Of a DNA stretch of 38,741 bases, positions 1-38,741 are shown one piece after another. The first letter of the stretch is position 1, and the number at the start of each line of letters is the position of its first letter. A program made the position numbers and the translations under genes. The notes beneath the pieces were generated by a model. It did not search any database, had not been told where the DNA came from, and saw nothing but the letters and a program-made list of their open reading frames with translations. Source of the stretch: Clostridia bacterium (GTDB taxonomy: Bacteria; Bacillota; Clostridia; Oscillospirales; Acutalibacteraceae); contig JAKSQM010000015.1 in assembly GCA_024404115.1 (NCBI GenBank), positions 1-38,741 of the forward strand, written 5' to 3'.

Positions 1-71
1 TCGGCACTAATGAGCTTAACTACCGTGTTCGGGATGGGAACGGGTGGACCCTCATCGTCGTAAGCACCAAC
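1..71 (-). rRNA. rrf: 5S ribosomal RNA, 5' portion (cut by window edge)
   Basis: The reverse complement carries the conserved 5S core, including the CCATCCCGAACACGG block and the following AGTTAAGC segment. The 5' end lies near position 71, and the 3' part runs off the left edge. No 23S rRNA lies upstream of it; the next feature upstream is a promoter and then a protein gene. It is therefore either a stand-alone 5S gene or the first gene of a 5S-first rRNA operon. The exact 5' end is estimated. Confidence 0.93.
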
Positions 72-103
72 TCTGTCGGAACGGTGTGCCGTTCCGTAAC
101 TTG

Positions 104-139
104 CTCACTTATAATACCATACGAATCTGCATTTGTCAA
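104..139 (-). promoter_or_regulatory. Promoter for the 5S rRNA gene, with leader hairpin
   Basis: On the minus strand a perfect -35 box TTGACA (134-139) is followed, after 17 bases, by TATTAT (111-116), which puts the start of transcription near 104. Between this start and the 5S gene lies a perfect 8-bp hairpin, CGGAACGG/CCGTTCCG at 77-96 with a 4-base loop, which could be an RNA-processing site. The block just upstream (about 140-180) is very AT-rich, like an UP element. Confidence 0.7.
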
Positions 140-177
140 CACTTTTTTTAAAATTTTTTAATATTTTTTTAATATTC

Positions 178-729
178 TTAAATGAGATTATTTCCGTCAG
201 AAAATGCGCTGCCAACTGTTTCGCCGAGGGCGATGTATTTGTGATGCACAGGGTCGTATGTGATAGGTGTGAATTTTGAAATATCGGGAAGGCCATCATC
301 ACCAAGATATTTTTCATCACAGCTTACATTTATGATTTTGCCGATGTACTTGCCGTCTGAAATACTTACAAGCTCACATTCAAGGGTGAGAGGAAGCTCG
401 TTAATAACAGGAGCGTTTACAAATTCGCTTTTAACAGTTGTGAATCCTGCTCTTTCCATTTTGTCGGCATACTTTCTGCCAGAGGCGATACCAACATAAT
501 CGCACTCAACAACGTGCTCTGCGTCAGCAATTGCGATGGTAAATGCTTTTGTTAAGGCAAGGTTGTCTGTTGTCTTATGGCTGCCAAGGTCAACAATAAC
601 CTCGTCCTCACCGCAGATTCCGCCCCATGCGGCATTCATTGCGTTGGCTTTGCCGTTTTCATCGTATGTGCCGATTATCATAACAGGCTGTGGATACAAA
701 AAAGTTTTAGCTCCAAAATTCTTGCGCAT
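178..729 (-). CDS. Flavin reductase-like (flavoredoxin-type) protein
   Basis: This 183-residue protein looks like a flavin reductase-like FMN-binding protein of the split-barrel fold. Such proteins bind FMN and move electrons, or reduce flavin, in the cytoplasm of anaerobes. The N-terminal stretch with YPQPVMIIGTYDENGKANAMN (about residues 12-32) matches the usual opening of the family, in which a strand is followed by a small loop that contacts the flavin phosphate. The SHKTTDNL segment (about 70-77) is also typical. Length is normal for the single-domain form. An AAGGAGAG ribosome-binding site sits 8 bases before the ATG at 729. It reads towards the 5S gene but is separated from it by the 5S promoter. 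The physiological partner cannot be read from the sequence. Confidence 0.85.
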   Translation of the reverse strand: MRKNFGAKTFLYPQPVMIIGTYDENGKANAMNAAWGGICGEDEVIVDLGSHKTTDNLALTKAFTIAIADAEHVVECDYVGIASGRKYADKMERAGFTTVKSEFVNAPVINELPLTLECELVSISDGKYIGKIINVSCDEKYLGDDGLPDISKFTPITYDPVHHKYIALGETVGSAFSDGNNLI

Positions 730-871
730 AAATCTCTCTCCTTAATTTTATTCCATAACGATTATATCATACATAATTTAGTATGGCAATATATATTTGT
801 AACATACCTTTTATAGGCACATATAATGCAGTGGAAGGACAAAAGTCCTTTCAAAAAATAGGAGGTAAAAT

Positions 872-1747
872 ATGGCAACATTTTATAATCAGGCCACTAT
901 CACTTATAATGGCAACACAGTAACTTCAAACAGAGTTGTGGGCGAGATTGAAGAACCGCTTTCAATTGATAAATCAGCTCTTGAAGAGAATTACAGACCA
1001 AACGAGCCTGTAAATTATGTTATAAGCTTTACAAATACAATTGACACAGATATAACAAACGCATCTGTTTCTGATAATCTTGGACTTTATGAGTTTACAC
1101 CCGAAACAGAAGAAACACCAATCAATTTAAGATCAATGACTTTTGTTAACGGCTCAGGTCGCTATTATGTAAACAGCATAGAGCAGACTGAAAATCTTCC
1201 AACTTTTGAACTTGATGCTGAGGGAAATCTCAATATCACAGGCATCACAGTTCCTGCAAACGGCGATGCAATGGTAATCTATAAGGCTGTTCCAAATGAA
1301 TTTGCACCCTTGGGCGAGGATGCACCAGCCGTTGCACGCACAATCACAAATATTGCAACACTCACAAGCGATGCAAGCGAAGAAAAACCAACAGCAACCC
1401 TTACTCTCCCTGCAAACCTTGAGCCCGAACTTTCACTTGAAAAGAACATTTCACCTGTACCTGTTATTGATAATGGAGAGATAACCTACACCTTTGATAT
1501 TACAAACACAGGTGCAACAGCGGCAGCAGGTGTAGTTTTTGCAGATACCTTTGATCCAATTCTTTCAAATATCACCGTAACTCTTGACGGTGCAGCTACC
1601 ACAGCTTACGATTATAATGAAGCAACAGGCGAGTTCACAACAAATAGCCTTAATGTTCCTGCGGCAACTTATGAGCAGGATGAAACAACAGGTGAATGGA
1701 CAATAACCCCTGGCACCACAACTCTTACTGTAACAGGCACTATTTAA
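872..1747 (+). CDS. DUF11-type repeat protein
   Basis: This 291-residue protein is built of beta-rich repeats of the DUF11 type. The clearest signs are the segments YVISFTNT (about residues 49-56) and ITYTFDITNTGATAA (about 204-218), each followed by a D-x-F/L turn and a threonine-rich strand. Such domains normally occur in extracellular proteins, yet no signal peptide, sortase motif or membrane segment is visible. The opening ATFYNQATITYNGNTVTSN is a short adhesin-like strand repeat that recurs later in altered form. An AGGAGGT site lies 5 bases before the ATG. The next promoter starts 3 bases after its stop codon, so this gene is probably monocistronic. Function unknown; a structural, surface or spore-layer role is only a guess. 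Confidence 0.8.
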   Translation: MATFYNQATITYNGNTVTSNRVVGEIEEPLSIDKSALEENYRPNEPVNYVISFTNTIDTDITNASVSDNLGLYEFTPETEETPINLRSMTFVNGSGRYYVNSIEQTENLPTFELDAEGNLNITGITVPANGDAMVIYKAVPNEFAPLGEDAPAVARTITNIATLTSDASEEKPTATLTLPANLEPELSLEKNISPVPVIDNGEITYTFDITNTGATAAAGVVFADTFDPILSNITVTLDGAATTAYDYNEATGEFTTNSLNVPAATYEQDETTGEWTITPGTTTLTVTGTI

Positions 1748-1749
1748 TC

Positions 1750-1778
1750 TTGACAAATAAAACGGCGTGTGATAGTAT
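1750..1778 (+). promoter_or_regulatory. Promoter for the fluoride-riboswitch transcript
   Basis: TTGACA (1750-1755), a 17-base spacer, then TAGTAT (1773-1778) preceded by TGA, which makes an extended -10. The predicted start of transcription, near 1785, coincides with the first base pairs of the riboswitch aptamer at 1786. Confidence 0.75.
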
Positions 1779-1785
1779 CTTTCGT

Positions 1786-1838
1786 CGGGAATGAAGTTCT
1801 CCCGAGGTGATACCTGAACCGCTTTCAAGCTGATGACT
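1786..1838 (+). promoter_or_regulatory. Fluoride riboswitch (crcB RNA motif)
   Basis: The sequence matches the fluoride aptamer. Stem P1 is CGGGA/TCCCG (1786-1790 with 1800-1804). Its loop ATGAAGTT forms the pseudoknot with ACTTC (1836-1840). An accessory hairpin AGGTGATACCT (1805-1815) follows, and then the hallmark GAACCGCTTTCAAGCTGATG (1816-1835), in which CGCT/AGC closes over a TTCA loop. This order (P1 with a pseudoknot loop, then the GCTGATG segment) is that of the well-studied Thermotoga aptamer. A terminator overlaps the 3' part of the aptamer, so fluoride binding should prevent termination (an ON switch). It controls the antiporter gene that follows. Confidence 0.92.
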
Positions 1839-1874
1839 TCTGTGAAATTCACAGGGTCATTGGCTTTTATTTTG
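1828..1874 (+). terminator. Riboswitch-controlled intrinsic terminator
   Basis: AGCTGATGAC...CTGTG (1828-1844) pairs with CACAGGGTCATTGGCT (1850-1864) through a long stem with wobble pairs and one bulge, followed by TTTTATTTTG. The left arm uses the aptamer's conserved GCTGATGAC segment, so the terminator and the fluoride-bound aptamer exclude each other. Confidence 0.85.
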
Positions 1875-1891
1875 TTAAAAGGAGATTTTTT

Positions 1892-3085
1892 ATGCTTTTA
1901 AGTCTTGCTCTTATTTCCCTTTGCGGAATGTTAATCGGAAGCCTTTTCAAAAAAATCAAGCTTCCGCCACTTTTAGGAATGTTGTTGACAGGAATAATTT
2001 TAGGCCCTCACGTGCTGAATCTTTTAAGTGATTCTGTTCTCTCTGTTTCGGCAGATTTAAGGCAGATTGCGCTGATAATTATCCTCACCCGTGCAGGTCT
2101 TAACCTGAACACTGACGATTTGAAAAAGGTGGGCAGACCTGCACTTCTGATGTGCTTTGTGCCTGCCTGCGCAGAGATGGTTGGCACAATTCTTCTTGCC
2201 CCTGCGCTTCTCGGTATAAGCAGAGTTGAAGCCGCTGTTATGGGCGCAGTTGTTGCGGCGGTTTCCCCTGCGGTTGTTGTGCCAAAAATGCTTAATCTTA
2301 TGGAAAACGGCTATGGCACAGATAAAAGCATTCCACAGCTTATTTTAGCAGGTGCTTCTGTTGATGATGTTTTTGTAATCGTGCTGTTTTCTTCTTTTAC
2401 AGATATTGCAAAAAGCGGAGTCTTTCACCCTGCACAGCTTGTGAGAATCCCCACATCAATTGTGCTTGGTCTTGCAGGCGGTGTTGTCTGCGGAATAATC
2501 CTCGGTAAGCTATTCCAAAAGATACATATGAGAGATAGCGCAAAGGTTATAATTATTCTCAGCGTTTCATTCCTTTTGGTTACACTTGACGGTAAATTGA
2601 AAGGCACAGTGGGCTTTTCGGGGCTTCTTGCAGTTATGAGCATGGGCACTGCTATTCAGAAAATGAAAAATGACACAGCTTCAAGAATTTCGCAAAAATA
2701 TTCAAAGCTGTGGGTTGCGGCAGAGGTTATCCTGTTTGTGCTTGTTGGTGCGGCAGTTGATATTGAATACGCTAAAAACAGCGGAGTGAAAGTAATTGCA
2801 CTTATTTTGGGTGCGCTGATTTTCAGAATGGCAGGTGTGCTTCTTTGCCTTATCAAAACAAATCTTAACAAAAAAGAGCGTGTTTTCTGTATGCTTGCGT
2901 ATATGCCAAAGGCTACGGTGCAGGCGGCAATCGGCTCAATCCCCCTTGCAATGGGACTTCCCTGCGGAAACGCTGTTCTCACAACGGCTGTTATGGCAAT
3001 TCTCATAACCGCTCCGTTAGGCGCATTTTTAATTGACATGACTCACAAAAAACTGCTTGTAAAAAATAAGGAGCAGAGTGTTTAA
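1892..3085 (+). CDS. Cation:proton antiporter, fluoride-responsive
   Basis: This 397-residue integral membrane protein of the monovalent cation:proton antiporter family (CPA/NhaP-like) has about 10-12 hydrophobic segments. Family marks include the N-terminal GxLFKKIKLPPLLGMLLTG (about residues 17-36), the segment LTRAGLNL (about 65-72), and LAGASVDDVFVIVLF (about 151-165), where the paired acidic residues in a membrane helix match the ion-binding site. Antiporters of this family that follow fluoride riboswitches are a known alternative to CrcB/Fluc and CLC-F for fluoride export or tolerance. Here the riboswitch supports that role. The ATG follows AAAAGGAG by 7 bases. No partner gene is evident, and the next gene is convergent. 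Confidence 0.88.
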   Translation: MLLSLALISLCGMLIGSLFKKIKLPPLLGMLLTGIILGPHVLNLLSDSVLSVSADLRQIALIIILTRAGLNLNTDDLKKVGRPALLMCFVPACAEMVGTILLAPALLGISRVEAAVMGAVVAAVSPAVVVPKMLNLMENGYGTDKSIPQLILAGASVDDVFVIVLFSSFTDIAKSGVFHPAQLVRIPTSIVLGLAGGVVCGIILGKLFQKIHMRDSAKVIIILSVSFLLVTLDGKLKGTVGFSGLLAVMSMGTAIQKMKNDTASRISQKYSKLWVAAEVILFVLVGAAVDIEYAKNSGVKVIALILGALIFRMAGVLLCLIKTNLNKKERVFCMLAYMPKATVQAAIGSIPLAMGLPCGNAVLTTAVMAILITAPLGAFLIDMTHKKLLVKNKEQSV

Positions 3086-3100
3086 CTCCGCTCCCTAAAA

Positions 3101-3385
3101 TCACATTTTAAATGCTTTTAAGTCTGTTGATAATACGTAGTCATCCTTGAAGCTTCTTAAAAGCTTCATATGCTCCTGCTCAATGTGAAGCTGCTGATCT
3201 TCTTTAGTTTCCCACATCTCAACAAGAAGAAGCTCGTTTTTGTCTTTCTCTGCAAAATAATAATCATATTTAATGCAGCCTTTTTCTTCTCTTACTTTCC
3301 TGTCAATGCCGAGGGACTCAATCTTTTCAAGATAAGCTTCACGCATACCGTCTTTTGTATGAAAAACAACATTCAGAAAATACAT
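3101..3385 (-). CDS. Antibiotic biosynthesis monooxygenase (ABM) family protein
   Basis: This 94-residue protein of the dimeric ferredoxin-like ABM fold is related to putative quinol monooxygenases such as YgiN. Visible marks are the opening strand MYFLNVVFHTKDGMREAYLE, the central EEKGCIKYDYY, and LLLVEMWETKEDQQLHIEQEH (about residues 51-71), the usual strand-helix that carries the W and the H of the family. It is cytoplasmic, and the substrate cannot be assigned; many members act on quinones or degrade haem. The ribosome-binding site is AAAGGGGAA. It is convergent with the antiporter gene and divergent from the nucleosidase gene, sharing a promoter region with an inverted repeat (3430-3447). 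Confidence 0.82.
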   Translation of the reverse strand: MYFLNVVFHTKDGMREAYLEKIESLGIDRKVREEKGCIKYDYYFAEKDKNELLLVEMWETKEDQQLHIEQEHMKLLRSFKDDYVLSTDLKAFKM

Positions 3386-3416
3386 ATTTATTTCCCCTTT
3401 GCAATTTATTTATTTT

Positions 3417-3471
3417 ATTATAACACATCTGTCAATCGTTATTGACACAGGCAGTTTTTTTAATGTATAAT
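3417..3471 (+). promoter_or_regulatory. Divergent promoter region with an inverted-repeat operator candidate
   Basis: For the rightward gene, TTGACA (3442-3447) and TATAAT (3466-3471) stand 18 bases apart. A perfect inverted repeat TGTCAAT-CGTT-ATTGACA (3430-3447) covers this -35 box and supplies a mirror TTGACA facing left. Leftward, TATAAT with an upstream TG (minus strand, 3417-3422) is a plausible extended -10 for the ABM gene. The symmetry suggests an operator, but no regulator is identified. Confidence 0.6.
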
Positions 3472-3500
3472 CAGAAAGTCAATGAAACGGAGGCATAAAA

Positions 3501-4184
3501 ATGGAATTCAAAAAAATCGGTGTGGTTATTGCCGACACTATGGAATTTAAACCCTTTGCAGATTTAGCAAAAGAGTATAATCCCGAAAGCGGCGAAATCA
3601 ACGGATACGAAACAATAAAATTCAACATAGGCGATAAAGAGATTGTAGGCATCAGATGCCTTATCGGCAAGGTTAATGCGGCAACTGCAACAGCTATGCT
3701 TGTTATGAAAGAAAATGTTGACTGCATTATGAATATCGGCCTTTCAGGTGCAGTTCACGGCATAAGAAGAGGCACTGTTTTTGCAGGCAAAAGCTTCAGA
3801 GAGTGCGATTTTGACCTTTCTGCAATTGGCTACGAGGTTGGCGTGAAACCTGATCAGGAAAGCGTTTATTCTGCCAATGAAGAGCTTCTTGCAAAAATCC
3901 CGCAGGAATTTAACATCCCTGTGCTTAATTGCGGAACAGGCGATTACTTCCTCACAAAGAATGAAACAAAGGCTCTTTATTATAAGCAGTTCAATATAAA
4001 CACATTCGATATGGAAACGGGCGCAATTGCAAGCGTATGCCATAATTGCAGTCTGCCTTTCCTCAGCGTAAGAAAAGTTTCTGACGACAGCGAGGACACT
4101 GGCGTAAATGATTACAGAGAAATGAATGAACAGGCTGAAACAGACCTTTCAGATATTATTTTTGCAGTTATCAAAAATCTTTAA
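3501..4184 (+). CDS. mtnN: 5'-methylthioadenosine/S-adenosylhomocysteine nucleosidase
   Basis: This 227-residue PNP/UDP-phosphorylase-superfamily nucleosidase hydrolyses the glycosidic bond of methylthioadenosine, SAH or a related nucleoside in the cytoplasm, releasing adenine. Expected features are present: an early acidic residue in ADTMEFKPF (Glu15), the glycine-rich NIGLSGAVHG (about residues 78-87), the nucleoside-binding FDMETGAIA (169-177; Met171-Glu172 bind the sugar), and SDDSED with the catalytic Asp near 195. The sequence departs from typical MtnN in places (for example ETGAIA instead of EGAAIA), so a related purine nucleoside is possible. It starts at an ATG with ACGGAGG upstream. 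The two membrane-protein genes follow 19 bases later and probably share the transcript. Confidence 0.8.
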   Translation: MEFKKIGVVIADTMEFKPFADLAKEYNPESGEINGYETIKFNIGDKEIVGIRCLIGKVNAATATAMLVMKENVDCIMNIGLSGAVHGIRRGTVFAGKSFRECDFDLSAIGYEVGVKPDQESVYSANEELLAKIPQEFNIPVLNCGTGDYFLTKNETKALYYKQFNINTFDMETGAIASVCHNCSLPFLSVRKVSDDSEDTGVNDYREMNEQAETDLSDIIFAVIKNL

Positions 4185-4203
4185 TAAATTTTGAGGTGGT
4201 AAA

Positions 4204-5019
4204 ATGGATTTTAAAGAAAACGGCTTTATGTATGGCATTGCCGTAATGGTAATCGTTTTCGTTCTTGCTCAGGCATTTTTCTTCCTTATCAGAGCATGGC
4301 GAAGAGGCAAAGAAATCGGTATGTCAACAAGCACATTAAAAAATGTTGTAACATCCAGTGCACTTTTCACAATCGCACCTGCAATTGCTATTATGGCAAC
4401 AGTTGTTGTGCTTTCAAGCTCACTGGGTATTGTGCTTCCGTGGATTCGTCTTACTGTTGTTGGTAATCTTCAGTATGAGGCTACAGCGGCACAGTCTGCA
4501 ATGGAGGCTTTCAAGGGCGGCGAAACAGCAGTAGCATTCGGTCAGGAAATCACAGACCCAACAGTTTTTGCGGCTGTTGCATGGGTAATGACCCTCGGCG
4601 TTATTATCTATCTTATTCTTGTTCCCCTTTTCCTCAAAACTGTTCAGAATAAGGTTGGCAAGGTTACAGGCAATGGTGACGGCAACAATAAATTCGGCGA
4701 TATAATCTCTGCCGCTACATTTATCGGTCTTATTGCCGCATTTATCGGCAACGCACTTGTTGGTAAGGCTGCAACAATCGTTAAAAACGGCAAAACAGAG
4801 GCAACAGGAATGGGCGCAGGCGTTATGTCTGTTGCAGTTCTTATTACATCAGTTGTTACACTTCTTGTTTTGCAGAAGCTCTGCAAAAAATTCGGATGGG
4901 AAAAATTTGAGCCATTCGTTATGCCTTTAAGTATGTTTGCAGGCATGGGTATGGCAATTCTCCTCTACACAGTTCTTCCCGAAAGCATTTCACTTTATGA
5001 ATGGAGGCCTGTAGCATGA
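4204..5019 (+). CDS. DUF5058-like multi-pass membrane protein
   Basis: This 271-residue protein has about 7 hydrophobic segments (about residues 11-31, 46-75, 118-141, 163-180, 197-217 and 235-254 are clearest) and a basic first cytoplasmic loop RAWRRGKEIGMSTS. The sequence resembles the uncharacterised DUF5058 membrane family of Clostridia; the name is from memory, not a search. The start ATG follows TGAGGTGG. Its stop codon overlaps the start of the next membrane gene (ATGA), so the two are translationally coupled and may form a hetero-oligomer. The gene before it is a nucleoside hydrolase, which suggests transport of a nucleoside, base or methionine-salvage intermediate. That is inference. 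Confidence 0.7.
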   Translation: MDFKENGFMYGIAVMVIVFVLAQAFFFLIRAWRRGKEIGMSTSTLKNVVTSSALFTIAPAIAIMATVVVLSSSLGIVLPWIRLTVVGNLQYEATAAQSAMEAFKGGETAVAFGQEITDPTVFAAVAWVMTLGVIIYLILVPLFLKTVQNKVGKVTGNGDGNNKFGDIISAATFIGLIAAFIGNALVGKAATIVKNGKTEATGMGAGVMSVAVLITSVVTLLVLQKLCKKFGWEKFEPFVMPLSMFAGMGMAILLYTVLPESISLYEWRPVA

Positions 5020-5732
5020 GTAAGAATAAAGAATTAGGTTCACCCTATATTGAAAAGACCCATTTCTGGGGCAGAATTTTCTCAGTTATTGCATTTATCA
5101 TTCTTTTATCTGTTCCCACAATGATAACTGTTCATTATGATGCACACCCCACATTCCATCAGATTTTTGACGGATTCGTAAGCGTTGCACTTATTTTCTG
5201 GACAGCGGCTATCCTTGAAATTATCGTTTATGCTCCTATGCTTGGCACTGGCGCATCTTACCTTTCATTTGTAACAGGCAACACCACAAACCTCAAGCTC
5301 CCTTGCGTGCTTAATGCCCGTGAAATTGCAAAGCCGAAGCCCGGCACAGACGAGGACGAAATCGTTTCAACAATCGCAGTTGCAACATCAACAATTGTTA
5401 CAACAATCATCCTTGCAATCGGTGTTCTTGCACTTACTCCCATTCTTCCAAAAATCACAGCAAAAGGCTCAGTTTTTGCACCTGCATTCAATCAGGTTCT
5501 TCCTGCACTTTTCGGTGCTCTTGGTGCTGGCTATTTTGCAAAGCATTGGAGAATTTCATTTGTGCCGATTCTCACAGCGGTTATCTGCCTGCTTTTCAAC
5601 GGCAACCTCGGCACTGGAACACTTATTCCAATCTGCGTTGTTGTTTCAATCCTTGGCGCATATGTTATGTATATCAGCGGATTCCTTACAGGCGGTGTAA
5701 AACCTGAGAATCCCCTTAAAAAGAAGAAATAA
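5016..5732 (+). CDS. Membrane protein coupled to the DUF5058-like protein
   Basis: This 238-residue protein has about 6 hydrophobic segments (about residues 18-38, 49-72, 115-140, 155-170, 176-192 and 200-220) and a lysine-rich C-terminus. The start was placed at the ATG of 5016, which overlaps the TGA of the upstream gene and has GGAGG at 5003-5007, 8 bases before it; an in-frame ATG at 5001 lies upstream of that site. A cytoplasmic loop with KPKPGTDEDEIVSTIA sits between segments 2 and 3. No confident family match was recognised. The overlap and similar size suggest that it partners the upstream protein as a two-component permease. Copy 1 of the structured repeat begins immediately after its stop and probably terminates the transcript. 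Confidence 0.7.
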   Translation: MSKNKELGSPYIEKTHFWGRIFSVIAFIILLSVPTMITVHYDAHPTFHQIFDGFVSVALIFWTAAILEIIVYAPMLGTGASYLSFVTGNTTNLKLPCVLNAREIAKPKPGTDEDEIVSTIAVATSTIVTTIILAIGVLALTPILPKITAKGSVFAPAFNQVLPALFGALGAGYFAKHWRISFVPILTAVICLLFNGNLGTGTLIPICVVVSILGAYVMYISGFLTGGVKPENPLKKKK

Positions 5733-5734
5733 AA

Positions 5735-5850
5735 TGTTTCAGTAAAAATACAAGCTCTATTTGGCATACTTGTGGGTATCTGAAGTTTGTTTGGCGACAA
5801 AGAGCTAATGTATTTTTCGTGCGTTCGATTTTGGTCGGGCGCATTTTTTA
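5735..5850 (+). repeat. Structured repeat copy 1, ending in an intrinsic terminator
   Basis: This unit of about 116 bases recurs at 5975-6089. The outer stem is AAAAATAC (5744-5751) with GTATTTTT (5810-5817), continued by AGCTC (5753-5757) with GAGCT (5802-5806). Inside are a small ATAC/GTAT hairpin and a TTTGT/ACAAA hairpin. It ends in the terminator TGCGTTCG/CGGGCGCA (5820-5827 with 5836-5843) and TTTTTT. It starts 3 bases after the stop codon of the membrane gene, so here it behaves as a structured 3' UTR and terminator. Confidence 0.75.
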
Positions 5851-5895
5851 TTTAATAATACTTTTGAATTTGTGTATGTTCTTTTTATAAAGATG

Positions 5896-5924
5896 TTGAA
5901 AATTTTTTCGGTTTATGGTAAAGT
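5896..5924 (+). promoter_or_regulatory. Promoter upstream of structured repeat copy 2
   Basis: TTGAAA (5896-5901), 17 bases, TAAAGT (5919-5924). Transcription would start near 5931, exactly at the first base of the long stem GCGACACAAACTT. That coincidence supports this being the start of a structured RNA or leader. Confidence 0.6.
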
Positions 5925-5930
5925 AAGAGT

Positions 5931-6089
5931 GCGACACAAACTTAATATTTTAGATTCCACAGGTGTGTATTTTACTTCGGTAAAAATACATGCTCTATTT
6001 TAGCATACTTGTGGGTATCTAAAGTTTGTGTCGCAGCAAGGAGCTAATGTATTTTTCGTGCGTTCGGCTTCGGCTGAACGCATTTTTTA
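5931..6089 (+). ncRNA. Candidate structured RNA or attenuator leader (repeat copy 2)
   Basis: This contains the second copy of the repeat plus a 5' extension. Structure A matches copy 1: AAAAATACAT (5982-5991) with ATGTATTTTT (6047-6056) and GCTC with GAGC. Structure B is exclusive of A: GCGACACAAACTT (5931-5943) pairs perfectly with AAGTTTGTGTCGC (6022-6034), then AGAT/ATCT and CCACA/TGTGG, capped by TGTATTTTAC-TTCG-GTAAAAATACA (5966-5990). A 10-bp terminator with a TTCG loop follows (6059-6082) and then TTTTTT. The XRE gene starts 19 bases after the T-run. It is either a riboswitch-like leader of that gene or a small RNA of about 158 bases. No known RNA family was recognised. Confidence 0.55.
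6059..6089 (+). terminator. Intrinsic terminator in front of the XRE gene
   Basis: TGCGTTCGGC (6059-6068), TTCG loop, GCTGAACGCA (6073-6082), TTTTTT. Compared with the copy 1 terminator, both arms changed together while pairing was kept, which supports function. The ribosome-binding site of the XRE gene begins only 6 bases after the T-run, so the terminator lies within that gene's 5' leader. Confidence 0.85.
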
Positions 6090-6107
6090 CTTTAAGGAGG
6101 AAGTAAA

Positions 6108-6299
6108 ATGAGCTTTGCCGAAAACTTCAAAAAAGCACGCATCAATGCAGGGTTTACACAACAGCAGGTTGCAGACGCACTTAGCCTTGACCGCAGTTCA
6201 ATCGCACATTATGAAAGTGGAAAAAGTGTGCCGAGTATGCGAAATCTCAACAAAATATGTGAAATGTTTGAAATAACACCTACTGAGATTTTAAAATAA
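6108..6299 (+). CDS. Small XRE-family transcriptional regulator
   Basis: This 63-residue protein consists almost entirely of a helix-turn-helix of the XRE/Cro-cI type. The recognition segment is GFTQQQVADALSLDRSSIAH followed by YESGKSVPSMRNLNKICEMF (about residues 16-55), the classic five-helix pattern. There is no effector or dimerisation domain. The ATG follows AAGGAGGAAGTAAA. The gene lies behind the structured repeat and its terminator, so its expression likely depends on read-through or RNA control. The target is unknown; the nearby structured repeat or the upstream membrane operon are obvious candidates for binding, but no operator was proven. Confidence 0.85.
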   Translation: MSFAENFKKARINAGFTQQQVADALSLDRSSIAHYESGKSVPSMRNLNKICEMFEITPTEILK

Positions 6300-6317
6300 A
6301 TAAATTTAAAAAAAGTA

Positions 6318-6346
6318 TTGATATTTATCTGGAATTGTGGTAAAAT
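6318..6346 (+). promoter_or_regulatory. Promoter of the rimP-nusA-infB operon
   Basis: TTGATA (6318-6323), a 17-base spacer, TAAAAT (6341-6346). It lies just after the XRE stop codon and 109 bases before the rimP start. Confidence 0.7.
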
Positions 6347-6371
6347 ATTGACAATGTAAGATTTGATGGTT

Positions 6372-6399
6372 CAAAAGAGTGGGGCGACCCGCTCTTTTG
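6372..6399 (+). promoter_or_regulatory. rimP leader hairpin
   Basis: This 12-bp stem runs CAAAAGAG...CTCTTTTG with one wobble pair, an inner GGG/CCC and a GCGA tetraloop. A hairpin of this look (AAGAGTGGG / CCCACTCTT type) commonly precedes rimP in Firmicutes. A weak T-run follows (TGTGTTTGTTT), so it may act as a leader attenuator or processing site for the ribosome-maturation operon. Confidence 0.7.
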
Positions 6400-6454
6400 T
6401 GTTTGTTTGCACAGTTTGCAATGTTACATAATATTTTAAAAAGGAGGCTTATTT

Positions 6455-6940
6455 ATGCCATCCAAAGGTAAAGGCGGCACAACCGTCAACACTGTATGGG
6501 CGATTGCAGAGCCTATTGCAAAATCCCTTAACCTTGAATTGTGGGATGTACGCTTTGAAAAAGAGGGTGCTAACTGGTACCTTCGTGTATTTATTGATAA
6601 AGACGGCGGCGTTTCAATTGATGACTGCGTTGATATGAGCCACGCACTTGACAAACCTCTTGATGAGGCTGACCCCATTGAGCAGAGCTACTGCCTTGAG
6701 GTTTCTTCACCCGGTATTGAAAGAGATTTAAAGCGTGAAAGTCATTTCTTAAAATGTATCGGAATGAAAGTTAAAGTTAAGCTCATCCGCCCTGTTGAGG
6801 GAGTAAGAGAGTTTTCAGGCGTTCTTGAAAGCTATGACAACGGAAATATTCAGATAACACTTTCTGACGGAAGCGGACTGATGATAAATAAAAAAGAAGC
6901 TTCATATATTAAGCTTGACGATTTTGGAGGGGAAATATAA
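6455..6940 (+). CDS. rimP: Ribosome maturation factor RimP
   Basis: At 161 residues this is the normal length for RimP, which assists assembly of the 30S subunit. The N-terminal alpha-beta domain includes LELWDVRFEKEGANWYLRVF (about residues 26-45) and the signature DCVDMSHALDKPLDE (about 57-71), with SYCLEVSSPGIERDLKRESHF (about 78-98) next. The C-terminal SH3-like barrel follows. The ATG is preceded by AAAAAGGAGG. It is the first gene of the operon, and nusA begins 2 bases after its stop. Confidence 0.95.
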   Translation: MPSKGKGGTTVNTVWAIAEPIAKSLNLELWDVRFEKEGANWYLRVFIDKDGGVSIDDCVDMSHALDKPLDEADPIEQSYCLEVSSPGIERDLKRESHFLKCIGMKVKVKLIRPVEGVREFSGVLESYDNGNIQITLSDGSGLMINKKEASYIKLDDFGGEI

Positions 6941-6942
6941 AA

Positions 6943-8010
6943 ATGAAAAACAAAGAATTGTTTGCAGCACTGAGAATGCTGCAGAAAGAAAAAGGAATTG
7001 ACATGGATGTCCTTTGCGAGGGTATTCAGAGAGCATTGGTTACAGCTGTTAAGCGTGATTACAACAATAAAGATATTGTTTTCTGCGAGCTTGACTCTGA
7101 AAAAGAAACAATGCGTGTTTTTGTAAGAAAGAATGTTGTTTCAGAAATTTCTGACCCTGATGAAGATATTCTTGTTGATCAGGCAAAGAAGTATAAGGCA
7201 ACTGCAATGCCTGGCGATATTATTGAAATCGAGCTTGAAACAAAAGAAGTAAGCCGAATTGCCGCAGATAAAGGCAAGCACGTTATCCGTCAGGGTATCC
7301 GTGAGGCTGAGCATGGCAGAATGAGAGAAGAAATCCAGAGCAAGAATCAGGAAATCGTTACTGCAAAGGTTTCAAGAGTTGACCCCGAAACAGGCGACGC
7401 ATTCGTTGAAATCGGCAACGCAAATGAGCTTCTTCTCAAGAGCGAGCAGATTCCCGGTGAGGTTCTTAAACCAGGCGACCTCATTAAGGTTTATGTTGCA
7501 GATGTAAGAGATAACACACGCAGACTTCCAAGAGCAACTATTTCAAGAACTCATCCGGGTCTTGTTAAGAGATTGTTTGAAACAGAAGTTCCCGAAATCT
7601 ATGACGGAACAGTTGAAATCAAATCTGTTTCAAGAGAAGCAGGCTCAAGAACAAAGATGGCTGTTTATTCATCAGATGAGAATGTTGACGCAGTTGGCGC
7701 ATGCATTGGTCCAAGAGGCGCACGTGTTGGCAAGGTTGTTGACCTTCTCGGCGGTGAAAAGATTGATATTGTTAAATACAGCGAAGACCCCGCAGAGTTT
7801 ATTGCAGCTGCAATTGCACCCGCTGAGGTTGTATCTGTTACAGTTGATGAATCAGGCGAAAAGATCTGCCGTGTAGTTGTTCCTGATATGCAGCTTTCAC
7901 TTGCAATCGGCAACCGTGGTCAGAATGCACGCCTTGCAGCAAAGCTCACTGGCTGGAAGATTGATATTAAACCCGAAAGCGGTAAAGAAGCACCTGCGAT
8001 TGTATTATAA
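6943..8010 (+). CDS. nusA: Transcription termination/antitermination factor NusA
   Basis: This 355-residue protein is the short Firmicutes form without the C-terminal acidic repeats of enterobacteria. It binds RNA polymerase and nascent RNA and modulates pausing, termination and antitermination. Domain order is N-terminal RNAP-binding domain (about 1-125), S1 (about 130-200, with TAKVSRVDPETGDAFVEIG), KH1 (about 200-275) and KH2 (about 280-345, with AIGNRGQNARLAAKLTGW). The KH1 motif IGPRGARVGKVVDLLGGEK is intact. A GGAGGGG site overlaps the end of rimP, so translation is probably coupled. Confidence 0.96.
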   Translation: MKNKELFAALRMLQKEKGIDMDVLCEGIQRALVTAVKRDYNNKDIVFCELDSEKETMRVFVRKNVVSEISDPDEDILVDQAKKYKATAMPGDIIEIELETKEVSRIAADKGKHVIRQGIREAEHGRMREEIQSKNQEIVTAKVSRVDPETGDAFVEIGNANELLLKSEQIPGEVLKPGDLIKVYVADVRDNTRRLPRATISRTHPGLVKRLFETEVPEIYDGTVEIKSVSREAGSRTKMAVYSSDENVDAVGACIGPRGARVGKVVDLLGGEKIDIVKYSEDPAEFIAAAIAPAEVVSVTVDESGEKICRVVVPDMQLSLAIGNRGQNARLAAKLTGWKIDIKPESGKEAPAIVL

Positions 8011-8048
8011 TCCCCATAAAAACCGATAAAAGAACGGGAGGCACAGAA

Positions 8049-8321
8049 ATGCAGAATAAAAAAATACCTTTAAGAAAATGCACAGGCTGCGGCGAAATGA
8101 AGCCGAAAAAAGAGCTTGTCCGTGTTGTAAGATCACCAGAGAATGAAATTTCACTTGATCTCACAGGCAAGAAAAATGGCAGAGGAGCATATATCTGCCG
8201 CAATGCAGAATGTCTTAAAAAGGCGCAGAAAGCAAAAAGAATCGAAAGATCTTTTGAATGTGTGATTCCCGATGAAATCTTTGAAGCAATGGAGCGGGAG
8301 TTGAGAGAGAATGAACAGTAA
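8049..8321 (+). CDS. rnpM: RNase P modulator RnpM (YlxR family)
   Basis: This 90-residue basic protein is of the YlxR/DUF448 family, which in Bacillus binds RNase P RNA and modulates tRNA processing. Diagnostic motifs are PLRKCTGCGEMKPKKELVRV (about 6-25) and NGRGAYICRN (about 43-52). Start ATG with ACGGGAGG upstream. The usual place between nusA and the L7Ae-like gene is kept. Its last codons overlap the start of the next gene by 11 bases. Confidence 0.93.
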   Translation: MQNKKIPLRKCTGCGEMKPKKELVRVVRSPENEISLDLTGKKNGRGAYICRNAECLKKAQKAKRIERSFECVIPDEIFEAMERELRENEQ

Positions 8322-8640
8322 CGATTTTAACCTGCTTGGCATTTGCCGCAAGGCTGGTAAGCTCAGCATGGGGCACGATATGTGCAAGGGTGCTGTCAGA
8401 AGCAAAAAAGCCTGCCTGTGCATTCTTTCCAGTGATTCATCACAGCGAATCACCGATGAATTCATAACTCTTTGCAAAGAAAGCGGCATAAAATTATATA
8501 GAATACCGCTTAAAATTGACGAGATACATCATCTTATCGGCTATAAAGCAGGGGTAATTACGGTGGACGATTCAGGCTTTGCCGAATCAGTCGCAAAAAA
8601 ATTTGAAAAAAATACATTCGTGGAGGGAATCAGCTTATGA
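8311..8640 (+). CDS. ylxQ: L7Ae/YlxQ-like ribosomal protein
   Basis: This 109-residue protein is of the L7Ae/L30e/S12e fold, a family that binds kink-turn RNA. Typical are [21 protein letters not shown] (about 8-28), [11 protein letters not shown] and the C-terminal [15 protein letters not shown]. The start overlaps the end of rnpM, and its TGA overlaps the infB start (ATGA), so the three genes are translationally linked. The exact RNA target in Clostridia is not established. Confidence 0.88.
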
Positions 8641-11051
8641 TAATTAAATATAAATTAAACGATTTGGGAAAAGATTTTGGAGTAAACAATAAATATCTTA
8701 TTGAGCTCCTTGGTAAATATTTTGAAGAACCCAAAAGAGCACAGTCTGTTCTTAAAGAGGCAGAGCTTGACATCGTTTTTGAAACATTGACAAAAGAAAA
8801 AGAAGTCAAGAGCTTTGACGAGTATTTTGCAATGGCAAACGAAAAGAAAGAGGAGCAGGCAGAGGCAAAGGCTGCACCTGCAAAGGACGAAAAAGCACCT
8901 GCCAAGAACGACAAGAGCAACAAAAAGAACGGCGCAGATAAGAAAAATAACGGAGCAGACAAAAAGCAGGAAGAAGCTAAACAGCCTGCAAACGGCAATC
9001 AGAATAACGCTCCTAAGAAGAAAAAAGAGAAGGACGCAAACGCAGTTCCTCAGCGCCGCACAAAGGGCGAAACAAGAACGGTTGACACAAGAGCAAGCAA
9101 CGTTGACCTTGAAAAATATAACGAAAAATATGAAAACATATCACCTGTCAGCCAGAATATGCGCACAGACCGCATGGCTTCAAAGCAGAAGCTGAAGCAG
9201 AAATCTCAGCAGTATCGCAAGCAGGGTATGCGCTCTTCAAGAAGAGAAACAGAGGCAGAGCGTCTGAAGAGAATTGCCGCTGAAAGAGCAAAGAAGCCTC
9301 AGATGACAATCACTGTTCCCGAAGAGATTACCGTTGGCGCACTTGCAGAGCTTCTTCATATGACAGCCGCAGAGGTTATCAAAAAGCTCTTTGCACTTGG
9401 TCAGATGGCTACAGTAAACGAAGTTATCGACTATGACACAGCAGAAATCGTTGCAACAGAGCTTGGCGCAAAGTGCGTTAAAGAGGTTGTTGTTACAATT
9501 GAAGACAGAATCATTGACGACAGCGAGGATGACGAGAACGACCTCCAGCTGAGAGATCCCGTTGTATGCGTTATGGGTCATGTTGACCACGGTAAAACTT
9601 CACTTCTTGACGCTATCAGAAACACTTCTGTTACATCAACAGAGGCAGGCGGTATCACACAGCACATCGGTGCTTACAGAGTTGACCTTAACGGTCAGAA
9701 GATTACATTCCTTGACACCCCCGGTCATGCCGCATTCACATCAATGCGTGCAAGAGGTGCAAAGGCAACAGATATTGCTATCCTTGTTGTTGCAGCAGAT
9801 GACGGTATCATGCCTCAGACAATCGAAGCTATCAACCACGCAAAGGCTGCTGGCGTAAGCATCATTGTTGCTATCAATAAAATGGATAAACCCGATGTTA
9901 ACCCCGAAAGAATCAAGCAGCAGCTCACAGAGCATTCACTTGTTCCCGAAGAGTGGGGCGGTGATGTTATCTGCGTTCCCGTTTCTGCAAAATCCCGTAT
10001 GGGTATCGATTCTCTTCTTGAGTCAGTTCTTCTTGTTGCAGAAATGCAAGAGCTTAAAGCTAACCCAGACAGAGCTGCAAAGGGTATCGTAATCGAAGCA
10101 AGACTTGATAAGGGCAGAGGCCCCGTTGCAACTCTTCTTGTTCAGAAAGGTACACTTCATTCTGGCGATATTATCGTTGCAGGCTCAACTGTTGGTAGAG
10201 TAAGAGTTATGAAAAACGATAAGGGCGAAAGCGTTAAGGAAGCTGGCCCATCAGTTCCTGTTGAGATTATGGGTCTTGCAGAGGTTCCACAGGCTGGCGA
10301 CGGCTTTGACGCAGTATCTGACGAAAAGCTTGCCCGTGAGCTTGTTGAGCAGAGAAAGCAGGAAGCTAAGGAAGAGCAGTTCAAGTCAGTTCAGAAGGTT
10401 ACTCTTGATACACTCTTCTCTTCACTTCGTGAGGGTGAGCTTAAAGAGCTTAACATTATCGTTAAGGCAGACGTTCAGGGCTCAGCAGAGGCTGTTAAGC
10501 AGAATCTTGAAAAGCTTTCAAATGACGAGGTTCGTGTAAGAGTTATTCACAGCGGTGTTGGCGCAGTCAGCGAATCTGACGTTATGCTTGCAAACGCATC
10601 AAACGCAATTATCGTTGGCTTCAATATCAGACCCGATAATGTTGCAAAAACTCTTGCAGAGAGAGACGGCGTTGAAATGCGTATGTATAGAGTTATCTAT
10701 GATTGCATTGAAGACGTTCAGGCGGCAATAAAAGGTATGCTCGCTCCTAAATATCGTGATGTTGAGCAGGGCAGAATAGAGGTTAGAAACGTTATCACAA
10801 TCTCTTCTGTTGGTAAGATTGCAGGCTGTTACGTTATGGACGGTAAGGTAACAAGAAACAGCAAAATCCGTGTTGTTCGTGATGGCATTGTTGTTGCAGA
10901 GGATGAAATTTCTTCACTTCGCCGTTTCAAGGACGATGTTAAGGAAGTTGCTTCCAACTATGAGTGCGGTATCGGACTTAACAAGTTCTCTGACATCAAA
11001 GAGGGCGACATCTTTGAAGCATTTATCACAGAGGAATATCGTGAAGATTAA
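8637..11051 (+). CDS. infB: Translation initiation factor IF-2
   Basis: This 804-residue GTPase places initiator tRNA on the 30S subunit and promotes subunit joining. It has a charged, lysine- and alanine-rich low-complexity N-terminal region (about 60-220), IF2-N (about 222-275), then the G domain with GHVDHGKTS (314-322), DTPGHAAF, and NKMD, followed by domains II, III and C2 (tRNA-binding, about 650-800). Length is in the normal range for Firmicutes. GGAGGG precedes the ATG, which overlaps the ylxQ stop. Confidence 0.97.
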
Positions 11052-11063
11052 AGGTGGATATTT

Positions 11064-11423
11064 ATGGCAGGCTACAGAATTGACAGAATATCTGAAGATA
11101 TAAAAAGAGAAATTATTGCAGTTGTCAGGGAGTTAAAAGACCCCCGTGTTATGGATAAGCTTATTACAATCGTAAGGGTTGAGGTAAGCTCTGACGCCTC
11201 ATTTGCAAAGGTTTATGTCAGCGCAATGGAGGGACTTGATGTTGCTAAAAAAGCAGTTAAAGGTCTTGAAAGTGCAACAGGCTATATCAGGCGTGAGGTT
11301 GGCAAAAGACTTCATCTGAGAAAGACACCCGAAATGAAATTCTATGCAGATGATTCTATTGAGCACGGAATGAACATTGTAAAAATTATGGACGGTTTAA
11401 AGGCTGATGAAAATGATGATTGA
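11064..11423 (+). CDS. rbfA: Ribosome-binding factor A
   Basis: This 119-residue KH-like protein binds the immature 30S subunit near helix 1 of 16S rRNA and is needed at late assembly and in cold. Family segments include the N-terminal RIDRISEDIKREIIAVVREL, DPRVMDKLITIVRVEVSSD (about 28-46) and the C-terminal LRKTPEMKFYADDSIEHG (about 87-104). The AAGGTGG site is 7 bases before the ATG, 12 bases after infB. The 3' end overlaps the nrnA start region. Confidence 0.95.
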   Translation: MAGYRIDRISEDIKREIIAVVRELKDPRVMDKLITIVRVEVSSDASFAKVYVSAMEGLDVAKKAVKGLESATGYIRREVGKRLHLRKTPEMKFYADDSIEHGMNIVKIMDGLKADENDD

Positions 11424-12369
11424 TACTCCATCATCTGCCGCAGAGATTTTAAGGGCACAGGATAATATTCTCATACTGGTGCACGGTCATCCGGACGGAG
11501 ACACGCTGGGGTGCGGATATTCCCTTTGCCGTGCTCTTATTTCAATGGGCAAAAAAGCGGCGGTAAGATGCTCTGACGAAATACCGAAAAAGTTCGACTA
11601 TCTTTCAAACGGAATTGAGGATTTATCCTTTGATCCAGAGTTTATTGTTTCCGTTGATGTTGCAGATGCTGCATTGCTGGGCAAAAAAAATAAGGAACTT
11701 TATGGTGATAAGGTGGATTTATCCATCGACCACCACGGTTCAAACAGAATTTTTGCCAAAAAGACACTTCTTGATGATAAGGCTGCTGCTGCCTGCGAAA
11801 TTATGCTGGATGTTATAAAGGCTCTCGGTGTTGAAATCACAAAAGATATTGCCAACTGTATTTATACAGGACTTTCAACAGACACAGGCTGTTTCCGCTA
11901 CTCAAATGTAACACCCAGAACAATGCGTATGGGCGCAGAAATGATAGAGGCTGGCGCAGACAATGCGGCAATTAACACAGTTATGTTTGAAACAAAAACA
12001 AAAACATATGTTGCCCTTGAAAAGCTGTGCCTTGCAGGTATGGAAACTTATTTTGACGAGCGTTTTGCACTTATCACCGTTACACAGGAAATGTTCAGAT
12101 TGAGCGGTTCTGACGAAAGCGAATGTGATGCAATTGCATCCCTTCCCCGTCAGATAGAGGGCGTTGTTATCGGTGCAACTCTTCGTGAAAAGGCAGACGG
12201 AACATTTAAGGTTTCTATGCGTACCCATGCCCCTGCGGATGCTGCGGCAATCTGTGCAGAGATGGGCGGCGGCGGACATATGAGAGCCGCAGGCTGTCAG
12301 CTTGATGGACCGCTGGAAAATGCAAAGAAAATTCTCATTGAAAATATAAAAAAATATTTTGAAAAATAA
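11413..12369 (+). CDS. nrnA: DHH/DHHA1 phosphoesterase, NrnA-type nanoRNase
   Basis: This 318-residue DHH-family phosphoesterase probably degrades short oligoribonucleotides (nanoRNase), with possible activity on pAp or cyclic dinucleotides as in Bacillus NrnA. The metal-binding motifs LVHGHPDGDTLGCG (about 21-34), the Asp of VSVDVAD, the DHH motif SIDHHGSN (about 100-107) and the DHHA1 signature GGGGHMRAAGC near the C-terminus are all present. Three closely spaced ATGs exist (11407, 11413, 11416); 11413 has the best spacing from AAAGG at 11399-11403. It follows rbfA directly, the usual Firmicutes order. truB and ribF, often next, are absent here. Confidence 0.85.
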   Translation: MMIDTPSSAAEILRAQDNILILVHGHPDGDTLGCGYSLCRALISMGKKAAVRCSDEIPKKFDYLSNGIEDLSFDPEFIVSVDVADAALLGKKNKELYGDKVDLSIDHHGSNRIFAKKTLLDDKAAAACEIMLDVIKALGVEITKDIANCIYTGLSTDTGCFRYSNVTPRTMRMGAEMIEAGADNAAINTVMFETKTKTYVALEKLCLAGMETYFDERFALITVTQEMFRLSGSDESECDAIASLPRQIEGVVIGATLREKADGTFKVSMRTHAPADAAAICAEMGGGGHMRAAGCQLDGPLENAKKILIENIKKYFEK

Positions 12370-12373
12370 TATT

Positions 12374-12410
12374 AAAGCGCTTTCAACTTGGTTTGAGGGC
12401 GCTTTGCTTT
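12374..12410 (+). terminator. Terminator of the rimP-nrnA operon
   Basis: AAAGCGC (12374-12380) pairs with GCGCTTT (12399-12405), extended inward through two wobble pairs and TCAA/TTGA, followed by a short T-rich tail GCTTT. The weak tail could allow partial read-through into the next gene 12 bases on. Confidence 0.6.
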
Positions 12411-12421
12411 AAGGTGATTTT

Positions 12422-13444
12422 ATGAAAAAATATCTTATTTCTGAAAAAGGCAGGTTTTATAAAGCAAATCTTCACAGCCATTCAACTGTTTCAGATGGTG
12501 AGCTGACCCCTGCTGAGATGAAAGAAATGTATATGAAAGAGGGCTACTCCATAATTGCTTTCACAGACCACAGTCGTTTTGTTACTCACAATGAATTAAG
12601 CGATGACAGCTTCCTTGCCCTTAACGGCGTTGAAAATGCGGCAGATGAACATTGCGAAAGCTGGATGCACGAGCGTTGCTGCGATATTTGCTTTATTGCC
12701 CTTTCAAAAGAAAGAAAAGCACATCCCTTTCAGAATGAAAACAATATTGCGGGCGATAGTGAGTATTCGCCTTTCTCTGTTGAATACTGCACCGAAGATG
12801 TAAACAAAATGATAAAAACAGGCGTTGAAAACGGATTTTTTGCCACATACAATCACCCCACATGGTCCCTTGAAAATTTTGAAAGATATATGTCCTATAA
12901 CGGCATGCATGCAATGGAGATTTTTAATAAAAGCAGTGAGGTTGACGGCTACAACGAATATAACCCCGATATTTATGACGATATGCTCCGTGGCGGCAAG
13001 AGAATTTTTTGCATTGCAACAGACGATAACCACAACCGTGCGCCAAATACCTGCCACTGGGATTCTTTTGGCGGCTTCACAATGATAAAGTCAGAATCTC
13101 TTAAATATGAAGATGTTGCTTCGGCTCTTCTCAAAGGTGATTTCTATGCTTCAAGAGGTCCTGTTATCAACGCACTATGGCTTGATACAGATGATTACTC
13201 CATTCACATTCAGTGCGAAAAGGCTGTGAGAATTGTCTGCACAAGGGGCGGCAGACGACTTCGTTCCGTTTATGCAAAGGAACTTGGCGTTGATTACATA
13301 ACCGAAGCAAAATTCAGCATCAATAAAGATGATGTTTATTTCAGAATAACTGTTTTTGATGAAAATGGAATGACAGCCGATACGAATGCCTATTTTGTTG
13401 ACACTCTCTCGGTTGATTTTTCAAAAGATATTTATGTTGAATAA
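12422..13444 (+). CDS. PHP-domain metal-dependent phosphoesterase-like protein
   Basis: This 340-residue protein of the PHP superfamily has NLHSHSTVSDG (His18, His20, Asp25) and IAFTDHS (Asp49, His50), the metal-binding motifs I and II. YNHPTW and a late ATDDNHN supply further histidine and aspartate ligands. PHP enzymes hydrolyse phosphate esters with a multi-metal centre; known substrates include histidinol phosphate and nucleotides. The substrate here is not clear. The C-terminal 90 residues form a beta-rich extension. It starts at an ATG after AAGGTG. It sits alone between two terminators. Confidence 0.83.
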   Translation: MKKYLISEKGRFYKANLHSHSTVSDGELTPAEMKEMYMKEGYSIIAFTDHSRFVTHNELSDDSFLALNGVENAADEHCESWMHERCCDICFIALSKERKAHPFQNENNIAGDSEYSPFSVEYCTEDVNKMIKTGVENGFFATYNHPTWSLENFERYMSYNGMHAMEIFNKSSEVDGYNEYNPDIYDDMLRGGKRIFCIATDDNHNRAPNTCHWDSFGGFTMIKSESLKYEDVASALLKGDFYASRGPVINALWLDTDDYSIHIQCEKAVRIVCTRGGRRLRSVYAKELGVDYITEAKFSINKDDVYFRITVFDENGMTADTNAYFVDTLSVDFSKDIYVE

Positions 13445-13458
13445 GACTTTAATTAAAG

Positions 13459-13500
13459 GTTCTCTGTACTTTGCCCGTGCAGAGAGCTTTTCTTTATTAT
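13459..13500 (+). terminator. Intrinsic terminator after the PHP gene
   Basis: CTCTGTAC (13462-13469) pairs with GTGCAGAG (13477-13484) with one wobble, then CTTTTCTTTATTATTTTTTT. Confidence 0.75.
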
Positions 13501-13537
13501 TTTTTTAAGATTTTTTGAAAAATTTTGCATTTACATC

Positions 13538-13618
13538 TTGATAGATTTGCACTTTTCTGCGATAATATACTATGTATTTTTATAAACTCAATAAGTATGT
13601 TCTCTGTCTGACAGAGAA
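13538..13618 (+). promoter_or_regulatory. gltX promoter and leader hairpin
   Basis: TTGATA (13538-13543), 17 bases, GATAAT (13561-13566). The predicted leader of about 65 bases contains a perfect hairpin TTCTCTGT-CTG-ACAGAGAA (13600-13618), ending 3 bases before the AAAGG ribosome-binding site, where it could affect ribosome loading. Confidence 0.6.
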
Positions 13619-13638
13619 GTGAAAGGAAATTAAATATT

Positions 13639-15300
13639 ATGGATTATGAGAAATTAGCGGAATTACTTTTTCCCCATATAACCAAGACAGTTGAGGATTA
13701 TGAAGCACTCTACCCTGCAAGAAACCTTAAAGAGGGCGCAAGGGTAACAAGATTCGCTCCCAGCCCCACAGGCTATCTTCACATCGGCGGACTTTTCGGT
13801 GCTCTTGTTGATGTTCTTACTGCAAAGGCAACAGGCGGCATTTCATACCTCAGAATTGAGGATACAGATAAAAAGCGTGAAATTGAAGATGGCGTTTCAG
13901 CTGTTATCAACGGCTTCAAGGCTTTCGGTATTGAGTTTGACGAAGGCGTTACAGGTTTTGGCACAGAGAAAGGCGCATACGCTCCTTATACTCAGAGCCA
14001 GCGTGTTGAGGTTTATCAGACAGTTGCAAAAGAGCTTGTTAAAAAAGGTCTTGCATATCCCTGCTTCTGCACAGCAGAGGAGCTTTCTGCTCTTCGTGAA
14101 CAGCAGGAAAAAGAGGGCGCACTTATCTGGGGTTACTTTGGCAAATGGGCAAAGTGCCGTGATCTTTCTTTTGAGCAGATTGAAGAAAATATAAAGGCAG
14201 GCAAGCCTTATGTTCTCCGTTTCCGTTCAGACGGAAGTGAAGATAGACGAGTTTATTTTGACGATATTATCCGTGGCAAAATTGAAATGCCCGAAAATAT
14301 TATTGACGAGGTTCTTCTTAAATCAGACGGAATTCCCACATACCATTTCGCTCATGTATGTGATGACCACTTTATGAGAACAACTCATGTTATCCGTGGC
14401 GAGGAATGGATTTCATCTGTTCCAAAGCATATCGCTCTTTTCAAAGCCTGCGGATTTAAGCTTCCTAAATACGCTCACACACCTCAGCTTATGAAAATTG
14501 ATGAGGTTGAGGGCACAAAGCGTAAATTCTCAAAGAGAAAAGACCCAGAAGCAGCAGTTAGCTACTTTGTAGATCAGGGTATCCCCAAAGAGAGCCTTAT
14601 TGAGTATATTCTCACACTTCTTAACTCTAACTTTGAGGATTGGCGCAGAGCTAACCCCACAGCAGACGCTTTCTCATTCCCCTTTAACCTTAAAAAGATG
14701 AGCCCCAGCGGATGCCTCTTTGACCTTGTTAAGCTCACCGACATCAGCAAAAATGTTATTTCAAAAATGAGCGCAAAGAGAATTTTTGACGATCTTAAAG
14801 CATGGGCAAAGGTTTATGACGAGGAATTCTACAATCTTCTCACAAAGGACGAGGAATTCTCTGTTAATATGCTCAATATTGACCGTGAGGTTCCAAAACC
14901 CCGTAAGGATATTGCAAAGTGGAACGAGGTTAAGGATTATTTCTCATATTTCTTCAATGAGATTTATGTTCCCGACCTTACTCTTCCCGAAAATATCAGC
15001 AAGGAAGATGCAGCAGCAATCCTTAAAGAGTATATTAAGGTTGTTGACGCTGCTGACGATAAAGACACTTGGTTTGGCAAAATCAAAGCTCTCTGCGAGC
15101 CTTTAGGATTTACACCAAATGTTAAAGAATACAAAAAGAACCCCGATGCTTTCAAGGGTCATGTTGGCGATGTTTCAACAGTTATCAGAATTGCCCTCAC
15201 TTCAAGAAAGAATACACCTGACCTCCACTCAATTATTGCCCTTTTAGGTGATGAAGAGGTTAAGGCAAGACTTGAAAAGGCAGTTAAAGAATACGAATAA
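13639..15300 (+). CDS. gltX: Glutamyl-tRNA synthetase
   Basis: This 553-residue class Ic aminoacyl-tRNA synthetase attaches glutamate to tRNA-Glu. The HIGH region is PSPTGYLHIGG (about 41-51), and the KMSKS-like motif appears as KRKFSKRKD (about 294-302). It is longer than the usual bacterial enzyme of about 480 residues, with a divergent C-terminal anticodon-binding part, as in several Clostridia. It starts at an ATG with GAAAGGAAA upstream. glnS follows after 24 bases, which suggests that tRNA-Gln is charged directly and that this enzyme need not mischarge tRNA-Gln. Confidence 0.95.
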   Translation: MDYEKLAELLFPHITKTVEDYEALYPARNLKEGARVTRFAPSPTGYLHIGGLFGALVDVLTAKATGGISYLRIEDTDKKREIEDGVSAVINGFKAFGIEFDEGVTGFGTEKGAYAPYTQSQRVEVYQTVAKELVKKGLAYPCFCTAEELSALREQQEKEGALIWGYFGKWAKCRDLSFEQIEENIKAGKPYVLRFRSDGSEDRRVYFDDIIRGKIEMPENIIDEVLLKSDGIPTYHFAHVCDDHFMRTTHVIRGEEWISSVPKHIALFKACGFKLPKYAHTPQLMKIDEVEGTKRKFSKRKDPEAAVSYFVDQGIPKESLIEYILTLLNSNFEDWRRANPTADAFSFPFNLKKMSPSGCLFDLVKLTDISKNVISKMSAKRIFDDLKAWAKVYDEEFYNLLTKDEEFSVNMLNIDREVPKPRKDIAKWNEVKDYFSYFFNEIYVPDLTLPENISKEDAAAILKEYIKVVDAADDKDTWFGKIKALCEPLGFTPNVKEYKKNPDAFKGHVGDVSTVIRIALTSRKNTPDLHSIIALLGDEEVKARLEKAVKEYE

Positions 15301-15324
15301 TAACGCATAGCGGAGGATATAAAT

Positions 15325-16971
15325 ATGGAAGAAGCAGTTAAATCATCAAATTTTATTCACGATTTTATTGATGAAGATCTTGAAAACGGAGTTAATACGA
15401 GAATTCAGACGAGATTTCCTCCCGAACCCAACGGATACCTTCATATCGGTCATGCAAAAGCTATCTGCATAGATTTTGGCACAGCTGAAAAATATAACGG
15501 CATCTGCAATCTTCGTTTTGACGATACCAACCCCTCAAGAGAGGATGTTGAGTATGTTGACTCTATCAAAGAAGATATTGAATGGCTTGGCTTCAAATGG
15601 GCAAACACCTATTACGCATCAAGCTATTTCGATTTCCTTTATGAATGTGCGCTGAAGCTTATTAAATCGGGCAAGGCATATGTTGACGACCTTTCACCCG
15701 AAGAGATTAAGGCATACAGAGGAACACTTACTGAGCCAGGCAAAAACAGCCCTTACCGTGATCGCTCTGTTGAAGAGAACCTTGAGCTTTTCAAGAGAAT
15801 GACAGATGGCGAATTCCCCAACGGCGCAAAGGTATTAAGAGCAAAAATCGATATGGCATCTCCCAATTTCAATATGAGAGACCCCATTATTTACAGAATT
15901 TCTCATACTTCACATCATCAGACAGGCGATAAATGGTGCGTATATCCCATGTACGATTTCGCACATCCCCTTTCAGATGCAAGAGAAAAGGTTACCTATT
16001 CACTTTGCTCACTTGAATTTGAGAATCACAGACCTCTTTATAACTGGTTTGTTAATGAAATCGGCTTTGAAGAGCCACCAAGACAGATTGAATTTGCCCG
16101 CCTTAATGTAAACTATTGCGTAACAAGTAAGAGAAAGTGCCTTGACCTTGTTGAAAAAGGTCATGTAACAGGCTGGGATGACCCCAGAATGGTTACACTC
16201 TGCGGCATGAGAAGAAGAGGCTATCCTGCTGAAGCTGTAAGAGATTTCATTGACAGAATCGGTGTCAGCAAGGCAGACAGCGTTGTTGATTACGGTCTTC
16301 TTGAAGCTTGCGTAAGAGATTATCTTAACGCAAACGCTCCAAGAGCAATGGCAGTTCTTCGTCCTCTTAAAGTTGTTATTGATAACTATCCAGAGGGACA
16401 GACAGAAGAGATCGAGGTTGAGCTTCACCCCGACCACCCCGAAATGGGCACAAGAAAGGTTACATTCGGCAAAGAGATTTATGTTGAGCGTGAGGACTTC
16501 ATGATTGAGCCTGTTAAGAAGTATTTCAGACTTTTCCCGGGCAATGAGGTAAGACTCAAGAGCGCATATTTTGCAAAATGCACAGGCTATGACCTTGACG
16601 AAAACGGCGAGGTTGTATGTGTTCACTGTGAATATGACCCTGCATCAAAGGGCGGCAATTCACCCGACGGCAGAAAGGTTAAGGGCACACTTCACTGGGT
16701 AAGCGAGGCAGACAGCGTTAAGGCTACAGTTAATATTTATGACAGACTCTTTAAAGTTGAAAAGCCCGGCACAACAGATGACCTTGCAGCAGACCTTAAC
16801 CCCAACTCACTTACAGTTCTTAAAGATTGCCTTATTGAAGGCAGCCTTAAAGATGCAAAGGCTGGGGACGTTTTCCAGTTTATGCGTCAGGGTTATTTCT
16901 GCATTGATAAAGACAGCACACCCGATAATATGATAATCAATCGCACAGTTGACCTTAAATCATCATGGTAA
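15325..16971 (+). CDS. glnS: Glutaminyl-tRNA synthetase
   Basis: This 548-residue enzyme forms Gln-tRNA-Gln directly. The GlnRS-type HIGH motif [17 protein letters not shown] (about 31-47), the KMSKS-like [11 protein letters not shown] and the segment GWDDPRM are all typical. The all-beta anticodon-binding domain fills the C-terminal 200 residues. GCGGAGGA lies 8 bases before the ATG. Many Firmicutes lack GlnRS and use GatCAB transamidation, so its place directly after gltX is informative for tRNA-Gln charging in this lineage. Confidence 0.96.
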
Positions 16972-16998
16972 TAAATGAATCAGAAAGGTTCTGATATT

Positions 16999-17694
16999 AT
17001 GAAAATAGTTAATAAAATCATTACTTTCCTTGGCGCAGCGGTAGTTTTTCCTGTGCTTATAATGCAGACATTTGTTTCTTTAATTGTTTCTGTTAATAAA
17101 GAATCTCTTGCATATTCATTCTTCAATATGGTTCTTGGCGAAAACAATAAGATAACAGGCAACCGCCTTGGCGTTGAAAAATCACTTGTTGATTTCTTCA
17201 ATTATCTCACTGGCAAAACTCAAAGCACAATTGATTTTAAAGATGTAATTTCAAAATTACCTGCTGAATTTAACCCGATTAAAAAATTTGTTGTTGCCGC
17301 ACTTGTGTTTGTTGCAATCGGCGTGCTTATTACAGTTATCGTTATGGGATGCGCTCTTTTCACAAAGGCATACAAAACAATTATCGGCCTCAGCCTTGGC
17401 GGAGCTGCAAGCTTCCTTACATCAATCGCTCTTTTCGGCAAAGCTGCAAAGCCTTTGCTTGACGGCACAATTGATGTTGCTTCAACAATTCTTCCGTTGA
17501 TTATAGACAGCAAATCTGTCTTAGGCTCGCTGGCAACAGCCGCACTTAACGGCACTATCAATGTGGATAGATTAGGTCTTGGCGGTGCAGTTTACGGCGC
17601 AATGATAGTTCTTTTTGCAGTTGCAGTGTGGGAATTTGCTTATTACATCACAATTCCTGCAGAAGAGAGAAAACCCAAAAAGGTGAAAGTGTGA
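16999..17694 (+). CDS. Uncharacterised multi-pass membrane protein
   Basis: This protein of about 231 residues was not recognised. Hydrophobic segments lie near residues 5-28, 92-117, 122-145 and 188-214 (numbered from this start), with soluble loops between and a short charged C-terminus ERKPKKVKV. The start was placed at 16999 because AAAGG (16984-16988) lies 10 bases upstream; an in-frame ATG at 16975, only 3 bases after the glnS stop, lacks a good site. It is likely cotranscribed with glnS before it and the HAD gene behind it, 4 bases away. Confidence 0.65.
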   Translation: MKIVNKIITFLGAAVVFPVLIMQTFVSLIVSVNKESLAYSFFNMVLGENNKITGNRLGVEKSLVDFFNYLTGKTQSTIDFKDVISKLPAEFNPIKKFVVAALVFVAIGVLITVIVMGCALFTKAYKTIIGLSLGGAASFLTSIALFGKAAKPLLDGTIDVASTILPLIIDSKSVLGSLATAALNGTINVDRLGLGGAVYGAMIVLFAVAVWEFAYYITIPAEERKPKKVKV

Positions 17695-17698
17695 TATT

Positions 17699-18499
17699 TT
17701 GAAAAGACTTAAAGATAAAAAGCTTTTTTTGCTTGACCTTGACGGCACACTTTATGTCAGCGAAAAGATAATCGGCAAATCCTTGGAATTTCTTGATGCA
17801 GTTGTAAAAAACGGCGGTAAATATATGTTCCTTACAAATAACTCTTCAAAGAGTGTGGACACATACATTGAACGCCTTAACAAAATCGGCTTTAAAGCGG
17901 CGGAGGATAATTTCTTCACCTCCGCACAGGCGACTGCCTATTATATCGAAAAGAAATACGGCAAAGATAAAAGAGCTTATGTTGTTGGCACAGAGTCATT
18001 TAAAAAATCACTTTTAAAAGACGGATTCAATATAACGGACGAGCTTGAGGACGGCATTGAGCTTCTTGTTGTTGGCTTTGACACAGAGCTGACATATAAA
18101 AAGCTTGAAGAGGCTTGTATTCTTATTCACCGTGGTGTTGAGTATATTGCCACCAACCCCGACCTTGCCTGCCCATCACAATATGGATTCATCCCCGATT
18201 GCGGCGCAATAACCGCCTGTATTGAAGCGGCAACAGGCAAAAAGCCTCATTATGCTGGCAAGCCTGACCCCACAATGGTCTATATGGCGGCAGAGAAATC
18301 TGGCTTTTCTCTTGATGAAGCCTGTATGATTGGCGACCGACTTTATACCGATATTGCAATTGGCAACAACGCAGGCATCACAAGCGTTGCAGTGCTCACA
18401 GGCGAAACCACAAGGGAAGAAATTGCTTCGGCAGAGGGAAACCTTGTACCCGATATTGTGTGCGACAGCATTGACGATATTTATAACGCAATTAAATAA
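17699..18499 (+). CDS. HAD-superfamily (NagD/IIA type) phosphatase
   Basis: This 266-residue protein of HAD subfamily IIA hydrolyses phosphate from small metabolites in the cytoplasm. Motif I is FLLDLDGTLYVSEK (about 10-23), motif II FLTNNSSKSVDTY (about 49-61), and motif IV CMIGDRLYTDIAIGNNAGI (about 209-227), with the C2 cap between. The start codon is TTG at 17699: AAGGTG lies 13 bases upstream and no in-frame ATG occurs before motif II. The likely substrates are sugar phosphates, 4-nitrophenyl phosphate-like compounds or 2-phosphoglycolate; this cannot be narrowed from sequence. Confidence 0.88.
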   Translation: MKRLKDKKLFLLDLDGTLYVSEKIIGKSLEFLDAVVKNGGKYMFLTNNSSKSVDTYIERLNKIGFKAAEDNFFTSAQATAYYIEKKYGKDKRAYVVGTESFKKSLLKDGFNITDELEDGIELLVVGFDTELTYKKLEEACILIHRGVEYIATNPDLACPSQYGFIPDCGAITACIEAATGKKPHYAGKPDPTMVYMAAEKSGFSLDEACMIGDRLYTDIAIGNNAGITSVAVLTGETTREEIASAEGNLVPDIVCDSIDDIYNAIK

Positions 18500-18502
18500 T
18501 TA

Positions 18503-18536
18503 AAACCGTGGATTTTTGAAGTCCACGGTTTTTTGT
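18503..18536 (+). terminator. Intrinsic terminator after the HAD gene
   Basis: AACCGTGGA (18504-18512) pairs perfectly with TCCACGGTT (18522-18530), followed by a T-run. Confidence 0.9.
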
Positions 18537-18636
18537 TGCCTGAATATTTTTTAACTATCTAAATGTTTTTTATACCGAAAATTGAAGTGCAAAAGTAGCA
18601 GGCGACTTTTACAAATCACTTAAGATGCTATATAAG

Positions 18637-19695
18637 TTAATAATTATCAGATCTGAGCAATGTAAGCTTTGAACTGTTTCTCCCTGACCATGTGCCAAAG
18701 GATAAATGCACTAATCTAATTCCACAGTTATTGTCCCAATTGCAATCATAGATTTTAACACCTGTTGAGTCTACAGAATATACAATCATGGTGTGCTGTT
18801 TTGGCGTGTTGAATTGGAGTACATCTCCAGGCTTGGCTTTGCTTAAAAGATTTTTAACATTTGAACTTGAAAAGCTTGTTATAGAACCAATTGTTTTCAT
18901 TCCGCTTGTACTTACGCCAGCATAAGTCCAGCTTCTATAACCACCATTTTTGTTCTTACCGAATACTTCGTAAATAACTTTTTTGCCGAAGCCGTAACAT
19001 TCTTTTGCACCGTCAAAAGTGCTCAAAAATCTTGATTTGTTAGGATATTTTGCAATTACTCCATCAAGCTTTTTCTGAACAGTTGTTTTCGCTACGGTTG
19101 TTGAAACTTTAGTAGTTGCTTTGGTGGTAGATTTAGTTGTTGTACTTTTAATAAGCTTATTATAATCTGCTGTTTTTACCCAACCCATTTTCCATGCAGT
19201 TGGACTGTTTGCAGAACCTACATTGTATATAACCTGTGTGTAACTGCCTGATACGGCGACTTTATAAATCTTGTCATTCTTGGCGATACTGCCAAGTTTT
19301 GATGAGGTGCTGGCTCTTCTGTATGTTGTTGCTGTTGTCTGTGCAGTGTTAACTGCGGAAGCAGATGTTGCTGACGTTACAGCACTGAGCGGAATGTATG
19401 CTTCTTTCCTACCTGATGAAACGGGATATGAACAAAAAGCATAGTATTTATTCTTGCTGTTTTTGCCTATGCTATAGATATAAATTTCATCACTGGCGTA
19501 AATTGTACCTTTTTTACTTGAAAGGGAGTTGTTTGTATAAGTGGTTGTATTATTACCAGTACTTATCGTATAAGTTTTTAATGGTATTTTTTTGCTGAAT
19601 GACGGGAAAGCAGTTGCAGAACTGGAAAATGATACGCACATAATTGTTGTAACGATTGTTACTATGGCTAAGATGATTGATAATACTTTTTTCAT
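18637..19695 (-). CDS. Secreted SH3-like / cysteine-hydrolase-like protein
   Basis: This 352-residue exported protein has a lysine start, a hydrophobic core (about 4-20) and a likely cleavage site after SSSATA. Two beta-rich SH3-like stretches follow (about 40-105 and 115-180), then a threonine/lysine linker (about 183-208). The C-terminal domain resembles amidase-type cysteine peptidases such as CHAP or NlpC/P60, with Cys233 in KECYGFG, His301 in KQHTMIV, and Asp317/Asn319 in IYDCNWDNN as the likely triad. PGDVLQF before the histidine is typical of such folds. A role in cell-wall hydrolysis is inferred. GGAGGT precedes the ATG. It is divergent from an XRE gene. A 7-codon reading frame with a strong site lies in its leader. 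Confidence 0.8.
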   Translation of the reverse strand: MKKVLSIILAIVTIVTTIMCVSFSSSATAFPSFSKKIPLKTYTISTGNNTTTYTNNSLSSKKGTIYASDEIYIYSIGKNSKNKYYAFCSYPVSSGRKEAYIPLSAVTSATSASAVNTAQTTATTYRRASTSSKLGSIAKNDKIYKVAVSGSYTQVIYNVGSANSPTAWKMGWVKTADYNKLIKSTTTKSTTKATTKVSTTVAKTTVQKKLDGVIAKYPNKSRFLSTFDGAKECYGFGKKVIYEVFGKNKNGGYRSWTYAGVSTSGMKTIGSITSFSSSNVKNLLSKAKPGDVLQFNTPKQHTMIVYSVDSTGVKIYDCNWDNNCGIRLVHLSFGTWSGRNSSKLTLLRSDNY

Positions 19696-19725
19696 GGTAA
19701 AACCTCCAAATAATAAAAAATTCTT

Positions 19726-19749
19726 TTAATAAAATTCTAAGTATGGCAT
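19726..19749 (-). CDS. Possible 7-residue leader peptide
   Basis: On the minus strand, AGGAGG (19758-19763) stands 8 bases before an ATG that opens a 7-codon frame, MPYLEFY, ending in TAA. It ends 30 bases before the start of the secreted protein. The site is as strong as those of real genes in the window and has no other gene to serve. Whether it is translated, or regulates the gene behind it, is unknown. Confidence 0.35.
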   Translation of the reverse strand: MPYLEFY

Positions 19750-19796
19750 TGGACTATCCTCCTTCTTGCAATTTCTAATTTGATTATAATTGAATA

Positions 19797-19866
19797 ATTA
19801 TCAAGTCTGTAATTTTAAATATACTTAAATTATAGGTCAATTTCACCCTATTGTCAATAGGTCAAT
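19797..19866 (+). promoter_or_regulatory. Promoter and operator candidate for the XRE gene
   Basis: TTATCA (19797-19802), 17 bases, TATACT (19820-19825) is a plausible promoter. Just downstream are two direct copies of ATAGGTCAAT (19832-19841 and 19857-19866), and the second overlaps a perfect palindrome CCTATTG-T-CAATAGG (19847-19861). A palindrome and repeats at the start of transcription are what a self-repressing XRE protein would bind. Confidence 0.5.
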
Positions 19867-19895
19867 CGGGCATATTTATTATAGAGGTGAAAGAG

Positions 19896-20123
19896 ATGAC
19901 AAATTCAAGGCTTAAAGATTTAAGAAAGAAGAGGGGCTATACTCAAATAAAAATGCAGATGCTCACAGGAATAGATCAAAGCGATTATTCAAAAATCGAG
20001 AGCGGAAAAAGATATTTCACTTTTGAACAATGCAAAAGGATTGCTCTTGCACTCAATACAAGCATGGATTACCTCGCGGGATTGACTGATTGCGAAAAAC
20101 CATATCCGCCACATCGTGATTAA
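19896..20123 (+). CDS. XRE-family regulator
   Basis: This 75-residue protein is mainly a Cro/cI-type helix-turn-helix: LKDLRKKRGYTQIKMQMLTG, then IDQSDYSKIESGKRYFTFEQ, and ALALNTSMDYLAGLTD (about residues 6-61). The start is the ATG at 19896, with GAGGTG 6 bases before it; an in-frame TTG at 19851 lies inside the palindrome and is unlikely. There is no effector domain. It is divergent from the secreted protein and may control that gene, itself, or the aconitase X genes downstream. Confidence 0.85.
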   Translation: MTNSRLKDLRKKRGYTQIKMQMLTGIDQSDYSKIESGKRYFTFEQCKRIALALNTSMDYLAGLTDCEKPYPPHRD

Positions 20124-20173
20124 ATTATAAAAAATGCTTTTTTGAAAATTATTGACAAATTTATTGAAAATAC

Positions 20174-20202
20174 TTGAATATATTTTTACATTTGTGTATA
20201 AT
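20174..20202 (+). promoter_or_regulatory. Promoter of the aconitase X operon
   Basis: TTGAAT (20174-20179), exactly 17 bases, TATAAT (20197-20202); 67 bases before the start codon of the large subunit. Confidence 0.75.
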
Positions 20203-20268
20203 CATCTTAGTTGTTTATCTTTTAACAATAAACGCTTTACAACACATTTTAAAAGGAGGAATTTCCCC

Positions 20269-21567
20269 ATGAATGAAAACTTCAATTATAAAATGAAGCT
20301 TACAGATGAGCAGGCAGCTATCCTTAACGGCTCAAAGGGCGAAACCATGGCAAAGGTTATGAAAACTCTTGTTCTTTACGGTGATGCTTTTAATGCTGAA
20401 AAGATGGTTCCCGTTACAAGCGAAAAAGGTCATCTTGTTACAAGCTTCGGTCTCAAGGTTATGAAACCTGTTCACGACCTTATGGACGCTCTTATCGAGG
20501 GCGGCGCACTTTCCGCTCAGAAATTCTCAGTTGACCCCAAACCCCTTGATCCCAATGTTCCCTCAGATTTCCTCAAGAACTTCGTATTCAACAAGTTCAT
20601 GTATTCTGTTCAGGATAAGTATGATGCTCAGCTTGAAAAGCTTGGCCTTATTGACAAAAACTCATACACCTGCACATGCTATATGGATGAAGTAGGCAAC
20701 AAACCCAACAAGGGCGATGTTCTTTCATGGGCAGAGTCATCAGCTGTTGTTTATGCAAACTCAGTTCTTGGCGCAAAATGTAACCGTAACTCTGGTATCA
20801 TTGAGCTCTTCGGTTCAATCGTTGGCTGCGTTCCTTATTTCGGACTTCTTACAGACGAAGGCAGAAAAGCAACATGGGTTGTTGAAGTTAAAACATCAAA
20901 GAAGCCTGAAGCACAGATTCTCGGTTCTGCAATCGGCATGAAGGTTATGGAAGATGTTCCCTATGTTAAGGGCCTTGATAAGTGGCTCGGCACAGAACTT
21001 GATGGCGACACTTGCGCATATCTTAAAGATTTCGGCGCAGCTACAGCTTCAAACGGTGCAGTTGGTCTTTATCACATTGAAAATCTTACTCCCGAAGCAG
21101 TTGAGCAGGGCGAAGACCTTGTTGTTGACGGTGCAAAGACATATGTTATTGATGACGCTGAGCTTGAAAGAGTTAAGGCAAGCTATCCCGTAATGTGGAA
21201 AGATAAGAACGCTGCTCCCAAGCTTTGCTTCGTTGGTTGTCCTCACCTTTCATTCAATCAGCTTGTTGAGTGGACAGAGAATGTTTCTGCTGAACTTAAA
21301 AAGAACGGCCTCAAGAAAGTTTCTGTTCCTACAGTATTCACAGCTGCTCCTGGCGTTATTGAGAAATTCAACGCAACTCCCTTTGCTGCAAAGCTTAAGG
21401 CAACAGGCGTTGTTCTCAGCTATATCTGTCCCCTTATGTATATGAACAATCCTCTTGCTAAGTCAATGGCAGTTATCACAAACTCAAATAAGCTCAGAAC
21501 ATACACAACATCACGTTATTACACAAGTGATGAGATTCTTTCAATAATCACAAAGGAGGTAAAGTAA
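20269..21567 (+). CDS. Aconitase X large (catalytic) subunit
   Basis: This 432-residue protein of the DUF521/AcnX family is a hydro-lyase with an iron-sulfur centre. In bacteria characterised members dehydrate cis-3-hydroxy-L-proline; in archaea the same fold is phosphomevalonate dehydratase. Visible marks are SYTCTCYMDEVGNKP (about 131-145), the hallmark WAESSAVVYANSVLGAKCNR (about 152-171), FVGCPHLS (about 319-326) and YICPLMY (about 384-390), carrying the cysteines expected to hold the cluster. An AAAAGGAGG site is 9 bases before the ATG at 20269; an earlier in-frame TTG has none and lies upstream of the promoter. The small subunit starts 1 base after the stop. Confidence 0.88.
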   Translation: MNENFNYKMKLTDEQAAILNGSKGETMAKVMKTLVLYGDAFNAEKMVPVTSEKGHLVTSFGLKVMKPVHDLMDALIEGGALSAQKFSVDPKPLDPNVPSDFLKNFVFNKFMYSVQDKYDAQLEKLGLIDKNSYTCTCYMDEVGNKPNKGDVLSWAESSAVVYANSVLGAKCNRNSGIIELFGSIVGCVPYFGLLTDEGRKATWVVEVKTSKKPEAQILGSAIGMKVMEDVPYVKGLDKWLGTELDGDTCAYLKDFGAATASNGAVGLYHIENLTPEAVEQGEDLVVDGAKTYVIDDAELERVKASYPVMWKDKNAAPKLCFVGCPHLSFNQLVEWTENVSAELKKNGLKKVSVPTVFTAAPGVIEKFNATPFAAKLKATGVVLSYICPLMYMNNPLAKSMAVITNSNKLRTYTTSRYYTSDEILSIITKEVK

Positions 21568-21568
21568 T

Positions 21569-22033
21569 ATGAAACAGTTTAAAGGTCGTCCCGTAGTAGC
21601 AGGTAAATGCACTGCCCCCGCACTTGTTTCTCATGGTGGATTTAACACACTTGCCTCTTTCCAGGGCGCACTTCAGTTCGGCGATCTGCCCATTATCGGC
21701 AACAAATATAAGCAGACTGAATGTGATGATCAGAACAATAAGGATCTTTACCGTAAGCCCATGCTCAACAAGGCTCTTTGCCTTCCTCAGACAATCGGCT
21801 CAACAACAGGCGGTATGATTCTTTATTGCGCAAACGTTCTTGGTAAGTGCCCCTCATGCCTTCTCTTCTCAGAACATATTGACTCTCTTGCAGCAGCAGG
21901 TGCAGCTATCAGTGCAGTATGGTCAGAAAGTCCCATGCCTGTTGTTGACTGCCTTGGTCAGGAATTCCTTGATTATGTTAAGGACGGAATGACAATTGAT
22001 GTTGCAGAAGACGGAACAGTTACAGTTCGCTGA
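21569..22033 (+). CDS. Aconitase X small (swivel) subunit
   Basis: This 154-residue protein of the DUF126/aconitase swivel family completes the active site of the large subunit. The substrate-binding motif is PQTIGSTTGGMILYC (about 73-87), where the serine of GST matches the catalytic serine of known small subunits. APALVSHGGFNTLASF (about 17-32) is also typical. AAAGGAGGT lies 8 bases before the ATG, inside the 3' end of the large-subunit gene. No other enzyme of hydroxyproline breakdown or of the mevalonate route lies near, so the substrate stays open. Confidence 0.88.
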   Translation: MKQFKGRPVVAGKCTAPALVSHGGFNTLASFQGALQFGDLPIIGNKYKQTECDDQNNKDLYRKPMLNKALCLPQTIGSTTGGMILYCANVLGKCPSCLLFSEHIDSLAAAGAAISAVWSESPMPVVDCLGQEFLDYVKDGMTIDVAEDGTVTVR

Positions 22034-22048
22034 TTAACATTATAATTC

Positions 22049-22081
22049 GAGCCGCTTGAAACACAGCGGCTCATACTTTTT
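22049..22081 (+). terminator. Intrinsic terminator after the aconitase X genes
   Basis: GAGCCGCT (22049-22056) pairs perfectly with AGCGGCTC (22065-22072), then ATACTTTTTG. Confidence 0.8.
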
Positions 22082-22096
22082 GAAAGGAAATGCCCT

Positions 22097-22768
22097 ATGC
22101 CCACAATTAAGGTTGAAAACAGAAGCGATGACGATATTATAATCACCCTTGACGGAGAAGAGAAAGAGCTTGCTGACGGTGAAAGCGTTCACTTTGAGAA
22201 TAAAAGCAAAGGCGATTATAAAATCAGAATCCACCGCAAAAGAGTGCCGAGAGAAACTGTCCTTGCCTCTGAAGCTCCGCAGGGTCTTGAAGCGTTGAAA
22301 GAAAATGATGCAAAGCCGGGAAGCCATATCCAGCTTGATTGCGTTTTGGATTTCTGCGTCAATTCGTCAAAAGCAACTGTTGCCGTTGTGCAGGATATTA
22401 AGGGCATAGAAACTCTTCACGAGGATGTTATTTTTGCAGGCTACACTGCCGAGCTTGCAGGCGCAAAGCTCAACTCAAAAAACGATTTCTTTGCAAGCGA
22501 AAAAATCAGAAAAACATATCTTTTTCAGCAGTTAAAGGGCGCATTTCTGCCTGTTGGTCTTGCAGGTATCGCTGTTATGATTATCGGTCTTATTTTTTCC
22601 ATAATGAATATGTCTGGCGCAAAGGTGCATTTTTTAACCTCTGATGTCAGCCTTAACCGCTCACTGCTTCTTTTAGGCGGCGGAGTGATTGTAACAATTT
22701 ATTTTATTATAAATGTAATAAAGATAATGAAAAGGGCAAAATCCCTTACAGAAAATACTTTAAAATAA
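22097..22768 (+). CDS. Uncharacterised membrane protein
   Basis: This 223-residue protein was not recognised. The first 145 residues are soluble and beta-rich, with an acidic opening (VENRSDDDIIITLDGEE) that looks like a small beta-sandwich. Two membrane segments follow (about 151-173 and 187-209) and then a basic tail. The start follows GAAAGGAAA. It lies behind the aconitase X terminator and before the SRP operon. No partner or function can be inferred. Confidence 0.65.
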   Translation: MPTIKVENRSDDDIIITLDGEEKELADGESVHFENKSKGDYKIRIHRKRVPRETVLASEAPQGLEALKENDAKPGSHIQLDCVLDFCVNSSKATVAVVQDIKGIETLHEDVIFAGYTAELAGAKLNSKNDFFASEKIRKTYLFQQLKGAFLPVGLAGIAVMIIGLIFSIMNMSGAKVHFLTSDVSLNRSLLLLGGGVIVTIYFIINVIKIMKRAKSLTENTLK

Positions 22769-22773
22769 AAAAC

Positions 22774-22901
22774 TTTTGCACATAGTTTTACACAATATAT
22801 AAGCTGAAAATGCCGATATTTTAAAAGAAATATACTGTATATTGTGTATGACACAGGTTCTGACAACAATTTGACATTTTATTGACAGCACTATGTGCAA
22901 A
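22774..22901. repeat. Nested inverted repeats between genes
   Basis: TTTGCACATAGT (22775-22786) has a perfect 12-bp inverted partner ACTATGTGCAAA (22890-22901). Inside, ACACAATATA (22790-22799) has a perfect 10-bp partner TATATTGTGT (22838-22847). The block contains no gene. It may be a small structured RNA, a degenerate miniature element, or binding sites. Confidence 0.5.
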
Positions 22902-22929
22902 CTTACACCTGAAAGTGAAAATTTTTCTC

Positions 22930-22991
22930 TTGACATAAAGAGATTTATAATGTATAATAACTGCCTGTAAAGATTAAAACCTTTACAGGCA
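22930..22991 (+). promoter_or_regulatory. Consensus promoter and 5' hairpin of ylxM-ffh
   Basis: TTGACA (22930-22935), exactly 17 bases, TATAAT (22953-22958): a full consensus promoter. Transcription would start near 22965, within a perfect 11-bp hairpin TGCCTGTAAAG/CTTTACAGGCA (22962-22972 with 22981-22991). No T-run follows, so this is a 5' leader structure, not a terminator. It ends 9 bases before GGAGGT. Confidence 0.8.
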
Positions 22992-23013
22992 TTCAATTTA
23001 GGAGGTGCTTTTT

Positions 23014-23382
23014 ACGGCTAAGAATCTTGACGTTATTATGCTCATAGACTTATACGGCGATATGCTTACTGAGAAACAGCACTCCTTTCTGAGCTATTAT
23101 TATAATGATGACCTTTCTCTTTCAGAGATTGCGGCTAACGAGGGCATAACCCGTCAAGGTGTGCGTGATGCCATTAAAAGAGCCGAAGCACTTCTTCAGG
23201 AAATGGAAGATAAGCTGGGACTTGCCGCAAGATTTGAAAGCATGAAAAACGGCCTTGAAGAGATTATTGCTTATGCAGACCAGATTGGTGAATATAACCG
23301 CACTCATGAGCTTTCAAGAGAGATTAACGATTGCACAGCAAAAATCAAGGCAGTTGCCGCAACATTGATAATAGAATCATAA
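23014..23382 (+). CDS. ylxM: YlxM-family DNA-binding/SRP-associated protein, apparent ACG start
   Basis: This protein of about 122 residues is of the UPF0122/YlxM family, a sigma-70 region-4-like helix-turn-helix usually found next to ffh and linked to SRP function. Segments LLTEKQ-like (DMLTEKQHSF), YYNDDLSLSEIAANEGITRQ and GVRDAIKRAE are typical. The reading frame begins after a perfect GGAGGT (23001-23006), but the codon 7 bases later, where ATG is expected, reads ACG (ACGGCTAAGAATCTTGAC, i.e. the usual M-A-K-N-L-D). GTG at 23005 overlaps the ribosome-binding site, and ATG at 23038 would cut the first helix and lacks a site. So ACG is the likely start, with low translation expected. ffh follows 25 bases later. 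Confidence 0.75.
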   Translation, partial: TAKNLDVIMLIDLYGDMLTEKQHSFLSYYYNDDLSLSEIAANEGITRQGVRDAIKRAEALLQEMEDKLGLAARFESMKNGLEEIIAYADQIGEYNRTHELSREINDCTAKIKAVAATLIIES

Positions 23383-23407
23383 AATATGCAACCATGGTGG
23401 TGAGTTT

Positions 23408-24757
23408 ATGGCATTTGAAGGTCTTTCAGACAGACTTGAATCGGCTTTTCAGCGACTTAAAAGCAAAGGTTCTCTTACAGAGGCTGATGTTAAGGACGCA
23501 ATGCGTGAAGTCAGAATGGCTTTGCTTGAGGCCGATGTAAACTACAAGGTTGCCAAGGATTTCACAAAAACAGTTACCGAGCGTGCAGTTGGTGAAAAGG
23601 TTATGGAAAGCCTTACACCTGCACAGATGGTTATAAAAATCGTAAACGAAGAGCTTACAGGTCTTATGGGCGGCACAAAATCCCGCCTTGCAATTGCAAA
23701 TCATCCCCCAACGGTGGTTATGATGTGCGGTCTTCAGGGTTCTGGTAAAACAACCCACACCGCAAAAATTGCAATGATGCTTAAAAATCAAGGTCATAGA
23801 CCGCTCCTTGCAGCCTGCGATATTTACAGACCAGCTGCTATTAAACAGCTTCAGGTTGTGGGCGAGCAGGCAGGCGTTCCTGTTTTTGAAATGGGGCAGA
23901 TTGACCCTGTAACAATCGCACAGGAAGCAATTAAGCTTGCTAAAGACCGTGGATACGATTACGTTTTCCTTGACACCGCAGGACGACTTCATATAGACGA
24001 AGTTCTTATGGAGGAGCTTAAAAATATTAAATCAACCGTTCATCCTCACGAAATTCTCTTTGTAGTTGACGCTATGACAGGTCAGGATGCCGTCAATGTT
24101 GCAAAAACATTTGACGATGCTCTTGGTATTGACGGCGTTGTGCTCACAAAGCTTGACGGTGATACAAGAGGCGGTGCGGCTCTCTCAATCAGAGCTGTTA
24201 CAGGCAAGCCGATCAAATTCATCGGTATCGGTGAAAAGTTGGGCGACTTGGACGTTTTCCACCCCGACAGAATGGCTTCAAGAATCCTCGGCATGGGCGA
24301 TGTGCTTTCTCTTATTGAAAAAGCTGAAATGGCTCTTGACGAAAAGAAAGCTGAAGAGCTTGAAAAGAAGCTCAGACAGAATAAGTTTGACCTCAACGAC
24401 CTTGTGGATCAGATAGACCAGATTAAGCGTCTTGGCTCTATTAAAGATACACTTTCACTTATCCCGGGTCTTGGCAAACAGATTAAGGATGTTGAAATTG
24501 ACGAAACAGCATTTGATAAAATCAAGGCTATCGTTTATTCAATGACTCCCAACGAAAGAGAACATCCTGAAATCATCAATCCCTCCCGTAAGAGAAGAAT
24601 TGCGGCAGGCTGCGGCAGAGATGTTGAGGCTGTTAACAAGCTTCTTGCACAGCATAAGCAGATGCAGAAGATGTTTAAGCAGATGAACTCAGCAGGCAAG
24701 AAAAGACGCAGAAAAGGCAGACCCGACCTTTCACAGCTTAAAGGGTTTAACATTTAA
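23408..24757 (+). CDS. ffh: Signal recognition particle protein Ffh
   Basis: This 449-residue GTPase subunit of the signal recognition particle binds SRP RNA and signal sequences and delivers ribosomes to FtsY at the membrane. It has the N domain (about 1-90), then the G domain with GLQGSGKTTHTAK (about 106-118), DTAGR, and TKLDGDTRGG, and finally the methionine-rich M domain (about 325-440) with SRKRRIAAGCGR, the RNA-binding loop, and the MQKMFKQM run. Length is standard. The ATG follows GGTGGTGAG. It is cotranscribed with ylxM. Confidence 0.97.
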   Translation: MAFEGLSDRLESAFQRLKSKGSLTEADVKDAMREVRMALLEADVNYKVAKDFTKTVTERAVGEKVMESLTPAQMVIKIVNEELTGLMGGTKSRLAIANHPPTVVMMCGLQGSGKTTHTAKIAMMLKNQGHRPLLAACDIYRPAAIKQLQVVGEQAGVPVFEMGQIDPVTIAQEAIKLAKDRGYDYVFLDTAGRLHIDEVLMEELKNIKSTVHPHEILFVVDAMTGQDAVNVAKTFDDALGIDGVVLTKLDGDTRGGAALSIRAVTGKPIKFIGIGEKLGDLDVFHPDRMASRILGMGDVLSLIEKAEMALDEKKAEELEKKLRQNKFDLNDLVDQIDQIKRLGSIKDTLSLIPGLGKQIKDVEIDETAFDKIKAIVYSMTPNEREHPEIINPSRKRRIAAGCGRDVEAVNKLLAQHKQMQKMFKQMNSAGKKRRRKGRPDLSQLKGFNI

Positions 24758-24846
24758 TTCAACACGCTCGGCACGGTATTTCTCACACGTTGCGTGATGG
24801 ATATATAAACAATTTTTAATTTATTATATTTTTGGAGGAAACAAAA

Positions 24847-25092
24847 ATGGCAGTTAAAATCAGACTGCGCCGTATGGGCGCAAAAAAAGCACCTTTCTAT
24901 CGTGTAGTAGTAGCAGATTCAAGATATCCCCGTGATGGCAGATTCATCGAAGAAATCGGCACATATGATCCTATGAAGAGCGAAGACCAGATCAAAATTG
25001 ACGCTGAAGCAGCACAGAAGTGGATTGCTAACGGCGCTCAGCCCACAGATACAGTTAAAGTTCTTCTTAAAAAGAGCGGCATCGTAAAATAA
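24847..25092 (+). CDS. rpsP: 30S ribosomal protein S16
   Basis: This 81-residue S16 begins [20 protein letters not shown], and has [18 protein letters not shown]. The ATG at 24847 follows TTGGAGG by 8 bases; an upstream in-frame codon at 24832 would place the site inside the gene. The 89-base gap after ffh contains a possible small stem CACGC/GCGTG (24763-24767 with 24792-24796) and no clear terminator. Confidence 0.97.
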
Positions 25093-25110
25093 TTTGAGAG
25101 GGATTTTGCA

Positions 25111-25344
25111 ATGAAAGAATTATTGCTTTTGATTGCTCAGGGCCTCGTTAGTAACCCCGACGCTGTTAACATCACTGTTGACGAGCCAGACGAAGAGGGC
25201 GTTACTGTTTATCATCTTAGCGTTGCGCAGGAAGATATGGGCAGAGTAATCGGCAAACAGGGCAGAATTGCAAAAGCTATCAGAGTAGTAATGCGTTCAG
25301 CCGCAAGCAGAAACGATGAAAAGATCTCTGTTGAGATAGAGTAA
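25111..25344 (+). CDS. khpA: KH-domain RNA-binding protein KhpA
   Basis: This 77-residue protein is a single type-II KH domain, with AQEDMGRVIGKQGRIAKAIR (about 40-59) containing the GxxG loop GKQG. In Firmicutes it forms a complex with KhpB and affects cell shape and small-RNA binding. It stands in the usual place after rpsP. Confidence 0.93.
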   Translation: MKELLLLIAQGLVSNPDAVNITVDEPDEEGVTVYHLSVAQEDMGRVIGKQGRIAKAIRVVMRSAASRNDEKISVEIE

Positions 25345-25401
25345 TTGTAAACGGGAGTTGCTGTGCAGCTCCCGCTTTTTTAGGTCTTGAGGTGAAATAA
25401 A

Positions 25402-26244
25402 GTGGTTGGTGTAATAGATGTTGGCGGCGGCTTGCGTGGGATTTATGGCGCAGGCGTTTTTGACCGTTGCCTTGATGACGGTGTTCAGTTTGATTGCTGT
25501 ATCGGTGTTTCGGCTGGCAGCGCAAATTTGGCATCTTTCATTGCAAAGCAAAAGGGGCGAAACTATCTTTTTTATCACGATTACGCATTCAGAAAAGAAT
25601 ATATGAGCTTCCAAAATCTTTTAAAAACTGGCTCGTATATCGGTCTTGACTATGTTTATGGCACGCTCACCAATACTGGCGGCGAAAATCCCATTAACTA
25701 TAATAATATAAAATATTATAACGGCATTTTTAATGTTGTTGCCACAGATGCCAAAACAGCACAGGCGGTGTATTTCACAAAGGACGATTTGTCCCTTGAT
25801 AATTACAGAATTTTAAACGCATCATCCTGTATTCCCATTGTTTGCAGAGCTGTTGATATAAACGGCAAAAAATATTATGATGGCGGAGTTGCCGACCCTG
25901 TTCCTATTGACAGAGCTTTTTCGTTAGGATGCGAAAAAATTGTTGTTGTGCTTACCCGACCTGTTGATTTTGTTAAAAAAAGCGGAGCAGATGCAAAGGC
26001 GGCATCACTTTTAAAAAACAGAAATCCTTTAATTGCTCAGAAATTAAGAGAAAGAGCAGATGTTTATAATGAATCGGTAAAAAAGGCAAAGGCTTTGCAA
26101 AAAGAGGGCAAATGCCTGATTATTGCCCCCGATGACTGCTGTGGAATAACAACCCTTTCAAAAAATGCCGACAGCCTTGATAAACTTTATAAAAAAGGTT
26201 ATAATGACGGCAAAGCAATAAAAGAGTTTATTAACATAAGGTGA
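25402..26244 (+). CDS. Patatin-like phospholipase family protein
   Basis: This 280-residue serine hydrolase of the patatin/RssA fold has the oxyanion motif GGGLRGIYGAG (about 8-18), the nucleophile elbow GVSAGS with Ser37, and YYDGGVADPVP with Asp160 completing the Ser-Asp dyad. It has no signal peptide, so it should act inside the cell on phospholipids or related esters. It starts with GTG at 25402 after GAGGTG. It lies between khpA and rimM, where no gene is found in the usual Firmicutes order; rimM follows 4 bases after its stop, so it probably shares the transcript. Confidence 0.87.
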   Translation: MVGVIDVGGGLRGIYGAGVFDRCLDDGVQFDCCIGVSAGSANLASFIAKQKGRNYLFYHDYAFRKEYMSFQNLLKTGSYIGLDYVYGTLTNTGGENPINYNNIKYYNGIFNVVATDAKTAQAVYFTKDDLSLDNYRILNASSCIPIVCRAVDINGKKYYDGGVADPVPIDRAFSLGCEKIVVVLTRPVDFVKKSGADAKAASLLKNRNPLIAQKLRERADVYNESVKKAKALQKEGKCLIIAPDDCCGITTLSKNADSLDKLYKKGYNDGKAIKEFINIR

Positions 26245-26248
26245 TTTT

Positions 26249-26767
26249 ATGATAAAAGAATATCTTGAAGTGGGTCAGATCGTTGGAACTCATGGTGTAA
26301 GAGGAGAAATCCGCCTTAATCCGTGGTGCGACAGCCCCGAATTTGTTAAACAATTTAAAACCCTTTATTTCGGCTCAAACGGGCAGAATGGCGTTAAGGT
26401 TCTTGCCTGCCGTCCTCACGGCAATGTTGCCCTTATTAAGCTTGACGGTGTGGATACTGTTGAGGCTGCCTCTGCACTTCGCAACAAAATTCTTTATATG
26501 AAAAGAAGCGATGCAAAAATCAGCGAGGGTTCATATTTTATCGCTGAGCTTTGCGATTGCACCGTTGTTGACGCAGATGATGAAAATAAAGTTTACGGAA
26601 TTCTGACAGATGTCAGCGAAACAGGCGCAAACGATGTTTGGCACATTGAAAAAGACGGCACAGAGTATCTTATCCCTGCTATTCCTCAGGTTGTGGATAG
26701 CGTTGATGTTAAAACAGGAATAATAAAAATCAGACCACTGAAAGGGATTTTTGAAGATGAGGATTGA
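26249..26767 (+). CDS. rimM: Ribosome maturation factor RimM
   Basis: This 172-residue factor works on the head of the 30S subunit and binds S19. The N-terminal VGQIVGTHGVRGEIRLNPW (about 7-25) is diagnostic, and the PRC barrel (about 95-170) carries LIPAIPQVVDSVDVKTGIIKI. AAGGTG lies before the ATG, overlapping the end of the patatin-like gene. It overlaps trmD by 11 bases. Confidence 0.95.
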   Translation: MIKEYLEVGQIVGTHGVRGEIRLNPWCDSPEFVKQFKTLYFGSNGQNGVKVLACRPHGNVALIKLDGVDTVEAASALRNKILYMKRSDAKISEGSYFIAELCDCTVVDADDENKVYGILTDVSETGANDVWHIEKDGTEYLIPAIPQVVDSVDVKTGIIKIRPLKGIFEDED

Positions 26768-27491
26768 TATACTGACCCTTTTCCCCGATATGTGCAACAG
26801 CGTTCTTGGCGAGAGCATTATCGGCAGAGCAAGAGAGAACGGCTGCGTTGAAATCAACAGCATAAATATAAGAGATTACACTCTTGATAAGCATAACCGT
26901 GTTGATGATGCCCCTTATGGCGGCGGAACAGGTATGATTATGCAGACACAGCCTATTTATGATTGCTTCAAAAGCCTTTGCGAAGCTCTTGGCAAAAAGC
27001 CGAAGCTGATTTATATGTCCCCGCAGGGCAAGGTGCTTGACCAGCAAAAGGTTAAGGAGCTGGCAAAGGAAGAGAATATTGCAATTCTCTGCGGTCATTA
27101 TGAGGGCGTTGACCAGCGAATCATTGACGAGATTGTTGATGAAGAAATTTCAATTGGCGATTATGTGCTCACAGGCGGTGAGTTGCCTGCACTTATTTTG
27201 GCAGACAGCATTTCAAGAATGTTACCGGGTGTGCTTGCAAATGACGATGCTTTCCAGCAGGAAAGTCATTATTCTTCTCTTTTAGAATATCCGCAATATA
27301 CAAGACCTGTTGAATGGCACGGTGAGCAGGTGCCGCAGGTGCTTCTTTCAGGGCATCACGCAAACATTGAAAAGTGGCGAAGAGAGCAATCCTTAAAGCG
27401 CACATATGAGCGCAGACCCGATATGCTTGAATCAGCCGATCTTGATAAAAATGACAAAAAATACCTTGAATCTTTGAAATCTGAAGTGTAA
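26757..27491 (+). CDS. trmD: tRNA (guanine-N1)-methyltransferase TrmD
   Basis: This 244-residue SPOUT methyltransferase makes m1G37 in tRNAs that read codons starting with C, and prevents frameshifting. MRIDILTLFPDMCNSVL opens the protein, and DDAPYGGGTGMIMQ, LCGHYEGVDQRI and the trefoil-knot EISIGDYVLTGGELPA are all present. The ATG at 26757 has AAAGGGA 9 bases upstream; a TTG two codons earlier is less likely. rplS, the usual next gene, is not here. Confidence 0.96.
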   Translation: MRIDILTLFPDMCNSVLGESIIGRARENGCVEINSINIRDYTLDKHNRVDDAPYGGGTGMIMQTQPIYDCFKSLCEALGKKPKLIYMSPQGKVLDQQKVKELAKEENIAILCGHYEGVDQRIIDEIVDEEISIGDYVLTGGELPALILADSISRMLPGVLANDDAFQQESHYSSLLEYPQYTRPVEWHGEQVPQVLLSGHHANIEKWRREQSLKRTYERRPDMLESADLDKNDKKYLESLKSEV

Positions 27492-27610
27492 AAATGGTAA
27501 ATGTGCAATAAACAACATATTTTATATTGTCAAAATGCACAAAGCTAAAGAGAATCAAAAAGCCACATTTGGAAATCACTACGAATATTTGTAAATAGCA
27601 TTTCTTTTCG

Positions 27611-27638
27611 TTGACGGAGACAAGTTTTGTGATATAAT
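27611..27638 (+). promoter_or_regulatory. Promoter of the HPr gene
   Basis: TTGACG (27611-27616), 16 bases, TATAAT (27633-27638), 49 bases before the start codon. Confidence 0.7.
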
Positions 27639-27687
27639 ATATTAGTAGGAATTGACACAGAACCTAAAGCGAATGGAGATAAACAGT

Positions 27688-27951
27688 ATGTATGTAAAAG
27701 ATGTAAAAATTGAGAATAAAGTTGGACTTCATGCTCGTCCTGCAACATTTTTTATTCAGAAAGCAAATGAGTTTAAGTCATCAATCTGGGTTGAGAATGA
27801 AGAGAGAAGAGTTAACGCAAAAAGCCTTCTCGGTGTTCTTTCACTTGGAATCATGGGTGGTACTCAGATCAAAATTATCGCAGGCGGCGTTGATGAAGAA
27901 CAGGCAGTAAACGAGCTTGTTAAGCTTGTAAAATCAGGCTTTGCAGAGTAA
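27688..27951 (+). CDS. ptsH: Phosphocarrier protein HPr
   Basis: This 87-residue protein carries phosphate between Enzyme I and the sugar-specific Enzyme II proteins of the PTS. His15 lies in KVGLHARPA, the Enzyme I site, and Ser46 in VNAKSLLGVLSLG is the site of the regulatory HPr kinase, so both sugar transport and CcpA-type catabolite control are possible. The ATG at 27688 follows TGGAGATAAACAGT. It is not next to ptsI. It stands as a single gene with its own promoter and terminator. Confidence 0.92.
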   Translation: MYVKDVKIENKVGLHARPATFFIQKANEFKSSIWVENEERRVNAKSLLGVLSLGIMGGTQIKIIAGGVDEEQAVNELVKLVKSGFAE

Positions 27952-27992
27952 TATTTTTTCGGCAATTTGATTGCAGATACAATTTACAGACT

Positions 27993-28049
27993 AAAGAGTG
28001 TGGATATTAAATCAATTGTTGTATTGATTTGAATCCCGCTCTTTTTTGT
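27993..28049 (+). terminator. Intrinsic terminator after the HPr gene
   Basis: AAAGAG (27993-27998), GGAT and AAATCAAT (28009-28016) pair with ATTGATTT (28023-28030), ATCC and CTCTTT (28039-28044), then TTTTTTG. Confidence 0.8.
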
Positions 28050-28079
28050 TAAGTTCGTTGCTTTAAAGGGGTGAATTTT

Positions 28080-29906
28080 TTGGAACTGAAAGAATTAAGA
28101 AAAAAATCAATGGCTCTGCCAAAAACACCTGGCGTTTATCTTATGAAAGATAAAAAGAATGAGATTATTTATGTGGGCAAGGCAAAGGCTCTTAAAAACA
28201 GAGTCAGCTCATATTTCGGTTCGCAAAAAAATCACACTCAAAAGGTGCGTAAAATGGTTGAGAATGTAAACGATTTTGATTATATTCTCACCGACAGCGA
28301 ATTTGAGGCACTTGTGCTGGAGTGCAGCCTTATAAAACAGCACAGCCCAAAATACAACATTCTTTTAAAAGACGATAAAGGCTACAGTTATATAAAAATT
28401 ACAAAGGGTCCGTGGCCTGCAATTTCTGCCGTTTTGCAAAAAGATGATGAAAACGCACGGTATATCGGGCCATACACAGGCTCTTTCAGCGTGAAAAGCT
28501 CTGTTGATGAAGCTCTTAAAATTTTTATGCTCCCCTCCTGCGGCAAGGTTTTCCCACGGGATATGGGCAAAAGCCGACCCTGCCTTAATTATTTTATTAA
28601 GCAGTGCATGGCTCCCTGCAGCGGCAAGGTCAGCTGTGGCGAATACAATGAAGCTGTTAATGAAGCGTTGAAATTTTTGCAGGGCGACAGCAGTGATATT
28701 ATAAAAGAGCTAAAAATAAAGATGGAAGAGGCTTCTGAGAATCTTGAATTTGAAAAAGCGGCAAAGCTCCGTGATAAAATCAGAGCCGTTGAAAAAACAT
28801 CAGAGCGACAGAAGGTTGTTGGAACAGACAACCGCCCGAAGGACTTTTTCGCTGTTTCGCAGACAGAAGAAAAATCCTGCCTGTGTATTCTTCGCTTTGA
28901 TTCGGGCAGACTTAGAGAAAGCAAGTATTTTATACTGCCCTTTTTTGAATCTCTCCCTACTGCAAGGTCAGAGCTGATAACGAGATTTTATGCAGACGGT
29001 GCAGGTATTCCGTCGCAGATTTATCTTGACGGAGAAGCGGAAGATATTGACCTGCTCACTGAATGGCTGTGCAAAACCGCAGGCAAAAAGGTTGAGATTT
29101 TAATTCCTCAAAAGGGCAAGTCAGCTGAAACCGTCAGAATGTGCAAAAATAATGCCGCTGAAAAGCTGGCGCAGAGCCTTGGTAGAACAGGCGGAATAAC
29201 CGCCGCTCTTGATGAATTGTCAAAGCTCCTCGGTCTTGAAAAGCCGCCCGTTTTCATTGAGTCATACGATATATCACACACAATGGGCAGCGATAATGTT
29301 GCAGGTATGGTTGTTTTCAAAAACGGACAGCCTTATAAAAAGAGCTACAGACGCTTCAGCATAAAAGGCTTTTCGGGTCAGGATGACTACGGCTCAATGG
29401 CAGAGGTTATTTCAAGGCGACTTAACGAATACGAAATTCACAAAGACAGCGGTGAGGGCTTCGGCATCCTCCCAGACCTTATTTTGCTTGACGGCGGCAA
29501 AGGTCAGGTCAATGCGGTGAAGCCGATTATTGACGCATTCGGGTTGGATATTCCTGTTTTCGGTATGGTTAAGGATTCATCACACAGAACAAGAGCAATT
29601 GCCACAAACGGCGGCGAGATTGCTATAAATTCAAAGCGTCAGGCGTTCACACTTGTTTCAACCATACAGGAAGAGGTTCACAGATACTCCGTTTCTTATC
29701 ACAGAACGAAGCATAAAAAGTCCAGTTTGTCTGCAACGCTGACGCAGATTGACGGAATCGGTGAAAAGAAGAGCAAGGCTCTTTTGAAAGAATTTAAGAC
29801 AATTACGGCTATAAAAAACGCCTCTGTGGAGGAATTATGCCGTGCAGAGGGCATAAATTTGACATTTGCGAATAAAATTTATGACCATTTTCATAAAACG
29901 GATTGA
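28080..29906 (+). CDS. uvrC: Excinuclease ABC subunit UvrC
   Basis: This 608-residue nuclease of nucleotide excision repair makes both incisions around the lesion. The N-terminal GIY-YIG domain has PGVYLMKDKKNEIIYVGKAK and the Arg of KNRVSSYF; the UVR motif (about residues 205-240) binds UvrB; the C-terminal RNase H-like endonuclease has YDISHTMGSDNVAGMVVF and LILLDGGKGQ; the two helix-hairpin-helix motifs end the protein (IGEKKSKALL). A TTG at 28080 is chosen because AAAGGGGTG ends 7 bases before it; the GTG at 28071 is part of that site. Confidence 0.95.
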   Translation: MELKELRKKSMALPKTPGVYLMKDKKNEIIYVGKAKALKNRVSSYFGSQKNHTQKVRKMVENVNDFDYILTDSEFEALVLECSLIKQHSPKYNILLKDDKGYSYIKITKGPWPAISAVLQKDDENARYIGPYTGSFSVKSSVDEALKIFMLPSCGKVFPRDMGKSRPCLNYFIKQCMAPCSGKVSCGEYNEAVNEALKFLQGDSSDIIKELKIKMEEASENLEFEKAAKLRDKIRAVEKTSERQKVVGTDNRPKDFFAVSQTEEKSCLCILRFDSGRLRESKYFILPFFESLPTARSELITRFYADGAGIPSQIYLDGEAEDIDLLTEWLCKTAGKKVEILIPQKGKSAETVRMCKNNAAEKLAQSLGRTGGITAALDELSKLLGLEKPPVFIESYDISHTMGSDNVAGMVVFKNGQPYKKSYRRFSIKGFSGQDDYGSMAEVISRRLNEYEIHKDSGEGFGILPDLILLDGGKGQVNAVKPIIDAFGLDIPVFGMVKDSSHRTRAIATNGGEIAINSKRQAFTLVSTIQEEVHRYSVSYHRTKHKKSSLSATLTQIDGIGEKKSKALLKEFKTITAIKNASVEELCRAEGINLTFANKIYDHFHKTD

Positions 29907-29931
29907 CAACAGGGATAAAAATGTGTAATAA
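29903..29931 (+). promoter_or_regulatory. Promoter of the rsmD-coaD genes
   Basis: TTGACA (29903-29908, overlapping the uvrC stop), 17 bases, TAATAA (29926-29931). Confidence 0.55.
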
Positions 29932-29961
29932 TACCCTGAGAAGAGTTTTTCGGAGGAAATT

Positions 29962-30510
29962 ATGAGAGTTATTACGGGTACAGCACGTGGCAGAGTTCTT
30001 GAGACTTTACCCGGTGAAGATGTTCGCCCCACAACCGACAGAGTTAAAGAGGCGATGTTCAGCATAGTTCAGTTTGAACTTGAGGGCAGAAGAATTCTTG
30101 ACCTTTTTGCAGGCTCAGGTCAGCTTGGCATAGAGGCACTCAGCAGAGGCGCATCAAATGCAGTCTTTGTTGACAGCAGCAAGGATTCAGTTCACTGCGT
30201 TAAAAGCAACCTGCTCAAAACAGGGCTTAAATCAAACGCAGTTGTTATTCAGACTGATTCACTTAACTTCATCAAAACCTCTAAAGAAACATTCGATGTT
30301 GCTTTTCTTGACCCGCCTTATGCAAAGGGTCTGCTTCAGGCGGCACTTCCGTTTGTTGCTCAGCGAATGAGCGATGGCGGAGTAATTGTCTGCGAGCATC
30401 CCAAGGGGGAGGAAATGCCTTTGGAGGCAAACGGTTTTGTGCTTTTCAGAGAATACAAATATGGCAAAACGGCACTTACCGTTTATCGCAAAAAGGAAGA
30501 TGACCAATGA
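29962..30510 (+). CDS. rsmD: 16S rRNA (guanine966-N2)-methyltransferase RsmD
   Basis: This 182-residue class I methyltransferase modifies G966 of 16S rRNA. The N-terminal RVITGTARGRVLETLPG and RPTTDRVKEAMFSIV, the SAM-binding ILDLFAGSGQLGIEALSRGA (about 44-63) and the catalytic FLDPPYAKG (about 115-123) are all present. CGGAGGAAATT precedes the ATG. Its stop overlaps the coaD start (ATGA). Confidence 0.95.
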   Translation: MRVITGTARGRVLETLPGEDVRPTTDRVKEAMFSIVQFELEGRRILDLFAGSGQLGIEALSRGASNAVFVDSSKDSVHCVKSNLLKTGLKSNAVVIQTDSLNFIKTSKETFDVAFLDPPYAKGLLQAALPFVAQRMSDGGVIVCEHPKGEEMPLEANGFVLFREYKYGKTALTVYRKKEDDQ

Positions 30511-31010
30511 GAATAGCAATTTGTCCAGGTAGCTTTGACCCTATAACAAACGGTCATCTTGCGGTTATTCGCCGCGCTGCAAAGCTTTTTGATAAAGTTA
30601 TTGTGGTTGTAATGGTTAATTTCCGTAAGCCTGTGGGTCTTTACACCGCACAGGAAAGAGTGGAGCTTATCCGACACTGCACAAAAGATATAGAAAATGT
30701 TGAGGTCGATTTTTCAGGCGGCCTGCTTGCAGATTATGCAAGAGAGAAAAACGCAGTTGCAATTGTGAAAGGCCTTCGTGCTGTTTCAGATTTTGAAGAT
30801 GAATTTCAGCAGGCGCTCACAAATAAACAGCTCAACCCCGATGTTGAAACGGTTTTCATCACCGCAGACGCAGAGCATATGTATCTTTCGTCAAGTTTAG
30901 TTAAACAGATATGCGAGCTCGGTGCAGATATAGACATGACAAAATTTGTGCCGGCAGAAATCGCTGATAATATTGTCAATAGAATTAAGGGAAAGGAAGA
31001 TAAAATATGA
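30507..31010 (+). CDS. coaD: Phosphopantetheine adenylyltransferase
   Basis: This 167-residue enzyme makes dephospho-CoA from phosphopantetheine and ATP. ICPGSFDPITNGHLAVIRRA (about 5-24) holds the T/HxGH motif, and IVKGLRAVSDFEDEFQQAL and YLSSSLVKQI are typical. The start overlaps the rsmD stop, and the stop overlaps the next gene. The rsmD-coaD pairing is common in Firmicutes. Confidence 0.96.
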   Translation: MRIAICPGSFDPITNGHLAVIRRAAKLFDKVIVVVMVNFRKPVGLYTAQERVELIRHCTKDIENVEVDFSGGLLADYAREKNAVAIVKGLRAVSDFEDEFQQALTNKQLNPDVETVFITADAEHMYLSSSLVKQICELGADIDMTKFVPAEIADNIVNRIKGKEDKI

Positions 31011-31660
31011 ACGTACAGGAGATTCTTGATTTAATCGAGGAAGTGCTTGATAATGGCTCAAGCATACCTTTTTCATCGAAAATCGCAGTTGATGTTGATG
31101 CTATCCGTTCACACGTTAACGAAATCAGACTTGAGCTTCCCGTTGAAATCGAGAAAGCACAGGAGATTGTTGAGCATTATAACAGCATAGTAAAGAAGGC
31201 TTCAACAGAGGCTTCTGTTACCACTTCAACAGCTCACAAGCAGGCAGACGAAATCGTTGGCGCTGCTAAAGAGAAAGCAAAGGGAATAGTAGGAAATGCC
31301 GAGGCAAACTCAAAGGCAACACTTGCAGCCGCAACAGAGCAGGCACGCAAGATGGTTGGCACAACAGAGATCGCCCGCCTTGCACAGGAGTATTCTGATA
31401 AAGTTCGCTCACAGGCAGCTAAGGATGCTCAGACTATTGTTAAGAATGCTGAGGAAGAGGCAGCTGCAATTGTTAAGGATGCAAACATCAAAGCAGAAAC
31501 TGTTAAGCAGAATGCTGCTGAGTGGGCATCAAACCTTCGTCAGGTTACAACCCGCTTTGTAAGCGATATTATGAAAAACAGTGATGATGTTCTCTCTCAG
31601 AGCATTACTGAAATCCGCAAGGCACGCCAGAGCATTCAGGCTGCTGTTGATAAGAGATAA
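31007..31660 (+). CDS. Coiled-coil protein of unknown function
   Basis: This 217-residue, charged, alanine- and lysine-rich protein starts with MNVQEILDLIEEVLDNGSSI and a GSSIPFSSKIAVDVDAI segment. From about residue 50 to 190 it is a long coiled coil with many AxxxA and A/E/K heptads, in the style of proteins annotated as V-ATPase subunit-H-like or DivIVA-like in Clostridia. There is no signal peptide or membrane segment. The ATG overlaps the coaD stop, so it is translationally coupled. The N-terminal part might bind a membrane or partner as in DivIVA; this is speculation. Confidence 0.7.
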   Translation: MNVQEILDLIEEVLDNGSSIPFSSKIAVDVDAIRSHVNEIRLELPVEIEKAQEIVEHYNSIVKKASTEASVTTSTAHKQADEIVGAAKEKAKGIVGNAEANSKATLAAATEQARKMVGTTEIARLAQEYSDKVRSQAAKDAQTIVKNAEEEAAAIVKDANIKAETVKQNAAEWASNLRQVTTRFVSDIMKNSDDVLSQSITEIRKARQSIQAAVDKR

Positions 31661-31725
31661 AAATACATATTCGTATATTGATATATAAGGGTTGCTGTGC
31701 TTTCTGCACGGCAGCTCTATGTTGT

Positions 31726-31799
31726 GCAGGGTTAGTACATCGGTAGTACAGGCGCTTCCCAAGCCTCAGAGGCGGGTTCGATTCCCGTACCCTGCTCCA
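31726..31799 (+). tRNA. tRNA-Gly (anticodon CCC)
   Basis: Acceptor stem GCAGGGT/ACCCTGC (7 bp), D stem GTAC/GTAC, anticodon loop TTCCCAA (CCC, glycine, codon GGG), T loop TTCGATT with stem GCGGG/CCCGT, discriminator T and encoded CCA. In the anticodon stem GGCGC/GCCTC there is a C-C mismatch (positions 29-41) and a G-T wobble. A terminator follows. Confidence 0.88.
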
Positions 31800-31802
31800 C
31801 GG

Positions 31803-31842
31803 ACCGTCTTTTGCACAAAGCAGAGGGCGGCTTTTATATTTA
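31803..31842 (+). terminator. Terminator after tRNA-Gly
   Basis: CCGTC...TTGC pairs with GCAGAGGGCGG with wobbles, followed by CTTTTATATTTATTTTT. Confidence 0.6.
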
Positions 31843-31977
31843 TTTTTAGTTGTTATTTCACTTTACAAATAATAGCTGTTGTGGTATAATTAAGCGGTTG
31901 AATTTTTCAACCTTATTACTATTTGACTTTGTTTGGCAGAGAATGCCTATAGATTTATAAATTTATTTTGGTGCAAT

Positions 31978-32307
31978 ATGGCAACTTCAAAAGAGTTTCA
32001 CGATTATGTGCTTGAGAATTTAAAATTCGCAGGTAATGTTACAACAAGACCTATGATGGGTGAATACCTTGTTTATTATAACGGCAGGCTTGTTGGCAAT
32101 ATTTGCGATAACTGCCTGCTTTTGAAGCAGACGGAGGCTTCTCTCAGGCTTCTTGACGGTGCGGAGCTTGCATATCCCTATGAAGGCTCAAAAACTCTTA
32201 TGATTGTTGTTGAGGATGTTGAAAATCATGAATTGCTGTCAGAGCTTTTCAATGAAATGTATTTTCAACTTCCAGAACCTAAAAAGAAAAATAAATCAAA
32301 AATCTGA
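31978..32307 (+). CDS. TfoX N-terminal domain protein
   Basis: This 109-residue protein matches the TfoX-N domain: FHDYVLENLKFAGNVTTRPM and MGEYLVYYNGRLVGNICDNC, with LLLKQTEAS later. In gamma-proteobacteria TfoX drives competence genes; here only the N-terminal domain is present, and such single-domain proteins in Firmicutes have no proven role. The ATG at 31978 has a weak site (GGTG). It ends in a lysine-rich tail KKKNKSK. A weak hairpin GCTTTTT/AAAAAGC follows the stop. Confidence 0.8.
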   Translation: MATSKEFHDYVLENLKFAGNVTTRPMMGEYLVYYNGRLVGNICDNCLLLKQTEASLRLLDGAELAYPYEGSKTLMIVVEDVENHELLSELFNEMYFQLPEPKKKNKSKI

Positions 32308-32368
32308 CGCTTTTTCAATTAAAAAGCATCTCAAAGTTGATGTAATGTAATGGATTTATCAGTAAAAG

Positions 32369-32397
32369 TTGACAAATAGTTAATAAAATGTTACAAT
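32369..32397 (+). promoter_or_regulatory. Promoter of the NlpC/P60-Ig gene
   Basis: TTGACA (32369-32374), exactly 17 bases, TACAAT (32392-32397), 28 bases before the start codon. Confidence 0.75.
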
Positions 32398-32425
32398 TGG
32401 TTACAAATTTTACAGGAGAGTAATT

Positions 32426-33730
32426 ATGAAAAAGGTCTCAAAGAAAATCTTAGCATTAGTTTTATCATTGATAATTGCAATTTCGATTGTTCCCTTATCA
32501 GGTTTAAATATTGCGGCAGATGCCGCCACAGGCGATGATGTTGTTGCTTACGCAAGGCTCTATTTAGGTTATCCCTATGTTTCAGGCGCAAGAGGACCAA
32601 GTGCTTTTGACTGCTCAGGCTTTGTTTACTACATCTTTTCACATTTTGGAATTTATATTCCCAACAGCACATCTGAAATCTGGAACAATATGAGCAAATA
32701 CGGAACAGTTATCGGTAACGGTACAACCGCAAACGCTCAGGCAGGCGACCTTATTGTATGGTACAATCACGTTTCAATTTATACAAGCAACGGCGGCTGC
32801 ATTGAGGCTCTTAATCCAAGAACAGGCGTAACAGAGTATCTCCCCGTTAACAGCCACACAAACGGTATGAACTATTATGTTCTCAGAGTAAGCGGACTTG
32901 AAAACGCAAAGGTTGAGCCGCAGGCACCTGTTATCAGCGTTAACAAAACAAAGGCTTCCACAGGCGAGCTTATTACAGTTACATGGGATGATGTTTTCGG
33001 CGCAGAGTCATACAGAGTTAATGTTAAGTCAGGCATCCTTACATTTGTAAATTCAGAAACAGAGGATTGCTTCAAGACATTTGCACTTCCTGCAAGCGGT
33101 GATTACACAGTTACAGTTTATGCAAAGAATTCTTTTGGCGAGGCTGAAAGTAATCAGGTAGCGCTTACAATCACTTCAAGCATTTTCACACACACACATA
33201 AGTATTCCTCAAAGGTTACAACAGCCGCAACCTGCGAGAGCGCAGGCGTTAAAACATTCACCTGCTCTTGTGGAGACAGCTATACAGAGCCAATCCCAGC
33301 AACAGGTCATTCATATGGCGAATGGATAAACACAAAGCTTCCCACAGCTAATGCAGAGGGAACAAAACAGCGCACCTGCAAAAATTGCCAGAAAACTGAA
33401 ACACAGTCAGTTCCAAAGCTTGCAGCAGACGCAGTTGTTCTTGATAAATTATCAATTTCACTTAAAGCAGGCGAAACAGCTCAGCTCACTGCAAACAAGA
33501 GCGTATCATGGTATAGCTCAGACACAAAGGTTGCAACAGTTGACAGCAACGGTAAGGTTACCGCAGTTGGCGCAGGTAAAGCAACAATTACCGCAGTTTC
33601 AGGCAACTCAACAGCTACATGCTCAGTTACAGTTACTGCAACGTTCTCATTCTCACTGGATTGGGTTAAGGATGTGTTCGATGTAATTATGCAGGGTCTT
33701 TCATTTATCTTGGGACTCTTCGGTATCTAA
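32426..33730 (+). CDS. Secreted NlpC/P60 protein with FN3-like and Ig-like domains
   Basis: This 434-residue cell-wall protein has a signal peptide (about 1-34, cleavage after ADA). The NlpC/P60 domain (about 36-155) carries Cys63 in FDCSGFV and His115 in NHVSIYT, with GCIEALNPRTG following as the third site; it should cleave gamma-D-glutamyl bonds of peptidoglycan. An FN3-like domain (about 165-250), a cysteine-rich stretch with HTH...TCESAG...TCSCG and TCKNCQKT (about 255-330), and a Big_2 Ig-like domain (about 338-402) with TKVATVDSNGKVTAVGAGKA follow. The last 27 residues are hydrophobic (FSLDWVKDVFDVIMQGLSF onwards), which is unusual without a basic tail. It has its own promoter and terminator. 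Confidence 0.9.
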   Translation: MKKVSKKILALVLSLIIAISIVPLSGLNIAADAATGDDVVAYARLYLGYPYVSGARGPSAFDCSGFVYYIFSHFGIYIPNSTSEIWNNMSKYGTVIGNGTTANAQAGDLIVWYNHVSIYTSNGGCIEALNPRTGVTEYLPVNSHTNGMNYYVLRVSGLENAKVEPQAPVISVNKTKASTGELITVTWDDVFGAESYRVNVKSGILTFVNSETEDCFKTFALPASGDYTVTVYAKNSFGEAESNQVALTITSSIFTHTHKYSSKVTTAATCESAGVKTFTCSCGDSYTEPIPATGHSYGEWINTKLPTANAEGTKQRTCKNCQKTETQSVPKLAADAVVLDKLSISLKAGETAQLTANKSVSWYSSDTKVATVDSNGKVTAVGAGKATITAVSGNSTATCSVTVTATFSFSLDWVKDVFDVIMQGLSFILGLFGI

Positions 33731-33736
33731 AAAAAT

Positions 33737-33778
33737 AAGGTATGGTTACTTTAACGGCAACCATACCTTTTCTTTTAT
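33737..33778. terminator. Bidirectional intrinsic terminator
   Basis: AAGGTATGGTT (33737-33747) pairs perfectly with AACCATACCTT (33759-33769), with T-rich tails on both strands. It serves both the NlpC/P60 gene and the convergent YgjV-like gene, whose stop lies within the right tail. Confidence 0.88.
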
Positions 33779-34329
33779 TCTTTTGTTGATTGTGCGGAGC
33801 TTTGTTTTTCGCTTTTGCGGATTCTGAAAAGAAATACGAAAATTGAAATCAACGCAAATGTTTCGTTGCAAAGCCCTGCCCATGAATGGTTTATTGCGTT
33901 ATATGTCAGCCACGAACAGCAAACGGGAATTGTCAGAAGCTTCAGCTTTTTTGTGTCTTTCTGCCAGTTGGCAACGGTGGCAAAAATCGTGCCGATACAG
34001 GGAAGTATGCTCCATATGCCGTCCCATGTAAAAATAACAAGAATCATAGAAACTAAAAGAAATGCAATGGGTATCAAATTTGATTGTGCCCATTTTTTGT
34101 TTCTAAAGCTGAAAACGAAGCTTCTTATTACATTCACAAAGTTCATTGCAACTGGCGTCATTAACCCTAATACCGCAAAATGACAGCACCAGAGGGCGGA
34201 GGTCAGCACCATAAGAAGCAAAATCGTTTTGTGTTTTTTAAATTGATACATCAGCATAACAACAAAAATTGCAGAGAATCCAAAGATGTTTGCAAAAATC
34301 TGTTGATGCGAAGTGATAAAATCAAGCAT
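33775..34329 (-). CDS. YgjV-like inner membrane protein
   Basis: This 184-residue protein has about 6 membrane segments. The layout matches the YgjV family (for example the first part NIFGFSAIFVVMLMYQFKKH, then a hydrophobic hairpin with WCCHFAVLGLMTPVAMN and FVNVIRSFVFSF). Function unknown in the family. The start is the ATG at 34329, which has TTGGAGA 7 bases before it; an in-frame ATG at 34449 lies upstream and overlaps the next promoter region. The protein ends in a charged tail. Confidence 0.75.
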   Translation of the reverse strand: MLDFITSHQQIFANIFGFSAIFVVMLMYQFKKHKTILLLMVLTSALWCCHFAVLGLMTPVAMNFVNVIRSFVFSFRNKKWAQSNLIPIAFLLVSMILVIFTWDGIWSILPCIGTIFATVANWQKDTKKLKLLTIPVCCSWLTYNAINHSWAGLCNETFALISIFVFLFRIRKSEKQSSAQSTKE

Positions 34330-34442
34330 AATTTTCTCCAATATTTTAAAAGTCTTTGACGATTTTATCATAGTGAAAAGCAAAAAACAAGCAAAATAAC
34401 CACATAAAAAATAAATTTTTGCCGAAACAATACAAAAAACTA

Positions 34443-34471
34443 ATGACATTTTTATTTTTTTGTGTTATATT
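34443..34471 (+). promoter_or_regulatory. Promoter of the SPFH-TPM operon
   Basis: ATGACA (34443-34448), exactly 17 bases, TATATT (34466-34471), each 5 of 6 to consensus. Within the 225-base gap from 34330 to 34554 nothing else was found. Confidence 0.55.
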
Positions 34472-34554
34472 TATATTATCGTAGGGTAGTGGAATTAAAT
34501 AAAGATTACAGCCTGCCCACGAAAGCTTTTTGAATTCTGAAAGGAGTTTTAATT

Positions 34555-35943
34555 ATGGGACTTATTCAAGCAGGCCTCGGCGCATTAAACGGAGTATTGG
34601 CTGATCAGTGGAAAGAATTTTTCTATTGCGATTCACTTTCATCAGACACACTTGTTGTTAAAGGACAGAAGCGTACTGGCCCTCGTTCATCAAATACCAA
34701 AGGCAACGATAATATTATTTCAAACGGCTCAGCAATCGCTGTTGCAGACGGTCAGTGCATGCTCATCGTTGAGCAGGGCAAGATTGTTGAAGTTTGCGCA
34801 GAATCAGGCGAATTCATCTGGGATTCATCAACAGAACCCAGCATTTTCACAGGTTCATTAGGCGAAGGCATCAAAAACACATTCAAGCTTATCGGTAAGC
34901 GTTTCACATTTGGCGGAGATACAGGCAAAGATCAGCGTGTTTATTATGTAAACACAAAAGAGATTTTTGATAACAAATTCGGTACTCCCAACCCCTTCAT
35001 GTTTGACGTTGTAAATAAGCAGGTTGGTTTTAGAAGAACTGTTCAGGTAAGATGTAACGGTACATACACCTACAAAATCACTGACCCACTTCTTTTCTAC
35101 ACAAATGTTGCAGGCAATGTAACAGAAAAATTTGAAAGAGATTCAATCGACAGCACTCTTAAAACAGAGTTTATCGATTCACTTCAGCCTGCATTTGCAG
35201 AGCTTACAGAAATGGAACTTCGTCCCGCTCAGATCCCCGGTCATACAAGAGAGCTCAAAGACGCTGTAAACAACACCCTTGCTAAAACATGGGCAGAGCG
35301 CAGAGGTATCACAGTTGCTTCAATCGCTCTTAACCCCATCACCCTCACAGAAGAGGATATGAAGAAAATCAATCAGCTTGAGGATGCAGCTTCTCTTGGC
35401 AGCAGTCCTTTCATGATGGCTGGCCGTATGACAGATTCTACAGCAACAGCTATGGAAAATGCAGCGAGCAACACTGGCGGTGCAATGACAGGCTTCATGG
35501 GCATGGGCATGGCTACAGGCGGCGGTGCTGGCGGATTCGGTGCAGCTCAGGGCTTCTATAACATGGGCGTTCAGCAGCAGGCTGCAGCAGCAAACTCATG
35601 GCAGTGCGCTTGCGGTGCAACAGTATCAGGCAATTTCTGCCCCCAGTGCGGTGCAAAGAAACCTGAACCTGTTCAGGCTGGCGGATGGAAATGCGCTTGC
35701 GGTGCAACAGCAACAGGCAACTTCTGCCCTCAGTGCGGCGCAAAGAAACCTGTTGACGATAGCTGGACCTGCACTTGCGGAACAGCAAACACAGGCAAGT
35801 TCTGCCAGAATTGCGGAGCAAAAAAGCCTGAAGCAACAGCTTATAAGTGCAATAAGTGCGGCTGGGAACCCGAAGATCCCGCAAATCCTCCCAAATTCTG
35901 CCCTGAATGTGGCGACGTTTTTGACGATAAGGATGTAAAATAA
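34555..35943 (+). CDS. SPFH-domain protein with C-terminal zinc ribbons (YdjI-like)
   Basis: This 462-residue protein has an SPFH-type core (about 25-290, including the IVEVCAESGEFIWDSS strand pair and RRGITVASIALNPITLTEED), a Gly/Met-rich linker (about 305-345), and four zinc ribbons in a row (about 350-455): three near-identical units of the CACGA...FCPQCGAKKP type and a last KCNKCGW...FCPECGD. It is related to the virion-core-like YdjI of Bacillus, which works with PspA-type membrane stress proteins. It probably oligomerises on the inner face of the membrane. An AAAGGAG site precedes the ATG. It is the first gene of a three-gene operon. Confidence 0.85.
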   Translation: MGLIQAGLGALNGVLADQWKEFFYCDSLSSDTLVVKGQKRTGPRSSNTKGNDNIISNGSAIAVADGQCMLIVEQGKIVEVCAESGEFIWDSSTEPSIFTGSLGEGIKNTFKLIGKRFTFGGDTGKDQRVYYVNTKEIFDNKFGTPNPFMFDVVNKQVGFRRTVQVRCNGTYTYKITDPLLFYTNVAGNVTEKFERDSIDSTLKTEFIDSLQPAFAELTEMELRPAQIPGHTRELKDAVNNTLAKTWAERRGITVASIALNPITLTEEDMKKINQLEDAASLGSSPFMMAGRMTDSTATAMENAASNTGGAMTGFMGMGMATGGGAGGFGAAQGFYNMGVQQQAAAANSWQCACGATVSGNFCPQCGAKKPEPVQAGGWKCACGATATGNFCPQCGAKKPVDDSWTCTCGTANTGKFCQNCGAKKPEATAYKCNKCGWEPEDPANPPKFCPECGDVFDDKDVK

Positions 35944-36018
35944 TTTCTAACGGCAAATTTATGGGAGCAGGGCTCTGCTCTGTTCCCTTTTCATTTATGA
36001 CAGACAGAGGTGATTTGA

Positions 36019-37119
36019 TTGCCGGATTTAATAGAATTCAAATGCCCCCATTGTGGCGGTAAGCTTGAGTTTGACGCTTCAACACAAAAAATGAAATGCC
36101 CCTATTGCGATTCAGAGCTTGATGTTGAGGCACTTCAGAAAAACGAAGAACAGCTTAACCAATCTGCTCAGGACGATAATATGGTATGGGAAGAAACAGC
36201 AGGCGGTCAGTGGGCAGAGGGCGAAACAGACGGAATGAAAGTTTATACCTGTAAATCCTGCGGCGGTGAAATCGTTGCAGATGAAACAACAGGTGCTTCA
36301 TCCTGCCCTTATTGCGGAAATCCCGTTGTTATGACAGCTAACTTCTCTGGCGCACTTAAACCAGATTATGTTATTCCCTTTAAAGTAACAAAAGAGCAGG
36401 CAAAGGATGCCCTTAAACAGCATTATGAGGGCAAAAAATTCCTGCCTAAGATTTTTAAATCAGAGAATCATCTTGATGAAATCAAAGGCGTTTATGTTCC
36501 TTTCTGGCTTTTTGATGCTGTGGCAGATGCCAGCGTCAGCTATGATATGGAAACATCAAGAGCATGGTCAGACAGCAGTTTTAATTACACAGAAACTTCT
36601 CATTACGCAGGCTTCAGACAGGGCACTGTTGAATTTAACAATGTTCCTGTTGACGGTTCAAGCAAAATGCCCGATGATATGATGGAATCAATTGAACCCT
36701 TTGATTTTTCAGAGGCAGTTCCTTTTAAAACCGCATATCTTTCAGGCTTCCTTGCAGATAAATATGATGTTGACGATGTTGAGAGCCTTGAAAGGGCAAA
36801 CAGCAGAATCAAAAACAGCACTGTTGATGTTTTCAGGTCAACTATTGAGGGCTTCGGCAAAATCAATGTTAGAGACAGCAGTGTTTCTCTTTCAGATTCT
36901 AAGGCAAAATATGCCCTTTATCCCGTTTGGCTTCTCACCACAACATTTGAAAATAAACAGCATCTTTTTGCAGTGAACGGTCAGACTGGCAAAATCGTTG
37001 GCGACCTGCCAATTGATAAAAAGCTTGTGAGAAAATACAAGTGGATTTATGGTCTTGCAATCGGTGCGGCAAGCTATGCAGCTCTGCTTATTTTAGGGTA
37101 TTTAGGAGGGCTGTTATGA
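36019..37119 (+). CDS. Zinc-ribbon membrane protein (YdjG-like)
   Basis: This 366-residue protein starts with TTG at 36019, with GAGGTG 6 bases upstream. Two zinc ribbons open it: KCPHCGGKL...KCPYCDSEL (about 8-36) and YTCKSCGGEI...SCPYCGNPV (about 75-103). A large soluble domain (about 110-330) follows, and one membrane segment (about 343-361) ends it. This pattern matches YdjG of Bacillus. It may anchor the SPFH protein to the membrane or sense metals or stress; this is inferred from the partner genes. Its stop overlaps the start of the TPM gene. Confidence 0.82.
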   Translation: MPDLIEFKCPHCGGKLEFDASTQKMKCPYCDSELDVEALQKNEEQLNQSAQDDNMVWEETAGGQWAEGETDGMKVYTCKSCGGEIVADETTGASSCPYCGNPVVMTANFSGALKPDYVIPFKVTKEQAKDALKQHYEGKKFLPKIFKSENHLDEIKGVYVPFWLFDAVADASVSYDMETSRAWSDSSFNYTETSHYAGFRQGTVEFNNVPVDGSSKMPDDMMESIEPFDFSEAVPFKTAYLSGFLADKYDVDDVESLERANSRIKNSTVDVFRSTIEGFGKINVRDSSVSLSDSKAKYALYPVWLLTTTFENKQHLFAVNGQTGKIVGDLPIDKKLVRKYKWIYGLAIGAASYAALLILGYLGGLL

Positions 37120-37904
37120 TGAAACGAATTTTAAGCATTTTAGCAGTTGCCTTTATTATTGTTGCAAATATGGCAGTTTTTGCTTTTGCGGCAGATACAG
37201 AGGGCTTCAAAGCCAACCACCCTGCAAGAGTTGTTGACGAAGCAAATATAATCCCCGATGGTGAGGAAAAAGAAATCCAGACTCTTCTTGACCAGATAAG
37301 CGAAAAAAGAAAGATGGATGTTATTGTTCTCACTGTTGAGGACATTGGCGAAACACCGCCCGTTGTGTATTCAGGCGATTATTTTGAACAGCACGGCTAT
37401 GGCTATGGCGAAAACCGAGACGGTATCATTCTTTTTATCGCAATGAATTCAAGAGATATTTTTGTAAACTCCACAGGTAAGGGCGAAAAGATTATCACAG
37501 AAGAAGAAGGAAATCTTCTTATTGATACTTTTTATGATGATTTAGTTGCAGGTAATTATGCTTCTGCGTGCAAAACCTTTGCAACTGAAACAGACTCACT
37601 TATTAAATCATTTAATTTAAGAGCAGTTTTTCTTGCTCCAATTTCAATGATCGTAGGACTTATCGGTTCTTTAGGTAAGGTCAGCGGACTTAAATCTAAG
37701 CACGAAACCGTCAGATTTAAGCCGAAAGCATCAAACTATCAGGTTGAGGGAAGCCTTAACCTTATTACAAAAACTGATGACTTCCTTTATAACAATATTT
37801 CAAGAGCGCCGATTGTTATTGAATCAAGAGGCTCAAGCTCTGGCGGAGCGTCTTATACATCATCAAGCGGCACACACTTCAGCGGTGTAGGCAGAAAATT
37901 CTAA
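37116..37904 (+). CDS. TPM-domain membrane protein (YdjH-like)
   Basis: This 262-residue protein has a signal peptide (about 1-25, cleavage after FAFA). The TPM domain (about 37-165) has VVDEANIIPDGEEKEIQTLL, VIVLTVEDIGE, and DGIILFIAMNSRDIFVNSTG; it is the extracytoplasmic domain of the YgcG/MOLO-1 type. A membrane segment (about 169-190) and a glycine/serine-rich tail SSGGASYTSSSGTHFSGVGR end it, which is usual in TPM proteins. AGGAGGG lies just before the ATG (37116 or 37119), overlapping the upstream stop codon. Together with the two genes before it, it forms a YdjI-YdjG-YdjH-like set. Confidence 0.88.
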   Translation: MMKRILSILAVAFIIVANMAVFAFAADTEGFKANHPARVVDEANIIPDGEEKEIQTLLDQISEKRKMDVIVLTVEDIGETPPVVYSGDYFEQHGYGYGENRDGIILFIAMNSRDIFVNSTGKGEKIITEEEGNLLIDTFYDDLVAGNYASACKTFATETDSLIKSFNLRAVFLAPISMIVGLIGSLGKVSGLKSKHETVRFKPKASNYQVEGSLNLITKTDDFLYNNISRAPIVIESRGSSSGGASYTSSSGTHFSGVGRKF

Positions 37905-37909
37905 AAAAC

Positions 37910-37950
37910 AAAGAATGGATTCTGAGTAAAATCAAAATCCATTCTTTTTA
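37910..37950. terminator. Bidirectional intrinsic terminator
   Basis: AAAGAATGGATT (37910-37921) pairs perfectly with AATCCATTCTTT (37936-37947), with T-runs on both strands. It ends both the SPFH-TPM operon and the convergent M23 gene. Confidence 0.9.
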
Positions 37951-37951
37951 T

Positions 37952-38641
37952 TTATAACAGGTTTAAAACAGAGAGGGGATTCACAACCTCACCGCCAACG
38001 GATGTTTCAATGTGGATGTGTCCCTCAAGGGCAGATTCAATAGGCAGTGCGCCTGCGTTGCCCAAAACTGCGCCTTTCTTTAATTTATCACCCTTTTTAA
38101 TTTTAAGGTTGTCTGCAAGACCGCAATATTTAACATAAAGCTCCCCCGGGCAAAGAACGGTAACAGTAACGCCCCACATCTCGTCTTTATCCACATTCAC
38201 AACAGTGCAATTCTGAATGGCAAAAACGCTCTCGCCCTCGCCTGCTGTGAAGTCTGTGCCGTTGTGGATTCGCCAGTCGCCCATCGTTTCACTTTTCACC
38301 ATTTCGCCCTCGCTGAAATCTTTAATAACCTTGCCTGCGGAGGGGGCGGCAAAATTGCCAGTGTAAGGCTTTTCGCTTTCTGCAACGGTTGTGGCGGTGG
38401 TGGTTGTGGTGGTAGGCTTAGGGATGCCCGTGGCAGGCACATTGGCAGCTTCATTGTTTTCGCTTATTGTTTTAAGTGTGCGTGTTGTAAGTGCCTGCGA
38501 GGAAATGCTGCTGTTTTGCAGCGGATTTTTAGGCACAGAAAGGTTGTAAACAACTGCGCTTATGCCAACTATGGCTATAAGACAGCCTGTAAGTATGGCA
38601 CGGTAGAGTTTTTTAGAACCGTAGAAGTTTTTCTCTTTCAT
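37952..38641 (-). CDS. M23 (LytM) endopeptidase, SpoIIQ-like
   Basis: This 229-residue membrane-anchored protein has a short basic N-terminus, one membrane helix (about 13-33), a linker with a poly-threonine run (about 77-86), and a LytM domain (about 96-225). Zinc ligands are intact: His126 and Asp130 in IHNGTDF, and His208/His210 in EGHIHIE, so peptidase activity is likely, unlike the degenerate Bacillus SpoIIQ. The single-helix plus LytM layout matches SpoIIQ of clostridia, where it spans the forespore and pairs with SpoIIIAH. A simple wall hydrolase is the alternative. AGAGGTG precedes the ATG. Confidence 0.82.
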   Translation of the reverse strand: MKEKNFYGSKKLYRAILTGCLIAIVGISAVVYNLSVPKNPLQNSSISSQALTTRTLKTISENNEAANVPATGIPKPTTTTTTATTVAESEKPYTGNFAAPSAGKVIKDFSEGEMVKSETMGDWRIHNGTDFTAGEGESVFAIQNCTVVNVDKDEMWGVTVTVLCPGELYVKYCGLADNLKIKKGDKLKKGAVLGNAGALPIESALEGHIHIETSVGGEVVNPLSVLNLL

Positions 38642-38708
38642 ATAATAAACACCTCTGATTTTTAATTATCAATTATATTGTTGCCATACAGAATAATTTT
38701 ATACAAAG

Positions 38709-38741
38709 AAAAAGCAGTCGGCGGGTAACCGACTGCTTCTT
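38709..38741 (-). terminator. Minus-strand terminator of a gene beyond the right edge
   Basis: AAGCAGTCGG (38712-38721) pairs perfectly with CCGACTGCTT (38729-38738). Read on the minus strand it is followed by TTTCTTTG, so it probably ends a leftward gene outside the window; a rightward tail is cut off by the window edge. Confidence 0.7.

Follow-up and report, generated by a model that had tools for sequence, protein, structure and literature searches.

The window, by which we mean the whole stretch of 38,741 nt that was analysed, contains two related stretches at 5738-5849 and 5931-6088, the second of which leads into a gene for a 63-aa XRE-type regulator. Mean column identity between them is 88% over the aligned part, and their match in a DNA search of the own genome had an E value of 5.0e-31. 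To this extent the first-pass annotation, which had described two related units, each closed by a hairpin terminator, with the second preceding the XRE gene, was borne out. The intact unit (5896-6100) comprises, in order, a putative promoter, an RNA from about 5931, an intrinsic terminator and a ribosome-binding site, followed by the XRE gene. Our analyses suggested an RNA switch that is apparently uncatalogued and is present in this region as one intact copy and one broken copy. The features are listed below; R1 is a covariance model of 158 positions built from 26 units.

5738-5849 (+): 5'-truncated copy 1, a weak R1 match (40 bits), with Y at 5744-5757, P2 3' arm at 5768-5781, P1 3' arm at 5783-5795, Z at 5802-5817 and terminator at 5819-5849
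5896-5924 (+): predicted promoter of the intact unit, with TTGAAA (5896-5901), a 17-nt spacer (5902-5918) and an extended -10 element TGG+TAAAGT (5916-5924); assigned from sequence, with these elements recurring at an unchanged distance from the first stem in the set of 139 units
5931-6088 (+): intact RNA unit (copy 2), a leader with terminator; R1 match at 5931-6086, 133.6 bits
5931-5943 (+): P1 5' arm, pairing with 6022-6034, from folds and pairing counts in 26 units
5951-5968 (+): P2 5' arm (variable stem), approximate, pairing with about 6003-6021 and overlapping X at its inner end
5966-5975 (+): strand X, pairing with Y (P3), from pairing counts and column tests on 128 units
5982-5995 (+): strand Y (AAAAATACATGCTC), with X or Z as partner
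6003-6021 (+): P2 3' arm, containing ACTTGTGGGTATCT at 6007-6020, the 'core' of the first-pass annotation
6022-6034 (+): P1 3' arm, from folds and pairing counts
6040-6056 (+): strand Z (GGAGCTAATGTATTTTT), with Y as partner or, as antiterminator (6040-6052), 6058-6071
6058-6088 (+): intrinsic terminator, stem 6058-6068 / 6073-6083, TTCG loop, U-run to 6088, fold of -17.2 kcal/mol
6094-6100 (+): Shine-Dalgarno site AAGGAGG, from sequence
6108-6299 (+): small XRE-type (Cro/C1) regulator of 63 aa, ATG at 6108; HTH_19 3.4e-17, HTH_3 2.1e-14

Other RNA features were also seen in the window. A fluoride riboswitch at 1778-1849 (+), scoring 44.6 bits and above threshold, stands directly 5' of a Na+/H+ exchanger family gene (1892-3085, +), and a 5S rRNA match at 1-71 (-) has its 3' end cut by the end of the window and contig. 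At about 6373-6405 (+), before rimP, there is a strong hairpin with a T-rich tail, which could be a further leader or a terminator and gave a weak L20_leader match below threshold. A weak C8 match at 34423-34515 was read as a terminator alone.

The two copies, which had been presented as equivalent, proved to be unequal. Copy 1 begins 6 nt past the stop of the upstream gene, and coding sequence (to 5732) stands in place of the promoter, the 5' arms of the first and second stems and strand X; it is probably a plain terminator of the upstream operon. A similar 5'-truncated copy was found in the same genome (G000 C9) before another unit and an XRE-like gene. The terminators of the window differ in sequence while keeping their pairing, as the annotation had observed, and by reading the sequence we counted a single change that affects both sides of a pair (A-T to G-C) and several that affect one side. 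An inverted-repeat search of 5600-6450 turned up chiefly the RNA stems.

The boundaries had to be revised. The annotation began the second unit at 5975, whereas the intact RNA starts near 5931, and the arms at 5931-5943 and about 5951-5968 pair with the core that had been taken as single-stranded; the predicted promoter position agrees with the 5' end near 5931 that was also suggested there. Without Z and terminator, P1-P2 (5931-6034) has a fold of -41.1 kcal/mol (z -9.6); for 5927-6096 the values are -62.6 kcal/mol and z -6.9, and in neither case was any shuffle as good. Near the earlier limits, the stretches 5735-5818 and 5966-6058, which leave out the terminator, gave z of only -1.5 and -1.9 (21 and 10 of 200 shuffles as good) versus -3.6 and -4.9 with it, so that their apparent stability comes mostly from the terminator. 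The supposedly conserved core ACTTGTGGGTATCT is really an arm of stem P2, whose sequence is free to vary between members: its best match in each of 127 other units carried 4 to 7 mismatches, and 4 mismatches were reached in 21 of the 127 versus 4 of 128 shuffled units. Since these 14 nt match other units little better than shuffles, their sharing by copies 1 and 2 is most simply explained by duplication.

The helices of the family were assessed by pairing counts, by column tests on 128 units and by exchanging arms between units. P1 was paired at 99.7% in the 26 units, where 6 of its 11 pairs show changes of both partners, and the terminator stem at 99.1% in the same units; X:Y was paired at 90.7% in alignment A2. 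The arms of P2 pair with each other at a median of -17.3 kcal/mol, versus -6.4 for arms exchanged from one unit to another. X:Y and Y:Z each covary independently of the other; for Y:Z, two of the five measures, pairs changed on both sides and further pair types, were not above shuffles (268 and 433 of 500). These results agree with the earlier expectation of an RNA family with homologues and covariation.

The P1 sequence is itself conserved, not just its pairing, as GCGACACAA occurs in 53 of 128 units, and AATA lies near the end of P1 in 91 of 128 units versus 13% in shuffles. P1 together with AATA is the likeliest recognition site, judging from sequence. The P1 versions among units include GCGACACAA, GCCACACAA, GCCAAACAA, GCTACACAA and others, and the bases behind the 3' arm differ as well; the two window copies (5783-5799 in copy 1, 6022-6039 in copy 2) carry different versions, and such versions could mean different recognition. 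Conserved unpaired bases are otherwise few, so that a small-molecule pocket is not evident, and protein and metabolite are equally plausible as triggers.

The antiterminator would form through Z, which, extended into the linker, is complementary over 17 pairs to the terminator 5' arm and beyond. Its cells were paired at 90.9% versus 21-54% in slid registers. For the region after P1, the antiterminator was the predicted minimum-energy fold of 96 of the 128 units; 21 favoured the terminator and 11 gave a mixture. The antiterminator strands are conserved and hardly covary: in the 26-unit alignment 37, 405, 23, 220 and 11 of 500 shuffles reached the five observed values, and own partners formed 10.41 of 12 pairs versus 10.33 for swapped ones (111 of 128 units). 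The extension gave a slight signal (108 of 140 units), with three of six positions at p 0.006-0.04, uncorrected. Higher antiterminator z-scores from the column tests were set aside as biased, the partner having been located by complementarity. The sequence of the terminator stem is kept between unrelated genes, which would be needless for a terminator alone and so would favour an antiterminator.

Taken from sequence and predicted structure, the unit is probably a cis-acting, riboswitch-like transcription attenuator that chooses between stopping and continuing transcription. Y would pair with either X or Z, Z with either Y or the terminator 5' arm, and that arm with either Z or its own 3' arm. 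The ON state would combine X:Y with the antiterminator and the OFF state Y:Z with the terminator; geometry suggests that Y:Z alongside an intact P1-P2 would need a pseudoknot. Several findings fit this scheme: an intrinsic terminator lies between the predicted promoter and the gene, an upstream strand can sequester the antiterminator strand (Y:Z, with covariation independent of X), and the antiterminator overlaps the terminator 5' arm in register, by complementarity and with little covariation. The estimated median energies were -64.0 kcal/mol for ON and -70.1 for OFF, with a median difference of -7.3 before any pseudoknot penalty. Such penalties amount to several kcal/mol, which would bring the two states close to each other, as a switch requires. 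On this estimate the window copy is not balanced (ON -55.6 vs OFF -69.8, 14 kcal/mol before penalty; terminator -17.2 vs antiterminator -15.2 kcal/mol) and leans strongly to termination. This leaning and the two Y:Z measures that were not above shuffles slightly lowered our confidence in the mechanism.

The family is widely dispersed among related genomes. A DNA search matched 19 of 60 genomes, the own one included. With R1, and again counting the own genome, matches were found in 114 of 300 genomes and 57 of 135 genera of the taxonomic family (E <=1e-3), and in 96 of 391 genomes and 56 of 223 genera of the class (E <=1e-6). In a phylum-wide sample of 398 genomes (E <=1e-6) the own genome alone matched, the other 397 giving none; at least 14 of these misses belong to the same class, and the stricter filters at such sizes lose weak matches. 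Among twelve chosen genomes (E <=1e-4) the own genome held 6 matches and the richest four 15, 23, 28 and 29. A pattern scan of named records returned at least 120 stretches. The 80 loci listed all carry titles of MAGs or uncultured organisms (Clostridia, Oscillospiraceae, Ruminococcus and similar names), with rumen, gut or faecal sources for many; two of these loci hold units identical to units in genomes of the window's genus (L079/L009 and L063/L029). The plasmid scan gave no match, nor did an IMG/VR scan with the exact degenerate pattern. The phage scan gave two unannotated faecal contigs, both with an R1 match, one of which looks chromosomal (ClpB- and YicC-like ORFs, by reading) while the other has an integrase-like ORF. 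On the contig with the integrase-like ORF, the unit (L223, 3002-3157, +) precedes zinc-ribbon-like and lipoprotein-like genes (gene calls by reading), which suggests that the cassette may travel on integrative elements. Two full tandem units, each with its own promoter, precede an XRE gene at L020 (1451-1605 and 1670-1819, +), and close pairs also occur at L102, L089 and L060.

The unit set comprised 145 units kept by hand (at least 54 bits, sense strand), or 139 after removal of 6 duplicates. Weak and antisense rows, window copy 1 and the truncated C9 copy were dropped, as were L033 (62.9 bits, no P1 5' arm), the L158 repeat in L159 and an L076 row cut by the contig end (109 bits). Of the 139 units, 134 passed the segment filter for the column tests and 128 were left once 6 redundant ones had been removed.

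A promoter-like sequence accompanies nearly every unit. Of 139 distinct units, 136 have a TANNNT box 4-16 nt upstream of the first stem, versus 36% in shuffled upstream sequence, and TA at exactly -12/-11 with T at exactly -7 from the first stem occurs in 124. The letters of TTG at -35 to -33 are present in 94, 85 and 81% of units, those of TG at -15 and -14 in 91 and 89%, and T at -12 and at -7 in 91% each. Downstream, 126 of 139 units are followed by an ORF that has a Shine-Dalgarno-like site and lies no more than 260 nt away, the distance being at most 80 nt in 112 and at most 25 nt in 81; our search rule found none behind the remaining 13, some of which lie at contig ends and one of which (L015) has an XRE ORF that the rule missed. 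Pfam searches covered 110 downstream proteins, taken from ORFs of 45 aa or more that lie within 80 nt of the unit and truncated to 330 aa; they assigned 25 to BspA-type LRR_5, 10 to HTH_3, 5 to CHAP and 5 to double zinc ribbon, and many others have a lipoprotein- or signal-peptide-like start by reading. In this genus all 11 XRE homologues found (E <=1e-10) have a unit directly upstream, the weakest at 56 bits; four more distant homologues in other genera have no unit upstream. The proposal of a new cis-regulatory RNA linked to this locus therefore stood in part: the RNA is probably cis-regulatory, but the family is dispersed before many unrelated genes and is not tied to the locus. At L026 (1515-1613, -; G008 C25), before an XRE gene, a near-perfect simple hairpin replaces the X/Y part while promoter, Z and terminator are kept; in this natural variant the Y strand is missing.

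Weaker R1 matches of 200-221 nt with an extra hairpin (L210-L221) are apparently a second architecture of the same family. We read twelve of these longer matches, not all of them independent. A promoter-like sequence precedes all eleven that have upstream sequence, and AATA is found close to where the P1 5' arm ends in 12 of 12. Z could be placed in eleven, and in these Y:Z pairs at -16 to -21 kcal/mol. The antiterminator running into the linker was the minimum-energy fold in 8 of 11 (L210, L212, L214, L216, L217, L218, L219 and L221), and these eight keep the complementarity with different sequences, namely CTA/TAG in three, CAA/TTG in four and CAAACG/CGTTTG in one. The antiterminator is unextended in L213, and the terminator wins in L211 and L215.

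Other explanations of these data deserve consideration. The terminated 158-nt transcript might itself be the product, making the units a trans-acting small RNA family whose downstream genes are reached by leaky read-through, and the alternative pairings would then serve RNA-RNA contact with targets or between copies. The units' own promoter and terminator, the conservation of Y, Z and linker between paralogues and the 13 units with no ORF found behind them would suit such a role, but in 81 of 139 units no more than 25 nt separate the 3' end from an ORF that has a Shine-Dalgarno-like site, and a small RNA would not need a terminator arm complementary to Z in register; we consider this reading unlikely. 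Still less probable is that the units are mobile repeats (transposon ends, MITEs or mobile terminators) with a promoter and a terminator but without any switching function. Dispersal in up to 29 copies per genome, the tandem and truncated copies and the copy on a contig with an integrase-like ORF (by reading) would be expected of such repeats, and mobile attenuators are described in PMC2965389. Against this reading, the copies diverge with double changes that keep pairing, the unit is asymmetric, with a promoter at one end and a terminator at the other, its 3' end often lies just before a start codon, and copies in the own genome are not near-identical, the best reaching 85% identity in the DNA search.

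Within the attenuator reading, it is possible, if short of probable, that the folds are shifted by an RNA-binding protein with P1 and the adjacent AATA as its site, and not by a small molecule bound directly. The conservation of P1 and AATA sequences described above, together with the scarcity of other conserved unpaired bases, is what a protein site might look like from sequence, but P1 conservation could also reflect the transcription start.

More tentatively, the attenuator family may represent a major uncatalogued switch class of gut and rumen Clostridia. Its promoter-fused cassettes, of two or more architectures (~158 and ~205 nt) and numbering as many as about 29 in a genome, would place surface proteins, lipoproteins and small regulators in a single RNA-sensed regulon under one common effector, a cell-envelope or community signal. 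Trans cross-talk would also be possible, since X, Y and Z are alike between copies. If true, these would be among the commoner unexplained leader RNAs of gut and rumen bacteria (96 of 391 class genomes sampled, and 23 to 29 copies in three of twelve genomes counted), and many envelope genes of unknown role, BspA-type LRR genes above all, would be tied to one signal. The pairings are explicit enough for a test by a small set of reporter mutants.

In keeping with the earlier impression that none of the common riboswitch signatures fits, the Rfam 15 scan of the window units and of units in 32 further loci gave no family at gathering score, and none at E <=5 or 1, while fluoride, T-box, tRNA and 5S were found elsewhere as a control. 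Weak matches to mir-1 (other strand, E 0.0067) and L20_leader were far below thresholds and were taken as chance. T-box (RF00230) had no match in the units and is present elsewhere in L020. In type III toxin-antitoxin systems an RNA antitoxin precedes ToxN, CptN or TenpN; the window gene is XRE, and no such toxin was seen among the 25 families listed of 53 matched by the 110 downstream proteins.

The literature covered, including passages of PMC8040213, PMC6429828, PMC11109978 and PMC2965389, contained no such family, and PMC9481103 gave no match for the phrases searched; the family may stand unnamed in supplementary tables or in a catalogue of 224 candidate RNAs, both outside the literature searched. 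The SLH motif is a riboswitch candidate of Clostridia and others, about 60% of whose examples lie before S-layer homology domain genes according to PMC6429828. It is likewise a candidate leader RNA of Clostridia, whereas the gene partners seen here are BspA-type LRR, CHAP and XRE genes. The mobile attenuators of PMC2965389 are described as belonging to insertion sequences or BIMEs; they resemble our units as related attenuators dispersed before unrelated genes and differ in that several helices here show compensatory change.

What is known, then, is the competing-hairpin attenuator as such; what was not found in Rfam 15 or the literature searched is this family, with its fixed promoter distance, copy number and gene set. 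Competing-hairpin transcription attenuators include trp-type leaders, T-box and PyrR systems and preQ1-I riboswitches. Our units are like them in having ordered strands with two possible partners each and a predicted choice of antiterminator or terminator before a gene. No conserved leader peptide was seen in them (five units, by eye), and they differ from the known attenuators in combining a promoter at fixed distance with a sensor that contains a long hairpin of free sequence.
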